From: Cytophagales bacterium
GTDB lineage: Bacteria; Bacteroidota; Bacteroidia; Cytophagales; 172606-1
Length of the DNA: 64,000 nt
Assembly (NCBI GenBank): GCA_030446715.1
Contig: JAUJMU010000005.1
Span: forward strand, 87,709 to 151,708
Reading direction: 5' to 3'
Shown: piece by piece, positions 1 through 64,000 of the stretch
Layout: the number at the start of each line of letters is the position of its first letter
How positions within the stretch are numbered: position 1 is the stretch's first letter
Translations under genes and position numbers: made by a program
Notes under the pieces: model-generated
What the model was told of the DNA's origin: nothing
Seen by the model: only the letters and a program-made list of their open reading frames with translations
Database searches by the model: none

Positions 1-240
1 ATGGTGGAACGTCAGGACCGGATGGTGGAACGTCAGGACCGGATGGAAAACCTTATGGAGCAAATGGTTGATTCTCAGTCAAAGACAATTGGCCGCTTAG
101 ACCGGGTGGAGCAGGCAATTATCAGTCTGGCTAATGGCATCAACGAGTTTGTAGAAATTCACCGGCAAACCACAAAAACCCAGAATGACAGAATCAGCAA
201 CCTTGAACGCCGCATGGACAGGCTTGAGGGTAACAGCTGA
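1..240 (+). CDS. Coiled-coil protein, probable C-terminal part
   Basis: The open frame begins at the first base of the window, so the true start may lie upstream. The visible 79 residues are almost wholly charged heptad-like sequence, with the repeat MVERQDR given twice by a perfect 21-base tandem duplication (1-21 and 22-42) and a third partial echo (MENLMEQ). The tail, NDRISNLERRMDRLEG, also reads as coiled coil. There is no membrane segment, cysteine or catalytic motif. Similar short coiled-coil proteins occur widely and the function cannot be told. A clean terminator lies about 100 bases downstream, so it ends a transcription unit. Confidence 0.55.
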   Translation: MVERQDRMVERQDRMENLMEQMVDSQSKTIGRLDRVEQAIISLANGINEFVEIHRQTTKTQNDRISNLERRMDRLEGNS

Positions 241-335
241 TACCAAACCCGTACGCAGTGCTTGCAACTGCTCTTAACATTTCAGAATATTCGGGGTCAG
301 GCAGTTGACCAGGGGCCTCTGGTCTTTCCTTTTCA

Positions 336-367
336 CCGCCAGAATGCACAAGTCTGGCGGTTTTTTT
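336..367 (+). terminator. Rho-independent terminator
   Basis: Perfect 8-bp stem CCGCCAGA/TCTGGCGG (336-343 with 353-360), a 9-base loop, then seven T. It closes the transcription unit of the coiled-coil gene. Confidence 0.85.
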
Positions 368-543
368 GTGTCTCAACCCAGGCATCAGTACCATGCTGAG
401 GCGCACCATTGGAGCTTCTGAAACTGAAGACTTGCCCGGTCAGTTAACATTTCTGGTAATCATTTCACGATTGAAAATGGGGCTTTCACTAGCTTTGAAA
501 ATCCGCTCATAAAATAAAATATGCCAATCAGCCCCGGATGCAT

Positions 544-551
544 TATATTTG
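544..551 (+). promoter_or_regulatory. Bacteroidota -7 box for the Lrp gene
   Basis: TATATTTG is an exact match to the Bacteroidota -7 consensus TAnnTTTG, 73 bases before the ATG at 624. A weaker alternative TAACTTTA lies at 594-601. No clear -33 TTTG is seen, so this rests on one element only. Confidence 0.45.
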
Positions 552-623
552 TGTTAAAATATTTAAATTTTTTCGATAAATAATTAAAAATTATAACTTT
601 ACGCCCAATAAAATTTTCCTGCC

Positions 624-1118
624 ATGAGTGCAAACGGAATCATCAAACTTGACAATATTGACCGCAAGATTCTGGAAATCCTGCAGAATAACGCAAAAAT
701 TACCAACGCCCACCTGTCTAAAGAAATTGGTTTGTCGCCCGCCCCTACGCTGGAACGCGTAAAGAAACTGGAAAACGGTGGTTTGATCCGCAGCTACCAC
801 GCCCAGCTGGACACTGAGAAAATCGGCCTCGGCGTCACTACCTTCGTGCAGGTCTCCCTGATCGGCCACAAGAAGTCTTATATCGATGCTTTTGTCAGCA
901 AAATCAACGAGATCGACGAGATCATTGAATGCCACCACGTAACCGGCAGCGGCGACTTTCTGCTGAAAATCATCACCAAAGACATCCCTTCTTACCAGAA
1001 ACTCATGTTGGAACGGGTAAGCGACATTGAAGAAATTGACAGCATGCAGTCCATGGTTATCTTGTCTACTTTCAAGAACAGCAAGGTATTGCCCATCCCC
1101 AACGACAAGCACGCCTGA
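624..1118 (+). CDS. Lrp/AsnC family transcriptional regulator
   Basis: A 164-residue protein of the usual Lrp/AsnC size. Residues about 8-55 form the winged helix-turn-helix (LDNIDRKILEILQNNAKI...SKEIGLSPAPTLERVKKLE). Residues about 65-150 form the RAM ligand-binding/oligomerisation domain (VTTFVQVSL..., HHVTGSGDFLLKI). Such proteins bind amino acids or other small molecules and act as local or global regulators. The gene stands alone between its own promoter region and a strong bidirectional terminator; the next gene is convergent, so the target cannot be read from context. Lrp proteins often control their own gene. Confidence 0.93.
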   Translation: MSANGIIKLDNIDRKILEILQNNAKITNAHLSKEIGLSPAPTLERVKKLENGGLIRSYHAQLDTEKIGLGVTTFVQVSLIGHKKSYIDAFVSKINEIDEIIECHHVTGSGDFLLKIITKDIPSYQKLMLERVSDIEEIDSMQSMVILSTFKNSKVLPIPNDKHA

Positions 1119-1131
1119 GAGATTTTACCAT

Positions 1132-1170
1132 AACAAAAAAGGGCTGTTTACGAAACAGCCCTTTTTTGTT
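1132..1170. terminator. Bidirectional terminator between convergent genes
   Basis: Perfect 18-bp stem (1132-1149 with 1153-1170) and a 3-base loop. GGGCTGTTT is flanked by an A-run on one side and a T-run on the other, so it can stop both the Lrp gene and the TPR gene. It overlaps the TPR stop codon by two bases. Confidence 0.9.
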
Positions 1171-2362
1171 ATGCACGGTCATTTTTCCGCCTTTTCCTCT
1201 CCCTGTGACGGGACATGTATTCTTTGGCCTCTTTGTAATGATCAGTCTTCTTTTCGGCCCGGTCCAGCAACACCTGGTAATACTTGCGGGCCTCCTCTAC
1301 GTTGTCTTCCCGGTCGTAGATGCGTCCCAGCGCCGCCAGCGAACCAAGGTAGTAGCCACTGTCATAAGCCTTGCTCTGCTCTGAATACACCACCGCCCGC
1401 TTGTAATAAGATTTGGCTTTCTCCACATCAGGGTTGGTATTGGTGTAGACGTAGCCAAGGTAGTAGCTGGCATAGCGGCCGCTGGTGGCCTCGTAGCCGG
1501 GCATGCCGCGGTCCAGTTTCTCCAGAATGCTTTTTGATACCTCCTCCACTTCGTCGATACGGCCCTGCATGAAGGCCAGCCGGGCGTGGTACCGCTCAAA
1601 GTATGCGTTGTCAGGGAATGTTTCGTGCAGATATCTCGCCAGCTGGTAAGCACGGATGGGCTGGTTTTCTTCACTGTAAATGCGCATCAGAAAATACTGT
1701 GCCTCGGTGCGGGTATAGAAAGCATTGTTGGACACTTCCTGCAATTGCTTGATTCCCTGTACCTTGTCTCCCTTCGGAAACAGCCAGAGGATTGTCTTGA
1801 GGGCCGGGTAATTCTCCGGAACCCAGTCGCGGTAGTAGTTGTAAAGGGCATCGCCGAACAGAAATTCCGGGCTCAGCTCTTCGTAGCCCTTACTTTTGTC
1901 GAGGTAACTGAGTGACTCTCTGGCGTTGACAGCTGCTTTCCGCCAGTCCTTGCGTTCAGAATGCAAACGCCCCTTGAACCCGTAGGCAGCCGCCAGAAAA
2001 AAGGAAGCTTCTATGTTTTTATTGTTCTCCCGGTACATTCTCTCCGCCAGTATGATGGAGGTATCCATATAGGCGTAAAACTTACTATCAAACTGCTGAT
2101 TGTCAATATTGGGCACAATTTTCCACCACTCACTCAGGCCCAGCAGGAAGTAGGGCAGCGGATGATCCGGATATTTCAGCTGGAACCACCTGAATTCATT
2201 TTCAGCCTTCTCAAACTTAAAATTGTACATATCATTGACGGCCCTGGTTGCCTGCACCTGCATGTCCATATCCATGAGGAGCATCCTGGGGACTTCCTGT
2301 TTCTGCGCATTTGCCCGGGCAGCGACCAGTAATAACAGCACAACCAAATACTTAATTTTCAT
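1169..2362 (-). CDS. Exported tetratricopeptide-repeat protein
   Basis: 397 residues. The N-terminus MKIKYLVVLLLLVAARANAQ is a signal peptide with an A-x-A type cleavage site, so the protein acts in the periplasm or at the outer membrane. The rest is helical repeat sequence typical of TPRs (for example YNFKFEKAENEFRWFQLKYPDHPLPYF split over helices, YYLGYVYTNTNP, ARKYYQVLLDRAEK). The C-terminus is very basic (RHRERKRRK). No enzyme motif is seen. TPR arrays usually mediate protein contacts; the partner is unknown. It is a single gene, terminated by the shared hairpin at 1132-1170. Confidence 0.8.
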   Translation of the reverse strand: MKIKYLVVLLLLVAARANAQKQEVPRMLLMDMDMQVQATRAVNDMYNFKFEKAENEFRWFQLKYPDHPLPYFLLGLSEWWKIVPNIDNQQFDSKFYAYMDTSIILAERMYRENNKNIEASFFLAAAYGFKGRLHSERKDWRKAAVNARESLSYLDKSKGYEELSPEFLFGDALYNYYRDWVPENYPALKTILWLFPKGDKVQGIKQLQEVSNNAFYTRTEAQYFLMRIYSEENQPIRAYQLARYLHETFPDNAYFERYHARLAFMQGRIDEVEEVSKSILEKLDRGMPGYEATSGRYASYYLGYVYTNTNPDVEKAKSYYKRAVVYSEQSKAYDSGYYLGSLAALGRIYDREDNVEEARKYYQVLLDRAEKKTDHYKEAKEYMSRHRERKRRKNDRA

Positions 2363-2593
2363 GCGGATAGGGAATTGTATCTCAGATTCAAACGTAAAGC
2401 AAAATTGACTCCGTATTAGTTCACCAGTGGCGGCATACCGGGCATATGTAAGATTGGGAGCCGTTTATACCAAAAATACAATTACAGCAACAAACCTATC
2501 TTTTCACAAAGAGTATAACGTAAAAAATTAAATTGCTTATTCAACTGAAGCAGTGCATATTATGCAGCCGAAAACCGTAAAGGGATAATTTGA

Positions 2594-2601
2594 TAACTTT
2601 G
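2594..2601 (+). promoter_or_regulatory. Bacteroidota -7 box
   Basis: TAACTTTG matches TAnnTTTG exactly, 52 bases upstream of the ATG at 2654. No good TTTG at -33. Confidence 0.45.
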
Positions 2602-2653
2602 CCGTTGCAGAAAGTGCGGTACGGGCAAGATGTAGTAATTTTAAAAAATTGTT

Positions 2654-3883
2654 ATGGAAAGCGTACTAAGCGTATCTTTTTGGGGCAGCCTCCTGTTGAT
2701 ATTGACCACTCTGCGACTAACCTGGCTTATTGGTGCCGCCGGAAACGCCGGTAAAGTCCAGACTTTCTTCTCCTTACTGTCTCATCAGCTCGACCTCTGG
2801 TTCCGCTCTGCCTGGAAGCCTTTCACCATTCTGATCATCACCGGGCTTATCCTCTCCGCCTGCTACGCCGCCACCGGCGACCGGTATCTGGACGTATGGC
2901 AGACCGCTATGATTTTCGGCACCGGCAGCGTCGGGCTTGGCGTACTGATGACCACTTTGGTGGCTGATATTCAGCGGATGCTGCACACCTCCCTGAGTCT
3001 GGAAGAAGACAGCACCCATCCGCTGACGGCCGGCAAGGCGCTGGTGACGGTCCGCAATCTGCTCATCTGCCTGGTGTGCGTGCTGCTGGTGCTGCTCAGG
3101 CAGCCTTACCAGAAGTGGGGCTTGTTTCCGACGGTATCGCTGCTGGCCGGCTTTGCCATGGGATCGGCCACGGCGCTGGTGATTGCGTACCTGTACCGCC
3201 CCAGGCCCGCCCTGGTGCCGGAAACAACTGACTGGATCAGCCGCCTGCTGAAACCCCACCGGCTGGATACGCTGGCCGGGGCCATTGCCGCCACTATGCT
3301 GCTCGGTGCCGGACTATCAGAAACAACGGCCATTACTTTCCCGTCGTGGGCCTCCGGACCGGTTATGCTACCGCTGCTGCTGGCTGTCAATGGGGTGCTG
3401 ATCTCTTCCATCACGGCGTTGCTTTCGGGCAGTCAGTTTTACCAGTTCCTGCTTTCGTACCGTTCACTGCCGCAAAAACTGCTCAATGCCCTGCTGATGA
3501 GCGGATTTTCGCTGATCCTGATCAAATACATGCTGGCCAGCCACTGGGTGCTGAACGGCCGGGAATACAGTGCTCTCCACATCTTCTATACAGTATTGGC
3601 GGGCATAGTCTGCGGAGTGGTTTTCCACGAAACGGGACGGTTCTACAGCTACTGCCGCTGGCAGTATCACGCTTATTTCCGGTTGTTTTATTCCCGCGAA
3701 CTGCTTTTCTTCAAAATCATGAGGCTGGCTTTCCGGACACTTTACCTGCTGGTACCGCCGGCACTGGCCGCCCTTTTTCTGATCATAGCTTTTAAATATG
3801 CGGGTCTTTACGGTATTATGCTGGCTTTTGTAGCCATGCTGTCTAACCTGACGACCCGCTTCGGGCAAGCTTTCCGAACTTAA
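2654..3883 (+). CDS. Half-length membrane pyrophosphatase (HppA)-like protein lacking the catalytic loops
   Basis: 409 residues, about ten membrane segments. The order of weakly conserved blocks follows membrane-bound H+/Na+-pyrophosphatases: TAMIFGTGSVGLG (85-96), AGFAMGSATALVIA (165-178), LAGAIAATMLLGAG (207-220), VMLPLLLAVNGVLISSI (237-253), VLAGIVCGVV (314-323), and the near-signature AGLYGIMLAFVAMLSNL (383-399, compare family GLYGIAIAAVGMLST). The loop that should carry the DVGADLVGKVE-type substrate motif and the acidic NVGDNVGD run is shortened to a basic/proline stretch (about 181-204). The protein stops just after the GLYGI helix, where a full-length enzyme (about 700 residues) continues. 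It therefore should not hydrolyse pyrophosphate. The role is unknown. It sits 71 bases upstream of hpt on the same strand. The homology is my own reading by eye; an unrelated polytopic protein remains possible. Confidence 0.6.
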   Translation: MESVLSVSFWGSLLLILTTLRLTWLIGAAGNAGKVQTFFSLLSHQLDLWFRSAWKPFTILIITGLILSACYAATGDRYLDVWQTAMIFGTGSVGLGVLMTTLVADIQRMLHTSLSLEEDSTHPLTAGKALVTVRNLLICLVCVLLVLLRQPYQKWGLFPTVSLLAGFAMGSATALVIAYLYRPRPALVPETTDWISRLLKPHRLDTLAGAIAATMLLGAGLSETTAITFPSWASGPVMLPLLLAVNGVLISSITALLSGSQFYQFLLSYRSLPQKLLNALLMSGFSLILIKYMLASHWVLNGREYSALHIFYTVLAGIVCGVVFHETGRFYSYCRWQYHAYFRLFYSRELLFFKIMRLAFRTLYLLVPPALAALFLIIAFKYAGLYGIMLAFVAMLSNLTTRFGQAFRT

Positions 3884-3954
3884 GGCCGTAAAGGACGTTG
3901 TCTATAACGGCCAGGGGGAATGGGAAATCAGCGACCCTCCGTCTTTTCGTTTTT

Positions 3955-4488
3955 ATGAAGGAAATCAAAGACAAATCTTTCGAGATTTTTATTTCTGCGG
4001 AAGCACTTGCGGAGCAGATCACCGCCGTTGCAGAGCAGCTTAACCGGGAGTACGCCGGGAAAAATCCGGTATTTGTTTCCATTCTCAACGGGTCATTTAT
4101 ATTCACGGCTGATCTGCTGAGGAAGATCACAATCCCCTGTGAAATCAGTTTTATAAAAGTTGCTTCCTACCACGCCATGCAGTCAACCGGGCAGGTAAAG
4201 AACCTGATCGGACTCAATGAAGAGCTTGCCGGACGGCACGTAGTCATACTGGAAGATATCGTGGACACGGGAATCACCATGGAGGGAATTCTGAATGCTT
4301 TGGAAGTCAGAAATCCGGCCTCGGTCCGGATGGCGGTTCTGCTGTTCAAGGCGGAGGCCCTGCAGAAGAAAATTTCACCTGACTATGTCTGCTTCCGCAT
4401 TCCCAACCGCTTTGTGGTAGGCTACGGACTGGACTACGACGGCTACGGCCGCAACCTGCCGGATCTCTACGTACTCAAAGAAAATTAG
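3955..4488 (+). CDS. hpt: Hypoxanthine phosphoribosyltransferase
   Basis: 177 residues from the ATG at 3955; an upstream in-frame start at 3898 would add a non-conserved, low-similarity leader. The PRPP-binding motif VVILEDIVDTGIT is at about 96-108. The PPi-loop region FVSILNGSFIF is near 40-50, and IPNRFVVGYGLDYDGYGRNLPDLYVL near the C-terminus is the family's base-binding end (quoted in part: FVVGYGLDYDGYGRN). The enzyme salvages hypoxanthine/guanine with PRPP, making IMP/GMP and pyrophosphate in the cytosol. It lies directly after the pyrophosphatase-like membrane gene and before adk, a purine-nucleotide grouping. Confidence 0.95.
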   Translation: MKEIKDKSFEIFISAEALAEQITAVAEQLNREYAGKNPVFVSILNGSFIFTADLLRKITIPCEISFIKVASYHAMQSTGQVKNLIGLNEELAGRHVVILEDIVDTGITMEGILNALEVRNPASVRMAVLLFKAEALQKKISPDYVCFRIPNRFVVGYGLDYDGYGRNLPDLYVLKEN

Positions 4489-4552
4489 CGTACAATCCAA
4501 AGGGTTAATCGAATTATACAATCAGATGCATAGATTATGCGGCAGATGTAAT

Positions 4553-4560
4553 TACATTTG
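4553..4560 (+). promoter_or_regulatory. Bacteroidota -7 box for adk
   Basis: TACATTTG, exact TAnnTTTG match, 18 bases upstream of the adk ATG at 4579. The leader would be very short. Confidence 0.5.
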
Positions 4561-4578
4561 TGGTTTACAGCGACGCAA

Positions 4579-5163
4579 ATGCTAAACATCGTCTTATTCG
4601 GCCCTCCGGGTGCGGGCAAGGGTACACAAAGTCAGCAACTGATTGACAGATATCAGCTTGTGCACATTTCCACGGGTGACCTGTTCCGTGAACACATCAA
4701 AAAAGGAACTGAGCTGGGAAAAAAGGTTGTCGAATTCAACAACAACGGTATTCTGGTGCCCGATGAAATTACCATTGCCATGCTCAAGGGAATGCTGGAT
4801 GAAAACAAGAATGCCAATGGCTTCATTTTCGACGGCTTTCCCCGCACGGAGGCCCACGCCGAGACACTTGACCGGATAATGAGCGGGAACGCCACTGCAA
4901 TTCATGCAGTGTTGTCACTTGACGTATCTGAAGAGGAAGTCCGCAAGCGGCTCCAGATCCGGCGTGATGCCGAGCACCGTCCGGATGACGAAGAATCAAA
5001 GGTAAACCGCCGCATTGAAGAATATTTCAACAAGACTATTCACGTATTGCCTTACTACAACAAGCAGGGCCGCCTGACCAGGGTAAACGGGATTGGCGAC
5101 ATCAGCCAGGTATTCAATCATATCTGCGATAAGGTTGATTCAGCCCGGCCGGCAAAAGCCTGA
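4579..5163 (+). CDS. adk: Adenylate kinase
   Basis: 194 residues from the ATG at 4579, chosen because MLNIVLFGPPGAGKGTQ is the canonical N-terminus; the ATG at 4558 would lie inside the promoter box. The P-loop is GPPGAGKGTQ. The family motif FIFDGFPRTEAHAE (about 83-96) and the arginines RRDAEHRPDD of the LID/core are present. The LID is short, without zinc cysteines. It interconverts ATP + AMP and 2 ADP in the cytosol. The gene is followed by a clean terminator, so obgE is likely transcribed separately. Confidence 0.97.
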   Translation: MLNIVLFGPPGAGKGTQSQQLIDRYQLVHISTGDLFREHIKKGTELGKKVVEFNNNGILVPDEITIAMLKGMLDENKNANGFIFDGFPRTEAHAETLDRIMSGNATAIHAVLSLDVSEEEVRKRLQIRRDAEHRPDDEESKVNRRIEEYFNKTIHVLPYYNKQGRLTRVNGIGDISQVFNHICDKVDSARPAKA

Positions 5164-5181
5164 GCATCAGCCAGTAATTGC

Positions 5182-5366
5182 AAATGTTGAATGCTGAATT
5201 TTGAATTGATCCTCAGCATCAGCATTTAAATTATCAATCATTGGAATAATCTACGGGACTACAAAAGCGTATAAGTCTTTTGTAGTCTTATTTTTTGCAG
5301 CCCTTCCTGAAGGAGTTGCTTTACCGGAAGCTGCATTCAGCATCCAACATTCAGCATTCAACATTT
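5182..5366. repeat. 18-bp inverted repeat flanking the adk terminator
   Basis: AAATGTTGAATGCTGAAT at 5182-5199 is matched exactly by its reverse complement ATTCAGCATTCAACATTT at 5349-5366. Related words recur ahead of eutB (about 9908-9935) and after nuoG (about 26850-26870). The right arm ends just before the obgE start. This looks like a short interspersed intergenic repeat. Confidence 0.7.
5257..5296 (+). terminator. Terminator after adk
   Basis: Perfect 11-bp stem GACTACAAAAG/CTTTTGTAGTC (5257-5267 with 5277-5287), 9-base loop, then TTATTTTTT. Confidence 0.85.
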
Positions 5367-5372
5367 ATCAAA

Positions 5373-6383
5373 GTGGCTTCTTCCAACTTCATTGATTACG
5401 TAAAAATCAACCTCCGTTCCGGAGCAGGCGGGGCAGGCGCATCGCACTTCCGCCGCGAAAAATTCTACCCGCTGGGTGGTCCCGACGGCGGCGACGGTGG
5501 ACGGGGCGGTCACATTATCCTGAAGGGCAACGCCCAGCTCTGGACCCTGCTGCACTTGAAGTACCGCAAGCACGTAGTAGCACCGGCCGGAAAATCGGGA
5601 GAAGGTGCCCGTCGTACCGGCTCCCAGGGCGACGACGTGATCCTGGAAGTGCCCATCGGAACGGTGGCCAAATATGCTGAAACGGAAAAACAACTGGCCG
5701 AAATTACCGAAGACGGGCAGGAGATTATCCTGATGCCCGGTGGCCGGGGCGGTTTGGGCAATTACCATTTCAGGACGGCCACCCAGCAGGCGCCGCGCCA
5801 CGCGCAGCCCGGCGAACCGGGTCAGGACGAATGGATCGTGCTGGAACTGAAGATACTGGCCGATGTGGGCCTGGTGGGCTTTCCGAATGCGGGTAAGTCT
5901 ACATTGCTTTCGGTGGTATCGGCCGCCAAACCCGAAATCGCCGGTTACCCGTTCACTACCCTCGTACCCAACCTCGGCGTGGTCTCCTACCGCGGCGACC
6001 GTTCGTTTGTAATGGCCGACATTCCCGGTATTATTGAAGGCGCATCACAGGGCAAAGGGCTGGGCCTGCGCTTCCTGCGGCACATTGAACGCAACTCAAT
6101 CCTGCTTTTCCTGATTTCAGCCGACAGTGAAGACCTGAAACGGGACTACCGCATTCTGCTCAACGAACTGGATGAATACAACCCAGAACTGCTGGACAAA
6201 AACCGGATCATTGCCGTTTCCAAGTGCGACCTGGTGCCCGAAGAAGAGTATCCGAAGCTGACTGCTCAACTACCTGCCAACATTCCTCACATTTTGATTT
6301 CTTCGGTAACCGGCATGGGCATCGAAGCCATGAAAGATATGATCTGGCAGGCCCTGCAAAGGCCCGCTGACCACGAAATGTGA
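5373..6383 (+). CDS. obgE: GTPase Obg
   Basis: 336 residues from a GTG at 5373 ([17 protein letters not shown]...). The frame is open further upstream to an ATG at 5295, but that stretch encodes the terminator and repeat, so the GTG is preferred. Residues 1-158 form the glycine-rich Obg fold ([27 protein letters not shown]). The G domain follows, with G1 [11 protein letters not shown]3 DIPGIIEGA and G4 SKCD. Obg is an essential GTPase tied to late 50S assembly and stress. The C-terminal extension of some Obgs is absent. Confidence 0.96.
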
Positions 6384-6452
6384 CAATACACCGGTTCTTG
6401 TTTGTTGTGCGGATACGCCTCTGTCTATCGTAGTTTGTTAAAAAATGATTGT

Positions 6453-9392
6453 ATGCGTTTATTAGTGCTGCTGGCCGGCCTGAGTATATTTTTTCTCACC
6501 AGTACCCGGTCTTACGCCCAGTCGCAACCCCTGCTGAGCCAGAACCCGACCCGCATCCGGTGGTTTCAGATCAATACGCCGCACTTCCGGGTGATCTATC
6601 CGGAGGGATTTGAAAGGGAAGCCATGCGGACGGCCAATACCCTCCAGTACATCTACACGCCCGTGTCGCGCACGCTGGGCCGGGAGCCCAGACCCATATC
6701 CATTGTGTTGCAGAACCAGACGGCAGTCAGCAATGGCTTTGTAACCCTTACACCGCGCCGTTCGGAGTTTTTCACCACGCCACCGCAGGATTACACCCTG
6801 CTCGGCAACAACGACTGGCTGGACCTGCTGGCCGTCCATGAATTCCGGCACGTGGTGCAGTACGACAAGGCCCTGACTGGCTTCTCCAAAGGCGTTTATT
6901 ACCTGTTCGGCAACAACGGGCTGAGCCTGATGAGTATCTCAGTACCTTCGTGGTTCTGGGAAGGCGACGCCGTGGGCACCGAAACGGCGCTTACCGAAGG
7001 TGGCCGGGGCCGGATTCCGGCTTTTGACATGGCTTTCCGCTCCCGGCTGGTCAACCTGCGGCCGTTTTCGTACAACAAAGCTTACCTGCGGTCTTACAAG
7101 AATTTCGTACCCAACCATTACGTGCTGGGTTATCTGATGACCACTTACCTTAAACGGCACTACGGTGAGGAGGCCTGGGGCCGCATCCTGACCCGCACGT
7201 ACAATTTTCCCCTTCAGCCCTTCCGTTTTTCGTCGTCCATTAAAAAAGAAACGGGTTTGAAAGTGGAGCGGCTCTATCAGCAGACGGTCCGCGAACTGGA
7301 CAGCCTCTGGACGGCTCAGACGGAAGGGCTCCCGGAAAAGGAAGCTGCCCCTCTGCCCACCGACCGCAACAAAGTATTTACCAATTACGAGTATCCGCAG
7401 TACCTTTCCGACGGCAGCATACTGGCGCAAAAGTCAGGAATGGCCCATATTGACCAGTTTGTGGCGCTGGATAAAAATGCCCGGGAGAAAAAACTGTACG
7501 TGCCGGGCTTTCTGAACGAAAGCGGCATGCTGTCGGTGGTGAATGACCGCATTGTGTGGAGCGAACAGGGCTTTGATCCCAGGTGGGGACAGCGGGATTA
7601 TACAATTCTCAAAACCTATCAGTTAAAGCCTTACCAGCTACGGGGAAGAACAGGCATCTTCTCCCGGGCGGCCGTAAGGGTAAAAACCAATCTGAAACGG
7701 CCCCGCCAGTTGCGGACGATTACCCACCACTCCCGCCTGAGTGCCCCGTCTTTCTCACCCGACGGCACCCGCATTGTGGCCGTGCAGGTAAGTCAAAAAA
7801 ATGAGTACAACCTGGTGGTGTTGCCGGCTTCCGGAAAGAAAGAAGTGCAGCTGATCCCCAACCCGGATAATTCATTTTACATTACGCCGCGTTTCACTCC
7901 GGATGGCAGCGCAGTGGTAGCCGTGAAACGCAACACCAGGGGAAAAACCATAGAGCGGATCGATTTGGCTACGGGAGCAGGTACAGAACTTATCCCCTAC
8001 ACCACCCTCAACATTGCCAGCCCGGTAGCGCAGGGAGATTACGTATTCTATAATTCGCCCTACAACGGAATCGACAATATTTTCGCCGTAAATACCACTA
8101 CCGGCAAGCAGTATCAGGTAACCAACCGGAAGTTCGGCGCCTTCAATGCCACCTTTTCGCCCGATGGCCGCGAAATGGCCTTTCAGAATTTCACCCCCGA
8201 CGGCTTCCGCGTAGTGACTATGCCCAACGACTCCGCCACATGGAAGCCGCTGGAGCAGGTAACCGACCGTACGGTAGCCTATTACCAGCCGCTGGTGGAG
8301 CAGGAAGGCGGCCACAGTATTCTGAGTGAAGTACCGGCCAAAGAATTGCCGGTGCGGCGTTACCGGCAGTGGCGGCAGTTATTCAATCCGTACAGTTGGG
8401 GGCCGGTGGTTTACTCCTCGGGTGAGGAACTGGAGATTGGAATTTCCTCGCAGGACCTGCTCAGTACCACGCTGGCAGACGTTGGATTCGGCTACGATGC
8501 CAACCAGAAAACGGGCAGTTTTTTTGCAAACCTGAGTTACCAGGGCTGGTATCCGGTGCTGGATGCCTCCTTCAGCACCGGTATGCGGCAGACCTCCCTT
8601 TACATTGACCGGCGGCAGCCGCTTGACAGCCTGCGCAGCGATACCTGGCGGGAGAATCAGTTTACCGGCGGTATTCGCCTGCCCTTCAACTTTACCCGTT
8701 CCAAATACCGGGAAAACATGAATCTGGGTGCTTTTGGCACCGTAACGGATGTGTCAGGTTACGACCTGCCGAACCGGTTTTTTTCGGAAACCGGCAACGG
8801 CACCCTTTATGACATGCGGTATACTTTCTCTTACCACCGCCTGCTGAAGATGGCTACCCGCGATGTGCTTCCCCGCTGGGGACAGACCCTCTCGCTTTTT
8901 TACCGGCACACGCCCTTCAAAGGAGACTACTCGGGCAGCCTCTTTACCGCCCAGGCCGGGCTGTTGTTTCCGGGTTTTGGCCGGCACCATGGCGTATGGC
9001 TGCGCGGTGGATACCAGCGGGAAGATATAAGCCGCACCGCCCGCAATTACCGGTTTCCGACGCCGCTGCTGTTTCCGAGAGGCTTTGGCTACCAGAATTT
9101 CGACGAATTCGCCAAGGTTTCTATAGATTACCGCTTCCCGATCCTCTACCCGGATTTGTCGCTAAGCCGCCTGTTGTACATCCAGCGGATAAAGGGAAAT
9201 TTGTTTTATGACGCCGGTTCGGGAATAACCGGCGACCGGGTCACAAACTTTCAATCCGTCGGACTTGACCTGACCGCTGATTTCAACGTGATGCGGCTGC
9301 TTCCGCAGCTGGAAATGGGAGTACGCACCTATTACCTGCCCCAGACCGGCAAGGTCGGCTTCGAGTTTCTGATTCTCGACATTGGCTTCTAA
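6453..9392 (+). CDS. Exported metallopeptidase-like / beta-propeller / outer-membrane barrel protein
   Basis: 979 residues from the ATG at 6453, which begins a signal peptide (MRLLVLLAGLSIFFLTSTRS...AQSQ). The N-terminal third resembles gluzincin 'MA-like' peptidases: HEFRH at 129-133 (HExxH) and downstream WFWEGDAVGTE, which could supply the third ligand. The middle carries TolB/WD40-like blades (SAPSFSPDGTRIV, FTPDGSAVVAV, FSPDGREMAFQ). The C-terminal third is beta-rich barrel sequence ending in a hydrophobic strand with terminal aromatic (FEFLILDIGF). It is probably anchored in the outer membrane; substrate unknown. A paralogue with the same plan but without HExxH lies at 45299-48535. Confidence 0.75.
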   Translation: MRLLVLLAGLSIFFLTSTRSYAQSQPLLSQNPTRIRWFQINTPHFRVIYPEGFEREAMRTANTLQYIYTPVSRTLGREPRPISIVLQNQTAVSNGFVTLTPRRSEFFTTPPQDYTLLGNNDWLDLLAVHEFRHVVQYDKALTGFSKGVYYLFGNNGLSLMSISVPSWFWEGDAVGTETALTEGGRGRIPAFDMAFRSRLVNLRPFSYNKAYLRSYKNFVPNHYVLGYLMTTYLKRHYGEEAWGRILTRTYNFPLQPFRFSSSIKKETGLKVERLYQQTVRELDSLWTAQTEGLPEKEAAPLPTDRNKVFTNYEYPQYLSDGSILAQKSGMAHIDQFVALDKNAREKKLYVPGFLNESGMLSVVNDRIVWSEQGFDPRWGQRDYTILKTYQLKPYQLRGRTGIFSRAAVRVKTNLKRPRQLRTITHHSRLSAPSFSPDGTRIVAVQVSQKNEYNLVVLPASGKKEVQLIPNPDNSFYITPRFTPDGSAVVAVKRNTRGKTIERIDLATGAGTELIPYTTLNIASPVAQGDYVFYNSPYNGIDNIFAVNTTTGKQYQVTNRKFGAFNATFSPDGREMAFQNFTPDGFRVVTMPNDSATWKPLEQVTDRTVAYYQPLVEQEGGHSILSEVPAKELPVRRYRQWRQLFNPYSWGPVVYSSGEELEIGISSQDLLSTTLADVGFGYDANQKTGSFFANLSYQGWYPVLDASFSTGMRQTSLYIDRRQPLDSLRSDTWRENQFTGGIRLPFNFTRSKYRENMNLGAFGTVTDVSGYDLPNRFFSETGNGTLYDMRYTFSYHRLLKMATRDVLPRWGQTLSLFYRHTPFKGDYSGSLFTAQAGLLFPGFGRHHGVWLRGGYQREDISRTARNYRFPTPLLFPRGFGYQNFDEFAKVSIDYRFPILYPDLSLSRLLYIQRIKGNLFYDAGSGITGDRVTNFQSVGLDLTADFNVMRLLPQLEMGVRTYYLPQTGKVGFEFLILDIGF

Positions 9393-9474
9393 ACCGGGAG
9401 GCTGGAGGAAGGGAGACAGCAGGCCGGAATTGCAGTGATCATTCCGGAAAAATTCATGATTTACAATTTTACCT

Positions 9475-9873
9475 ATGCAGAATACCTTGTCCCAACCGCA
9501 GAGAGAAGCCGTAACCGGTTTACTGGCGTTTCTGCCGGCGCTGGAAAACACGGAACCTGAATTTATCCGGAACGGCTACTGGAGTGAATTTATGAGCGTA
9601 GTCAGCACCCGTACGGCTCAGGACCTGTTCCGGTACCTGTACGACAATGGTTTTGTGCTGGCCGGCTTCGACTGGCAGGCGTACGGCGAAGAGGCGCTGG
9701 GTTATCTGGACGAACGGGAAAAGCTGCAAACCGCCGGCTGGGATACTTTATACAAGCTACTCACTGCGCACCTGCTGGCTGACCATACCAACGAAGGACA
9801 TTACGACTCCCTGCTGGAAAATGGTTTCCTGCGGGATGTGCTCAGGCGGATGCAGGTTTTAATGAAAGAATAG
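9475..9873 (+). CDS. Small uncharacterised protein, possibly DUF6508-like
   Basis: 132 residues, soluble, acidic and helical, with no signal peptide or membrane segment. Patterns such as LLAFLPALE, FRYLYDNGFVLAGFDWQAYGEEALGY (quoted in part: YDNGFVLAGFDW) and LLADHTNEGHYDSLLENG suggest a small helical fold of the DUF6508 kind, but I am not certain of the family. It is read in the same direction as eutB, 63 bases upstream of it. Function unknown. Confidence 0.7.
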   Translation: MQNTLSQPQREAVTGLLAFLPALENTEPEFIRNGYWSEFMSVVSTRTAQDLFRYLYDNGFVLAGFDWQAYGEEALGYLDEREKLQTAGWDTLYKLLTAHLLADHTNEGHYDSLLENGFLRDVLRRMQVLMKE

Positions 9874-9936
9874 CGCATTGCCTTTCCCCCGGACATTGTC
9901 ATTCTCAATTCAAAATTCAGCATTCAAAATTTTCAA

Positions 9937-11313
9937 ATGTCCTACCGCCACACCATCGGCTCCCGTACTTACACCTTTGCCAGCCTGAAGGAGCTGCTGG
10001 CAAAGGCTACTCCGGCCCGGTCCGGTGACGAGTTGGCCGGTGTGGCCGCCCGGTCTGCCGAAGAACGGGTGGCTGCCCAGATGACCCTGGCAGAGGTGCC
10101 TCTGAAAACATTTCTGAATGAGGCGGTTGTTCCGTACGAGGCCGACGAAGTAACCCGCCTGATCATGGACACCCATGACGGGAATGCCTTTGCGCTGGTA
10201 AGTCACCTGACGGTCGGTGATTTCCGCAACTGGCTGCTTTCCGCGGCGGCCGGTACCGAAGCCTTAACTACTCTTGCTCCGGGCCTGACGCCTGAGATGG
10301 CAGCCGCCGTATCGAAACTGATGCGGGTGCAGGACCTGATTCTGGTAGCCCGCAAATGCAACGTGGTTACCCGGTTCCGGAATACCATCGGATTGCCCGG
10401 TCATTTCTCCACCCGTTTGCAGCCCAACCACCCCACTGATGACCCGAAGGGCATTGCCGCGAGTATCGTAGATGGCCTGCTCTACGGCAGCGGTGACGCC
10501 TGCATCGGGATCAATCCGGCCACCGACAGCGTGGCAGCCGTGGCAACGCTGCTGGAAATGACCGACGCCATCCGGCAGAAGTTTGAGATACCAACCCAGA
10601 CCTGCGTACTGGCTCACGTTACCACTACGCTTAAGGCCATTGAACGCGGAGCCCCGGTGGATCTGGTGTTTCAGTCCATCGGCGGCACGCAGGCGGTCAA
10701 CGAAAGTTTCGGCATCAACCTTTCCCTGCTCGGCGAGGCGCACCAGGCGGGGCTCGGGCAGCGCCGGGGCACGGTGGGCAAAAATGTGATGTACTTTGAA
10801 ACCGGTCAGGGCAGCGCCTTATCCGCCAACGGCCACCACGGCGTGGACCAGCAAACCTGCGAAGCAAGGGCTTACGCGGTGGCAAGGGCTTTCCCTCCGC
10901 TGCTGGTGAATACCGTAGTCGGTTTCATCGGCCCGGAATATCTCTACGACGGCAGGCAGATTATCCGGGCGGGGCTGGAAGACCACTGCTGTGGCAAGCT
11001 GCTCGGCCTGCCGATGGGCTGCGACGTTTGCTATACCAATCACGCCGAAGCCGACCAGGACGACATGGACAATCTGCTTACGCTGCTGGCGGCGGCTGGC
11101 TGTAATTTTGTGATGGGCGTACCCGGCGCCGACGACATTATGCTCAATTACCAGAGCACTTCCTTTCACGACGCCCTGTACGTGCGGCAACTGCTGGGTT
11201 TACGGCCAGCGCCGGAGTTTGAGGCGTGGCTGCTGAAAATGGGTATCTTTGACGAAAAGCTCCGGCTGCGGCCGGTTCAGGAAATCAAAAGGTTACTGGA
11301 AATTTTCAGATGA
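9937..11313 (+). CDS. eutB: Ethanolamine ammonia-lyase, large subunit
   Basis: 458 residues, the full length of EutB. Family sequence is strong throughout: MSYRHTIGSRTYTF at the start, then GLPGHFSTRLQPNHPTDDP, GDACIGINPATDS, FQSIGGTQAVNESFGI, YFETGQGSALSANGHHGVDQ, LPMGCDVCYTNHAEADQDDM and FVMGVPGADDIMLNYQSTS (each quoted in part). EutB forms the TIM-barrel active site of the B12-dependent lyase that splits ethanolamine into acetaldehyde and ammonia. The partner EutC, normally the next gene, is absent: the stop codon overlaps the start of an unrelated lipoprotein gene by ATGA. No permease or shell gene of an eut operon is in view. Confidence 0.95.
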   Translation: MSYRHTIGSRTYTFASLKELLAKATPARSGDELAGVAARSAEERVAAQMTLAEVPLKTFLNEAVVPYEADEVTRLIMDTHDGNAFALVSHLTVGDFRNWLLSAAAGTEALTTLAPGLTPEMAAAVSKLMRVQDLILVARKCNVVTRFRNTIGLPGHFSTRLQPNHPTDDPKGIAASIVDGLLYGSGDACIGINPATDSVAAVATLLEMTDAIRQKFEIPTQTCVLAHVTTTLKAIERGAPVDLVFQSIGGTQAVNESFGINLSLLGEAHQAGLGQRRGTVGKNVMYFETGQGSALSANGHHGVDQQTCEARAYAVARAFPPLLVNTVVGFIGPEYLYDGRQIIRAGLEDHCCGKLLGLPMGCDVCYTNHAEADQDDMDNLLTLLAAAGCNFVMGVPGADDIMLNYQSTSFHDALYVRQLLGLRPAPEFEAWLLKMGIFDEKLRLRPVQEIKRLLEIFR

Positions 11314-12071
11314 TTGCCGGATACCTTTCAGTCAGAAATCTGCTTCTGTCCTTACTGCTGGGCGTGGCTCTCCTGACGCTTTCCTGTGACAGAGAAACCG
11401 CACCCGACTGCCTCAAAAGTACGGGCAAAACCGTACGGCAGGTACGACGTATATCTGCCTTCTCTGAAATAGTCCTCCACGACGACATCAATCTGTACCT
11501 GACGCACAGCCCCGACAGCATCCTTACCATTGAAGCCGGGGAAAACCTGCTGCCCAAAATAGAAACCACCCAGAACGGCAACACCCTGACCATCCGCAAC
11601 CGGAACACCTGCAACTGGGTGCGCAGCTACAAAAGGCCGATAAATGTAACCATTGGCGTACCCCAGGCTGATCTGCTACTCACCCACCGGGGCTTTGGTA
11701 AAATACAATCCGCCCAGCCACTCCGCATCGGCTACCTGACCATTTCTTCATTTGAAGCTGGTGGTGACGTACAACTGCACGGACAACTGGCTTACGTGGG
11801 GATCTACAGCAACTCCGCGGCGCATATTACGCTGTCGGGGCAGTCCGAATACCTGCAGGCGTGGCTGCACAACAGCATCGGCCGGATTTCGGCCCAGTCG
11901 CTGCGTACGACCGTCTGCAACCTGACCCACGACGGCAGCAATGAGATGCGGGTGTTTCCGGTGGAGGAACTGAAAGCCAAAATCTCGGCCAATGGCACAA
12001 TAGCCTACTACAACGAACCGCTTATGATTACTAAAGAAGTGGGAAAGGAAGGAAAGCTGGTCAGAAGATGA
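11310..12071 (+). CDS. Head-GIN domain (DUF2807) lipoprotein
   Basis: 253 residues. A hydrophobic N-terminal segment ends in LLTLSC, a lipobox with Cys at about 26, so it is probably a lipoprotein. The body is repetitive beta sequence of the auto-adhesin/head-GIN type: ISAFSEIVLHDDINLYLTHS, then LTIEAGENLLPKIET, LTIRNRNTC, HGQLAYVGIYSNSAAHITLSG and LRTTVCNLTHDGSNEMRV (partly quoted). These form a right-handed beta fold of unknown role. It overlaps eutB by four bases (ATGA), suggesting translational coupling in the slot where eutC is expected. Confidence 0.8.
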   Translation: MIAGYLSVRNLLLSLLLGVALLTLSCDRETAPDCLKSTGKTVRQVRRISAFSEIVLHDDINLYLTHSPDSILTIEAGENLLPKIETTQNGNTLTIRNRNTCNWVRSYKRPINVTIGVPQADLLLTHRGFGKIQSAQPLRIGYLTISSFEAGGDVQLHGQLAYVGIYSNSAAHITLSGQSEYLQAWLHNSIGRISAQSLRTTVCNLTHDGSNEMRVFPVEELKAKISANGTIAYYNEPLMITKEVGKEGKLVRR

Positions 12072-12232
12072 AGGGCTGAATGGTTGAGGGTTGAATTGTT
12101 CAACTGTTAAATTGCTGGATTGTCGGGAAGCACTTCTGAATACCCGACATCTCTGGATTTGCCCGGCAATATGGCAATGCAACAATTTAACAATGCAGCA
12201 ATTCAGCCATATAACCACTCAGCGATATAAAA
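12072..12232. repeat. Imperfect palindromic intergenic element
   Basis: Between convergent genes. The outer arms GGCTGAAT (12074-12081) and ATTCAGCC (12201-12208) pair, as do TGTTAAATT with AATTTAACA (12105-12113 with 12184-12192), and the inner TGTCGGG/CCCGACA (12121-12127 with 12143-12149). The whole spacer could fold back. It is built of AATTGTT/GCAAT-like words and has no coding sense. Confidence 0.5.
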
Positions 12233-13492
12233 TCAGTACTTGTATTTATCTCCCCACCACCCTTTGAGGCTCTTGCGGATTTCGTTTTCGCGGGGATTGT
12301 TGCCGGGCTCAAACAGTCTGGTGCCTTTGATTTCTTCCGGCAGAAATTCCAGCGGCGTAAAATTTCCTTCGAAATCGTGGGCGTAGCGGTAGTTTTTGCC
12401 GTAATCCATGTTCTTCATCAGTTTGGTGGGTGCGTTGCGGATGTGCAGGGGCACCGGTAAGCTGCCCTTCTGCCGCACCAGTTCCCTGGCCGCCCAGATG
12501 GCCATGTACGAAGCGTTGCTTTTGGGCGAAGTCGCCAGGTACACCACCGCCTGCGAAAGAATGATTTCCGCCTCCGGATAGCCGATCATGTTCACTGCCT
12601 GAAAGCAGCTGGTGGCCAGCAGCAGGGCGTTGGGGTTGGCATTGCCGATGTCTTCGGAGGCCAGAATCAGCAAACGGCGGGCAATGAATTTTACGTCTTC
12701 ACCCCCCTCTATCATCCGGGCCAGCCAGTACAGGGCGGCATTGGGATCACTCCCGCGAATGGATTTGATGAAAGCGGAAATCACGTCGTAATGCTGCTCC
12801 CCGTTCTTGTCGTACAGCGCCACTTTCCGCTGGGCCACGTCCATCACCAGCCCATCGGTGATGACTACCGGCTCCGAAGGTTGTGATGATACTACCAGTT
12901 CCAGCAGGTTGAGCAGCCGGCGGGCATCGCCACCGGCAAGATTGAGCAGAGCTGCCGTTTCCTTCAGTTCAATATTTCTTTCTTTCAGCAGTTCGTCCCC
13001 CGCAAGAGCGTTTTTCAGCAACTGAACCATTTCCTCGTCGGTGAGCGGCCTGAGCACGTACACCTGGGAACGGGAAAGCAGGGCGGAGTTTACTTCGAAG
13101 GACGGGTTTTCGGTAGTGGCGCCGATCAGTGTAATGGTGCCTTTTTCCACGGCTCCCAGAAGGGCATCCTGCTGGCCTTTGTTGAACCGGTGAATTTCAT
13201 CAATGAACAGGATTGCCTTGCCGTCGGTTTTGGCCCGTTCGATCACTTCCCGCACATCCTTCACCCCGGCACTGATGGCACTGAGCGTATAGAACGGAAT
13301 ACCCGAGCCTTGCGCAATGATCTGTGCCAGCGTGGTTTTGCCTACGCCGGGCGGACCCCAGAGGATCATACTCGGCACGTTGCCACCGGACAGGGCGCGG
13401 CGCAGGGTGCTTTTTTCACCCGAAAGGTGTACCTGCCCCAGCAGTTCGTCAAAGGTTTTCGGACGCATCCGTTCGGCTAATGGAACCGGCAT
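12233..13492 (-). CDS. rarA: Replication-associated recombination protein A (AAA+ ATPase)
   Basis: 419 residues from the ATG at 13492 ([20 protein letters not shown]); a longer frame reaches 13561 but would run into the divergent gene's leader. Walker A is GPPGVGKTT, Walker [10 protein letters not shown], sensor/arginine region [24 protein letters not shown] (quoted in part). The C-terminal clamp-loader-like helical domain carries the family's [18 protein letters not shown] and [18 protein letters not shown]. RarA/MgsA acts at stalled replication forks. It is divergent from the J-domain-like gene, sharing a spacer of about 80 bases. Confidence 0.95.
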
Positions 13493-13570
13493 AAGTGAAT
13501 AATTTGGTGGTCGGCTGAAACTATTTCTACCTTGCGAAGGTATCGGAAAAAAGTAAACCATCTACCGCTT

Positions 13571-14680
13571 ATGTCATCTTCCTCCCAACTGATCCGGATC
13601 GGCTCCGGCAAGGATAAAGTGCTCAGCAAGGAGCAGAAACGCTTTAATTCGTATGTCAATAAACTTAAAAAGTTAAAGAAGGAAACCGAAGAACTGGAAA
13701 CATTTAACCGCACATTCCCTTTGCGGCTACAGAAAGATCTGGGTCCGCTGGAAGAAGAGGAAGCCCGGCTCCGCAAAGAACTGGTGATCCTGCTGGACAG
13801 CCACCCGCTGGCAAAGAAACTGACCAAAAGGCAGCAGGAGAAGCTTTCAGCCATCATTCAGACGGAAGCCGCGGGCCTGATCAGCAGCCACGGCATGGAG
13901 GACCTGAAGGAAATTTACGACCGGTACTCCGATATGAGTTTTGAGGAAGAACAGAAGCTGACGGAAGATTCCGCCAAACAAATGGCTTCCAATATGTTTA
14001 AAAACATGTTCGGCATCGACCTCCCTGAAGACGCCTTCGACGACCCGGAGAAAGCCGCTGCCGAGATGGCAAAGCAGATGGAAGAACACCAGCAGCGGTC
14101 CCAGTCGCGGCGGCAAACGATCCGCAAGAAAACACCCGCGCAGCTTGCCCGGGAACAGCGTCTGGCAGAGGAAGAAAAACGCGTCAGCCAGACCACCAAA
14201 TCCATTTACATGGAGCTGGTTAAGAAATTTCACCCGGATCAGGAGCGGGACGAGGAGAAGCGGGCATGGAAAACAGAAGTGATGCAACGGGTAACGGCTG
14301 CTTACAAGGAAGACAACTTTCTGGCTCTGCTCGAGTTGCAGATTTCGCTGCTGGAGGGCAAGGACAAATCGCTGGAAAACATTCCCGACGACCACCTGAA
14401 ATACTATAATAAGTTACTTAAGAATCAGGTGGATGAACTACAGGAGGAATATTTTGCGGCTCATCCGCAATATAACGGAAGTCCTTATGGATTTTTCTTC
14501 GGCCCTTCCTACCTGACTGAAAGCCGGATCGCCTCGGCGGTTGCCGAAACCCAGACAGCTATCCGCCAGCTGAGAAGAATCCTTTCCGGCCTCAATACGC
14601 TGCCTGACCTGAAGGCCTTTATCAATAACTTCAGATTTGAGGATGAAGACGACTCACTGGCTTCCCTGTTATTCGGCTAG
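13571..14680 (+). CDS. Coiled-coil protein with a J-domain-like segment
   Basis: 369 residues from the ATG at 13571. The first 200 residues are mostly charged helix and coiled coil (KEQKRFNSYVNKLKKLKKE..., AAAEMAKQMEEHQQRSQSRR). A short DnaJ-like segment follows: SIYMELVKKFHPDQERDEEK with the HPD triad at about 221-223, then MQRVTAAYKEDNFLALLELQ as a possible helix III/IV. The C-terminal 110 residues are unassigned. HPD-containing J-domains stimulate Hsp70 ATPase; the usual helix I is weak, so a DnaK partner is inference. Not part of a chaperone operon. Confidence 0.75.
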   Translation: MSSSSQLIRIGSGKDKVLSKEQKRFNSYVNKLKKLKKETEELETFNRTFPLRLQKDLGPLEEEEARLRKELVILLDSHPLAKKLTKRQQEKLSAIIQTEAAGLISSHGMEDLKEIYDRYSDMSFEEEQKLTEDSAKQMASNMFKNMFGIDLPEDAFDDPEKAAAEMAKQMEEHQQRSQSRRQTIRKKTPAQLAREQRLAEEEKRVSQTTKSIYMELVKKFHPDQERDEEKRAWKTEVMQRVTAAYKEDNFLALLELQISLLEGKDKSLENIPDDHLKYYNKLLKNQVDELQEEYFAAHPQYNGSPYGFFFGPSYLTESRIASAVAETQTAIRQLRRILSGLNTLPDLKAFINNFRFEDEDDSLASLLFG

Positions 14681-14693
14681 ATGGGGAGGTGAA

Positions 14694-14782
14694 AGAGTCG
14701 TAAGTGGCCAGTCGTAAGGGGTTTGGCGAAAGCACCATTGGCGTCAGCTACTGCCTACCCCGGGCCCTGCCCTTACGACTCT
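14694..14782. repeat. AGTCGTAAG direct and inverted repeats
   Basis: AGTCGTAAG occurs at 14696-14704 and 14710-14718, and the reverse complement CTTACGACT lies at 14772-14780. Either direct copy can pair with the single inverted copy. The element lies between the J-domain-like gene and the prfB promoter box. Confidence 0.5.
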
Positions 14783-14800
14783 GCACTTAAGACTTTCAAC

Positions 14801-14808
14801 TATCTTTG
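14801..14808 (+). promoter_or_regulatory. Bacteroidota -7 box for prfB
   Basis: TATCTTTG, exact TAnnTTTG match, 24 bases upstream of the prfB ATG at 14833. No clear -33 element. Confidence 0.45.
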
Positions 14809-14832
14809 CCCCCTTAACACCTATACTCAGAC

Positions 14833-15910
14833 ATGACTACCGAACAACTGAAAGATTTGAAAGCCCGCGTTCAGGCTTTGAGGGGGTATCTTTGACTACG
14901 ACCGCAAACGGGACGAAATGAACGAACTCCAGAAGATCACCCTGCAGCATGACTTCTGGGACCATCCGAAAGACGCCGAAAAGACCTTAAAGTCCATGAA
15001 GCTGCTGAAAAACTGGACCGATGATTTTGAAGCCGTGGAAGGGTCTTACAATGATCTGGAAACACTCAACGAGTTTTACGCAACCGGTGATGTGAGCGAT
15101 GAAGAGATCGGGGCTGAGTACGCCAGGGTTTCCAAGGCCATTGAAGACCTTGAGTTCAAGAAGATGCTGAGCAATGAAGAGGATCAGCTCAGTGCCGTGC
15201 TGGAGATCAATCCCGGTGCGGGTGGCACCGAAAGCCAGGACTGGGCCGAGATGCTGATGCGGATGTACATCATGTGGGGCGAAAAACACGGTTTTTCAGT
15301 GAAGCAGGTCGACTACCAGCCCGGCGACGGAGCTGGTATCAAATCCGCCGCGCTGGAAATAGACGGTGACTTTGCCTATGGCTATCTGAGAGCTGAGATC
15401 GGCGTACACCGGCTGGTGCGCATTTCCCCCTTCGACAGCAATGCCCGGCGGCATACTTCCTTTGCTTCCGTATTTGCCTATCCCGTAGTGGACGATACCA
15501 TTGAAATTGAAATCAATGTGGCAGATATTGAGTGGGATACGTTCCGGGCCGGTGGTGCCGGTGGTCAGAACGTAAACAAAGTAGAAACTGCCGTGCGGGT
15601 GCGGCACCTGCCTTCCGGTCTGGTGGTTGAGTGCCAGCAGGAACGTTCACAGCTTCAGAACCGCGAAAAAGCCCTGAAACTGCTCAAGTCTAAATTATAC
15701 CAGCTGGAGGTAGACAAGCGAAACGAAGCAAAGGCCAAGATCGAAAGTACCAAAAAGCGGGTAGACTTCGGCTCTCAGATCCGCAACTACGTGATGCACC
15801 CCTACAAATTAGTAAAGGATATCCGCACCGGTGTGGAAACCTCTGATGTGCAGGGCGTGATGGACGGCGAAATTGATGATTTCATCAAAGCTTTTCTGAT
15901 GGACCAGTAA
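14833..15910 (+). CDS. prfB: Peptide chain release factor 2, programmed +1 frameshift
   Basis: The product is 358 residues from two frames: 14833-14892 (20 codons) and 14894-15910, with base 14893 skipped. Frame 0 hits an in-frame TGA at 14893-14895. The site reads AGGGGGTATCTTTGAC: a Shine-Dalgarno-like AGGGGG three bases before CTT-TGA-C, the classic bacterial RF2 shift site. RF2 terminates at UGA, so low RF2 favours the shift (autoregulation). The downstream part has the SPF stop-codon tripeptide ([12 protein letters not shown]) and the GGQ motif ([16 protein letters not shown]). The frame break is regulatory, not a pseudogene. Confidence 0.97.
14881..14896 (+). promoter_or_regulatory. RF2 recoding (+1 frameshift) site
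   Basis: AGGGGG (14881-14886), TAT, CTT (14890-14892), TGA (14893-14895), C. Spacing and bases match the well-studied E. coli prfB site. Confidence 0.95.
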
Positions 15911-15995
15911 TTGGAGCAGACAGGAGATGTAAGACGGGAGACAGTAGATAAATACGGTGACTTTGCCCGTAGCAATCAACAGGTTACGAGAAGGA

Positions 15996-16060
15996 AAAGC
16001 AGAAAAACAAAGAAGGGAGTCCGTTGGAAACTTCCTTCTTTGTTTTTCTGCTTTATTTTG
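15996..16060. terminator. Long terminator hairpin between prfB and secDF
   Basis: A perfect 21-bp stem (15996-16016 with 16034-16054) and a 17-base loop, followed by TTATTTT. It lies between convergent genes and is A/T rich on both outer arms, so may serve both. A second hairpin (CTGGTT.AAGCGT / ACGCTT.AACCAG) follows at 16065-16092. Confidence 0.85.
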
Positions 16061-16126
16061 TCCACTGGTTCAAGCGTCCACGCTTAAACCAGTAGGTCTC
16101 CTGTCTCACTTCTGACTACTCAATAC

Positions 16127-19093
16127 TCACTTACCGGCAGTAGCCAGCTGGCGTCTGTTGCGGTAAGCATCCGCAATGAACGGAACGGCAATGTAAATGG
16201 TAGAATAAGTACCGGTGATTACACCGACCAGCAACGCAAAGGATAATCCCTGAATGGTTTCCCCGCCAAACAGCAGCAAGGTAAGCACCACCAGAAATAC
16301 AGTGGTAGAAGTGATGATTGTACGGGAGAACGTGTCGTTCAACGCCTTGTTTACCACCTTGGATGGATCAGCGTTCAGGGCACTTTCGTTGAAAGTTTCC
16401 CGCACCCGGTCAAACACTACTACCGTATCGTTCACCGAGAAACCGACGATGGTCAGAATGGCGGCAATGAAGTTCTGATCTACCGTCAGTGAAAAGGGCA
16501 GGAAATCTTTACCCAGCGTGTATACCGTCAGAATAATAAGCGTATCGTGAATCACGGCGATGGTTGCGCCAAGGGCATACTGCCATTTCTTGAAACGAAT
16601 CCAGATGTAGGCAAAGATAAAGGCCATGGCAATCACCACAGCAATTACCGCGCCCCGGCGGATGTCGTTGGCTACGGTTGGTCCTACCTTGGCGCTGCTT
16701 TGGATCTCGAATGCATCAGGCTTTATTGTAGTCAGACCGGCCCGGACTGCCTGCTCTACCCGCTCTGCTGCATTTTCAGATGCGTCGTCAATCAGGTAAG
16801 GCGTGGTAATCTGCATTTTATTGGAAGCACCGTACGTTTTCACTTCGGGAGGATCCTGCAACGGACCTGCCAAAGCAGTGCGCACATCGGAAGCCGATAC
16901 GTCACCCTTGAATTCAACCACGTAAGTCCAGCCGCCTTTGAAATCAACACCGAAATCAAAGCCACGGGTCACCATTGATATGATACCAGCCCCGATAATC
17001 ACTGACGAGATTACGTAGGCTATTTTACGCTTGCTGGCAAAGTCAAAGTTGATGTTCTGGAAGAGGCTTCTGGAGAACGGCGTAGAGAAACTGAAGCCTC
17101 TGCCTTTCCGCAGACGGAACTCGGCGATCAGCCGGGTCACGTAAACCGACGTAAACAGAGAGGTAATGATACCGATCATCAGCGTAGTCGCAAATCCCTT
17201 GACCGGGCCACTGCCAAAGAAGAACAGCACCGCACCGGCAAGGAAAGTGGTAATGTTGGCATCCCAGATGGAAGTCGAAGCCAGCCGGTAACCGTTGGAG
17301 GTTGCGTTCAGCAGGGTTTGTCCGGCCCGGAGTTCATCCTTCACCCGTTCATTGATCAGCACGTTGGCATCCACCGCCATACCGATGGTCAGTACGATAC
17401 CCGCGATACCCGGCAGCGTCAGCACTGCATTAGCGGGCACCAGGAAGCCAAGGATCAGCAACACGTTCAGCAGTACGGCGATGTTAGCAACCATACCCGA
17501 GCTGCTGTAGTAGGCAATCATGAAGCCAATGATGATCAGGAAGCCGATCAGGATCGAGATCAGACCCTTGTTGATTGATTCCTGACCCAGGGTCGGGCCT
17601 ACCACTGTTTCTTCTACAATCCGGGTAGGCACCGGCATTTTACCAGCCTGCAGAATGTTGGCAAGGTCTCTGGCTTCTTCTATGGTGAAGTTACCGGAAA
17701 TAGAAGAGTTACCACCTCCGATTTCACCCTGCACCACGGGAGCTGAGTACACCACGTTATCCAGTACAATGGCAATGCGGCGGCCTGCATTCTGGCCGGT
17801 CAGCCGCTTCCAGACTTTGGCACCACGGGTATTCATCTGCATGTTCACTTCAGGCTTGCCGAACTGATCAAAGTCAGGACGCGCATTGGTAATTACATCG
17901 CCTTCCAGCGGAGCACCCTGGTTGCGGTTCTTCTTAATGAAATAAAGCGAGGCCAGCTGGCCGCCTGCCTTCAGCGTAGCCGGTTTGGCATCCCATACAA
18001 AAGCCATATCACCGGGGAATATTGAACGCACGTCCGGACGGGCCAGCAGGGCGTTTACCCGGGCAGTGTCCTTTACATTGGCACCAAGGCCATTGCCGGT
18101 TGGTACAAATAACTTAGCCAGCAGTGTGCTCTGGCCCGGATTGGCACCCGCACTGTCTGCTTTTGCCTGGGCGCCACTGCGGGTAGTGTCGGTAGCGGTG
18201 CCATCGGCGCTTAGTTCGTCACGCTGGGCAACGGCATTGGTATCTGCCGCCAGCGGATCAGTTGCCCGGGCAGTCAGGTTATCGTTGGCAGCCGGAGCGG
18301 CAGGCTTGTTGACCTGCTCCTGCTTTAGCAGATACTCATTGAGTTGCATATAATAAGGAATGAACTCATTGGGCTCGTACACTTCGTAAAATTCGAGTTT
18401 GGCGGCGCCCTGCAGCAGTTTACGTACCCGGGCAGGGTCGTCGATACCGGCCAGTTCGATCTGAATCCGGTTGGTTCCCTGCAGCTGCTGAATAGTTGGC
18501 TGCGTTACACCAAAGCGGTCAATCCGGTTGCGGAGAACCTCAAATGAACGGTCAATGGTGTTGTTCAGCTGATTGTTCACATAAGCCAGCACATCCTGAT
18601 CAGAAGATTGAAAATTGATCTGATCCTGATTTGACTTATTGGCAAAGATGCCCGCCAGTGAAGTATTGGGAGCTCTCCTTTTGAATGCATCGTAGAAAAA
18701 ATCAGTATAAGAGCCCTGCCGGGTGTTCATTGCCACCTGAGCTTCGGCCAGTGCCTTCTGAAAATCAGGATTGGTGTTGTTGTTGGAAAGCACCCGCAAC
18801 ACATCAGCGGCAGAAACCTCCATGGTTACGTGCATGCCGCCCTGCAGGTCAAGGCCAAGCTTTACTTCCTGCTCCTTGATGTCCTTGTAAGTGAAACCGA
18901 GAAAAACCGGCTCCGTCCAGACAGAGTCAATGAAAGACTGCCGCCTGGCGCGGTTCAGTTTTCCATCGCCTTCTGTGGCAAATGCCGTAGCTTTTCTCTC
19001 TATGCTGCGGGCAATGAATGTGAATGACAGGTAGTATACCGAAATCAGTACGAATAATCCTGCCAGGAAGAGGATAAGATTCTTGTTGCGCAT
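16127..19093 (-). CDS. secDF: Fused protein translocase subunit SecDF
   Basis: 988 residues combining SecD and SecF. The SecD part begins with a membrane anchor (residues 7-29), then LGLDLQGGMHVTME, the P1 periplasmic domain with a long low-complexity insert rich in Ala/Asp/Thr (about 260-315), and six membrane segments around VLTIGMAVDANVLINER. The SecF part begins near 660 with FDFGVDFKGGWTYVVEF and ends with FSVNDTVVVFDRVRE and GVITGTYSTIYIAVPFI. The RND-type SecDF uses the proton gradient to pull exported proteins across the inner membrane. The fusion is common in Bacteroidota. Confidence 0.97.
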   Translation of the reverse strand: MRNKNLILFLAGLFVLISVYYLSFTFIARSIERKATAFATEGDGKLNRARRQSFIDSVWTEPVFLGFTYKDIKEQEVKLGLDLQGGMHVTMEVSAADVLRVLSNNNTNPDFQKALAEAQVAMNTRQGSYTDFFYDAFKRRAPNTSLAGIFANKSNQDQINFQSSDQDVLAYVNNQLNNTIDRSFEVLRNRIDRFGVTQPTIQQLQGTNRIQIELAGIDDPARVRKLLQGAAKLEFYEVYEPNEFIPYYMQLNEYLLKQEQVNKPAAPAANDNLTARATDPLAADTNAVAQRDELSADGTATDTTRSGAQAKADSAGANPGQSTLLAKLFVPTGNGLGANVKDTARVNALLARPDVRSIFPGDMAFVWDAKPATLKAGGQLASLYFIKKNRNQGAPLEGDVITNARPDFDQFGKPEVNMQMNTRGAKVWKRLTGQNAGRRIAIVLDNVVYSAPVVQGEIGGGNSSISGNFTIEEARDLANILQAGKMPVPTRIVEETVVGPTLGQESINKGLISILIGFLIIIGFMIAYYSSSGMVANIAVLLNVLLILGFLVPANAVLTLPGIAGIVLTIGMAVDANVLINERVKDELRAGQTLLNATSNGYRLASTSIWDANITTFLAGAVLFFFGSGPVKGFATTLMIGIITSLFTSVYVTRLIAEFRLRKGRGFSFSTPFSRSLFQNINFDFASKRKIAYVISSVIIGAGIISMVTRGFDFGVDFKGGWTYVVEFKGDVSASDVRTALAGPLQDPPEVKTYGASNKMQITTPYLIDDASENAAERVEQAVRAGLTTIKPDAFEIQSSAKVGPTVANDIRRGAVIAVVIAMAFIFAYIWIRFKKWQYALGATIAVIHDTLIILTVYTLGKDFLPFSLTVDQNFIAAILTIVGFSVNDTVVVFDRVRETFNESALNADPSKVVNKALNDTFSRTIITSTTVFLVVLTLLLFGGETIQGLSFALLVGVITGTYSTIYIAVPFIADAYRNRRQLATAGK

Positions 19094-19247
19094 TAGAATA
19101 TAAAATAAAAAAGGGTTGGTATTCTGAAAAGTGTACGTCTGGCTGAGGGGTCAGACCGCCCTTCTCTGCTGTTTTTCCGGCTGTACTTTATCAGAATGAG
19201 ATACAGTCGCGTTTCACCCGGAAAAAGCAAAGAATGCAGGGAAATCC

Positions 19248-19613
19248 CTACGGGGCGTTGGTAACGATAAGATGGGAGAATATTCTGGCGAAAAAAGAGT
19301 CACGGAAAACCGGATAGCCAAAGTCAGTACTGGTGACTGTACTGACCTGCAAAAAGTACTGCCTGATAAAGGCAGAAAATAGCTGGTGGAATTTAATGGA
19401 AACTGCCGAAACCATCGCTTCCGGAGAAACACCGGCCTTCAGTACTGCCTGCTCTTCCTGCGATTGCTTGTCAGCAGGATACTTCTCCGCAGTTTGTCCT
19501 TTCGTGGAGGAAGCCGACCCGGTTACAAAATTACCCGCAGTTGTGCCCAGCAGGAACAACACCAGCAATGCGAGGCTGAAAATACTACGCAATATTTTTG
19601 TTGATTTATTCAT
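19248..19613 (-). CDS. Small exported protein of unknown function
   Basis: 121 residues from the ATG at 19613; the frame continues upstream to 19658, but a well-placed promoter lies there. The N-terminus MNKSTKILRSIFSLALLVLFLLGTTAG (partly quoted) is a signal peptide or membrane anchor. A polar linker (SSTKGQTAEKYPADKQSQEE) follows, then a helical part and an aromatic C-terminus ending in FSHLIVTNAP. No motif is recognised. It lies upstream of secDF on the same strand, 154 bases away; a link to export is only positional. Confidence 0.6.
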   Translation of the reverse strand: MNKSTKILRSIFSLALLVLFLLGTTAGNFVTGSASSTKGQTAEKYPADKQSQEEQAVLKAGVSPEAMVSAVSIKFHQLFSAFIRQYFLQVSTVTSTDFGYPVFRDSFFARIFSHLIVTNAP

Positions 19614-19628
19614 TTGCTGATCAGGCGG

Positions 19629-19661
19629 CAAATGTAGGCATTTCTCTCCGGAAGCCACAAA
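19629..19661 (-). promoter_or_regulatory. Bacteroidota promoter for the small exported gene
   Basis: On the minus strand, -33 TTTG (complement of CAAA at 19658-19661), 21 bases, then -7 TACATTTG (complement of CAAATGTA at 19629-19636), 15 bases before the ATG. Both boxes match the Bacteroidota consensus. Confidence 0.65.
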
Positions 19662-19885
19662 GCAGATAATAAATTAAACTACTCCCTGTTAAGGCGTTAA
19701 CCTGTCAGTTTCAGGAATTGTTTCCGTGATTTAAAGGAAGTTGTTTCCCCTGCCTGACATCATTTGCAGCATTTCAGGACAGGAATACCCGGTATTATCC
19801 AATTCCTATGGCATCCGGCTGCCCGGCGGGCAGCCAGGAAAGAGGTAATTTCGGACAAATAATTTGCCCCATTTTAGCAGGCTTT

Positions 19886-19919
19886 TTTGGGATAACCAGC
19901 CGCTTATACTCTATATTTG
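19886..19919 (+). promoter_or_regulatory. Promoter of the nuo operon
   Basis: TTTG (19886-19889), 22 bases, TATATTTG (19912-19919), matching the Bacteroidota TTTG / TAnnTTTG pattern. The predicted leader to nuoA is about 55-60 bases. Confidence 0.65.
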
Positions 19920-19980
19920 CAGCCTGATACATAATTCATTGCAAAATTCTCTTTCAGGATAGTTCCAAAATATAACAAAA

Positions 19981-20364
19981 ATGCAACAGTACCTGCCTTC
20001 TGATTACCTGCCCATAATCGTGCAACTTGTGCTGGCTTTGGGCTTTGTGGCCACTACCATGCTGGCTACCAATTATATTATTCCCAAGATTTTCCGCAAC
20101 CGGGTGCACGGCAAAGTAAAAGACGATACCTGGGAGTGCGGCATCGAACCTCAGGGCGACGCCCGTACCCCTATTTCCATCAAATACTTTCTGACAGCCA
20201 TTCTTTTTGTGCTCTTTGATGTGGAAATCATTTTTTTGTACCCGTGGGCGGTAAATTTCCGGTCACTTGGCTGGCTGGGTTTTGCCGAAATGATCGTATT
20301 CATGACCCTGCTGATGGCGGGTTTCTTTTACGTGATCCGCAAGGGCGTACTGAACTGGGATTAA
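19981..20364 (+). CDS. nuoA: NADH-quinone oxidoreductase subunit A
   Basis: 127 residues, three membrane helices (about 12-34, 64-84, 97-117). The family signature YECG-like WECGIEPQGDAR precedes the second helix, followed by ISIKYFLTAILFVLFDVEIIFLYPW (partly quoted). NuoA is a small membrane-arm subunit near the quinone site of complex I. It is the first gene of the operon, which runs to nuoN at 34725. A 15-bp hairpin separates it from nuoB. Confidence 0.96.
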   Translation: MQQYLPSDYLPIIVQLVLALGFVATTMLATNYIIPKIFRNRVHGKVKDDTWECGIEPQGDARTPISIKYFLTAILFVLFDVEIIFLYPWAVNFRSLGWLGFAEMIVFMTLLMAGFFYVIRKGVLNWD

Positions 20365-20414
20365 ATTTACCGCCGGAAATCCGAAAGCAGTAAAATCAGC
20401 ACGAAAAACCTGAC

Positions 20415-20450
20415 AAATTTCTCCGGAAAGAACATTTCCGGAGAAATTTT
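20415..20450 (+). other. Hairpin between nuoA and nuoB
   Basis: Perfect 15-bp stem AAATTTCTCCGGAAA/TTTCCGGAGAAATTT (20415-20429 with 20435-20449), 5-base loop. The T-run is weak (four T, then GG). It may be a leaky attenuator or an mRNA processing/stability element. Confidence 0.7.
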
Positions 20451-20527
20451 GGTTAAAAGATAAAGGCGGGGAAAGTAACGTGGTCCGCAATTATCTCATC
20501 ACATCAAGTTCAGAAAAGTATTATATT

Positions 20528-21070
20528 ATGAGTAAAATAAACATGGTAGAAGCACCGGCTGGTGTAGAAGGGTCAGGATTTTTTGCTACCTCTTTTGACA
20601 AAGTGATCGGTATGGCCCGCGCCAATTCTCTTTGGCCCCTTCCTTTCGCTACTTCTTGCTGCGGAATTGAGTTTATGGCCACCATGGCCTCTCACTACGA
20701 TATTTCCCGGTTCGGGTCTGAACGTCCGAGCTTTTCCCCGCGTCAGGCCGATCTGCTGATGGTCATGGGAACCATTGCCAAAAAAATGGGTCCGATCGTG
20801 AAGCAGGTATACCAGCAGATGGCCGAACCCCGCTGGGTAATGGCCGTTGGTGCCTGCGCCTGTAGTGGCGGAATATTTGACAGCTACAGCGTGCTGCAGG
20901 GCATTGACCGGGTAGTACCCGTTGATGTATACGTACCTGGTTGCCCGCCCCGTCCTGAGCAGATCATCGAAGGTCTGATGAAAGTGCAGGAGCTTGCCCG
21001 CAATGAGTCGCTGCGCCGCCGCAATTCAGATGAATACAAACAGTTGCTTGAGTCTTATAAAATCGGATAA
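20528..21070 (+). CDS. nuoB: NADH-quinone oxidoreductase subunit B
   Basis: 180 residues from the ATG at 20528; the frame opens at 20480 but the extra residues are not conserved and would start soon after the hairpin. The N2 [4Fe-4S] ligands are visible: tandem cysteines in ATSCCGIEFM (44-45), GACACSGG (110) and VPGCPPRPEQI (139). NuoB carries the last cluster before quinone in the peripheral arm of complex I. There are no membrane helices. Confidence 0.97.
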   Translation: MSKINMVEAPAGVEGSGFFATSFDKVIGMARANSLWPLPFATSCCGIEFMATMASHYDISRFGSERPSFSPRQADLLMVMGTIAKKMGPIVKQVYQQMAEPRWVMAVGACACSGGIFDSYSVLQGIDRVVPVDVYVPGCPPRPEQIIEGLMKVQELARNESLRRRNSDEYKQLLESYKIG

Positions 21071-21081
21071 AATTAACCGCA

Positions 21082-21147
21082 GGTCAGAGAGCTGGCCGGA
21101 ACTGAGAAATGATTAATCACAGTCACTATCCGGCCAACTCTCTGACC
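21082..21147 (+). other. Hairpin between nuoB and nuoC
   Basis: Arms 21082-21100 and 21129-21147 pair over 18 of 19 positions (GGTCAGAGAG and TGGCCGGA with one C-A mismatch between), loop 28 bases. No T-run follows, so it is not a standard terminator. The stem sits 15 bases before the nuoC ATG. Confidence 0.65.
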
Positions 21148-21161
21148 CGCTAACCCTTAAA

Positions 21162-21659
21162 ATGAGCAATCAGGAGATCACTGAAGATTTAGCATCCCGT
21201 TTTGGTGAGGCCATTTTTGATGTCCATGAACCTTATGGCTTTCTTACCCTCACTACTACCCGGGATCATATTATCGACGTTCTGCAGTACCTGTATAACC
21301 ATAAGACATTCAGATTCGGGTTCCTGACCGACCTTGCGGGTATTCATTATCCCGATCTCACCGGCAACGAACTGGCAGTGGTTTACCACCTGCACAGCTG
21401 GACCAACAATGTCCGGATGCGGATCAAAGTATTTGTACCGGCGGCTGATCCGGTAGTACCCACGGCTTCTGCTCTGTTTGCCGCCGCCAACTGGATGGAA
21501 CGCGAAACCTTTGACTTCTACGGTATTGTTTTCCGGGGGCATCCAAACCTGATCCGCGTGCTGAACATGGAAGATATGGACTACTTCCCCATGCGGAAGG
21601 AGTACCCGCTGGAGGACCAGACGCGTCAGGATAAAATAGATTCCTACTTTGGAAGGTAA
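21162..21659 (+). CDS. nuoC: NADH-quinone oxidoreductase subunit C
   Basis: 165 residues. The family motif ERETFDFYGIVFRGHPNL (about 111-128) and the C-terminal FPMRKEYPLEDQTRQDKIDSYFGR (partly quoted) are clear. NuoC is the 30-kDa-type subunit that packs against NuoD in the peripheral arm of complex I. Here it is a separate gene, not fused to nuoD as in E. coli. It is 26 bases from nuoD. Confidence 0.95.
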   Translation: MSNQEITEDLASRFGEAIFDVHEPYGFLTLTTTRDHIIDVLQYLYNHKTFRFGFLTDLAGIHYPDLTGNELAVVYHLHSWTNNVRMRIKVFVPAADPVVPTASALFAAANWMERETFDFYGIVFRGHPNLIRVLNMEDMDYFPMRKEYPLEDQTRQDKIDSYFGR

Positions 21660-21685
21660 TCCTTCCCTCAGCTTTTTGATTTACT

Positions 21686-22945
21686 ATGTCCCACATAAAA
21701 GAAATACAACCCGATGTACAGATAGTCCCTGCCCAGCCACAGGTGAAAGTGGAAGTGGGTCAGGCGCTTCCGGAGTACATAAATGAGTTGACCACCCTTA
21801 ACCTTGGTCCTACTCACCCGGCCACGCACGGCGTATTCCAGAATATTCTGCAGATGGATGGGGAGAAGATTATTTCAGGTGTTCCCACCATCGGCTACAT
21901 CCACCGGGCATTTGAAAAAATTGCGGAAAACCGCCCTTTTTACCAGATTACGCCCCTTACCGACCGGCTCAATTACTGCTCTTCCCCCATCAACAACATG
22001 GGCTGGCACATGACAGTGGAGAAACTGCTCGGCATTGAGGTGCCCAGGCGGGCCCAGTACATCCGGGTAATTGCCATGGAACTGGCCCGTATCTCGGACC
22101 ACCTGATCTGCAACGGCATCCTTGGCGTGGATACGGGTGCGTTTACCGGCTTTCTTTACCTGTTTCAGGAAAGGGAAAAGATTTATGATATCTACGAGGA
22201 GATCTGCGGCAGCCGCCTGACGACCAACATGGGCCGGATCGGTGGCATGGAGCGGGACTTCAACGAAAGAGCCGAGGCTAAACTGCGGCAGTTCATGAAG
22301 GGTTTCCCGGCCGTGATGAAGGAGTTTGAGGGGCTGTTCAACCGGAACCGTATTTTCATGGACCGTACCGTTGACGTGGGTCCGATCACTGCCGAAAGAG
22401 CCATGAATTACGGCTTTACCGGTCCCAATCTGCGGGCCGCCGGCGTGGACTATGATGTACGGGTGATGAACCCCTACTCTTCCTACGAAGATTTCGAGTT
22501 TGAAATCCCCGTTGGCCATAACGGTGATACGTATGACCGTTTCATGGTCCGGAACCAGGAAATCTGGCAGAGTTACCGCATCATTGAGCAGGCACTGGAA
22601 AAGTTGCCGGAAGGCCCTTACTTTGCCGATGCACCCGAGTATTACCTGCCCCCCAAGAAAGAGGTATACCGCAGCATGGAAGCCCTGATTTATCACTTTA
22701 AGATCATCATGGGTGAGATTGATGCGCCGGCCGGTGAAGTTTACCACCCCGTGGAAGGCGGTAACGGCGAACTGGGCTTTTATCTGATCAGTGACGGTGG
22801 CCGGACTCCTTACCGGTTGCACTTCCGCCGCCCCTGTTTCATTTACTACCAGGCTTTCCCGGAGATGATGGTTGGCACTACGCTGTCTGATGCAATTGTG
22901 ATCATGAGTAGCCTGAATGTGATTGCCGGTGAACTGGACGCTTAA
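21686..22945 (+). CDS. nuoD: NADH-quinone oxidoreductase subunit D
   Basis: 419 residues, the 49-kDa-type subunit. Motifs: LNLGPTHPATHGVFQ (about 38-52), GYIHRAFEKIAENRPF, DRLNYCSSPINNMGW, ELARISDHLICNG and RLHFRRPCFIYYQAFPEM near the C-terminus. The THPATHG loop with its histidines lies at the quinone site. An N-terminal extension of about 30 residues (QPDVQIVPAQPQVKVEV) is low-complexity and probably variable. Confidence 0.97.
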   Translation: MSHIKEIQPDVQIVPAQPQVKVEVGQALPEYINELTTLNLGPTHPATHGVFQNILQMDGEKIISGVPTIGYIHRAFEKIAENRPFYQITPLTDRLNYCSSPINNMGWHMTVEKLLGIEVPRRAQYIRVIAMELARISDHLICNGILGVDTGAFTGFLYLFQEREKIYDIYEEICGSRLTTNMGRIGGMERDFNERAEAKLRQFMKGFPAVMKEFEGLFNRNRIFMDRTVDVGPITAERAMNYGFTGPNLRAAGVDYDVRVMNPYSSYEDFEFEIPVGHNGDTYDRFMVRNQEIWQSYRIIEQALEKLPEGPYFADAPEYYLPPKKEVYRSMEALIYHFKIIMGEIDAPAGEVYHPVEGGNGELGFYLISDGGRTPYRLHFRRPCFIYYQAFPEMMVGTTLSDAIVIMSSLNVIAGELDA

Positions 22946-22964
22946 TTTATCTATTCAAAGTGCT

Positions 22965-23486
22965 ATGATCGAGCATACCCAAACGGACGTACGGTTTCCC
23001 GAAGAGACACTGAAGCAAGTTCGGGAAATTATCAGCCGCTACCCTGAAGGTCGGCAGAAGTCCGCTATTTTACCCATTCTGCACCTTGCGCAGAACGAAT
23101 GGAACTGGCTGAGTGCACCCGTAATGGATTACGTGGCCACGCTGCTGGACATCCAGCCGATTGAGGTTTATGAAGTGGCTACTTTCTATACCATGTTCAA
23201 TCTGGAGCCGGTGGGCAAGTACGTACTGGAAGTGTGCCGCACGGGCCCCTGCTGTCTGCGTGGAGCCGAGCAGCTGATTGAACACATTGAGAATAAGTTT
23301 GGCATCCAGGTGGGACAAACCTCACCGGATGGCATGTTTACCCTGAAAACCGTGGAATGCCTTGCTGCCTGCGGTGGTGCGCCTTGCCTGCAGGTACGCC
23401 TGAAGCGGGAAGGTGGCATTCATAAATATTACGAAAATCTCACTCCGGAGAAGGTTGACGGGTTGGTAGAAAAAGAGTGGGTTTAG
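22965..23486 (+). CDS. nuoE: NADH-quinone oxidoreductase subunit E
   Basis: 173 residues from the ATG at 22965, 19 bases after nuoD; an earlier in-frame ATG inside nuoD is less likely. Thioredoxin-like 24-kDa subunit with the [2Fe-2S] N1a ligands in VCRTGPCCLRGAE and VECLAACGGAPCLQV. The N-terminal helical part shows LPILHLAQNEWNWLS and IYEVATFYTMF-like VYEVATFYTMFNLEP. Its natural partner nuoF is displaced 460 bases downstream by an accessory gene. Confidence 0.95.
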   Translation: MIEHTQTDVRFPEETLKQVREIISRYPEGRQKSAILPILHLAQNEWNWLSAPVMDYVATLLDIQPIEVYEVATFYTMFNLEPVGKYVLEVCRTGPCCLRGAEQLIEHIENKFGIQVGQTSPDGMFTLKTVECLAACGGAPCLQVRLKREGGIHKYYENLTPEKVDGLVEKEWV

Positions 23487-23522
23487 CAGCATAATTTTTC
23501 GGAAATCAAAATAGATGGTTAT

Positions 23523-23936
23523 ATGCTCGATTTGCCGATTATGGGTGTAAATGCCCCAAAAGAACACCAGAGAGTGATCCGAAAACTTGCCATGAAACTC
23601 GGCAACTTGTTTGAAGACGGAAGCATTCCCTATGAGCCTTTTCCGGAAACGATGATAGATGAAGGAAAAACCAGTCAAGCCCCTGATCTGATTTTGTTTG
23701 ACAACGAAAATTACCAGAATAAGGTAATCATTGAAATTACAACACCTCCTGGATTCAAGAATGACTTTGAAAAAGTAGCTGTAATAGCAGAAAAGTATGA
23801 AGTATCCGAGGGTTTTGCTTACGACTACATCAAGAAGCAATGGCGCAAGTACAAGTATGGCGTAGGTGAAATCACCGAGAACCCCTCTTACTGCGAGTCA
23901 ATTGGGTACGATTTAAATACTTTCCTATTGAAATAA
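23523..23936 (+). CDS. PD-(D/E)XK / Uma2-like protein inserted in the nuo operon
   Basis: 137 residues, ATG 36 bases after nuoE and stop 10 bases before nuoF. The layout fits the Uma2/DUF820 endonuclease-like fold: an early histidine helix (APKEHQRVIRKLAMKLGNLF), QAPDLILFD (PD at 54-55), then VIIEITTP (E71), then NDFEKVAVIAEKYEVSEGFAYD. The third catalytic residue is not a clear lysine, so activity is uncertain. The base composition is visibly AT-richer than nuoE or nuoF, with different codon choice, suggesting later acquisition. It is not a complex I subunit; its role is unknown. Confidence 0.75.
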   Translation: MLDLPIMGVNAPKEHQRVIRKLAMKLGNLFEDGSIPYEPFPETMIDEGKTSQAPDLILFDNENYQNKVIIEITTPPGFKNDFEKVAVIAEKYEVSEGFAYDYIKKQWRKYKYGVGEITENPSYCESIGYDLNTFLLK

Positions 23937-23946
23937 GTTAAAACCA

Positions 23947-25287
23947 ATGGCAATTAAAATATTAACCGAACATATTAATAAGCCGGGCATCGAAACCTTC
24001 GAGGTATACCGTCAGCACGGTGGCTACGCCGCCGTGGAGAAGGCACTGAAGAAGATGACACCGGATGAAGTGGTGGAAGAGGTAAAGAAATCCGGTCTGC
24101 GGGGCCGGGGTGGTGCCGGTTTTCCGGCGGGCATGAAGTGGGGTTTCCTCGCCAAGCCCGAAGGCAAGCCCCGTTACCTGGTGTGCAACGCCGATGAAAG
24201 TGAGCCGGGTACGTTCAAGGACCGTCACCTGATGGCCCATTCTCCCCACACGCTCATTGAAGGGATGATTGTAGCCTCTTATGCCCTGGGAGCCAAAACT
24301 TCTTACATCTACGTAAGAGGTGAAATGCTTTACGTTATCCGCATTCTGGAGAAAGCCATTGCGGAGGCGTATGCCAAAGGTTTTTTAGGCAAAAATATTC
24401 TGGGTACCGACTATTCTCTTGATCTGTACGTTCACCCGGGTGGTGGTGCCTACATCTGCGGGGAAGAGACGGCCCTGCTCGAATCACTGGAAGGCAAGCG
24501 GGGCAATCCGCGCAATAAACCGCCTTTCCCGGCTGTCTCAGGATTATATAACTGCCCTACGGTGGTTAACAACGTAGAAACAATTGCCGCAGTCTCCTGG
24601 ATTATCAACAACGGTGGCGAGGAATACGCCAAGGTCGGAGTAGGCCGCAGCACAGGTACCAAGCTGATTTCCGCCTGCGGAAACATCAACAAGCCCGGCG
24701 TGTACGAGATTGAGCTGGGTGTTCCGGTGGAGGAATTCATTTATTCTGATGAATACTGCGGCGGCATTGCAGGCGGCAAAAAGCTGAAGGCGGTAGTGGC
24801 AGGCGGTTCATCAGTACCTGTTTTACCGGCTAACCTGATTACGAAGACAGCCAGCGGAGAAAATCGCCTGATGACGTACGAATCCTTGTCGGACGGCGGT
24901 TTTGCAACGGGCACCATGCTTGGCTCCGGTGGTTTCATTGTCTTCGACGAAGATCAGTGCATCGTGCGGAACACCTGGAACTTCAGCCGCTTTTATCACC
25001 ATGAGTCCTGTGGCCAGTGCAGCCCCTGCCGCGAAGGAACGGGCTGGATGGAGAAAGTACTGCACCGCATTGAGTATGGTCATGGGCACGCCCACGACAT
25101 TGACCTGCTGGTAGATGTAGCCAGGAAAATTGAAGGAAATACCATTTGCCCGTTGGGCGACGCTGCGGCGTGGCCGGTAGGCAGTGCCATCCGTCACTTC
25201 CGTGATGAGTTTGAGTGGCACATCAGGCACCCGCACGAAGCTACCCGGAAGGGAGCAGTTTACCGGAAGGAAGCCGTGTTAGTGTAA
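23947..25287 (+). CDS. nuoF: NADH-quinone oxidoreductase subunit F
   Basis: 446 residues, the 51-kDa NADH-binding subunit. Motifs: GLRGRGGAGFPAGMKW (50-65, nucleotide binding), CNADESEPGTFKDRHLM (FMN), GAYICGEETALLESLEG, and the N3 cluster ligands HHESCGQCSPCREGTGWM with the fourth Cys in NTICPLGDAAAW. It accepts hydride from NADH on FMN and passes electrons to the Fe-S chain. Thirteen bases after its stop, a hicB-hicA pair begins. Confidence 0.97.
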   Translation: MAIKILTEHINKPGIETFEVYRQHGGYAAVEKALKKMTPDEVVEEVKKSGLRGRGGAGFPAGMKWGFLAKPEGKPRYLVCNADESEPGTFKDRHLMAHSPHTLIEGMIVASYALGAKTSYIYVRGEMLYVIRILEKAIAEAYAKGFLGKNILGTDYSLDLYVHPGGGAYICGEETALLESLEGKRGNPRNKPPFPAVSGLYNCPTVVNNVETIAAVSWIINNGGEEYAKVGVGRSTGTKLISACGNINKPGVYEIELGVPVEEFIYSDEYCGGIAGGKKLKAVVAGGSSVPVLPANLITKTASGENRLMTYESLSDGGFATGTMLGSGGFIVFDEDQCIVRNTWNFSRFYHHESCGQCSPCREGTGWMEKVLHRIEYGHGHAHDIDLLVDVARKIEGNTICPLGDAAAWPVGSAIRHFRDEFEWHIRHPHEATRKGAVYRKEAVLV

Positions 25288-25300
25288 TTATTAAGTTTTT

Positions 25301-25531
25301 ATGAAACTCAACAAAGAAATTCATTTGCCGGTTTTGGTGGAGTTGGATGAAAATGGGGTTTTCATCGTCAGCTGTCCTCTTTACAAGGGTTGCCATACCT
25401 ACGGAAAGAACATTGATGAAGCAATGATTAACTTAAGAGAAGTAGTCCAGATGTGCATGGAGGAAGAAGAATCCCAACCTTCCAACACATACATCGGATT
25501 CCGGGAACTAGCATTTATATCACATGCCTAA
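25301..25531 (+). CDS. hicB: HicB-family antitoxin, short form
   Basis: 76 residues with the partial RNase-H-like HicB fold: LPVLVELDENGVFIVSCPLYKGCHTYGKNIDEAMINLREVV (partly quoted; the family pattern is D-x-G-x-F-x-V-x-x-P...G...G-x-x-x-x-E-A). The usual C-terminal DNA-binding helix or ribbon domain is lacking; the protein ends soon after the helix. It should neutralise HicA but may not bind an operator, so expression probably rides on the nuo promoter. It overlaps hicA by eight bases. Confidence 0.82.
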   Translation: MKLNKEIHLPVLVELDENGVFIVSCPLYKGCHTYGKNIDEAMINLREVVQMCMEEEESQPSNTYIGFRELAFISHA

Positions 25532-25766
25532 ACTGCCCGTACTTTCCGGCAAAGAATTAATCAAGCTTTTGGAACGCATAGGGTTTATAACGGTGAGAGT
25601 GAACGGGTCCCATCACCGCATGAAATCTGACGATGGAAGAGTTACAACTGTGCCGGTCCATGGTAATGATGACTTACCCGTCGGTTTACTGAGAAAAATA
25701 ATCCGTGAAGATTTACAGTTGAGCCTGGAAGCGTTTGTTGATTTATATAACCAATTCAGAGGTTAA
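25524..25766 (+). CDS. hicA: HicA-family mRNA interferase toxin
   Basis: 80 residues, dsRBD-like HicA fold. The signature GKELIKLLERIGF (9-21) leads to VNGSHHRMKSDDGR, with the catalytic-type histidine at 30, then VTTVPVHGNDDLPVGLLRKIIRE (partly quoted), which is the usual end of the family. HicA toxins cut mRNA. The ATG at 25524 lies within the hicB end (ATGCCTAA), giving coupled translation. It stops 28 bases before nuoG, inside the respiratory operon. Confidence 0.88.
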   Translation: MPKLPVLSGKELIKLLERIGFITVRVNGSHHRMKSDDGRVTTVPVHGNDDLPVGLLRKIIREDLQLSLEAFVDLYNQFRG

Positions 25767-25794
25767 CACTTCTGGAATTTATTGTTGAAAAGCA

Positions 25795-26847
25795 ATGGCC
25801 GACGAAAAATTAATGTTCAAAGTAACAGTAGATAATATAGAGGTTGAAGTAGAGCCGGGCACCACCATTTTACAGGCGGCCCGCAAGATTGGCGGAGACG
25901 TAGCGCCTCCCGCCATGTGCTACTACTCAACGCTGAAAGGAACGGGTGGCAAGTGCCGGGCCTGCCTTGTAAAAGTAGCCGCCGGTTCGGCAAAAGATCC
26001 CCGCCCGATGCCTAAACTGGTGGCGTCATGCATTACGCCGGTTCAGGATGGAATGATTGTGCAGAATACGACCAATCCGGAAGTGCTGGAAACCCGCAAA
26101 GCTGTGGTAGAGTTTCTGCTGATCAATCATCCGCTGGACTGCCCCGTATGCGACCAGGCCGGAGAATGCAGCCTTCAGGATTTTGCTTACGAACACGGTG
26201 CCGTAAGTACCCGCTATGAAGAAGAACGCCGCACTTTTGATAAAGTAGACCTTGGGCCGTACGTGCAGCTGCACATGACCCGTTGCATTCTTTGCTACCG
26301 CTGCGTGTATACGGCGGATCAGCTCACCAATAAGCGGGTCCATGGGGTACTGGGCCGTGGCGATGCCGCCGAAATCGGCACGTACATCAAAAACTCGCTG
26401 GACAATGACTTCTCCGGCAACGTGATTGATGTATGTCCGGTTGGTGCCCTGACGGATAAGACTTTCCGGTTTAAAAGCCGCGTATGGTTTACCAAACCAG
26501 TGGATGCCCACCGGGATTGCGACAAATGCTGCGGTAAAGTTGTATTGTGGTACAAGGGCGACGACGTGCTCCGGGTGACTACGCGCCGCAATGAGTGGAA
26601 CGAGGTAATGGAATACATCTGTAATACCTGCCGGTTTGAGAAAAAGAAAACCAGTGACTGGGTGATTGAAGGACCGCGGTCAATTGATCCAAGGTCAGTG
26701 ATTTCTCAGAACCACTACAAAAAGAAGGTAGTACCGGATTACATTCACAGAGTAGCTGCTGCTTACAAGCCTATTGACGAAGCCCCGAGGCAGTTGCCGG
26801 AAGGACAAAAACCAGTCGGACTGGACATGCGGACAGAGCCTAAGTGA
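25795..26847 (+). CDS. nuoG: NADH-quinone oxidoreductase subunit G, short form
   Basis: 350 residues. [2Fe-2S] ligands: C42, C54, C57 and C79 (PPAMCYYSTLKGTGGKCRAC, LVASC). The His/Cys cluster N5 is in HPLDCPVCDQAGECSLQ, and the N4 motif in RCILCYRCV with VCPVGALT. The protein ends shortly after a CDKCCGKV...CNTC region and lacks the large molybdopterin-oxidoreductase-like domain of E. coli NuoG (about 900 residues). The frame is intact and such short forms are usual in this phylum, so I do not regard it as broken. Confidence 0.93.
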   Translation: MADEKLMFKVTVDNIEVEVEPGTTILQAARKIGGDVAPPAMCYYSTLKGTGGKCRACLVKVAAGSAKDPRPMPKLVASCITPVQDGMIVQNTTNPEVLETRKAVVEFLLINHPLDCPVCDQAGECSLQDFAYEHGAVSTRYEEERRTFDKVDLGPYVQLHMTRCILCYRCVYTADQLTNKRVHGVLGRGDAAEIGTYIKNSLDNDFSGNVIDVCPVGALTDKTFRFKSRVWFTKPVDAHRDCDKCCGKVVLWYKGDDVLRVTTRRNEWNEVMEYICNTCRFEKKKTSDWVIEGPRSIDPRSVISQNHYKKKVVPDYIHRVAAAYKPIDEAPRQLPEGQKPVGLDMRTEPK

Positions 26848-26995
26848 AATTTTGAATTCTGAATTTTACATGGTGAATGTGAGTGGTCCAATGGGTGAAT
26901 GTTTATGACTTACTTTTGTTCACTGAGCATTTAACACTCATAATTTACCATTTCAGACCTGATCAGTAAGCGTATTTATTTTAAATTTCTGCAAA

Positions 26996-28156
26996 GTGGA
27001 GTTATCCGTTTTTATAGTAAAGTCAATCATCATTCTGGCAGTGTTCGGCGTTTCCCTGCTGATTGCCACCTACTCAACCTGGGCGGAACGGAAAATAGCA
27101 GCTTTTTTGCAGGACCGGCCAGGTCCTAACCGGGCTGGTATTTTCGGACTGCTGCAACCCATTGCCGATGCCGGTAAAATGTTCTTCAAGGAAGATTTTA
27201 TTCCCCGGCAGGCCAACAAATGGTTGTTTATCGCTGGCCCGTCGCTGGCCATGCTTACCGCCTGTATGACCAGTGCGGTAGTGCCTTTCGGCGACACAGT
27301 GCTGGTAAACGGTGCCGAGGTCACGGTGCAGGGCATTGACATCAACATCGGTATACTGTACGTGTTCGGAGTGGTTTCGCTGGGCGTATACGGAGTGATG
27401 ATCGGCGGCTGGGCTTCCAACAATAAGTTTTCCCTGCTGGGTGCCATCCGGGCGGCTTCCCAGAACATCAGCTACGAACTGGCGATGGGTCTTTCCATCA
27501 TTGCCATTCTGATGATGAGCGGTTCATTGTCCCTGAGAACCATCGTGGAACAGCAGCACGGCATGAACTGGAACATATTCTTCCAGCCGGTCGGATTTAT
27601 TATTTTCCTCACCTGCGCTTTTGCGGAGTGTAACCGGACCCCGTTTGACCTTCCAGAGTGCGAAACTGAACTGATCGGCGGCTACCACACGGAGTACAGC
27701 AGCATGAAACTTGGCTTCTATCTGTTTGCCGAATACATCAATATGTTCGTTTCTTCGGCCGTGATTGCAGTGCTGTATTTTGGTGGATACAACTACCCGG
27801 GTATGGACTGGGTCCGGGAATCCCTGATTGGTGGCCTTGGCCTTAACTGGGGTCATAACCTGGCTACGCTGGTTGGGACAATGGTATTCTTCGGGAAAAT
27901 CTTTTTCTTTATTTTCTTCTTCATGTGGGTCCGCTGGACGCTTCCCCGCTTCCGGTACGATCAGCTCATGAACCTTGGCTGGAAAGGACTGATTCCGCTG
28001 GCCATCCTGAACGTAGTGCTTACCGGAGCCGGTCTGCTGGCCGGTACCCGACTGCTGAGCTGGGTGCTGATCCTCGGAGTTGTGCTGGTAGCCACCATTC
28101 AGGCAGGCACTGCCCGGAAGCGGACTGTCGCCGCCGGACGATTGTCTAAAGTATAA
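26996..28156 (+). CDS. nuoH: NADH-quinone oxidoreductase subunit H
   Basis: 386 residues from a GTG at 26996 (MELSVFIVKSIIILAVFG). Eight or nine membrane helices. Family motifs AERKIAAFLQDRPGPNRAG (about 31-49), FAECNRTPFDLPECETELIGG and HTEYSSMKLGFYLFAEY are clear. NuoH forms the quinone entry and links peripheral and membrane arms of complex I. The 148-base spacer before it carries ATTTTGAATTCTGAATTTT-type sequence and an imperfect inverted repeat (26870-26885 with 26935-26951). Confidence 0.96.
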   Translation: MELSVFIVKSIIILAVFGVSLLIATYSTWAERKIAAFLQDRPGPNRAGIFGLLQPIADAGKMFFKEDFIPRQANKWLFIAGPSLAMLTACMTSAVVPFGDTVLVNGAEVTVQGIDINIGILYVFGVVSLGVYGVMIGGWASNNKFSLLGAIRAASQNISYELAMGLSIIAILMMSGSLSLRTIVEQQHGMNWNIFFQPVGFIIFLTCAFAECNRTPFDLPECETELIGGYHTEYSSMKLGFYLFAEYINMFVSSAVIAVLYFGGYNYPGMDWVRESLIGGLGLNWGHNLATLVGTMVFFGKIFFFIFFFMWVRWTLPRFRYDQLMNLGWKGLIPLAILNVVLTGAGLLAGTRLLSWVLILGVVLVATIQAGTARKRTVAAGRLSKV

Positions 28157-28167
28157 ACAGTGATTTT

Positions 28168-28704
28168 ATGAAACTAACCAATAGATCGAGAAAGACGGAT
28201 AAAAGTCCGATGACCATTGCTGAGCGGCTGTACTTACCCGCCATTGCCAGCGGTCTCGGTACCACCATCAAGCACTTCTTCCAGAAAAAACCAACGATAC
28301 AATACCCGGAGCAGAAGCGTGAATTCAGTCCGGTTTTCCGGGGCCTGCACGTACTCAAACGCGACGAGCAGGGCCGTGAACGCTGTACCGCCTGCGGCCT
28401 TTGCGCAGTGGCGTGCCCGGCCGAAGCCATCACCATGATTGCGGGTGAAAGAGAACCGGGTCAGGAGCACCTGTACCGCGAGGAGAAATACGCCGAGGTA
28501 TACGAAATCAATATGCTTCGCTGCATCTTCTGCGGCCTTTGCGAGGAAGCCTGCCCCAAAGCAGCTATTTTCCTCCAGCCGGACAAGATTGCACCAGCCT
28601 TTTACGAGAGGGACGAGGTAATTTTCGGCAAGGACCGGCTGGTGGAGAAAATGGATGACCGGGCCTCAGTTGGCATCGAAAAATACACCGGAGTGAAATC
28701 ATAA
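28168..28704 (+). CDS. nuoI: NADH-quinone oxidoreductase subunit I
   Basis: 178 residues. Two 4Fe-4S ferredoxin motifs: CTACGLCAVACPAEAI (about 73-88) and CIFCGLCEEACPKAAI (about 117-132), holding clusters N6a and N6b that carry electrons to NuoB. An amphipathic N-terminal stretch (LYLPAIASGLGTTIKHFF) rests on the membrane. It starts 11 bases after nuoH. The next spacer holds a 10-bp hairpin. Confidence 0.96.
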   Translation: MKLTNRSRKTDKSPMTIAERLYLPAIASGLGTTIKHFFQKKPTIQYPEQKREFSPVFRGLHVLKRDEQGRERCTACGLCAVACPAEAITMIAGEREPGQEHLYREEKYAEVYEINMLRCIFCGLCEEACPKAAIFLQPDKIAPAFYERDEVIFGKDRLVEKMDDRASVGIEKYTGVKS

Positions 28705-28709
28705 CCCAT

Positions 28710-28755
28710 ACAGACTGCAAGTGTACGTCAGGTGCATCTGCAGTCTGTCTCTTTT
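28710..28755 (+). other. Hairpin between nuoI and nuoJ
   Basis: ACAGACTGCA (28710-28719) pairs with TGCAGTCTGT (28739-28748), followed by CTCTTTTG. Weak terminator or attenuator. Confidence 0.6.
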
Positions 28756-28778
28756 GTGACCAGTCTATCTATCCCATC

Positions 28779-29294
28779 ATGGCCGATAAAATTTTCTACT
28801 TTCTTACTTTTCTCTCCCTGATCAGCGCAATGCTGGTAATCTTTTCGAGGAACCCGGTTCACAGTGTTTTGTACCTGATCCTGACTTTCTTTTGCCTGTC
28901 GGGTCATTACATTCTTCTCAACGCCCAGTTTCTGGCGGCTGTCAATATCATTGTATATGCGGGTGCCATTATGGTTTTGTTTCTGTTCGTGATCATGTTT
29001 CTCAACCTCCGTGAGGACACCGAACCCCGGAAAGGGATGGCCGCAAAACTGGCTGCCGTTGTATCAGGCGGCCTGCTGCTGCTGATTATGGTTGCTGCCC
29101 TGCGTACAGCAGATATGTCAACGCTCAACAACCCGGCAAGTTTCGATTCACAGATTGGTCTGGTGGAAAATCTGGGCAGAGTGTTGTTTACCGATTTCCT
29201 GCTTCCCTTTGAGCTGGCATCTGTCCTGTTTCTGGTTGCCATGGTGGGGGCGGTCATGCTGGGCAAACGGGAGGCAGGCGAACGAAATTTCTGA
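28779..29294 (+). CDS. nuoJ: NADH-quinone oxidoreductase subunit J
   Basis: 171 residues, five membrane helices. NPVHSVLYLILTFFCLSGHYILL and QFLAAVNIIVYAGAIMVLFLFVIMFLNLR (partly quoted) are typical, the latter with the pi-bulge-like YAGAIMVLF segment of the ND6 family. It is a membrane-arm subunit of complex I near the quinone site. The gene is followed by a terminator-like hairpin, so transcription into nuoK may be reduced here. Confidence 0.95.
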   Translation: MADKIFYFLTFLSLISAMLVIFSRNPVHSVLYLILTFFCLSGHYILLNAQFLAAVNIIVYAGAIMVLFLFVIMFLNLREDTEPRKGMAAKLAAVVSGGLLLLIMVAALRTADMSTLNNPASFDSQIGLVENLGRVLFTDFLLPFELASVLFLVAMVGAVMLGKREAGERNF

Positions 29295-29303
29295 TCCTCC
29301 GCT

Positions 29304-29328
29304 AACCTCACCCCTGGTGAGGTTTTTT
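29304..29328 (+). terminator. Terminator-like hairpin between nuoJ and nuoK
   Basis: Perfect 9-bp stem AACCTCACC/GGTGAGGTT (29304-29312 with 29316-29324), 3-base loop, running into a T-run (29323-29328). It sits inside the operon and is followed by its own promoter. Confidence 0.75.
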
Positions 29329-29400
29329 AGTACACGAAATAGTTTCGAAAGAGCAGCTTATTACTTTCCTGAAGAACGGTTTTGCCGGGGCGATACAGTA

Positions 29401-29427
29401 TTGTTTACAAAAGTTTGAATAACTTTG
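29401..29427 (+). promoter_or_regulatory. Internal promoter ahead of nuoK
   Basis: TTG (29401-29403), 16 bases, TAACTTTG (29420-29427), an exact -7 match. It is 37 bases upstream of the nuoK ATG. The spacer is slightly short, so strength is uncertain. Confidence 0.55.
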
Positions 29428-29464
29428 GCCGCTTTTAGGGAGTAACCCTTTAGGAATTAGCAAA

Positions 29465-29794
29465 ATGGAAGAAATACCTGGTGTCATCCGGACCATTCCC
29501 CTTAATTACTACATCTTTCTCAGTACAGCCCTTTTTGTGATCGGTATCGTGGGCGTAATGGTGCGGCGCAATGCGCTGATCATCTTCATGTCCATTGAAT
29601 TGATGCTGAACGCAGTAAATCTGCTTTTGACAGCATTTTCCTCATACCGTTCGGATCCGGCCGGTCAGGTGTTCGTGTTTTTCATCATGGCTGTTGCGGC
29701 AGCGGAAGTAACGGTAGGCCTCGCCATCATCGTAATGATTTACCGCAATACCCGCAGCGTGGATGTGGGCATTCTGAACAGGCTCAAATGGTAA
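29465..29794 (+). CDS. nuoK: NADH-quinone oxidoreductase subunit K
   Basis: 109 residues, three membrane helices. The glutamates of the proton path are in FMSIELMLNAVNLLL and AAEVTVGLAIIV. It is an ND4L-type subunit of the membrane arm. It follows an internal terminator/promoter pair, so nuoK-N may be transcribed partly on their own. NuoL starts 38 bases later. Confidence 0.95.
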   Translation: MEEIPGVIRTIPLNYYIFLSTALFVIGIVGVMVRRNALIIFMSIELMLNAVNLLLTAFSSYRSDPAGQVFVFFIMAVAAAEVTVGLAIIVMIYRNTRSVDVGILNRLKW

Positions 29795-29832
29795 TTTCTC
29801 AGTAGCCTCAGGCATATATATTCATTGAAAAT

Positions 29833-31779
29833 ATGGTTGACTTATCGCAGTATACGCTTACTTGCGCCCTTATCCCTTTCATTCCGCTGATCGGCTTTCT
29901 TATCAACGGGATTGGCTTTCGGCATATACCCAAGGGGCTTGTCGGGTTGACCGGTTCCGCTGCCTCTATCCTTTCTTTCGGATTATCCCTTTATCTTTTC
30001 AACGCATTTCTGGCCGGTGGAAACCAATCTTTTACGGTTTACCTTTTTGACTGGATCACCGTTGGCGACCTTCGCATATCCTTTTCCTTCCTGATCGACC
30101 AGCTTTCCCTGCTGATGCTGCTGATCATAACCGGCGTGGGTTCTCTGATTCATATTTATTCCATCGGCTACATGAAGCACGATGCAGGCTACGGAAAGTT
30201 TTTTGCTTTCCTCAACCTGTTCCTGTTTTCGATGCTGCTGCTGGTAATGGGCTCCAACTATCCGATCATGTTCATCGGCTGGGAAGGCGTTGGTCTGTGC
30301 TCTTACCTGCTGATTGGTTTCTGGAACAAAAATACCAATTACAACAACGCCGCCCGCAAAGCCTTTATCATGAACCGGATCGGTGACCTTGGCTTTCTGC
30401 TGGGCATCTTCCTGATATTTTATACGCTGGGCAGTGTTGAGTTTACTGAGGTTATGCCTAAAGCGGCTACTGTTTTTGGCGTAGATGACGGAACCGTGAT
30501 TGCCATAACTTTGCTATTATTTGTGGGCGCAATGGGTAAAAGTGCCCAGATACCGTTGTACACCTGGCTGCCGGATGCTATGGCTGGCCCAACGCCGGTA
30601 TCTGCTCTGATTCACGCGGCAACGATGGTGACTGCGGGTATTTACATGGTGATCCGCTCCAATGTGTTGTATACCCTCGCCCCGACTACGCTTGGCGTGG
30701 TAGCAGTGATCGGTCTTGCTACTGCTCTGCTGGCGGCTACCATCGGCATTTTCCAGAACGACATCAAGAAAGTACTTGCATACTCTACGGTAAGTCAGCT
30801 GGGATACATGTTTCTCGGCTTGGGAGTAGCCGCGTATTCATCGGCTATGTTCCACGTAATTACCCACGCCTTCTTCAAAGCCTTACTGTTCCTTGGGGCT
30901 GGCAGCGTCATTCACGCCATGAGCGACGAACAGGACATCCGCCGGATGGGCGGTTTGAGAAGACATCTCCCCGTAACTTTTGCTACGTTTCTGGTGGCCA
31001 CCATTGCCATTGCGGGGATTCCGCCCTTTTCCGGCTTCTTTTCCAAAGACGAAATTCTGATGCACGTTTATGAACATAGTCCGGTGATGTGGGTATTGGC
31101 AGTGATCGGGTCAATGATGACTTCATTCTACATGTTCCGCCTGCTGTTTCTGACCTTTGCCGGAACATTCAGGGGAACTCATGAGCAGGAGCACCATCTG
31201 CACGAGTCGCCTGCTTCCATGACCATACCTCTCCTCGTGTTGGCAATACTGTCTGCCGCGGGTGGTGTACTTGGATTACCCGAGGTGTTGGGCGGTGGCA
31301 ATTGGCTGGCTAAGTTTATGAGTCCGCTCTTTGATCTTTCACGTCAGGTAAGGCCGGAATCATTTACCCAAACCCATCTTTCCCATTCACAGGAATATAT
31401 ACTGATGGGTGTATCAGTAGCCGCCGCCTTGCTTGCCCTGGGTGCAGCTGCAGTGCTATATGTAAGCCGAAAAGCTGTACCCGCTCCGGAAGGAACCCGT
31501 TTGCCGGCACTCCAAAACCTCATTTACAACAAGTACTACGTGGATGAATTTTACAACAATATCATTGTAAAGCCATTGCTGGCACTGGGAGATTTTCTGT
31601 ACGGGGTTTTTGAATTTCTGGTCATTGATCTGATCGTGAACGGGGTTGGGAAAGCAACCAACGGCTTGAGTGGCGTATTCAGGAGATTCCAGACCGGGAA
31701 TATCGGGTTTTATATCATCAGCATGGTGGTTGGCATCATCGTGATTCTACTCATTAACCTTCGCGGCTTCATTCTTTAG
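29833..31779 (+). CDS. nuoL: NADH-quinone oxidoreductase subunit L
   Basis: 648 residues, the longest antiporter-like subunit. Many membrane helices; core motifs include FIGWEGVGLCSYLLIGFW, LYTWLPDAMAGPTPVSALIHAATMVTAG (partly quoted), KKVLAYSTVSQLGYMFLG, and HAFFKALLFLGAGSVIHAM. The C-terminal part should form the long lateral helix and last membrane helix (IIVKPLLALGDFLYGVF..., VVGIIVILLINL). It pumps protons at the tip of the complex I membrane arm. Confidence 0.97.
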   Translation: MVDLSQYTLTCALIPFIPLIGFLINGIGFRHIPKGLVGLTGSAASILSFGLSLYLFNAFLAGGNQSFTVYLFDWITVGDLRISFSFLIDQLSLLMLLIITGVGSLIHIYSIGYMKHDAGYGKFFAFLNLFLFSMLLLVMGSNYPIMFIGWEGVGLCSYLLIGFWNKNTNYNNAARKAFIMNRIGDLGFLLGIFLIFYTLGSVEFTEVMPKAATVFGVDDGTVIAITLLLFVGAMGKSAQIPLYTWLPDAMAGPTPVSALIHAATMVTAGIYMVIRSNVLYTLAPTTLGVVAVIGLATALLAATIGIFQNDIKKVLAYSTVSQLGYMFLGLGVAAYSSAMFHVITHAFFKALLFLGAGSVIHAMSDEQDIRRMGGLRRHLPVTFATFLVATIAIAGIPPFSGFFSKDEILMHVYEHSPVMWVLAVIGSMMTSFYMFRLLFLTFAGTFRGTHEQEHHLHESPASMTIPLLVLAILSAAGGVLGLPEVLGGGNWLAKFMSPLFDLSRQVRPESFTQTHLSHSQEYILMGVSVAAALLALGAAAVLYVSRKAVPAPEGTRLPALQNLIYNKYYVDEFYNNIIVKPLLALGDFLYGVFEFLVIDLIVNGVGKATNGLSGVFRRFQTGNIGFYIISMVVGIIVILLINLRGFIL

Positions 31780-31835
31780 ATTTCTCTTGTAAGGAGAAGT
31801 TGTTCCAATCATTCAAGACTTACCATTACTGGCCG

Positions 31836-33275
31836 ATGCTCACTATATTTCTCATTGTTTTTCCGCTGATCGCCGCAGGGTTTGCGCTGCTCGCAAAGGG
31901 GGAGTCCGTAAAGCGGATTGCTTTCCTTTTTGCGCTGGTGGAGTTTGCCGCGGCTCTGTATGCAATTTTTCAGTTTACCCCGGGGCCCGCTCCTCAGTTC
32001 GTCGCAAATTATCCGTGGATCGCTTCTTTGGGTATTTCATTCCACGTTTCTATGGACGGCATCAGTGCTTTGCTGGTGCTGCTGACCACCCTGCTGGTGC
32101 CCTTTATCATTTTATCTACCTTCGGAAATTCCTACAAAAACCCTTCGGCGTTTTACGGACTTATCTTGGTAATGCAGTCAGCTCTTGTGGGTGTATTTAC
32201 GGCCCGTGACGCTTTCCTTTTTTACCTGTTCTGGGAGGCGGCGCTGATTCCGGTTTACTTTTTGGCGGGGATATGGGGCGGAGAAAGAAGAATACAAATC
32301 ACCTTTAAGTTTTTTGTCTACACCATTTTTGGCAGCTTGTTCATGCTGCTCGGTCTGGCCTACCTGTATAATCAGGCTGGCACCGCTGATCTGGATGCCA
32401 TTTATGCACTTAATTTACCGGCCGCAACCCAAAGCTGGCTGTTCTGGGCGTTATTCATCGCTTTTGCGATCAAGATGCCCGTATTCCCTTTCCATACCTG
32501 GCAGCCAGATACGTATTCTGAATCACCCACTCCGGCAACGATGCTCCTCTCGGGCATCATGCTCAAGATGGGCATATACGGGGTGATCAGATGGCTCCTG
32601 CCGGTAGTGCCGCTGGGTGTTGCCCAATGGGGAACTACCGCCATCATTCTGTCGGTGATTGGCATTGTTTACGGCTCGGTGATTGCCATCCGCCAGCGTA
32701 ATGTCAAAAGGGTGTTGGCTTACTCCTCCTTTGCCCACGTTGGCCTGATGTCGGCTGGTGTCTTTACCCTGTCACCGGAAGGTTTGCAGGGAGCAATGGT
32801 GCAGATGCTGGCCCACGGGGTAAATATTGTGGGGTTATTCTTTATTATGGAAATCATTTACCGCCGGGTACCGACCCGGGAATTGAACCAGTTGGGTGGA
32901 ATTACCCAGAACACGCCGAACCTTACCGTCTATTTCATGGTCCTGTTGCTGGGTAGCGTGGCCTTGCCGCTGACCAGTGGTTTTGTGGGTGAATTCCTTC
33001 TGCTGGCCGGCGTATTCAGATTTAACCCCTGGTATGCCGCCATTGCCGGTCTGACCATCATTCTGAGCGCCGTGTACATGCTGAGGCTGTTTCAGGGCGT
33101 GATGTTTGGCCAACCCAATGAACAAACTGCCCTTTTCAGTGACCTGACGCTGGCGGAAAAAGCAACTCTGATTCCCCTGGTGGTGATGGTGTTCTGGATC
33201 GGCATGTACCCGGCACCTTTTCTGAAATTAACTGAGCCTTCAGTGACCGAGCTGCTCAGACTGGTGGTCCGCTGA
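31836..33275 (+). CDS. nuoM: NADH-quinone oxidoreductase subunit M
   Basis: 479 residues from the ATG at 31836 (MLTIFLIVFPLIAAGF). A TTG at 31800 gives 12 more residues and has an AAGGAG only three bases before it; the start is therefore uncertain. Antiporter-like subunit with LFYLFWEAALIPVYFLAGIWGG (partly quoted), FAIKMPVFPFHTWQPDTYSESP and NVKRVLAYSSFAHVGLM. Proton channel of the complex I membrane arm. Confidence 0.94.
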   Translation: MLTIFLIVFPLIAAGFALLAKGESVKRIAFLFALVEFAAALYAIFQFTPGPAPQFVANYPWIASLGISFHVSMDGISALLVLLTTLLVPFIILSTFGNSYKNPSAFYGLILVMQSALVGVFTARDAFLFYLFWEAALIPVYFLAGIWGGERRIQITFKFFVYTIFGSLFMLLGLAYLYNQAGTADLDAIYALNLPAATQSWLFWALFIAFAIKMPVFPFHTWQPDTYSESPTPATMLLSGIMLKMGIYGVIRWLLPVVPLGVAQWGTTAIILSVIGIVYGSVIAIRQRNVKRVLAYSSFAHVGLMSAGVFTLSPEGLQGAMVQMLAHGVNIVGLFFIMEIIYRRVPTRELNQLGGITQNTPNLTVYFMVLLLGSVALPLTSGFVGEFLLLAGVFRFNPWYAAIAGLTIILSAVYMLRLFQGVMFGQPNEQTALFSDLTLAEKATLIPLVVMVFWIGMYPAPFLKLTEPSVTELLRLVVR

Positions 33276-33330
33276 TAATACTGGTTCATCTGAATTCAAT
33301 CCCTTACGGGTAAATTTTAATGAAATATCA

Positions 33331-34725
33331 ATGTTCTATTCAGTTGTACTTCTCTCCATTTTCGGCATATTAAATCTCTTTCTGGGCTTTTTGAAATCCC
33401 GGGCATGGTTACTGCCGGTGACATTGCTTTTCCTGGCTACGGCTCTGGTAGTCACGCTTACCGACTGGAATAAGTCTCTTTTTTTCTGGAATTACATGAT
33501 GAGCACCGACAATGTTTCGGTTGCTTTTGCTACCATTATCATTGTTTCCGCAATGCTGATATTGCCCTTATCCCGTTTTTATTTTCCCAATGCAGCAGCT
33601 CCGGTTCCCGAATACTATGCCATCCTTCTTTTTTCGGTGGTGGGTGCCATCCTGATGGTGACGTACGAAAATATCATCATGCTTTTTCTGGGCCTCGAAA
33701 CGCTGTCGATCGCGATGTATATATTAGCAGGCAGCGACAAGCGCAATCCACGATCCCATGAGGCAGCGCTGAAGTACTTTCTGATGGGAGCATTTGCAAC
33801 CGGCATCCTCCTGTTTGGTGTCGCAATGCTTTATGGTGCTACGGGTACCTTCAATCTCAGCGGCTTGGCACAGTATGTACGCACGACTCTCGTCAACGGT
33901 GCATCGCCCATGCTGTATCTGGGGCTTACCCTGGTGCTCATTGGTATCCTTTTCAAATTATCCGTTGCGCCCTTCCATTTCTGGACGCCGGATGTGTATG
34001 ACGGCACGCCTACATTGTTTACTGCCTTCATGGCTACTGTGGTTAAGACTGCAGGCTTTGCTGCCCTGTACAAAATTCTATCCGTTTCATTTACCGGCAT
34101 TTACAGCGTCTGGTGGATCACACTGGCAGCTACTTCCGTGCTTACTTTGCTGATTGGAAATATCACCGCAGTTTACCAGCAAAGTTTCAAACGCATGCTT
34201 GCCTACTCCAGTATTTCCCATGCCGGATACCTGCTGATTGCCGTAACGGCCATGGGACAAACCTCCCAAAGCTCTATACTTTTTTATTCTCTGGCTTATA
34301 CGCTGGCTACCATTACTTCTTTTGCCGTCCTTATTCTGGTTAATGAAAACCGGGCCGGCGAAAGCTTTTCCGCCTTTAACGGACTGGCCAGACACAATCC
34401 TTTTCTTGCCTTTGCGCTTACAGTAGCCATGTGTTCGCTGGCAGGGATTCCGCTTACCGGCGGCTTCTTTGGTAAATTTTACATATTCATCAATGCCTTG
34501 GAAAAAGGCCTTCTTTTCCTGTTGGTGGTGGCAGTCCTTATGTCGGCGGTGGGCATTTATTATTATTTCCGGGTAGTGATTGCCATGTACATGCGGGGCA
34601 GTGATGATAACGCTGTGGCAGACCGGATTATAGTGCCTAAGTCTTATGCTGCTGTTCTGGCAATTACTACTTTTCTTACCATACTTCTGGGTGTTGCACC
34701 GGATCTGCTGGTCAGATACTTTTAG
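33331..34725 (+). CDS. nuoN: NADH-quinone oxidoreductase subunit N
   Basis: 464 residues, the third antiporter-like subunit. Motifs: LFLGLETLSIAMYILAG, FHFWTPDVYDGTPTLFTAFMATVVK (partly quoted), SFKRMLAYSSISHAGYLLI and SLAGIPLTGGFFGKFYIF. It is the last gene of the operon and is closed by a strong 14-bp terminator hairpin shared with the convergent TPR gene. Confidence 0.97.
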   Translation: MFYSVVLLSIFGILNLFLGFLKSRAWLLPVTLLFLATALVVTLTDWNKSLFFWNYMMSTDNVSVAFATIIIVSAMLILPLSRFYFPNAAAPVPEYYAILLFSVVGAILMVTYENIIMLFLGLETLSIAMYILAGSDKRNPRSHEAALKYFLMGAFATGILLFGVAMLYGATGTFNLSGLAQYVRTTLVNGASPMLYLGLTLVLIGILFKLSVAPFHFWTPDVYDGTPTLFTAFMATVVKTAGFAALYKILSVSFTGIYSVWWITLAATSVLTLLIGNITAVYQQSFKRMLAYSSISHAGYLLIAVTAMGQTSQSSILFYSLAYTLATITSFAVLILVNENRAGESFSAFNGLARHNPFLAFALTVAMCSLAGIPLTGGFFGKFYIFINALEKGLLFLLVVAVLMSAVGIYYYFRVVIAMYMRGSDDNAVADRIIVPKSYAAVLAITTFLTILLGVAPDLLVRYF

Positions 34726-34738
34726 TCCCTGTTTACCC

Positions 34739-34779
34739 AAACAAAAAACCCTCACCTTACCGGCAAGGGTTTTTTGTTT
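34739..34779. terminator. Bidirectional terminator at the end of nuo
   Basis: Perfect 14-bp stem AAACAAAAAACCCT/AGGGTTTTTTGTTT (34739-34752 with 34766-34779), 13-base loop. Suits both nuoN and the leftward Ton operon. Confidence 0.9.
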
Positions 34780-34795
34780 ATGCACTGCTTAACGC

Positions 34796-36427
34796 CTATT
34801 TCATACCCAGATCAGACTGCTTGTACTGCAGAAACTGCTTGGCCCTTGCATTATTAGGGTCAATCTCAAGAATTTGCCTGGCATATTCATGAGCCTTGTT
34901 CAGATTTTTGGTAGTCTTCAGATTATAGACAGCCAGATAATCGTACGCCCTTACAAGGTTAACTTTATTCTGATTTACTTTTTCAGGATCCTGACTGACC
35001 ATTTCAATAAACTTCTCATAATGCGGCCGGGCCAATCCCTGCGCTTCTGTATCTTTTGCCGCAAGCGCCTGACCCTTGTAGAAATTTCCGATATATTGAT
35101 CAGGATACTCTACTAAAAAAGTGCCGAAAGTAGTATCGGCTTTATCATACTGCTTACCATACAGGTGGGACAGGCCAAGATACAACATATCTCTTGCGTT
35201 GGATTCCTTGGTTCCGCGGGTAAGAGCCTTTTCGAAAGCTTCAGCTGCCTGACCCCACTTTTTGCCTTTGAAGAATATCTGACCGAGATCAGCGTACAGG
35301 CCTACTTTTGAAGTGTCCATCTCAGCAGCCTTGTATATATTCTGCATGCCCTGCACGGTGTCCTGACCTGAAGTGATCTGAAGCTTACCGAGGTATTCAT
35401 AATCAGATGGCAGAACGGTCAATCCGGTTCCCTTGTTGTTATTGGTCAATGTAAAGAACTGATTGATGTTCTGCATTCCATTCTGGTAATCCTGCATTTC
35501 GTACTGCGCATATCCTAACAATCTGTAAAATATCGGATTGTTCTGGTGACGCGGTCCGAGGGAATTCATAATTTCCAGCGCTTTCTGGTGCTGCTCAGTA
35601 AGAATAAGGAACCCGGCATAACGCAGTTTGGCTTCGTCACTGTTATCGGAAAGGCTCATGTACTTTTCATAATCAGCTATTGCCTTCGGATAATCTTTCG
35701 CCAGGTAATACAAGTCGCCACGCTCCCGGTATGCAGGTGCGTAATTGGGATCAATCTGCACAGCCTCATTGAAATTTTTAAGAGCTTCATTATAATTCCG
35801 GCTGTTAATCATCAATCTTCCATAACGGATTTTTCCTTTGGGCGATTTGGGGTTGACTGACATGGCCCGGTCATAATTATTGGCCGCTGGTGTGCCTTCA
35901 TTTCTCATTTTAAAAGCATCACCCAGTAAAAGGAAGGCCTCTTCCTTCTTCGGGTCTCTCTCTACCGCTTTCTGCAAAGCAGCCACGGCTTCAACCGGAT
36001 CATTGTTCTCATGAGTCAGGTATGCCTCGCCGATACGATACCACACTTCAGCATTTTTCTCTGCTTTCCTTTGACTCAGCGCTTTATCAAACTGGGCCTT
36101 TGCACCCGCTTTATCGCCGCTGGCCATCAATGTAGAGCCCAATCCAATGTAATTGAGCGGGTATTTGGCATCTGTAGCTACCCCTCTTTCAAAGGCCATT
36201 CTTGCGGAGTCAATCTTACCCGTTTCTATGTAAAAGTTACCAAGGTAATACAAATTCTCTGTAGTAGGGCTTTGCTGGGCAAGGGACCTGAAAGTTGTCC
36301 CGGCATTTCCGTACTGCTCAACATCCATAAAATACAAACCCTTTCTGAGGTCTTGGGCAAATAAGCTTTGGGCACAAAGCAACAAGGCTGCAACCCAAGC
36401 CATTTTATTGAATAATCTGCGCATCAT
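34796..36427 (-). CDS. Exported TPR protein at the end of the Ton operon
   Basis: 543 residues with a signal peptide (MMRRLFNKMAWVAALLLCAQSLFAQ, partly quoted). The rest is about a dozen TPR units, such as NLYYLGNFYIETGKIDSARMAFERG, NYNEALKNFNEAVQIDPNYAPAYRERGDLYYLAKDYPKAIADYEKYM and WGQAAEAFEKALTRG (each quoted in part only in its core NYAPAYRERGDLYY). It is expected in the periplasm. It is the last gene of a seven-gene minus-strand run that begins with exbB, 51 bases after the PstS-like gene. A role in scaffolding or monitoring envelope proteins is inference. Confidence 0.82.
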   Translation of the reverse strand: MMRRLFNKMAWVAALLLCAQSLFAQDLRKGLYFMDVEQYGNAGTTFRSLAQQSPTTENLYYLGNFYIETGKIDSARMAFERGVATDAKYPLNYIGLGSTLMASGDKAGAKAQFDKALSQRKAEKNAEVWYRIGEAYLTHENNDPVEAVAALQKAVERDPKKEEAFLLLGDAFKMRNEGTPAANNYDRAMSVNPKSPKGKIRYGRLMINSRNYNEALKNFNEAVQIDPNYAPAYRERGDLYYLAKDYPKAIADYEKYMSLSDNSDEAKLRYAGFLILTEQHQKALEIMNSLGPRHQNNPIFYRLLGYAQYEMQDYQNGMQNINQFFTLTNNNKGTGLTVLPSDYEYLGKLQITSGQDTVQGMQNIYKAAEMDTSKVGLYADLGQIFFKGKKWGQAAEAFEKALTRGTKESNARDMLYLGLSHLYGKQYDKADTTFGTFLVEYPDQYIGNFYKGQALAAKDTEAQGLARPHYEKFIEMVSQDPEKVNQNKVNLVRAYDYLAVYNLKTTKNLNKAHEYARQILEIDPNNARAKQFLQYKQSDLGMK

Positions 36428-36478
36428 ACTTTTTATAGGATTAGAATTAAAGGTTTAAATGGTCTGATCAAATTAAAC

Positions 36479-37432
36479 TTATTTGGTTAGCTCTACCAAC
36501 CGGACTGGCATTGTAGCTGGCAGAAGCCCTGCTTTCAGTACTACTGTCTGTCCCTTATCACCAGCAACAAATGCAGTAAATCCGGTCCCCAGTCCTGTCC
36601 GGGCCTCGCGGCTTACTATGTAAAGATCGCGGTCCAACGGATATTTCTTAAGGGAAAGATAGGCCTGATAAGGCTGGTAAAAATCATCCTTTGAAGGATT
36701 TGCAGTATCTGCCACAGCTACTACCCTTACACGGTTTATGAATTCAAGTTGTTTCGGATCATCTTCAGTATCACTGATCCAGTTGACACCAATCACTCCT
36801 AATGCCCTTACATTTTTTTCAACGTAGTCAATAACCTGTTGGTTCGACCGGACCGCGAAAATTCTTTGATTGATTGAATCAGAAAGAGAAAATTTGCTCT
36901 TTATATAGGAAAGGTTACTGGAATTACTATTATCCAGCACAATGGCTATATTTCCGGATTTGTTTCCTGCTGATACCCCGCTCCACTGATTATGGCTTCC
37001 CTTCAAAATCCGGGCCACCTGCTCCATAGTTAGCAATGAGTCGGGGTTATTCACATTTACAATCAACGCCACTGCATCAGTAGCAATCTTAAGCTCTTTG
37101 GGGGTAATCTTTTTCTCCCGGAAGTATGCCCGTTCGGATTCAGTCAATTTCCTCGTCATCACTATCAGCCGGGCACTGTCTGCAAGCAGCATTCTCACCG
37201 CTTCTCCTTCAGTACGGTACACGGGATTTATGGTGGCGTATTTATAATTGGCCATAAACGCTTCTACTTCTGCCTGCATAAGCGGCTGGAAAGATTCGTC
37301 TACCGCAATGGTGATTTCACCCGCGGTCGGGCTATCCAGATTTCTATCACTACCACTGCCACATGCAGACATCAGTATAGCAAAGAAGAACCCCTGCCCG
37401 ATTGCAAGGATTCTTCTAAGCTTTATTCCCAT
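36479..37432 (-). CDS. PstS-like substrate-binding lipoprotein in the Ton operon
   Basis: 317 residues from the ATG at 37432. The N-terminus ends in LMSACGSG, a lipobox. The mature part follows the phosphate-type periplasmic binding fold: GEITIAVDESFQPLMQAEVEAF at the start, MTRKLTESERAYF, then ATDAVALIVNVNNP, MEQVARILKGSHNQWS, and GTGFTAFVAGDKGQTVVLKAGLLPA near the end (partly quoted). No Pst permease or ATPase genes are nearby. Its location next to tonB hints at a role in sensing or supply linked to TonB transport, but that is inference. Confidence 0.8.
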   Translation of the reverse strand: MGIKLRRILAIGQGFFFAILMSACGSGSDRNLDSPTAGEITIAVDESFQPLMQAEVEAFMANYKYATINPVYRTEGEAVRMLLADSARLIVMTRKLTESERAYFREKKITPKELKIATDAVALIVNVNNPDSLLTMEQVARILKGSHNQWSGVSAGNKSGNIAIVLDNSNSSNLSYIKSKFSLSDSINQRIFAVRSNQQVIDYVEKNVRALGVIGVNWISDTEDDPKQLEFINRVRVVAVADTANPSKDDFYQPYQAYLSLKKYPLDRDLYIVSREARTGLGTGFTAFVAGDKGQTVVLKAGLLPATMPVRLVELTK

Positions 37433-37439
37433 ACTTGAA

Positions 37440-37646
37440 TCAGTCGCCGGTTTGCTTATAAACCCTGACCATTCTGAAAACACCATATAAAATCAATAGA
37501 CTTCCAAAGGCAATTTTTATACTGTCAGGTAATCCAGTATTGACCGGCGCTGCAATAATTCCTATACCCACCAATACGTACACTGCCGCCATCAGATACG
37601 TAAAAACGGATACTATCTTTTCGTGAAGCGGCCGTTGTCTTCTCAT
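37440..37646 (-). CDS. Small two-helix membrane protein
   Basis: 68 residues with two hydrophobic segments (about 12-33 and 42-58) and a basic N-terminus (MRRQRPLHEK). No motif is known to me. It lies between tonB (18-base gap) and the PstS-like gene (7-base gap), so it is clearly part of the operon. Confidence 0.7.
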   Translation of the reverse strand: MRRQRPLHEKIVSVFTYLMAAVYVLVGIGIIAAPVNTGLPDSIKIAFGSLLILYGVFRMVRVYKQTGD

Positions 37647-37664
37647 CCGGTAATTCCGGTAATG

Positions 37665-38480
37665 TTATTGCATTACAAAGCGGATTGGCAAACTGTATCT
37701 TACTGATACGGCCCTGCCACTTTGTTTGCCTGGTCTCCAGGGGGGCATCGTAGATACTACCCGCTTGGCCTCTTCATCGCATCCATAACCAATGCCTTTC
37801 AATACGGTTACATCCCGTATTTTTCCATCATTGCCTACTACGAAACCAACAAAAACAGTACCCTGAATATTTGCATTACGCGCCTGAGCCGGATATTTCA
37901 GGTTCTTTTGCAGATACTTTCCAAGTGCAGCCATACCGCCTTCAAATTCCGGCATTTGTTCCACAACCTGAAACACAGTCTCCTCGCCACTGCCATCACC
38001 AAGAATAGTGGGTGCGGGCTCATCGACTACAATGTTGGGATCAGCATCCGGATCACCAACAACTGTTTCAGTAGAGATAGCTACCTCTTTCAATTCTTCC
38101 TGCTTGGGAGGATCGGGTTCAACTACCTTTTCATCAGGCACGGGCTCCGGCGGCACAAACTTTATTGTTGATACTTGTGGGGGTGGCGGTGCGGGCGGCG
38201 GCGGCGGCGGCGGCGGTGTATTCGGATCAATAGGCGGCGGTTCTATCTGCGTCAGATCTACCGCTGTCGTATCCAATTCTTCTACCTCATCAGCCGGGCC
38301 AAGGGCTTTCAATATGACCGGCAGTGATACGGCGAATGAAAATATCAAAGCACCGATCAGCAAAGCCCTTAAAATATGGTCATTGTAAATTTTCCGGAGA
38401 AGATAAGCTCCGTAACTTTTATTCCTACCCTCAAAGACTATGTCGTCAAGCGTAAGATCACTGGATTTATAATTCTCCAT
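37665..38480 (-). CDS. tonB: Energy transducer TonB
   Basis: 271 residues from the ATG at 38480 (MENYKSSDLTLDDIVFEGRN, the usual Bacteroidota TonB start; a TTG at 38489 is less likely). One membrane helix near 34-56, then a proline-rich periplasmic linker with eight consecutive prolines from a (GGC)n tract on the plus strand (38194-38217). The C-terminal TonB domain has YPAQARNANIQGTVFVGFVV and MPPWRPGKQSGRAV. It carries proton-motive energy from ExbB/ExbD to outer-membrane TonB-dependent transporters. Confidence 0.95.
   Translation of the reverse strand: MENYKSSDLTLDDIVFEGRNKSYGAYLLRKIYNDHILRALLIGALIFSFAVSLPVILKALGPADEVEELDTTAVDLTQIEPPPIDPNTPPPPPPPPAPPPPQVSTIKFVPPEPVPDEKVVEPDPPKQEELKEVAISTETVVGDPDADPNIVVDEPAPTILGDGSGEETVFQVVEQMPEFEGGMAALGKYLQKNLKYPAQARNANIQGTVFVGFVVGNDGKIRDVTVLKGIGYGCDEEAKRVVSTMPPWRPGKQSGRAVSVRYSLPIRFVMQ
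38194..38217. repeat. (GGC)7-GGT trinucleotide tract in tonB
   Basis: Eight consecutive GG-C/T units that code for a polyproline run on the minus strand. Such tracts can change length by slippage without a frameshift. Confidence 0.8.
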
Positions 38481-38485
38481 AGAAA

Positions 38486-39013
38486 TCAATCAGTAATGTT
38501 ATTGTCCTTCTTATACTTATCCACCAGTTCAATGTCGCCGGGGGTAATATCCACCATTGCGTAAACCTGGGCGCCGGTTATCCGCATCTCATCAAGGATA
38601 TCCACGATATTCTTGTACCGGGCCTCATCCATGGACTTAATAATGAAAATCGGATCTTTTCCCTTCGGCCTTTCCTTTATCTTCTGCATCAGCACTTTCC
38701 GGATGCCGTTTGCTGAATAATCTGTTTGCTCCACCGCTGGGTCTTTTATGCCTGTATAATAAAACACGCGATCCTTTGTCCCCAGAATAATGGACGTTGT
38801 CCTTGTTTCCTCAACTTCCTGCTTGACATTGTCCTTTGTTTTGTCGGGCATGTTCAGCTCCATTGTCTTTGGCTTGCTGAAGGTAGTGGTAAGCATAAAG
38901 AAAGTAATCAAAAGAAAAGCAAGATCCACCATCGGGGTCATGTCAATCTTTGTGGAGACTTTCTTGGGGCCTTTTTTCTTACCACCACCACCACTGCTAT
39001 CTACTTCTGCCAT
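38486..39013 (-). CDS. exbD: ExbD/TolR family protein (second of three)
   Basis: 175 residues. N-terminal lysine-rich tail (GGGGKKKGPKKVSTKIDMTP), one membrane helix with the key Asp in MVDLAFLLITFFMLTTTF, then the periplasmic domain with MRITGAQVYAMVDITPGDIE. ExbD proteins form the stator of the Ton motor with ExbB. The stop codon is five bases before the tonB ATG. It follows another exbD gene. Confidence 0.93.
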   Translation of the reverse strand: MAEVDSSGGGGKKKGPKKVSTKIDMTPMVDLAFLLITFFMLTTTFSKPKTMELNMPDKTKDNVKQEVEETRTTSIILGTKDRVFYYTGIKDPAVEQTDYSANGIRKVLMQKIKERPKGKDPIFIIKSMDEARYKNIVDILDEMRITGAQVYAMVDITPGDIELVDKYKKDNNITD

Positions 39014-39075
39014 AGTGGATGTTATTTATATTAGGGTTGAAATAATAATTAACCTATATTCAAACTTCAGCCGGA

Positions 39076-39678
39076 TCAGATGTCGGTCGGCTTGGCTTCC
39101 ATATTGGTTATAAGATTAAACTTATTGATGTTCTGCTCTTGCATAATGGTGATAATCTCCTTCATCACCTTAGCATCAGCATCCTTATCACCTTTGATTA
39201 CAATCCTTATGCCTCTGTTTGCGTACCGGGCATTGGCCACCCAATCCTGAAGCTGGTTGTTCACTGAATCTACCGGAATACCGGTTTGAATCTTGGCACG
39301 CTGAGCAGAAGTTGCATGGAGTACTCTCTTCAGATCTTGCATAGGTGAGCCGAATGTTTCAGTGAGTGTAAACTCCTTTACTTCACTTCCGGTAAAAGCT
39401 ACCTTGTATTTTTTAGCCATTGCCTGCAGCATTTCCTGGCGGTCTGTCTGATTACTCACTCCGAAAAACACACGTCCTTCTTTATCAACAGTAATCGTCA
39501 TAATGTCAGCATCCGGCAGAATGATTTCCGAAACAGAAGACGGAGTATCTACCACTACCGGCTCATCCGGCTTAAACTTGGTTGTCAGCATAAAGAACGT
39601 CAGCAACAGGAAAGCTACGTCGCACATAGCCGTCATATCAAGGGAGATGTTCTTTCTTGGAATTTTAACTTTTGCCAT
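39076..39678 (-). CDS. exbD: ExbD/TolR family protein (first of three)
   Basis: 200 residues: MAKVKIPRKNISLDMTAMCD, then the membrane helix VAFLLLTFFMLTTKF with the conserved Asp before it, then a periplasmic domain (YANRGIRIVIKGDKDADAKV, EQNINKFNLITN). It is paired with the neighbouring exbD, so ExbB here may work with an ExbD heteromer. A long perfect hairpin separates it from exbB. Confidence 0.92.
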   Translation of the reverse strand: MAKVKIPRKNISLDMTAMCDVAFLLLTFFMLTTKFKPDEPVVVDTPSSVSEIILPDADIMTITVDKEGRVFFGVSNQTDRQEMLQAMAKKYKVAFTGSEVKEFTLTETFGSPMQDLKRVLHATSAQRAKIQTGIPVDSVNNQLQDWVANARYANRGIRIVIKGDKDADAKVMKEIITIMQEQNINKFNLITNMEAKPTDI

Positions 39679-39737
39679 AGGATGTGGTCACAAAAAATTG
39701 TTTTCTTATTGATGCAGATAAACTAGCTTTTCCATAA

Positions 39738-39776
39738 ACACAGCCTAAAAATTTTCGGAAAATTTTTAGGCTGTGT
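39738..39776 (-). other. 18-bp perfect hairpin between exbB and exbD
   Basis: Arms 39738-39755 and 39759-39776 pair perfectly around a 3-base loop (ACACAGCCTAAAAATTTT). In the direction of transcription only TTTATGG follows, so it is a poor terminator and perhaps a stability or processing element that sets the exbB:exbD ratio. Confidence 0.75.
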
Positions 39777-39805
39777 CGTAAAACCGCCGCAAAGTGTTGA
39801 TAGTA

Positions 39806-40639
39806 TTAGTTGTGCTTGGACGCAAAATTTTGCATGATGCTGAAGCCAGCTTCATCGATGCTGTAAGTCAGTTCGTCAATCTTACTGGTAAAGTAGTTGT
39901 ACGCCACGATTGCCAAAGCTGAAGTACCGATACCGAGAGCCGTGTTGATCAAGGCTTCTGAAATACCATTTGAAAGTGCGGAGGCATCAGGAGCACCAGC
40001 CTGAGCAAGCGCAGCAAACGCCTTGATCATACCGATTACCGTTCCCAGCAGACCGGTAAGCGTGGCAATGGAAGCAAGGGTTGCAATAATGGTGAGGTTT
40101 TTCTCCAGAATCGGAAGTTCAAGGGCTGTAGAGTCTTCCAGTTCTTTCTGGATGGCAAGTACTTTCTGGTCCTTGTTCATGGTTGGCTCAGCGGCCATAT
40201 CCTTGTACTTGTGCAACACGGAGTTGATCACGTTACCCACTGAACCTTTTTGCCTGTCGCACTCAGCCAAAGCTTCATTTACATTATCGTTGGCAAGGCT
40301 TGCCTTGATTTTCCGGACGAACCCATCTACTGATCCGCTGCCTGTTGCTTTGCTGATTGTGAAAAATCTTTCAATGGAAAAAACAATCACCATCAAAAAC
40401 ATTGACATCAGAATAGGTACTATCGGACCGCCCTTATAGACAATTCCAAGATAGTTGCCGGGCAGCGGGTGGTTTGCATTGTCGCCGCCTTCGAAGTTTG
40501 CACCATTGCCCATAACAAAATAGTAGATCAGGTGGGCAATAATGAGGATAATAACAATAGTGATGCCGGCAAAGAAATTCTTCAAAGGGCTCGGCTTAGC
40601 GGCAATTTTTGCGGCGGGTTTTGCAGTTTGACTTTTCAT
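39806..40639 (-). CDS. exbB: MotA/TolQ/ExbB proton channel family protein
   Basis: 277 residues, three membrane helices (about 24-44, 77-95, 185-215 with a fourth region after). Family core: IIATLASIATLTGLLGTVIGMIKAF and GISEALINTALGIGTSALAIVAYNYF (partly quoted). It begins the seven-gene minus-strand operon that includes two exbD genes, tonB, a PstS-like lipoprotein and a TPR protein. Confidence 0.93.
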   Translation of the reverse strand: MKSQTAKPAAKIAAKPSPLKNFFAGITIVIILIIAHLIYYFVMGNGANFEGGDNANHPLPGNYLGIVYKGGPIVPILMSMFLMVIVFSIERFFTISKATGSGSVDGFVRKIKASLANDNVNEALAECDRQKGSVGNVINSVLHKYKDMAAEPTMNKDQKVLAIQKELEDSTALELPILEKNLTIIATLASIATLTGLLGTVIGMIKAFAALAQAGAPDASALSNGISEALINTALGIGTSALAIVAYNYFTSKIDELTYSIDEAGFSIMQNFASKHN

Positions 40640-40971
40640 CCAATTTAATCAGTTTGTTTTAAACAAAACATTTTAAGGTTAAAGCTACGCAAGTATATCA
40701 AAAATTAATCAAAATACATTACACTGTTTGGTTATTAATAAAAGAATAAAAACTTTTCATTCTCTTATATCCGGATTCCGGAATATCTTATCTGCAGGTT
40801 TTACCGAAATAGGAATATTCAATGGTAGCAAGGAAATCAGAACCAATTAAATGCGATGGGAGGGCTGTATGCTGCTAAGAATTGAGGTAACTATTCTGGC
40901 ATAGGAAAAGTTCTGCGGGTGTATAGGTACTTATATCCAGTCAAATCTTACCTCACCAAAAAATCTGAGTA
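40640..40971. other. Intergenic region between the two Ton clusters
   Basis: 332 bases, AT-rich. It contains the exbB promoter at 40680-40713 and a small near-palindrome ATATCCGGATTCCGGAATAT (40767-40786) that could be an operator. No gene seen. Confidence 0.5.
40680..40713 (-). promoter_or_regulatory. Promoter of the large Ton operon
   Basis: On the minus strand TTTG (complement of 40710-40713), 22 bases, TAGCTTTA (complement of 40680-40687, seven of eight to TAnnTTTG), 40 bases ahead of the exbB ATG. Confidence 0.5.
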
Positions 40972-41370
40972 TTACCTGGGAGATGCAGTGGCAAGTACCA
41001 TTTTGATCTTGAGTTTGGCCCCGACCTGCATAACGTCCACCAGATCCTGAATCGTCAGCGACTGATCGGCTCTGAGTAAAACCGTTGGCTCGGGCATGCT
41101 GGCCACCATTTCGGTGAGGCGCGTTTCCAACTGCTCCCGCACTATTGCTTTATTGTTGATATAGTAACTCTTATCTGCCGTTACCGAAAGAGTAATAATT
41201 TGTTTGCTTACGGCCTGAGCCGATGATGCCCGCGGCAACATGAGTTTGATCACGCTTGGATTGGCAACCGTTGAAATGATGAGGAAAAACAGCAGCAGGA
41301 AGAACATGATATCATTGAGCGCAGAAGTACTGACTTCTGACGCAAAACGACTTTTTCGGCGGATTTTCAT
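40972..41370 (-). CDS. exbD: ExbD/TolR family protein (second cluster)
   Basis: 132 residues. MKIRRKSRFASEVSTSALND precedes the helix IMFFLLLFFLIISTV; the conserved acidic residue is in ALND. The periplasmic part ends QDLVDVMQVGAKLKIKMVLAT. Shorter than the ExbDs of the large operon. It partners the exbB at 41430-42119, 59 bases upstream. Confidence 0.9.
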   Translation of the reverse strand: MKIRRKSRFASEVSTSALNDIMFFLLLFFLIISTVANPSVIKLMLPRASSAQAVSKQIITLSVTADKSYYINNKAIVREQLETRLTEMVASMPEPTVLLRADQSLTIQDLVDVMQVGAKLKIKMVLATASPR

Positions 41371-41429
41371 AAATTTCTGAGAGAAGGGCCCTCACCTGGA
41401 ACGCGGTAAAGGTTTGACTGGGCTCCCGG

Positions 41430-42119
41430 CTATACTTTGGTAGGCTCCTGCAGAATGTCAAGAAATTCGGTTGCAATTACTTCAATCTGAAGCGTGAATT
41501 TGTCAATCAGGATGCTCAGGTAGTGGTACCCGGTATAGGCAATCACCCCCACGATCAGACCGGCGCAACTGGTAATCATTTTTTCGTAAAGACCACCCGC
41601 AATAATGCCAATGCTGATATTATCAGACAGGGAGATATTATAGAAAATTTTGATAATACCGATAATGGTTCCGATAAAGCCGAGCATAGGAGCAATACCG
41701 GCAATCACACCCAGGTATCCAAGATTGTTTTCCATTTTGGCAATCTCCATAGTGCCTGCAGTTTCAATATTGCTTTCAATCTCCTTGATGGGCTTGCCAA
41801 TGCGCATAATCCCGCGTTCCACTACTTTAGCCAGTGCAGAGTTGCTGCTCCGGCACAGCATAAGGGCGGCATTGAAGTCTCCCCGGTAAAGCGAATCCTT
41901 TACATTCCTCATGAACTGGTTATCAATTTTAGTCGCTTTCTTGATGTACAGGTACCTCTCGGTAATCAGATAAATACTGATAAGGGAAAGCAGACCAATC
42001 GGAATCAAAATCACCCCACCCTTTAAGAGCAGATCAACGAAGGAGAGTTCGGATTGACTGGATGCGGTACTCAGCGTATCAAGTGAATCGGCTACAGTCT
42101 GAACGACTTGTAAAAACAT
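41430..42119 (-). CDS. exbB: MotA/TolQ/ExbB proton channel family protein (second cluster)
   Basis: 229 residues with membrane helices near 32-52, 130-155 and 170-195. Motif: NLGYLGVIAGIAPMLGFIGTIIGIIKIFYN and GIIAGGLYEKMITSCAGLIVGVIAY (partly quoted). With the following exbD it may make a TolQR-like or second Ton motor. The first cluster carries the only tonB in view. Confidence 0.92.
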   Translation of the reverse strand: MFLQVVQTVADSLDTLSTASSQSELSFVDLLLKGGVILIPIGLLSLISIYLITERYLYIKKATKIDNQFMRNVKDSLYRGDFNAALMLCRSSNSALAKVVERGIMRIGKPIKEIESNIETAGTMEIAKMENNLGYLGVIAGIAPMLGFIGTIIGIIKIFYNISLSDNISIGIIAGGLYEKMITSCAGLIVGVIAYTGYHYLSILIDKFTLQIEVIATEFLDILQEPTKV

Positions 42120-42280
42120 AAAGATTACCCGGATTATTTATTGCAAAAAAAAGATGAAGGAGAGTTTGAAATGAGCCCCTGAAAAATAAATTAGTATAGG
42201 AATAGAACTAGAGATAAATTGATTTATTGTGAAAGTGAGGGCAAATATCCACCCCTTATCAAAAGCAGTAAATATTTGCT

Positions 42281-43735
42281 TTAAACCCTTTCCTTCCGGT
42301 TGAGAACACTATGCTTTTTGCTGTAGACAAAATAGATCACTACACCGAGCACCATCCATATAATCAGACGCAACCAGGTATCAAAAGGCAGGGAAGCCAT
42401 CATGTAAAGGCAGGTACCCACTCCCAGGGCGGGAATCAGCGGCACAAGCGGCGTTTTGAAGGACCGTGTTGCATGAGGCAGTGTGCGCCGCATGATAATT
42501 ACCCCGATGCATACCAGCACAAAGGCGAAAAGTGTACCGATACTCGTCATTTCGCCTACCACTGTAACAGGTACAAAAGCAGCAAAAAGACTCACAAATA
42601 TCATAAACATCAGGTTAGACTTATACGGCGTGCTGTACTTGGGATGCACTTCGGAAAATACTTTCGGCAGCAAACCATCCTTTGACATGGAGAAAAACAC
42701 CCTTGACTGCCCCATGAGCATGACCAGAATCACCGATGAATATCCGGCAAGGATGGCCATAATAATCAGTTGCTGCAACCACGGATAACCCATTTTCTGA
42801 ATGGCAACGGCCACCGGTGCGGCGCTTCCGGCAAACTCCTTGTAGTTGGCTACACCAGTCATTACGTATGAGAATAACACGTAAAGGATAGTGCACACGA
42901 TCAATGAGCCGAGAATACCGATTGGCATATTGCGCTGCGGATTTTTGGCTTCCTGAGCTGCCGTGGAAACGGCGTCAAAGCCGATGAAGGCGAAAAAAAC
43001 AACGGCGGCTCCCCGGACTACCCCGCTCCAGCCAAACTCACCATAATTGCCGGTGTTCTCCGGAATGTAAGGCGTATAATTGGCCGGGTTGATGTAGTTG
43101 TATCCCAATATGATAAAGACAAGTACCACTGCAACTTTAAGGACCACAATCACCCCGTTGAACATGGCAGATTCCCGGGTGCCTCTGATCAGCAGCAGCG
43201 AAAGCAATATCACGATGAATACGGCTGGCAGATTGATCATGCCAGAGGCTACAGTGCCATCGGCCATTGTTACGGTTTCCCAGGGCGAATGACTGAACGC
43301 CACAGGGATGTGGATATTGTAATAAGCCAGAAACTTGGTCAGATACTGCGACCAGCTGATGGCTACCGTTGCTGCGCCAACTGCGTATTCCAATACAAGG
43401 TCCCACCCGATGATCCACGCCATAAACTCGCCCATGGTAGCATAGGAGTAAGTGTAAGCACTACCGGCAATCGGAATCATCGAGGCAAATTCCGCGTAAC
43501 AAAGTCCGGCGAAGGCACATCCGGTTGCCGCTACCACAAAAGAAATAGTGACAGCCGGTCCGGCATTGTTGGCCGCTGCCAGGCCGGTTAATGAAAACAA
43601 ACCAGCCCCAATGATAGCTCCTATTCCCAGCATGACCAGATTCACTCCACCTAACTGCCTCTTCAGACCTTTTGTATCGGCTGCTTCTTCCTGTAATGAG
43701 GCTAATGACTTGGTTTTAAAAAGTGGGTTGGTCAT
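42281..43735 (-). CDS. APC family amino acid permease
   Basis: 484 residues, twelve or more membrane helices. The APC start motif is GVNLVMLGIGAIIGAGLFSLTGLAA (about 30-54, partly quoted), followed by CYAEFASMIPIAGSAYTYSY and FFAFIGFDAVSTAAQEAKNPQRNMPIGI. The extra C-terminal helices place it in the cationic amino acid transporter (CAT/YfnA-like) branch. Exact substrate cannot be read from sequence. It is a single gene, divergent from the DUF2851 gene. Confidence 0.9.
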   Translation of the reverse strand: MTNPLFKTKSLASLQEEAADTKGLKRQLGGVNLVMLGIGAIIGAGLFSLTGLAAANNAGPAVTISFVVAATGCAFAGLCYAEFASMIPIAGSAYTYSYATMGEFMAWIIGWDLVLEYAVGAATVAISWSQYLTKFLAYYNIHIPVAFSHSPWETVTMADGTVASGMINLPAVFIVILLSLLLIRGTRESAMFNGVIVVLKVAVVLVFIILGYNYINPANYTPYIPENTGNYGEFGWSGVVRGAAVVFFAFIGFDAVSTAAQEAKNPQRNMPIGILGSLIVCTILYVLFSYVMTGVANYKEFAGSAAPVAVAIQKMGYPWLQQLIIMAILAGYSSVILVMLMGQSRVFFSMSKDGLLPKVFSEVHPKYSTPYKSNLMFMIFVSLFAAFVPVTVVGEMTSIGTLFAFVLVCIGVIIMRRTLPHATRSFKTPLVPLIPALGVGTCLYMMASLPFDTWLRLIIWMVLGVVIYFVYSKKHSVLNRKERV

Positions 43736-43886
43736 AAAATGAAGTGGAATTGACGGATAACTTACGGGGTGATTTTAAACCAAAGTCTAATATTAGCAAG
43801 TAAATAAAAAATTAGCAAAATACAGTTCTACTTTTATTCACCCCTCAAGAAGGAAGCATATGGTTCATTTTTACTCTGCCAGCGTC

Positions 43887-45191
43887 ATGCAGGAATCCTT
43901 TATTCAGTTCTTATGGCAATACCAACTCTTTACCAAAAACAACCTGTGTACCGAGGAAGGGCAGCCATTAAGGATCATCCGCACCGGCAGACTCAACACC
44001 GACGCTGGCCCCGACTTCAGCGAAGCCCGGATCATGATCGGCGACGTGGAATGGTCCGGACAAGTGGAAATCCACATCAAAGGCTCCGACTGGCTGCAGC
44101 ACCGCCACCAGCAAAATGCTGTGTATGACACGGTAATCCTGCACGTGGTATGGCAACATGATACGCCGGTTTACCGCACCAATGGCACACTCATTCCCAC
44201 TTTGTGCCTTCAGCCTTACACCCATGCCAGCACTCTTGACCGGTATCAGTTGCTGACTACCAATACCGCTTTGATTCCCTGCGCGGGCCAGTTTGATCAG
44301 GTTCCCGATCTATACCGGCGGCAGGCGCTGGATCAGGCCGTCATGCAGCGTTTGCAAAACAAATCCCGAATGGTGCTCCAGTTACTGCACGCCAACCGGA
44401 GTGACTGGGAAGAAACTACCTACCAGTTGCTGGCCCAGAATCTGGGCATGAAAACCAATGCCCCGCCTTTCCTGCGCCTTGCCAGGGCAACCCCGCTGAA
44501 GCTTTTGCGCAGGCACGGCGATTCGCTGGTACAGATGGAGGCTTTACTTTTCGGACAGGCCGGACTGCTGGAGGGTCAATTCAGCGATGCCTATCCCAAT
44601 GAACTGAAGCAGGAGTATCAGTTTCTCTGCCATAAATACCAACTCGAAACTTTGCGGCTGAACAACACAGAGTGGAAGTGGGCAAAACTCCGTCCGGGCA
44701 ACTTTCCGGAAATCCGGATTGCGCAGCTGGCTGCCCTGGTACATGCACAGAAGTCTCTTTTCTCCTGTTTTTCATCAGTTGAACCGGAGGCTGAAAAAAA
44801 TATGCTTTCCGATTGTGTAGCCTCACCGTACTGGACCACGCATTACCGGTTTGATAAGCTTTCGGGCGACATTCACGCCCGGCTGGGCGATATCAGCCGG
44901 GAGAATATTATCATCAATACCAAAGTTCTGCTGCTGGCTGCCTGGGCGGAAGCGAAAGATGAAGATGCCTATTATCACCACGCCGTACGGCTGCTGGAGG
45001 GCCTGCCAGCTGAGGATAACAAGATCACCCGCAAATGGCGGTTGCTGGGACTGGCTGCTACCAATGCCTTTGACTCTCAGGGATGCATAGAACTTTTTAA
45101 CCATTTCTGCTCTGAAAGGCAATGTCTGCGCTGCCCGGTTGGGTTTTTCCTGCTGAAAAACTCCCGGCAACCCCATCCGATCCAGACGTAA
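43887..45191 (+). CDS. DUF2851 family protein
   Basis: 434 residues from the ATG at 43887 (MQESFIQFLWQYQLFTKNNL, the family's typical start; a longer frame reaches 43860). Motifs: GRLNTDAGPDFSEARIMIGD, WSGQVEIHIKGSDWLQH and YDTVILHVVWQHD, which read as a nuclease-like beta core. The C-terminus has clustered cysteines (FCSERQCLRCPVGFFLL), perhaps a metal site. Biochemical role not known to me. The C-terminal region is convergent with the large outer-membrane gene. Confidence 0.88.
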   Translation: MQESFIQFLWQYQLFTKNNLCTEEGQPLRIIRTGRLNTDAGPDFSEARIMIGDVEWSGQVEIHIKGSDWLQHRHQQNAVYDTVILHVVWQHDTPVYRTNGTLIPTLCLQPYTHASTLDRYQLLTTNTALIPCAGQFDQVPDLYRRQALDQAVMQRLQNKSRMVLQLLHANRSDWEETTYQLLAQNLGMKTNAPPFLRLARATPLKLLRRHGDSLVQMEALLFGQAGLLEGQFSDAYPNELKQEYQFLCHKYQLETLRLNNTEWKWAKLRPGNFPEIRIAQLAALVHAQKSLFSCFSSVEPEAEKNMLSDCVASPYWTTHYRFDKLSGDIHARLGDISRENIIINTKVLLLAAWAEAKDEDAYYHHAVRLLEGLPAEDNKITRKWRLLGLAATNAFDSQGCIELFNHFCSERQCLRCPVGFFLLKNSRQPHPIQT

Positions 45192-45298
45192 GCCCGCGGC
45201 TTTTAGTGAATACTAAAACCGGCAGCAAAGAAAAGCAGCAAGGCCCCAAGACCCTGCTGCTGTATATCCGTTGCCTCTTATTCCGCTTCTGCCGTAAC

Positions 45299-48200
45299 CT
45301 AAAAATCGTAGCCCAGCGTCAGGTAGTACTTGGGTGAATTGATCACATAATCCTCCATGCCCCATGCTACATCAAACTTGACGTAGTAGCCCAGAAGCAG
45401 GGTGCGTGCTCCTACCCCGTAACCTGCCAGAAACGGATTCTTGAAATTGGTGACTGTCGCCCGGAAAGGATTGTTCTGCCCGCCGACAATGACGGTGTTC
45501 AGACTGTTCTGACGGCTCAAAGGCCCTTTCCCGGTCCAGGCGGCCCCTATATCCGTGAATCCGACAAATTGAAAATTCTTAAAGAAATTGGAAGTGATTG
45601 GTCCCCGGTAGAAGTATTTTACAATCGGGAAGCGAACCTCGGCATTCAGCAAAAGGAAGGTGTTGCCCGACAATTTATTGAAGTTAAACCCGCGGAGGTT
45701 GGTCACGAATTCATTGAAGAGAATATTGCGGTTGTCAAAGTTTGGCGTTACCGTAAGCGGATCACCGGGCCGGCGGTCTCTTCCCGGGAAGATCCAGTTA
45801 TCCATACCACCCAGCATGTAGCTTTTGCGGCTCCGCCCGCCGAAGTTGCCGAAAGCAAGACGGGAAGCAAAGATGATGTCGCGGTGAATCTTCTTGTAGT
45901 TGCGGATATCAACGTTGAAATTGTTGAAGCTTTGGTCAGCATCGTCGAGGCCAAGGTAGTTTTCGTACCGGATCTTGATCCGGGTTCCCTCGATCATATT
46001 GAGTCCGTTGATATTGGTATTATCAAAAACATACTCTGCCCGCAAGCCACCGTAATTCGAGGCCTGAATCGGCTGGGCCAGCGAAGTAGTGCTGAAACCG
46101 GTTTCGGCATACCGGGTAAACATAACCGTAGGTGCAAGCGTAATCCGGCTTGCCACCGAAAGCGGATAAGAAATCAGGGGCTGGATCCGGTACAGGTTGT
46201 AGCGCTGCACAAAACCTTCGCTCTGCAGGCGGTTGAAGTGGAAAGTCTTTTTGTCAAAACGTATGCCCAGATCCAGCCGCTTTTTAAGGTACTGGTACTC
46301 TCCGAAAAAGTTACTGCTCTGAAAATCCAGAAAACCCAGCAGGCCACCGTTGATCCGGTGATTTTCCAGGGCATCATTCATGGAAAGATTAAACAGGATA
46401 CCCAGACCGCGCAGTGGATCAACCAGTGCCGTAGAGACTATGTTGTTTGTAGAAAAACGGCTTTCGTAGTTGAATGGCCCGTTGATCGGGATAGCTGAAG
46501 GGCGTCTGCTGCCGGCGGCTCCCTGCTGCGGGGAAGTACCGGTCTGGCCTCTTCCCTGAGCAGCCACTTCGGGCTGCCTTGGCCGCGATCCGGCATCAAA
46601 CTGATAGTTGTCTGTATCTACTTCCCCCTCTCTCAGTACCAATTGGCTGGCCGGCGCTGCAACCGTGCTGTCTCCGCGTCCGGTGGTTGCATTGCCCGGC
46701 AGTTGCCCCTGATTGTCGAAGGTGGTTTCACCGCGTTCTTCCAGTAATTTGCTGCGCCGGGTGAATACACTGGCTGTATTGCCGGAAAACGGGAACCGGC
46801 GTTTGTAGCCAATGTACCGGCGCCGGTTGTTCATGGTCAGAAAGGCAAGGCTGCTGTCGGCTACATTCACGTCGTAGGCATCTATGTTCTGACGGAAATT
46901 ACTCACCTGCCGGCTGGTGCCGGTACCAAGATCGTAGTGGTACAGTTGCCGGATTCCGGTAACATCATCGAGATAGTACAGGGTATTTTCTCCGCCGGTT
47001 TCGGCCTGCAGTGCATTGCCCGCCGATTTAAGGATTCTGCGGGGTGCTTTATCAGTCTGGGAAGGATCGTAGAGATACAGATCAAAGTTATTGGCCACTG
47101 AAGTAAGGGATGGCTTGTCAGCGGGATTCAATGAATCGGCAATCCGGTTGGAACTGAATACTACCGTCCGGTTGGAACCCGGCAGAAACTTCGGGTACAG
47201 ATCATCAAATATATCACTGGTGATGGCTGAAATGGCACCCCTGCCGATTTCGTAATAGAACAGGTCACTCTTGCCATTGCGGCTCGCACTGAGCACCAGC
47301 GTTTTGCCGTCTTCGGACACGTCAAAGCTTTTCACCTGATCCAGATTACCCAGTGGCTTGCGGGCTATCCTCCGCCTGAACGTCTTGTTCAGATCATAGG
47401 TACTGAGCATGTATTTTCCCTCGCTGACGTGTATCACCATCAACTGGTTGTTGTTGCGCCAGTTAATCAGGGGAACCTCAGGGTCAAAACGCTGATTGAT
47501 CACCTTATAACCGCCCGACATCACCCATTTGCTCTGCCTGCCGGTGGTGCTCCGGGCGTAAAGCTTGTACTTGCCGCCCTTGTTTTCCGAATAGGCAATG
47601 CTCTTTCCATTGGGACTGAATTTTACCTGATTGTACAGAAAACGGTTGCGGTTGTTTTTCCGGGCTTTAAAATCTTCGTCAGGCATTGCGTAGGCGCCAA
47701 TCACGGGTGCATTCAGCGTTGAGTAAAAACTCTTCCATTCCGACAGAAAACGGGAGTAGGGAATGCCCAAGGTGCTGCCGATGCTGTTCTCCTCGTTACG
47801 GATGATCCGCGTGAGGTTAAGAATATTGGAAATATTGGCCCGGCCGTACCGCTCAGCGATAAAGTTCCAGATGGAATGACCGATAACGGTGGCATCCTGA
47901 CCGGATAGTACTGCCGGCCGGCGCAGGTTCTTGTTGACTACGGCGTCGCGCACATAGTTGTCCATTTCGAGGCTCCACCCTTCGGCTACGTACGCCGCTG
48001 CTCCTGACACAAACCAATCGGGCAGGGTGAGCAGATAAGCACTTTGCACCATATCCTTCAGGCTACCGCCAAACATCATCTCCACCAGCATCACCTGGGC
48101 AACGCCGGTAGACAGCTCACGCTTGAAATCCGCAGCATTGCCGGTGTAGGGTATTTCTACCTGCGACTTGATGAAGTTGGTTTGCCCCCCGATCAGAATT

Positions 48201-48535
48201 GCGTTTTCATTGTGCAGACCTACGTTGCTCTGCTGCAGATCAGCAATGGAATTGTAAATAAATACCTTGGTTTTGGAGTATGGCGTGTAGCCAAGCAGGT
48301 CAGCAATACGGTCATAATCGCTTTCGGCAAACCGGGCAGCGAGATGAGCAATTTCGGTGCCTTCCTGGTAAAAATGAATTTCAAAATTAGGCGTACTGAT
48401 GCGCTTCCAGTCGAAGTCCTTATACTGAATCCGGTTTTTGCCGAAGGTTTCAAGGGCCGTCTGGGCACCACAGGGCCCCGACAGATATAAGAAGCTGAAA
48501 AATATTGCTATACAGCGTAAAGAAGAGGCAGACAT
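45299..48535 (-). CDS. Exported propeller/outer-membrane barrel protein with inactive peptidase-like domain
   Basis: 1078 residues; signal peptide MSASSLRCIAIFFSFLYLSG. Plan as in the gene at 6453-9392: an N-terminal MA-peptidase-like domain, a propeller (VKFSPNGKSIAYSEN, FDVSEDGKTLVLSAS), a Gly/Gln-rich linker (about 610-680) and a barrel ending in YLTLGYDF. At the expected zinc site RELST (139-143) replaces HExxH, and WFVSGAAAYVAEG replaces the WExxE-type helix, so the domain should not be a protease. It lies 17 bases after the FAD oxidoreductase gene, same strand. Confidence 0.75.
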   Translation of the reverse strand: MSASSLRCIAIFFSFLYLSGPCGAQTALETFGKNRIQYKDFDWKRISTPNFEIHFYQEGTEIAHLAARFAESDYDRIADLLGYTPYSKTKVFIYNSIADLQQSNVGLHNENAILIGGQTNFIKSQVEIPYTGNAADFKRELSTGVAQVMLVEMMFGGSLKDMVQSAYLLTLPDWFVSGAAAYVAEGWSLEMDNYVRDAVVNKNLRRPAVLSGQDATVIGHSIWNFIAERYGRANISNILNLTRIIRNEENSIGSTLGIPYSRFLSEWKSFYSTLNAPVIGAYAMPDEDFKARKNNRNRFLYNQVKFSPNGKSIAYSENKGGKYKLYARSTTGRQSKWVMSGGYKVINQRFDPEVPLINWRNNNQLMVIHVSEGKYMLSTYDLNKTFRRRIARKPLGNLDQVKSFDVSEDGKTLVLSASRNGKSDLFYYEIGRGAISAITSDIFDDLYPKFLPGSNRTVVFSSNRIADSLNPADKPSLTSVANNFDLYLYDPSQTDKAPRRILKSAGNALQAETGGENTLYYLDDVTGIRQLYHYDLGTGTSRQVSNFRQNIDAYDVNVADSSLAFLTMNNRRRYIGYKRRFPFSGNTASVFTRRSKLLEERGETTFDNQGQLPGNATTGRGDSTVAAPASQLVLREGEVDTDNYQFDAGSRPRQPEVAAQGRGQTGTSPQQGAAGSRRPSAIPINGPFNYESRFSTNNIVSTALVDPLRGLGILFNLSMNDALENHRINGGLLGFLDFQSSNFFGEYQYLKKRLDLGIRFDKKTFHFNRLQSEGFVQRYNLYRIQPLISYPLSVASRITLAPTVMFTRYAETGFSTTSLAQPIQASNYGGLRAEYVFDNTNINGLNMIEGTRIKIRYENYLGLDDADQSFNNFNVDIRNYKKIHRDIIFASRLAFGNFGGRSRKSYMLGGMDNWIFPGRDRRPGDPLTVTPNFDNRNILFNEFVTNLRGFNFNKLSGNTFLLLNAEVRFPIVKYFYRGPITSNFFKNFQFVGFTDIGAAWTGKGPLSRQNSLNTVIVGGQNNPFRATVTNFKNPFLAGYGVGARTLLLGYYVKFDVAWGMEDYVINSPKYYLTLGYDF

Positions 48536-48552
48536 AGCGTAAGCGGAAAGTT

Positions 48553-49617
48553 CTATTCAGACAAGTAATATAACGAATTAAATCGGCCAACATATACTTC
48601 AGAATCCAATTCTTTGTCGTGGATCAGATGGTCGGCAAACTGCTGCGCATAATAAGGGGCAAGCGAAACCCCCTTGGTACCTAAGCCGTTAAACACGGCC
48701 AGTTGAGGAATCTGAGGGTGCATTCCGATAAATGGTCTCCGGTCACTGGTGGCTGGCCGTATCCCTGCCTTGTGGTCCAGTATATCAAACGGGACACGTA
48801 ATATATGCTTCAAACGTGTAATTAATTCGTTTTGTGCTGTCTGGGTAGGCTCCCAGGCCAGATTTTTCCATTCGTAAGTAGCTCCTGCCCGGTATCTGTC
48901 CCCTTCCGGTAAGGGCATGACAAACATGTGCTGGTTGATAATGTGCCTCATTTCCACTCCGGGTATCCGGATGGTGAGCAGTTCTCCCTTTACCGGCCGG
49001 AACGGCAACCAGCTGAACCATGGGTTGTGGCTGCCCGTGGGACCTTCGCAGAAAATGATCTTCCGGGCCGAAATGCCGTTCCAGCTTACCTGATCATGGG
49101 CAATTTCCAGCTGGTCGTGCCCGAACAGCCCTGGTTGCCATGCGCCTTTGGCCTGTAGCCAATTTTGAAGTGCTTCCAGCAGCACCGGAATATTCACATA
49201 CCCGGACTCTGTGATCTCCAGACCTCCCAGCGGCTGGTTGATATATGCTCCGTATAACCGCTCCGGAATCCGGATGAACCGGCTGTATTCAGGTAAAGCA
49301 GTTCTGGCCAGCCAGGTATTCTGCTCTTCCACTGAGGTAAAAAGCCGGTACACCGGCATATTGTGGAAGAAATCTGCCCCCAGTACTGCTTCCATCTTCC
49401 GGTAAAAGGGAGTCAGAAAACTGAATAGCACGTCCGCCTGCCACGTTTTGGACAAACGCTTTCCCGTAACCGGGTTTACGATTCCTGCAGCTACCTGAGA
49501 AGCAGCGGGCAAAGCTGCGTTGCCCACAACCATTACCCTGCATCCATGACTGATCAGTGTATAGGCCAGCACAGAACCCGCTATTCCGTTTCCAATCACT
49601 ATATAATCAGCTTTCAT
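48553..49617 (-). CDS. FAD-dependent oxidoreductase (DAO family)
   Basis: 354 residues. N-terminal Rossmann dinucleotide motif YIVIGNGIAGSVLAYTLISHG; AAGIVNPVTGKRLSKTW follows. The C-terminal FAD part is GIRPATSDRRPFIGMHP and FNGLGTKGVSLAPYYAQQFA. This layout is that of the D-amino acid oxidase/glycine oxidase superfamily, which also includes the MnmC oxidase domain; the substrate is unknown. It starts the two-gene unit with the outer-membrane protein downstream. Confidence 0.85.
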   Translation of the reverse strand: MKADYIVIGNGIAGSVLAYTLISHGCRVMVVGNAALPAASQVAAGIVNPVTGKRLSKTWQADVLFSFLTPFYRKMEAVLGADFFHNMPVYRLFTSVEEQNTWLARTALPEYSRFIRIPERLYGAYINQPLGGLEITESGYVNIPVLLEALQNWLQAKGAWQPGLFGHDQLEIAHDQVSWNGISARKIIFCEGPTGSHNPWFSWLPFRPVKGELLTIRIPGVEMRHIINQHMFVMPLPEGDRYRAGATYEWKNLAWEPTQTAQNELITRLKHILRVPFDILDHKAGIRPATSDRRPFIGMHPQIPQLAVFNGLGTKGVSLAPYYAQQFADHLIHDKELDSEVYVGRFNSLYYLSE

Positions 49618-49790
49618 ATATTATTCTGATGCGGGTATACTTGGGCAATTATAAAAGCAGCCTGATTAAATCAAAGCTGGCTCAGATGGACCGGCAGAGC
49701 GTAGTGGATGCCATTAGCAAACTTTCTCTCCTGCAGGTCCGTATAGAAACGTACGTAATAACCCTATGTTTAATTGAAATTGACTTAGTT

Positions 49791-50423
49791 ATGAAAAAGA
49801 TACTAATAAATGGAATGCTTGCAGCAACCTTCTGTTTCTGCATGGCCTCCTGTGATACCTCAAACCAGCAAACAGATAGTACTGAGATAGCCGAAGAGCG
49901 GAACGAAGAGCGGCTGCCATCTGATAACGCCCAGGACGATGCTGAATTTATGGTAAGAGCGGCCAGTGGTGGCATGCTGGAAGTAGAACTGGGCCGCATG
50001 GCTCAGCAGAAGGCAGGCAGCCCACGGGTAAAGGAATTTGCCAATATGATGGTAAATGACCACTCCAGGGCAAATGAAGAACTCAAAGCGCTGGCTGCCA
50101 GAAAAAACATTGTTTTGCCTTCTACGCCGGGAGATGAAGCTCAGGAACATATCAGTGAGTTGACTAAATACTCCGGTGCCGAATTTGACAAAGAGTACAT
50201 GAACCTGATGACCAAAGACCATCAGGAAGACATCAGCCTGTTCGAAAAAGCAGCTGAAGACTCCAAAGATCGGGAAGTGAAGGCTTTTGCTGCCAAAACC
50301 TTACCAGTGCTGAGAAACCATCACCAGATGGCCGAACAACTGGAAGACGTAACTTCTGACGTAAATACCCGTGCCGATAACCGCAATCCGGCTGCTACCG
50401 GCACGGTTGGTGCCCGCAGGTAA
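49791..50423 (+). CDS. DUF4142 family lipoprotein
   Basis: 210 residues from the ATG at 49791. The start MKKILINGMLAATFCFCMASC ends in a lipobox (MASC; partly quoted). The rest is the helical DUF4142 domain: DDAEFMVRAASGGMLEVELGRMAQQ, KEFANMMVNDHSRANEELKALAA and FDKEYMNLMTKDHQEDISLFEKAAED (partly quoted). Such proteins resemble ferritin-like four-helix bundles and are often stress-linked. An in-frame extension to 49557 overlaps the divergent FAD gene and is rejected. Confidence 0.88.
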   Translation: MKKILINGMLAATFCFCMASCDTSNQQTDSTEIAEERNEERLPSDNAQDDAEFMVRAASGGMLEVELGRMAQQKAGSPRVKEFANMMVNDHSRANEELKALAARKNIVLPSTPGDEAQEHISELTKYSGAEFDKEYMNLMTKDHQEDISLFEKAAEDSKDREVKAFAAKTLPVLRNHHQMAEQLEDVTSDVNTRADNRNPAATGTVGARR

Positions 50424-50452
50424 AAGTACCCGTCCTTTGTTGATTCCTTATC

Positions 50453-50482
50453 CTCCCGCTGCCAGGCATCGGGAGTTTTTTT
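50453..50482 (+). terminator. Terminator after the DUF4142 gene
   Basis: CTCCCG/CGGGAG stem (50453-50458 with 50470-50475), 11-base loop, seven T. Confidence 0.75.
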
Positions 50483-50589
50483 GTCAGCTCATCGTTCAGT
50501 AAAAATTACCTTCTGAAATTGGCCGGGTTTTTGGTTTGTTTTCAAGAGTGATGCTGTCGCATTTTTGCAGCTTACTCTCTACAGGCAAT

Positions 50590-51261
50590 ATGAAATCACT
50601 ACTGAAAATTGTTTCTGCAACAGGCCGGCTGGCTTTACCAGCAGCCTGTTACTTACTTTTTACCTTTTCCAGCTCAACTTCTGCTTATGCGCAGGAGCTG
50701 ATTATGATGGGACCGAAAGTGGGGGGCAACCTGACTACACTGGCAGGCAAAGATGCTGCAAACGCTTCAACCGATATCCGTTTTATGGCGGGTGGTTTTT
50801 TAGCCATCAAACCCAATAATCAGTTCGCCATTCAGGTCGAAGCAAATTACACGCAGAAAGGAGCACGGGTCCGCAATACCATTCTGGCTACCTCCGAAAT
50901 AGGTCTTACCTACGTGGAAGTGCCGCTGCTGGCAAAATTCAGCCTTGCTACACCGGGAAAGGCAATTCCTTATCTGGCAACCGGACCTTATGCGGGCTTT
51001 TTGCTGAATGCCCGTACTACCTACCTCAATGATCAGACGGTTACCCAGCAGTATAAGAAAGTAGATTTAGGCTGGTCAGCCGGCGGTGGCCTTGAGATTG
51101 ATCTTGGCAACAAGTGGCTTATGATTGACCTCCGCTACACACCTGGCTTTGTCAGGCTGCCCGAACAGAGTAATCCTCCTGCCATCCGCAATTCGGTGTT
51201 CACGCTGAGCACGGCACTTGGTTTCGAACTGTTTGACCGGTACGGCAACCGCCGTCACTAA
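50590..51261 (+). CDS. Small outer-membrane beta-barrel (porin family) protein
   Basis: 223 residues from the ATG at 50590. Signal peptide to SSTSAYAQ (about 35). The mature part alternates polar and hydrophobic residues with eight likely strands: GPKVGGNLTTL, FAIQVEANYTQKGARV, YVEVPLLAKF, YLATGPYAGFLLNA, GWSAGGGLEIDLGNKWLMIDLRY (partly quoted), VFTLSTALGFELF. This is the outer-membrane barrel family often labelled porin or PorT-like. Function unknown. It is 15 bases from the convergent kinase-like gene with no terminator between. Confidence 0.85.
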   Translation: MKSLLKIVSATGRLALPAACYLLFTFSSSTSAYAQELIMMGPKVGGNLTTLAGKDAANASTDIRFMAGGFLAIKPNNQFAIQVEANYTQKGARVRNTILATSEIGLTYVEVPLLAKFSLATPGKAIPYLATGPYAGFLLNARTTYLNDQTVTQQYKKVDLGWSAGGGLEIDLGNKWLMIDLRYTPGFVRLPEQSNPPAIRNSVFTLSTALGFELFDRYGNRRH

Positions 51262-51276
51262 GAAGGAAGACCTCGT

Positions 51277-52167
51277 TTACGCGTACTTTTTCAGCACTCT
51301 CTCAATGCCGGGCAAGTACCCGGACCCGAATAAATTGAGGTGCACCAGCAAGGGGTAGAGATTATAAATTTCTACCCTTTGCTCAAAACCCGGCACCAGC
51401 GGATAGGCTTCGTGATAAGCATCATAGAAAAGGTCACTGAATCCACCAAAAAGTTTAGTGTAGGCAACATCAGCCTCTCTCAGACCATAATATACCGCCG
51501 GATCAATAAGGCAGGCTTCGCCGCGTTCATCAGTCAGTACATTGCCGCTCCACAGATCTCCGTGCAGCAGAGCAGGTTTTCCGGCCGGTAAAAGTTCGGG
51601 CAATTTTTCGTAAAGACTGAAGAACTTTTCGTGCAGAGCCTTTGGCAACTCCCCATTGTAGAAAGCCAGCCCCGCCTGCACTTTCAGCCGATTCTCAATG
51701 AAAAATCGAATGCCATTTACAGTTGAAGTATTGGTTTGTCTGAGACTGCCTATATAATTATCGTAAGGCAACCCAAAGTCAGCGGTACTGCAGGCATGAA
51801 TGGCGGCAAGGCCCGCGGCAAACTTCTCCCAGTAAACCGGATTGGGACGGGTGTTGCCGATGTACTCAAGCAGCAGGTACACCTTGCCCGCTTTACGGCC
51901 CCAGCTGATCACTTCCGGCACCCGCACCGACTCTGATTGTTTCAGCAACTGCAACCCTTTGGCTTCACAGGCAAACATTTCATCGTCAGCACTCTCATTC
52001 CACTTTACGAAAAAAAATCCCTCATCTGTATCAATCCGCAAAGCAGTATTGATGTCGCCTCCGGACAGGAACTGATAGTTATCTACCCGCAGTTCGCGGC
52101 CCAGGCCTTCAAAAAGAATGCCTTCCAGAAACTGTATCTGCTCAAGATGAAGGTTGTTGAAATCCAT
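51277..52167 (-). CDS. Fructosamine kinase family protein
   Basis: 296 residues from the ATG at 52167 (MDFNNLHLEQ). APH-like kinase fold: ALRIDTDEGFFFVKW with the Lys of the N-lobe, catalytic loop LLHGDLWSGNVL (about 202-213) and metal-binding ACLIDPAVYYGLREADVA. These features define the FN3K/FN3K-RP family, which phosphorylates ketosamines on glycated proteins or free substrates. It lies 39 bases after divIC on the same strand. Confidence 0.92.
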   Translation of the reverse strand: MDFNNLHLEQIQFLEGILFEGLGRELRVDNYQFLSGGDINTALRIDTDEGFFFVKWNESADDEMFACEAKGLQLLKQSESVRVPEVISWGRKAGKVYLLLEYIGNTRPNPVYWEKFAAGLAAIHACSTADFGLPYDNYIGSLRQTNTSTVNGIRFFIENRLKVQAGLAFYNGELPKALHEKFFSLYEKLPELLPAGKPALLHGDLWSGNVLTDERGEACLIDPAVYYGLREADVAYTKLFGGFSDLFYDAYHEAYPLVPGFEQRVEIYNLYPLLVHLNLFGSGYLPGIERVLKKYA

Positions 52168-52206
52168 TATCCCCAAAGATGCTATCCGGCAATCTGCCCC
52201 AGGTTG

Positions 52207-52512
52207 TCAGTCTTCTTTGCTGTTATCTCCGTTGACAATATACACTTCTTCATTTTTCCGCTTCATCAGGTATTTTTCGCGGGCAAATTTCTCCAGCAAC
52301 TGAGGGTTACTCATGAGTTCTTCCCGGTCTTTTCTCACCTCTTTAATCTTTTCAGAATAATGTTGCTTCTTATGCTCCAGTTCCCTGACCTGGCTGCGCA
52401 GCTGAAACTGAGAAATCAGGTCATTGGTATCAAAAAAGAGCATCCACACCAGAAAGGTGATGCAGGTAATAAAGAAAAAATTCCTGGTAAAGGCGGGTGG
52501 TGTCCAGCGCAT
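52207..52512 (-). CDS. Septum formation initiator (FtsB/DivIC) family protein
   Basis: 101 residues from the ATG at 52512 (MRWTPPAFTRN). One membrane helix (about 12-30), then a coiled coil (SQFQLRSQVRELEHKKQHYSEKIKEVRKD, partly quoted) and the family's end LLEKFAREKYLMKRKNEEVYIV. It belongs to the divisome FtsB/DivIC type. Its place next to eno is conserved in many bacteria, supporting this call. Confidence 0.9.
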   Translation of the reverse strand: MRWTPPAFTRNFFFITCITFLVWMLFFDTNDLISQFQLRSQVRELEHKKQHYSEKIKEVRKDREELMSNPQLLEKFAREKYLMKRKNEEVYIVNGDNSKED

Positions 52513-52617
52513 GCAAGTAGCGTATACTATAAATATAAAAGAGTTATCAGATTTACCCAACGCTTCCTCTGCGGTTTGCTTCTGGTAACCTGATAACTCC
52601 CGTCTATGAAATGTTGC

Positions 52618-53940
<1,323 letters not shown>

Positions 53941-53976
53941 TTATATACAACACATGGCCCTATTTTAAACAATGGG

Positions 53977-55119
53977 TCAGGATAGTTTATACGCGGAAGC
54001 CGTGTCGTAAGCCGGTCGTTCTTCCTTTATCATGCGGATAAACTGATCGAACAGGTAACGGGAATCATGCGGACCAGGGGACGACTCCGGATGATACTGC
54101 ACCGAAAAAGCCATTTTGTCCTTGCGCCGGATTCCTTCCACTGAATTGTCGTTCAGGTTGATATGCGTCACCTGCACATTGGAGGTGTCTTTGATTTCTT
54201 CTTCACTTACGCCGAATCCGTGATTCTGAGAAGTAATTTCACCCTTGCCGCTGATCATATTTTTCACGGGGTGATTCAACCCACGGTGGCCGTGATGCAT
54301 TTTATAGGTTGGGATACCGCTGGCTTGCGCCAGTATCTGGTGTCCGAGGCATATGCCAAAGAGAGGCCGGTCAGCGGCCAGAATTTCCTTTACTGTTTCA
54401 ATGGCATAGGGCATTGCTGCCGGGTCGCCGGGTCCGTTGGATATAAAATAACCATCCGGTTTCCACTGCTGCATTTCACTGAAAGAAGTGCGGGCTGGGA
54501 AAACTCTATACAATCCACCCCGGTGCGTCAGGTTGGACAGAATACTTTTCTTAATGCCAAGATCCAGCACGGCTATTTTCAGGTCTGTATCTTCAGTGCC
54601 CAAAATGTAAGGTACTTTGGTGCTTACTTCGGAAGACAATTCCAATCCATCCATGGATGGTATCTCCTGCAGCTTTATCCTTAGTTCGGTCTCATCCAGT
54701 ATTTCAGAAGAGATAACGCAGTTCATCGCACCCCGGCTGCGGATATGCTTTACAATCTGCCGGGTGTCCACACCCGAAATACCGACAATACCAGACCTTT
54801 CCAGATATTCCTGCAGAGATAATTCAGCCGTGTTGCGGGAGTAAATGTTTGAAAAATAATTACATACCAATCCGCTGATCTTTACATTGGAAGATTCCTG
54901 ATCCGAAGGAACAGTACCGTAATTCCCGATGTGGGAAGTAGTGTTCAGGATAACCTGTCCGTAGTAAGACGGATCAGTATAAATTTCCTGATACCCCGTC
55001 ATGCCGGTGTTGAAACAAAGTTCTCCTCCCATCGTACCAGTTTTGCCAAGTGCAAATCCCCGATACAAGGTTCCGTCTTGCAGTAATAGTAAGGCTTCGC
55101 GTCGGTTGGTATATTTCAT
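53977..55119 (-). CDS. carA: Carbamoyl-phosphate synthase, small subunit
   Basis: 380 residues. N-terminal CarA domain: LLLQDGTLYRGFALGK, GELCFNTGMTGYQEIYTDPSYYGQ. The glutamine amidotransferase domain has SNGPGDPAAM, the Cys nucleophile in GICLGHQILAQA and the His/Glu in VQYHPESSPGPHDS. It releases ammonia from glutamine for arginine and pyrimidine synthesis. The large subunit carB is not in the window. It has its own -7 box after the ribosomal-cluster terminator. Confidence 0.97.
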   Translation of the reverse strand: MKYTNRREALLLLQDGTLYRGFALGKTGTMGGELCFNTGMTGYQEIYTDPSYYGQVILNTTSHIGNYGTVPSDQESSNVKISGLVCNYFSNIYSRNTAELSLQEYLERSGIVGISGVDTRQIVKHIRSRGAMNCVISSEILDETELRIKLQEIPSMDGLELSSEVSTKVPYILGTEDTDLKIAVLDLGIKKSILSNLTHRGGLYRVFPARTSFSEMQQWKPDGYFISNGPGDPAAMPYAIETVKEILAADRPLFGICLGHQILAQASGIPTYKMHHGHRGLNHPVKNMISGKGEITSQNHGFGVSEEEIKDTSNVQVTHINLNDNSVEGIRRKDKMAFSVQYHPESSPGPHDSRYLFDQFIRMIKEERPAYDTASAYKLS

Positions 55120-55150
55120 TTTTATTAGTTTGGGAAATTAACAAAGGTTA

Positions 55151-55158
55151 CAAAATTA
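55151..55158 (-). promoter_or_regulatory. Bacteroidota -7 box for carA
   Basis: CAAAATTA on the plus strand reads TAATTTTG on the minus strand, an exact TAnnTTTG match, 31 bases ahead of the carA ATG. Confidence 0.45.
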
Positions 55159-55183
55159 CAGTTCAGTATTTACCATCAGACAT

Positions 55184-55218
55184 AAAAAAAGGATCAGAAA
55201 ACAAATTCTGATCCTTTT
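55184..55218 (-). terminator. Terminator of the ribosomal protein cluster
   Basis: Perfect 13-bp stem AAAAGGATCAGAA/TTCTGATCCTTTT (55187-55199 with 55206-55218), 6-base loop, with a T-run on the minus strand (complement of 55184-55190). It ends the rpl/rps/rpoA unit just past rplQ. Confidence 0.9.
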
Positions 55219-55237
55219 GATATTTAACCGGATTTCA

Positions 55238-55744
55238 TCACTCCTTTTCGGGTGCTTCTTCCACGGATGGAGTATCGGTAGCTTTTGCTTCTGCAGCTCC
55301 TGCACCAGTAGCCTTGGCACCACCACCGCTTCTGCGGCTACGGCGGGTTCTGGTTTTGGTGGCAGCTTTTGCACTAAGCATAGTCTCGTTGTAGTCAACC
55401 AGTTCAATAATGCACATAGATGCATTATCACCCGCCCGGGTACCGAGCTTGATGATTCTGGTGTATCCCCCCGGCCGGTTGGCAATTTTCTCGGCTACTT
55501 CACCAAACAGGGTTTTGATTGACTCCTTGTTGTTGAGGTAAGAAAAAACAGTCCGGCGGGAATGCGTGGAATCCGTTTTTGCTTTGGTAATCAGTGGCTC
55601 TACGTATTTGCGCAATTCTCTTGCCTTGGCAAGGGTGGTGGTAATGCGCTTGTGTTCGATCAGAGAAGAAGCCATATTGGATAATAAGGCCTGCCGGTGT
55701 TCAGCCGTTCTGCTCAGGTGGTTATTCTTTTTTCCGTGTCTCAT
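55238..55744 (-). CDS. rplQ: 50S ribosomal protein L17
   Basis: 168 residues. [20 protein letters not shown] and [37 protein letters not shown] (partly quoted) are the L17 core. The C-terminal 40-50 residues are an Arg/Lys- then Ala/Glu-rich tail ([18 protein letters not shown]...EEAPEKE) longer than in E. coli L17 (127 residues). Last gene of the cluster. Confidence 0.97.
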
Positions 55745-55821
55745 TTTTTTAGTAGTCGGAGAGTAAAGGGGTGCGAACCTGATCAGACCATTGCTGTCTC
55801 TTCTCCTTCACTCAGGTTTAT

Positions 55822-56811
55822 TTAATCTTCGTCCAGTCTGTATTTAGATAAATCCATGCCAAAATGTAAACCTCTCTCCATTACCAACTGCTCCAGTTCG
55901 GTCAGTGATTTCTTTCCGAAGTTACGGAACTTCATCATGTCAGCGATATCAAGGTTAACCAAATCACCAAGCGTACGCACATCAGCCGACTTGAGGCAAT
56001 TGTAGGCGCGCACAGAAAGATCAAGATCAGCAAGCGGCGTTTTGAGCAGCTTACGCATGTGCAGGATCTCTTCGTCAACTGAGTTATCTTCTTCCGGCTT
56101 GGCAGTCTCGAAAGTCATGGTCTGATCCGAGAACAACATGAAGTGCTGAATCAGAATGTTCGCCGCACCTTTCAGAGCCTCTTCCGGATGGATAGATCCA
56201 TCCGTCTCGATGTCAATCAGCAGCCTTTCGTAATCCGTCTTCTGCTCTACCCGTGTATTCTCAACGCTGTATTTCACATTTTTGATCGGCGTAAAAATAG
56301 CGTCAATTGCAATGTAGCCGAAGGTCTGATCAGCCGGACGATTCTCGTCGGCCGGAACGTATCCTCTGCCTTTGTCAATGTAAAGCTCAACCTCCAGATT
56401 CACGGAGGTATCCAGATTGCAGATCACCAGATCAGGGTTCAGAACTTCGAAGGAGGAGGTATACCTGGCAATGTCTCCGGCCTTGAAAATTTTAGCGTCC
56501 TTGATGTTGACTACAATCTTGTTATCCATTGCTTCAGATACTTTTCTGAACCTGACCATTTTCAGGTTCAGGATGATTTCTGAAACATCTTCTACCACAC
56601 CCTCTATTGAGGAGAACTCATGCAACACACCCGGCACCTTGATGCCGGTCACGGCGTAGCCTTCCAGGGAGGAAAGCAGGATTCTGCGAAGCGCGTTGCC
56701 AATGGTTACTCCGTATCCTTTTTCAAGTGGTTTGAATTCGAACAGACCGTGGAAATCGTCTGCCTTCTCCATCACCACCTTGTCAGGCATTTGAAATGCT
56801 AATATTGACAT
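55822..56811 (-). CDS. rpoA: RNA polymerase subunit alpha
   Basis: 329 residues. The N-terminal dimerisation domain shows [27 protein letters not shown]; the C-terminal domain (about 255-320) shows [23 protein letters not shown] and [18 protein letters not shown] (partly quoted). It initiates assembly of core RNA polymerase. Placed between rpsD and rplQ as in most bacteria. Confidence 0.98.
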
Positions 56812-56860
56812 ATATCGGTTTTTGATTATTAAACAATACCCCTAATAAACTGCAAGCTTA

Positions 56861-57466
56861 TTACTTGGAGTAAAGTTCCACAATAAGCTGTTCCTGAATG
56901 TTTTCAGGAATCTGCTCGCGGTCAGGATAGGAAACGAACTTACCGGTCATACCAGTGCCGTCCCACTCCAGCCATGTAAAACGCTTCACGGTTCTTGAAG
57001 CGAGGCTGTCGGATATTACCTCAAGGGACTTGGATTTTTCGCGAACAGCAATCACGTCGCCGGGCTTCAGCGAGTAGGAAGGAATGTTTACCACTCCACC
57101 ATTTACGGTGATGTGCTTATGCAGTACAAGCTGACGGGCTGCCCGCCGGGTTGGGGCAACCCCTAGCCTGAAAACCGTATTGTCAAGACGCGCGTCCAGC
57201 AATTTGAGCAGGTTTGCACCTGTGATACCCTGAATCCGGGAAGCTTTCTGAAACAAATTACTGAACTGGCGCTCCAATACACCATAAGTATACTTTGCCT
57301 TCTGCTTCTCCATCAACTGAACTGCATATTCCGACTGCTTGCGCTTACGGCCTCGGCCGTGCTGTCCGGGAGGGTAAGCTTTTTTCTGCAGTGCTTTGCT
57401 TGGGCCCAGAATAGCTTCATTAAACTTGCGTGCTATTTTAGATTTAGGACCGGTATATCTAGCCAT
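56861..57466 (-). CDS. rpsD: 30S ribosomal protein S4
   Basis: 201 residues: [20 protein letters not shown], then the S4 RNA-binding fold with [31 protein letters not shown]. The N-terminal zinc-binding cysteine cluster of some S4 proteins is missing, so it is the zinc-free type. S4 helps start 30S assembly. Confidence 0.98.
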
Positions 57467-57520
57467 TGTGTCTGATTATGATTTTAATAAAAAGGGCCGG
57501 TACCATCGCCGGCAAAGTGG

Positions 57521-57916
57521 TTATACTCTTCTGCGTTTGGGAGGACGGCAACCGTTGTGTGGCAGCGGGGTAATATCCTTGATTGTAGTTACTTCAATAC
57601 CTGCACTTTGAATCGTACGTATGGCTGATTCCCTACCAGCACCGGGTCCTTTCACAAAAACTTCAGCCTTGCGCATTCCCAGTTCGTAAGCAGCCTGCGC
57701 ACAGTTTGATGCAGCCATCTGAGCAGCGTAGGGAGTATTCTTCTTGGAACCCTTAAATCCCATTTTACCAGCGGAAGCCCAGGAAATTACCTGTCCTGAG
57801 TTGTTGGTAACTGAAATAATGATATTATTGAAGGTAGCTTTAATATGCACCTGGCCTACAGGTTCTACGTTAACTACTCTCTTCTTTGCCTTGTCTTTTC
57901 TTTTAGCCTGAGCCAT
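57521..57916 (-). CDS. rpsK: 30S ribosomal protein S11
   Basis: 131 residues with [43 protein letters not shown] and the C-terminal [15 protein letters not shown]11 lies in the 30S platform by the mRNA exit. A clear cluster member between rpsM and rpsD. Confidence 0.98.
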
Positions 57917-57993
57917 CTGTTAAGTATCTATATTCTAGATGATGTGTGGAAAGCAGATCAAAGGCAAAAAAGCCCTCTCCTGCCATCTTAGCT

Positions 57994-58371
57994 TTATTTA
58001 GTAGCCTTCTTCTTATTGGCAACTGTCTTACGCTTTCCTTTACGGGTTCTGGTGTTGTTTTTAGTACGCTGTCCTCTTACCGGCAATCCTTTACGATGCC
58101 TCAACCCCCTGTAGCTACCAATATCCATCAGGCGCTTGATGTTCAGCTGAACTTCTGATTTAAGCACACCTTCAACCCGGTATTCACCGGCAATTATGTT
58201 ACGGATCAGACCAGATTCGTCATCTGACCACTCAGTTACTTTCTTATCCCAGGAAACGCCTGCTTTAGACAATATATGCTGGGCAGACCGGCGGCCTATA
58301 CCATAGATATAAGTCAGGGCTATTTCGCCCCGCTTCTTATCCGGAATGTCAACTCCTGCAATTCTAGCCAT
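57994..58371 (-). CDS. rpsM: 30S ribosomal protein S13
   Basis: 125 residues: [26 protein letters not shown]..., [32 protein letters not shown] (partly quoted). S13 sits in the 30S head and touches the P-site tRNA. Follows rpmJ by five bases. Confidence 0.98.
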
Positions 58372-58376
58372 AATGA

Positions 58377-58493
58377 TTATCCTTGTCTTTGTTTGTACCG
58401 TGGATTCTTCTTGTTGATTACGTAAAGCTTTCCCTTTCTGCGTATAATCTTGCAGTCGGCGCTGCGCTTTTTAATGGATGCTTTGACTTTCAT
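58377..58493 (-). CDS. rpmJ: 50S ribosomal protein L36
   Basis: 38 residues, translated by hand: [20 protein letters not shown] and [18 protein letters not shown]. Stop at 58377-58379, ATG at 58493-58491. It has only one of the zinc-ligand cysteines, so this is the zinc-free form. Lies between infA and rpsM. Confidence 0.96.
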
Positions 58494-58501
58494 GATATTT
58501 A

Positions 58502-58720
58502 TTACTTATATCGGTAAACAATTCTTCCCTTTGTTAAATCATAAGGTGACATTTCTAACTTAACTCTGTCACCCGGTAAAATTTTAATGTAGTTCATACG
58601 CATCTTACCGGAAATATGAGCGATCACCTGATGCCCGTTCTGAAGCTCTACCCGGAACATTGCGTTGGAAAGAGCTTCCACAATGGTTCCATCCTGTTCA
58701 ATGGATGACTGTTTTGCCAT
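58502..58720 (-). CDS. infA: Translation initiation factor IF-1
   Basis: 72 residues: [68 protein letters not shown] fold that binds the 30S A site in initiation. Its start lies inside the end of map (23-base overlap in another frame), implying translational coupling. Confidence 0.98.
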
Positions 58721-59504
58721 TTTTAGCTTGTAATACCTCTTCTATATATTTAAATGTTGTCAGTACAGCTGCTACTCCGTTTACTACCGCAACTGTATGC
58801 TCAAAATGAGCAGATGGTTTGCGGTCAGCAGTCCGGATCGTCCAGCCGTCCTTCTCCTGCACTATATTACGCGTTCCGGCATTTACCATTGGCTCGATGG
58901 CCAAAACCATTCCGTCCTGCAGTTTCATCCCCTGACCCCTTTTTCCGTAATTGGGCACCTCCGGACTTTCATGCAGACTTCTGCCTATTCCATGTCCTAC
59001 CAATTCCCGCACTACAGAGAATTTGTTCCGTTCTATAAAAGATTGAACTGCGAATCCTATATCACCTAACCTGCATCCCGGAACAATACTTTTAACGGCA
59101 ATGTTCAATGACTCCTTAGTTACTTTAAGAAGTTGTGCAGTGTTCGGATCAATACTGCCTACCGGATAGGTATAGGCGCTGTCGCTATGAAAGCCCCTTA
59201 ACATAACACCGCAGTCTATAGAAACAATATCGCCTTCCTTCAGTGTATACGTACCAGGAATACCATGTACCACCTTGTCATTTACCGAAATACAAAGCGA
59301 CCCCGGAAATCCATTATAGCCTTTAAATGATGGAATCCCACCAGAATCTCTGATAAACTCTTCAGCACGCTGGTCCAAAAGTATGGTAGATATACCCGGC
59401 TCAATCATATTTGCTACCTCGGCGTGGGCTCTACCTAACACCTCAGCACTATTTCTGATAGTTTGGAGTTCTTCTTCCGTCTTTAGGAACAATCCCTTCT
59501 TCAC
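58698..59504 (-). CDS. map: Methionine aminopeptidase, type I
   Basis: 268 residues. Metal ligands sit in [20 protein letters not shown] (two Asp), [18 protein letters not shown] (His), [10 protein letters not shown] (Glu) and the final HFEHTVAVV region (Glu). It removes N-terminal methionine from new proteins. Lies between secY and infA in the cluster and overlaps infA by 23 bases. Confidence 0.97.
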
Positions 59505-59517
59505 AGCAAACCTTTTT

Positions 59518-60834
59518 TTAAGCAGCTACTACATCTCCGGATCTGCCCCGGACACGGCCAGATTTCATCAGACCTTCATAGTGCCGCATCAATAAATAAC
59601 TTTCAATTTGCTGCATCGTATCCAGAATAACGCCTACCATAATTAAGAGAGAAGTGCCACCGTAAAACTGCGCAAATTGCCGGGTAATGCCCAAAAGACT
59701 CGCTATGGATGGAAGTATCGCAATCACTGCCAGAAATAACGCACCGGGTAAAGTAATCTTTGAAAGAATGGCGTCAATGAATTCAGAGGTCTGCAATCCT
59801 GGCTTCACACCGGGTATAAATCCTCCATTGCGCTTCATGTCTTCTGCAATCTGGTTTGGATTAACCGAGATAGCGGTATAGAAATAAGTAAATAAAATAA
59901 TCAGTATTGCCAGCAGAATGTTATAAGCAGGTGAAGTAAAGTCAGCAAAGGCAGATGCTATTGTGCCAGCTGTTTCACTCCGGTCAGCCAGGGTAGGGGC
60001 TATCAAGCCCGGAATAATCATCAGAGACTGAGCAAAGATAATGGGCATGACTCCTGCTGAATTCAACTTCAGCGGGATATACTGCCGCTGGCCACCATAT
60101 ACCTTATTGCCAATTACCTGCTTCGCATACTGAACGGGAATCCTTCTTGTAGCCTGGGTGAGCATAATTACACCCATTACGATAAAAAAGAAAGCAACAA
60201 ATTCCAACACAGTAAAAATAACTCCAGAGGCTCCTCTGGATACAATCTCCTGCACGATGGCGGTCGGGAAACGGGACACGATCCCGATCATGATCAGCAT
60301 TGAAATACCGTTGCCAATGCCTTTATCAGTAATTTTCTCCCCAATCCACATACAGAATATTGTGCCGGCAGTCAGCACAATAGCTGAAGATATGGTAAAG
60401 AAGGTCCGGTCAATCATTACTGCTTCCGGCGGAACAGTGGTTGTCAGATAGGCAAAAGACTGGGCTATGGTTATAAAAACAGTCAGTACCCTGGTGATCT
60501 GGTTCAGTTTCTTACGGCCGGACTCCCCTTCCTTCTGCATTTTCTGGAAATAAGGAACAGCCACAGTCAGCAATTGAATGACAATGGATGCAGAAATATA
60601 AGGCATGATGCCTAAGCCAAAAATGGATGCATTGCTGAATGCACCCCCTAAAAATGTATCAAGAAGACCTAGGAGTCCCTCGCTTTGACCGGAGAGGCGC
60701 GCAGGATCCACACCAGGTAAAACGATGAAGGATCCTAACCTGAAAATCAGGAGATACCACAAAGTATTCAGGATCCGGGTCCTTAAATCCTCAATTGAAA
60801 AAATGTTCTTTATGGTATTAATAAATTTTTTCAT
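59518..60834 (-). CDS. secY: Protein translocase subunit SecY
   Basis: 438 residues, ten membrane helices. Typical segments: FRLGSFIVLPGVD near the start, GLGIMPYISASIVIQLLTV, GIGNGISMLIMIGIVSRFP, IPLKLNSAGVMPIIFAQSLM and FYTAISVNPNQIAEDMKRNGGFIPG (partly quoted). It forms the inner-membrane protein-conducting channel. It overlaps rplO by four bases (ATGA), showing coupling. Confidence 0.98.
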   Translation of the reverse strand: MKKFINTIKNIFSIEDLRTRILNTLWYLLIFRLGSFIVLPGVDPARLSGQSEGLLGLLDTFLGGAFSNASIFGLGIMPYISASIVIQLLTVAVPYFQKMQKEGESGRKKLNQITRVLTVFITIAQSFAYLTTTVPPEAVMIDRTFFTISSAIVLTAGTIFCMWIGEKITDKGIGNGISMLIMIGIVSRFPTAIVQEIVSRGASGVIFTVLEFVAFFFIVMGVIMLTQATRRIPVQYAKQVIGNKVYGGQRQYIPLKLNSAGVMPIIFAQSLMIIPGLIAPTLADRSETAGTIASAFADFTSPAYNILLAILIILFTYFYTAISVNPNQIAEDMKRNGGFIPGVKPGLQTSEFIDAILSKITLPGALFLAVIAILPSIASLLGITRQFAQFYGGTSLLIMVGVILDTMQQIESYLLMRHYEGLMKSGRVRGRSGDVVAA

Positions 60835-61283
60835 GCTTTGATAACTATAGCTTTTCCTCCTGCTTTTTCAATGGACGCAATTGAACTTGCTGAGAAGGCA
60901 TGTGCTCTTATTTCGACCGAAGAAGAAATTTCACCTCTGCCCAATACTTTTACCAAAGATTTTTTGGATACAAGGCCGTGCTGATGCAGGAAATCCACAT
61001 CAATTACGGTCACGTTGAATTGAGTCACCAAAGCCTGTACCACGTCAAGGTTCACCGCCTTGTATTCAACCCGGTTGATATTTTTGAAACCGAATTTAGG
61101 TATCCGGCGCTGAAGCGGCATCTGACCACCTTCAAAGCCCCTTTTGGCACTGTAACCAGAGCGGGACCCGGCTCCTTTGTGGCCGCGGGTGGAAGTACCT
61201 CCTTTGCCGGATCCGGTACCACGTCCAACACGCTTACCAGACTTAACGGAACCTGAGGCAGGTTTAAGAGTATTTAAATTCAT
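60831..61283 (-). CDS. rplO: 50S ribosomal protein L15
   Basis: 150 residues: MNLNTLKPASGSVKSGKRVG, RGTGSGKGGTSTRGHKGAGSRSGYSAKRGFEGGQMPLQRR (partly quoted), a glycine-rich extended N-terminus and a globular C-terminus. Lies between rpmD and secY. Confidence 0.98.
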   Translation of the reverse strand: MNLNTLKPASGSVKSGKRVGRGTGSGKGGTSTRGHKGAGSRSGYSAKRGFEGGQMPLQRRIPKFGFKNINRVEYKAVNLDVVQALVTQFNVTVIDVDFLHQHGLVSKKSLVKVLGRGEISSSVEIRAHAFSASSIASIEKAGGKAIVIKA

Positions 61284-61284
61284 A

Positions 61285-61464
61285 TTACAATTCTGTTACA
61301 GTAACCAAATGGTCAACTTTTCTGATCATTCCCTGAATTTGCGGAGTAAGTTCTACTTCAACACTCCTGTTTATTTTTCCCAAACCCAATGCTTTGATGG
61401 TTAGCTTCTGGTCGTTGGGTCTTTTTATCGTACTTCTGATCTGGGTAACTTTAACTTTTGCCAT
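61285..61464 (-). CDS. rpmD: 50S ribosomal protein L30
   Basis: 59 residues, translated by hand: MAKVKVTQIRSTIKRPNDQK, LTIKALGLGKINRSVEVELT, PQIQGMIRKVDHLVTVTEL. Stop TAA at 61285-61287, ATG at 61464-61462; one base from rplO. The family pattern TIKALGLGK is clear. Confidence 0.97.
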   Translation of the reverse strand: MAKVKVTQIRSTIKRPNDQKLTIKALGLGKINRSVEVELTPQIQGMIRKVDHLVTVTEL

Positions 61465-61473
61465 GACTAGTTC

Positions 61474-61983
61474 TTAACCGTTGAATACTTTGGATAAGGC
61501 AATGCCTCTCTGCTGGGCAATGGATTGAGGATCCCGCATTTTTGTTAAAGCATCAAAAGTTGCTTTAACCACGTTATGAGGGTTAGAAGATCCTTTAGAC
61601 TTGGCAAGTACGTCTCTTACTCCGGCACTTTCCAGTACCGCACGCATGGCACCACCGGCGATTACACCAGTACCGGGAGCGGCGGGCTTGAGCAAAACAA
61701 AGCCGCCACTGTACTTGCCAATCATGTCATGAGGAACTGTTGACTTCAGCAAAGGTACTTTTATGAGGTGCTTCTTGGCATCTTCAATACCTTTGGTAAT
61801 GGCATCCGTTACTTCATTCGCTTTTCCAAGACCGTAACCAACAGTACCATTCCCATCACCCACCACTACAATGGCTGAAAAACTGAACCTGCGGCCCCCC
61901 TTGACAACTTTGGCAACGCGTTGAATGGCTACAACGTGTTCCTTCAGCTCTATATCACTTGTCTTAACCGTTCTGTTGTTCAT
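61474..61983 (-). CDS. rpsE: 30S ribosomal protein S5
   Basis: 169 residues from the ATG at 61983 ([18 protein letters not shown]). A GTG at 62022 would add 13 residues but overlap rplR by 29 bases; the ATG gives a usual 10-base gap. Core: [43 protein letters not shown] and [26 protein letters not shown] (partly quoted). Confidence 0.96.
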
Positions 61984-61993
61984 CTCTGTAATT

Positions 61994-62344
61994 TTAGAAT
62001 TGGAGTCCACCCTCACGGGCACCTTCTGCCAAAGCCTTTACACGGCCATGATACAGGTAGCCACCACGGTCAAAAACAACCCTGGAAATGCCATTAGATA
62101 CTGCTTTCTCAGCCAGCTTTTGCCCAACCGTCTTGGAGGTCTCTATTGTAGCATTACCCTTTGCATCAATTTCAAGAGAGGATGCACTGGCAAGAGTTTT
62201 ACCAGCACTATCGTCTATCAACTGAGCATAAATCCGGGTGTTGGAGCGAAACACAGAAAGACGAGGCCTTTCTGAGGTGCCTGAAATTTTCTTCCGAATA
62301 CTTTTCTTGATTCGCTCTCTTCTTAGTTCTTTTATCGTACCCAT
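61994..62344 (-). CDS. rplR: 50S ribosomal protein L18
   Basis: 116 residues: [28 protein letters not shown] and [23 protein letters not shown] (partly quoted) at the C-terminus. Binds 5S rRNA. Six bases after rplF. Confidence 0.98.
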
Positions 62345-62350
62345 TACTGA

Positions 62351-62908
62351 TTATTTTTTAGAAGCGGTCTTACCAGCTTTACGTCTTACCTGTTCGCCTA
62401 ACATCCGGATACCCTTTCCTTTGTAAGGTTCAACTTTACGCAACGATTTAATCTTGGCAGCTACCTGTCCGATCAGCTGCTTGTCTATTCCTTCCAGTGT
62501 CACAACCGGATTCTTCCCTTTTTCTGTCACCGCAGTGACGGATACTTCCCTGGGCACGGCCAGAAAAATAGAGTGCGAGTAACCGAGGCTGAGTTCCAGA
62601 ATATTATTGGCTGCAGTAGCTTTATAACCGACACCTACAATTTCAAGCTGCTGTTTATAACCGTTGCTCACTCCCTCAACCATATTATTCAGCAAGGCGC
62701 GGTATAATCCGTGCATGGCCTTATGACGCTTTTGCTCAGTAGGACGCTCTACCACAACTTCACTTCCGTCAATTGAGATCTTGATATCAGTGTCAACCAA
62801 CTGGGTAAGGGTGCCTTTCGGACCTTTCACAGTTACTTCATTATCAGAAGCGACCGATAATGTAACGGCAGATGGCAGCGCAATGGGTTTCTTTCCTATT
62901 CTTGACAT
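62351..62908 (-). CDS. rplF: 50S ribosomal protein L6
   Basis: 185 residues: MSRIGKKPIALPSAVTLSVA, VTVKGPKGTL, NMVEGVSNGYKQQLEIVGVGYKA, and the C-terminal KVEPYKGKGIRMLGEQVRRKAGKT (partly quoted). Two-domain L6 near the factor-binding site. Confidence 0.98.
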   Translation of the reverse strand: MSRIGKKPIALPSAVTLSVASDNEVTVKGPKGTLTQLVDTDIKISIDGSEVVVERPTEQKRHKAMHGLYRALLNNMVEGVSNGYKQQLEIVGVGYKATAANNILELSLGYSHSIFLAVPREVSVTAVTEKGKNPVVTLEGIDKQLIGQVAAKIKSLRKVEPYKGKGIRMLGEQVRRKAGKTASKK

Positions 62909-62917
62909 CTTACTATA

Positions 62918-62957
62918 TTAATAGACGTAACACAAAATTAATAGACGTAACACAAAA
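62918..62957. repeat. 20-bp tandem duplication at the end of rpsH
   Basis: The 20 bases at 62938-62957 (last codons and stop of rpsH) are repeated exactly at 62918-62937, just after the stop. The second copy is untranslated. Confidence 0.9.
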
Positions 62958-63333
62958 CTTCTCCGCCCACATTAAGAGTGCGCGCTTCTTTATCCGTAAT
63001 TACTCCTTTGGAAGTAGATAATATGGCAATTCCCAATCCGTTGAGCACACGCGGCAGCGCATCCGCACCAGTGTACTTTCTCAGACCCGGCTTGCTCACC
63101 CTTTGCAGCTTCAATATGGCGGGCTGCTTAGTCATGGGATCATACTTCAAAGCGATCTTGATTATACTGCCAACTTGCAGATCATCAAACTTGTAACTTT
63201 GGATATACCCTTTTTCATACAGCACTTTAGTTAGTTCTTTCTTGATGCTGGAAGTTGGAATTTCTACTATCCGGTGTTTTGCTTTGATGGCGTTTCTTAC
63301 CCGTGTGAGGTAGTCTGCTATCGGATCCGTCAT
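62938..63333 (-). CDS. rpsH: 30S ribosomal protein S8
   Basis: 131 residues: [20 protein letters not shown] at the start, [33 protein letters not shown] (partly quoted) and [10 protein letters not shown] at the end. S8 binds 16S rRNA and in E. coli represses its own spc operon. Its spacer to rpsN is longer than elsewhere in the cluster and holds a hairpin and promoter-like box. Confidence 0.98.
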
Positions 63334-63353
63334 AACATTTATATTTAAACAAA

Positions 63354-63382
63354 GCCTGTTTATAAACAGGCCTGCAAATTTA
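63354..63382 (-). promoter_or_regulatory. Palindrome and -7-like box between rpsN and rpsH
   Basis: Perfect palindrome GCCTGTTTATAAACAGGC (63354-63371), with a TAAATTTG box on the minus strand (complement of 63375-63382) just upstream in the sense of transcription. May be an internal promoter plus leader hairpin for rpsH. Confidence 0.5.
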
Positions 63383-63418
63383 GGAAATCAAATGATAAAT
63401 TAAAAGCTTTATCAATTT

Positions 63419-63688
63419 TTACCAGCTTGCTTTCGTTAAGCCTGGTATTTTGCCATCCGAAGCCATCTCCCGGAAGGTAACTCTTGAAATGCCAAATTTC
63501 CGCATATAACCTCTCGGTCTGCCTGTAAGCTTACACCGGTTATGTAATCTTACGGGTGACGCATTCCTGGGCAATTTGTCAAGAGCCAGATAATCTCCAG
63601 CTTCTTTCAATGCGGCTCTTTTAGCAGCATATTTTGCCACTAACTTCTCTCTCTTACGCTCACGCGCTTTTACTGATTCTTTTGCCAT
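63419..63688 (-). CDS. rpsN: 30S ribosomal protein S14
   Basis: 89 residues: [20 protein letters not shown] at the start and [38 protein letters not shown] at the end. Length and lack of the CxxC pairs place it in the long, zinc-free S14 type. Follows rplE by six bases. Confidence 0.98.
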
Positions 63689-63694
63689 GATTCG

Positions 63695-64000
63695 TTATTT
63701 TTTCTGATTTGCAAAAGGCATTCCCAATGCTTTGAGTAACTCAAGACTTTCTTCGTCACTGCCGGCAGTTGTCACAAATGTGATATCCATTCCAGAAATG
63801 CGGGCCACTTTGTCAATGCTGATTTCCGGGAATATAATCTGCTCTCTCACGCCAAGCGTGTAGTTGCCCCTACCGTCAAATCCTTTATCACTGATGCCCT
63901 TGAAATCCCGTACCCGCGGCAGCGCAATGCTTACCAGACGATCCAGAAACTCATACATGCGGCGGCCACGCAGCGTTACTCTTACGCCAATTGGCATATT
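63695..64000 (-). CDS. rplE: 50S ribosomal protein L5, C-terminal part (runs off the window)
   Basis: About 100 residues are visible; the 5' end lies beyond 64000. Core: [54 protein letters not shown] (partly quoted) and [20 protein letters not shown]. The internal Met at 63997 is not the start: the family continues N-terminally by about 80 residues. L5 binds 5S rRNA. Confidence 0.95.

Follow-up and report, generated by a model that had tools for sequence, protein, structure and literature searches.

A Class 2 hicBA module as a probable passenger, presumably read through from upstream, in the complex I operon of a Cytophagales bacterium

What is a toxin-antitoxin pair doing inside the operon for respiratory complex I? 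The question is raised by a stretch of 64,000 nucleotides from a Cytophagales bacterium, here called the window, whose + strand carries a nuoA-nuoN operon. An earlier note on this DNA had described a Hic-type pair with an eight-base overlap, set 13 bases after nuoF and 28 bases ahead of nuoG, and its coordinates proved exact. On the + strand, nuoF (23947-25287, the stop ending at 25287; Complex1_51K, E 3e-49) is followed by a 13-base spacer (25288-25300), by hicB (25301-25531, antitoxin of 76 aa), by hicA (25524-25766, toxin of 80 aa), which starts within the end of hicB, and then by a 28-base spacer (25767-25794) and nuoG (25795-26847; Fer4_Nqo3, E 7.5e-29). Further upstream on the same strand lies nuoE (22959-23486, start codon approximate; PF01257, E 1.1e-52), and the spacer between nuoE and nuoF holds a second passenger, orfX (23523-23936), weakly Uma2/PD-(D/E)XK-like. 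The Pfam matches identify the flanks of hicBA as true complex I genes, and the one NuoG match in the window genome lies within this operon. We consider it well supported that hicBA is a passenger here, and we give a probability of about three in four to the fuller reading, that it is a promoterless Class 2 module lodged in the nuoF-nuoG spacer and expressed by read-through.

The identity and position of the pair are secure. HicA matches the Pfam family PF07927 (HicA_toxin) at 73.5 bits against a cut-off of 27 (E 1.5e-20) and, by sequence, the PDB entries 1whz, 6g26 and 4c26. Its His30, in a GSHH motif, and His46 are invariant in an alignment of 14 sequences, and alignment to 6g26 puts His30 at what we take to be the catalytic position of that protein. 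HicB matches PF15919 (HicB_lk_antitox) at 29 bits against a cut-off of 27 (E 1.3e-6), over profile positions 2-47 of 123, and by sequence 6g1c, which is an N-terminal HicB domain, and 2yzt. The structural model of HicB, made with 15 relatives (mean pLDDT 80), has strands at residues 12-15, 21-24 and 32-35 and a helix at 38-55, making up a single domain with no residues remaining for a DNA-binding domain. Its best Foldseek matches are Thermus 2yzt and the Burkholderia HicB N-domain 6g1c, with modest E-values (4e-3 and 6e-3) despite a probability of 1.00, and the Pfam match, the model and the PDB matches together indicate a partial RNase H fold. Both proteins of the earlier note's Hic-type pair thus match Hic families by HMM, and Pfam and model agree with its remark that HicB has no C-terminal DNA-binding part. 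From the anatomy of the pair and from known HicAB systems (PMC11594946), HicA is a predicted RNase toxin.

Class 2 hicBA modules, as defined by Gerdes 2024 (PMC10865869), have hicB first, a HicB of 63-103 codons without a DNA-binding domain, a HicA of 60-85 aa, and genes that are linked or overlapping; in that study, hicBA without a DNA-binding domain is the commonest two-gene form, and its regulation is posed as a question. The HMM, structural and alignment evidence shows that the pair in nuo is of this kind, with hicB first, 76 codons long, devoid of a DNA-binding domain and overlapping hicA by 8 bases, as opposed to the hicAB of Classes 3 and 4, where hicA comes first and HicB ends in a C-terminal HTH or RHH. 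In our sample, modules in the order hicB-hicA had a short HicB in 79 cases and a long one in 3, and those in the order hicA-hicB had a long HicB in 37 of 43. The close relatives outside nuo, e.g. those of L082 to L088, have a short HicB too. Since these free-standing relatives are also short, the missing domain is a trait of the class and not due to entry into nuo. The suggestion made earlier, that the short HicB reflects self-regulation lost upon embedding, is therefore contradicted, a short HicB being the norm for this gene order, and we reject loss of the DNA-binding part through embedding (cf. PMC10865869).

The window genome (G000) was compared with two congeners (G001 and G002) and two further members of the family (G003 and G005). 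G002 (Cytophagales bacterium YX2bin28, also our locus L081) carries hicBA in the corresponding nuoF-nuoG spacer, with 70% and 74% identity and with 69 bases upstream of hicB. Between G000 and G002 the synonymous sites of hicB and hicA are saturated while pN is 0.14-0.15, which argues that both proteins are under purifying selection and, together with the overlapping orthologous arrangement in a congener, that the pair is beyond chance. In the hicA of G002 (L061 9128-9370), codon 62, right behind the core domain, is a TAA stop in frame, and the downstream frame still resembles the hicA of the window; the stop is either a recent truncation or a sequencing error, and because of it this copy may be decaying. 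G001, a draft genome with 7% contamination, has a clean empty site in an intact nuo operon, with nuoF and nuoG 44 bases apart, and is nearer to the window genome than G002 in nearly all nuo genes compared. The pair is absent from G003 and G005, and within our sample of the order hicBA in nuo is limited to the window genome and G002.

The simplest reading of this distribution is that G000 and G002 kept the pair and G001 lost it, the direction of loss following from relatedness, and two independent gains in G000 and G002 are a possible alternative. The composition of hicBA is foreign and AT-rich, with a GC content of 42-43% against 48-54% in the nuo genes, low in both of the genomes that carry the pair. 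An ancient and conserved part of nuo, which the earlier note had allowed might be the case, is rejected on the patchy distribution, and the comparison of spacers shows a lineage-specific pair. Known plasmids and viruses yielded only distant HicA relatives (<60% identity), and a recent derivation from one of them was rejected as well. The pair would have been acquired horizontally in or before the ancestor of the genus, one congener having later lost it.

When 84,980 species genomes were searched for close relatives of HicA, 18 strong Bacteroidota loci emerged, 7 of which lie within nuo operons, one of them that of G002. In the other six (L085, L089, L090, L093, L096 and L098) the related pair sits between nuoE and nuoF, not between nuoF and nuoG, and in five of the six it stands behind an AHSA1-like gene. 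The hosts are Chitinophagaceae-like, one of the six being labelled Chitinophagaceae, and since five of these loci are close kin, the independent events are few, perhaps two or three. In the best tree, built on HicB and HicA together, the context switches three times between nuo-embedded and free-standing, and the pairs of the window genome and G002 are sisters with support of 100/99; a single origin of the nuo-embedded pairs is neither shown nor rejected (AU P 0.114). Close HicA was found in 13 of 197 Chitinophagaceae genomes. A decayed hicA remnant, corresponding to HicA residues 50-76, stands just 5' of an intact nuoF in one genome, G235.

The same spacers accommodate much else. In 109 Chitinophagaceae loci surveyed from nuoD to nuoG, spacers of >250 bp made up 61 of 99 between nuoE and nuoF, 47 of 105 between nuoF and nuoG, and 8 of 89 between nuoD and nuoE, rates that may be biased upward because the loci were picked non-randomly, for their resemblance to NuoF from a genome that itself has passengers. 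The control, atpH-atpA in Chitinophagaceae, gave 0 of 26, all spacers being 25-164 bp where atpH was adjacent; against this control, a single operon and thus a thin one, Fisher tests gave 1e-9 for nuoE-nuoF and 2e-6 for nuoF-nuoG. The window's own order had 4 of 11 and 2 of 22 in these two spacers, where numbers are small. Across both samples, 152 of the 157 spacer ORFs of at least 60 aa are co-oriented with nuo, with a binomial P of 8e-39 that overstates the evidence, because ORFs of the same family share descent; every multi-member family is co-oriented. The passenger families include DUF4440/SnoaL-like, PD-(D/E)XK nuclease, glyoxalase-like, NlpE-like, 23S-rRNA intervening (23S-IVP) and aspartyl protease proteins, and there is also an AAA ATPase, accompanied by a partner gene, that resembles defence ATPases such as GajA and AriA. 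In Chitinophagaceae, the nuoE-nuoF and nuoF-nuoG spacers act as sites where small co-oriented genes land.

Several single loci deserve mention. The AAA ATPase gene (matching GajA, AriA and Old models) follows nuoF in several Chitinophagaceae (L251 4358-5990, similar in L163, L177 and L199), in several loci with a partner of unknown family. Between nuoE and nuoF, L080 (5401-6235) has a 156-aa protein, PIN-like by eye and with no Pfam match, plus a 124-aa ORF. Aspartyl-protease-like genes follow a second, distant nuoF-like gene in L169 (2672-3088) and L170 (2673-3086), and genes of this kind are also found after nuoF. In the congener G001 (L062 14241-15527), a gene for a 428-aa outer-membrane beta-barrel protein lies between nuoD and nuoE.

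The second passenger of the window, orfX, is present in all three congeners with a low GC content; it has no Pfam match at 1e-3, and its weak matches are to Uma2 (E 0.14) and PADLOC PDC-S03 (E 7e-4). Its protein is 97% identical to that of G001 with a dS of 0.35, the flanking nuo genes having a dS of about 1.0-1.3, and the tract of high identity between G000 and G001 runs from the nuoE stop to the end of orfX. Its sequence suggests a recent exchange of a single cassette; exchange within a longer tract including nuo genes was rejected, as the tract is bounded by the nuoE stop and orfX.

How, then, might hicBA be expressed? The only + strand consensus promoter match in 19700-27100 is a Bacteroidota-type site, TTG-N22-TANNTTTG, at 19887-19919, 61 bases 5' of nuoA and presumed to be the nuo promoter. 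Alone this match is weak, since the window holds 4 such matches against 1.9 expected, a count that is not significant; a nearly identical site precedes nuoA in G001, and G002 retains the -7 box. The spacer between nuoF and hicB has no promoter or terminator match, and the scans for a promoter there and for a terminator after hicA gave no signal above shuffles; a weak hairpin spans 25755-25776, and there too the terminator-like scan finds no more than in shuffles. Consensus scans miss non-consensus sites. The earlier note had the pair driven by the nuo promoter, which stands as likely, the only + strand consensus match being the one that precedes nuoA. Its argument that the pair has no room for a promoter was too strong, in view of the longer spacer in G002 and of a possible promoter inside nuoF.

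The genomic context of other modules is suggestive, the test resting on simple ORF gene calls and on classes that differ in taxonomy. Among 102 non-redundant modules, the median distance to a co-oriented upstream gene was 67 bp in Class 2 against 153 bp in modules with a long or DNA-binding HicB (P 0.0015), and 70 against 153 bp without the nuo cases (P 0.004); 35% of Class 2 lay within 60 bases of the upstream gene against 3%. This difference depends on the distance threshold: from 150 bp upward it weakens, the P at 150 bp being 0.08. The window genome has a second hicBA pair (L003, C18:926831-930001), co-oriented with its neighbours, 59 bases after a branched-chain aminotransferase-like gene and before a CTP synthase-like gene, both recognized by eye.

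As hicBA has no evident promoter and its HicB no DNA-binding domain, the pair would most likely be transcribed by read-through from the nuoA promoter. With hicB first and the hicA start inside it, gene order and translational coupling would provide an excess of antitoxin, and HicB would block the RNase site of HicA; both read-through and coupling are proposed here from the anatomy of the locus and from known HicAB systems (PMC11594946). The module would be one among many small co-oriented accessory genes turning over in the nuoE-nuoF and nuoF-nuoG spacers of this bacterial group, and it may bring its host some benefit, such as phage defence. A broader picture, which we offer tentatively and are somewhat inclined to doubt, is that the nuo operon of this group of Bacteroidota serves as an integrase-free docking site. 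Small co-oriented cassettes, including toxin-antitoxin and defence-like pairs, would enter its nuoE-nuoF and nuoF-nuoG spacers, be swapped there and disappear again, with the nuo promoter driving their expression, and Class 2 hicBA would be adapted to such life in a host operon.

Other explanations can be put forth. Promoters within coding sequence are common and the consensus scan is weak, so that hicBA could be autonomous, with a promoter in the 3' part of nuoF or in the spacer and its placement in nuo incidental. This seems unlikely given that no + strand consensus site lies between nuoA and nuoG, that HicB has no domain for self-repression, and that passengers so strongly co-oriented would seem to depend on read-through. 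It can also be imagined that the pair has a function within the respiratory operon, having been recruited to adjust nuo mRNA or to couple growth arrest to complex I expression, as the recurrence of related pairs inside nuo in two groups of bacteria, the purifying selection on both genes and the site kept in two congeners with sister pairs would allow. However, the large majority of relatives with an intact nuo, including a close congener, are without the pair, its spacer differs between the groups, and unrelated genes occupy these very spacers (SnoaL-like, glyoxalase-like, PD-(D/E)XK nuclease, 23S-IVP, AAA ATPase), a variety that makes a specific link to respiration less likely; we hold such a role to be distinctly improbable.

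The toxin-antitoxin nature of the pair, and its tight packing between genes that would be costly to lose, could likewise point to a selfish addiction module that stabilises itself via the operon, or stabilises the operon. The empty site and intact nuo of G001, where the direction of loss is read from relatedness, the hicA remnant beside an intact nuoF in G235 and the possible decay of hicA in G002 make this very improbable, and the first two contradict the earlier idea that pair and operon protect each other from loss. Least credible of all is that hicBA entered nuo long ago and has since disappeared from it repeatedly: the AU test allows one origin of the nuo-embedded pairs, but the best tree needs three changes, the spacers differ between the groups, nearly all intermediate lineages are without the pair, and GC is low in both congeners that carry it.

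With hicBA read as a passenger dependent on read-through, the nuo-embedded loci suggest a testable answer to how Class 2 modules are regulated, namely that the transcription of a host operon is borrowed. The survey suggests that accessory genes have repeatedly entered a core respiratory operon, and defence and toxin genes could be sought in nuo operons, outside defence islands. The literature searched, with subscription papers mostly outside its scope, contains no description of passengers, toxin-antitoxin or other, in the nuo operons of Bacteroidota.

In another phylum, the nuo/nqo operons of Paracoccus and Rhodobacter are interspersed with unidentified reading frames, which are not known to be toxin-antitoxin genes. 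The Thermus HicB-like protein 2yzt (TTHA1756) and HicA-like protein 1whz share with the window pair the short single-domain HicB fold and the HicA fold, but are distant in sequence, with 26% identity between the HicB proteins. A toxin-antitoxin module within a housekeeping operon has been described by Makarova 2009 (PMC2701414): Thermus thermophilus HB8, unlike HB27, has an MNT-HEPN module inserted in its operon for lysine biosynthesis. The likeness extends to the close relative without the module, whereas the toxin family is another and the case is a single one that does not extend to a survey of further passengers there. The nearest counterpart is Class 2 itself (PMC10865869, whose main text is silent on nuo and NADH), which has the same gene order, the small HicB without a DNA-binding domain and the linked or overlapping genes of the window pair, but is discussed there mainly in defence islands and mobile contexts, while the window pair resides in a core respiratory operon.
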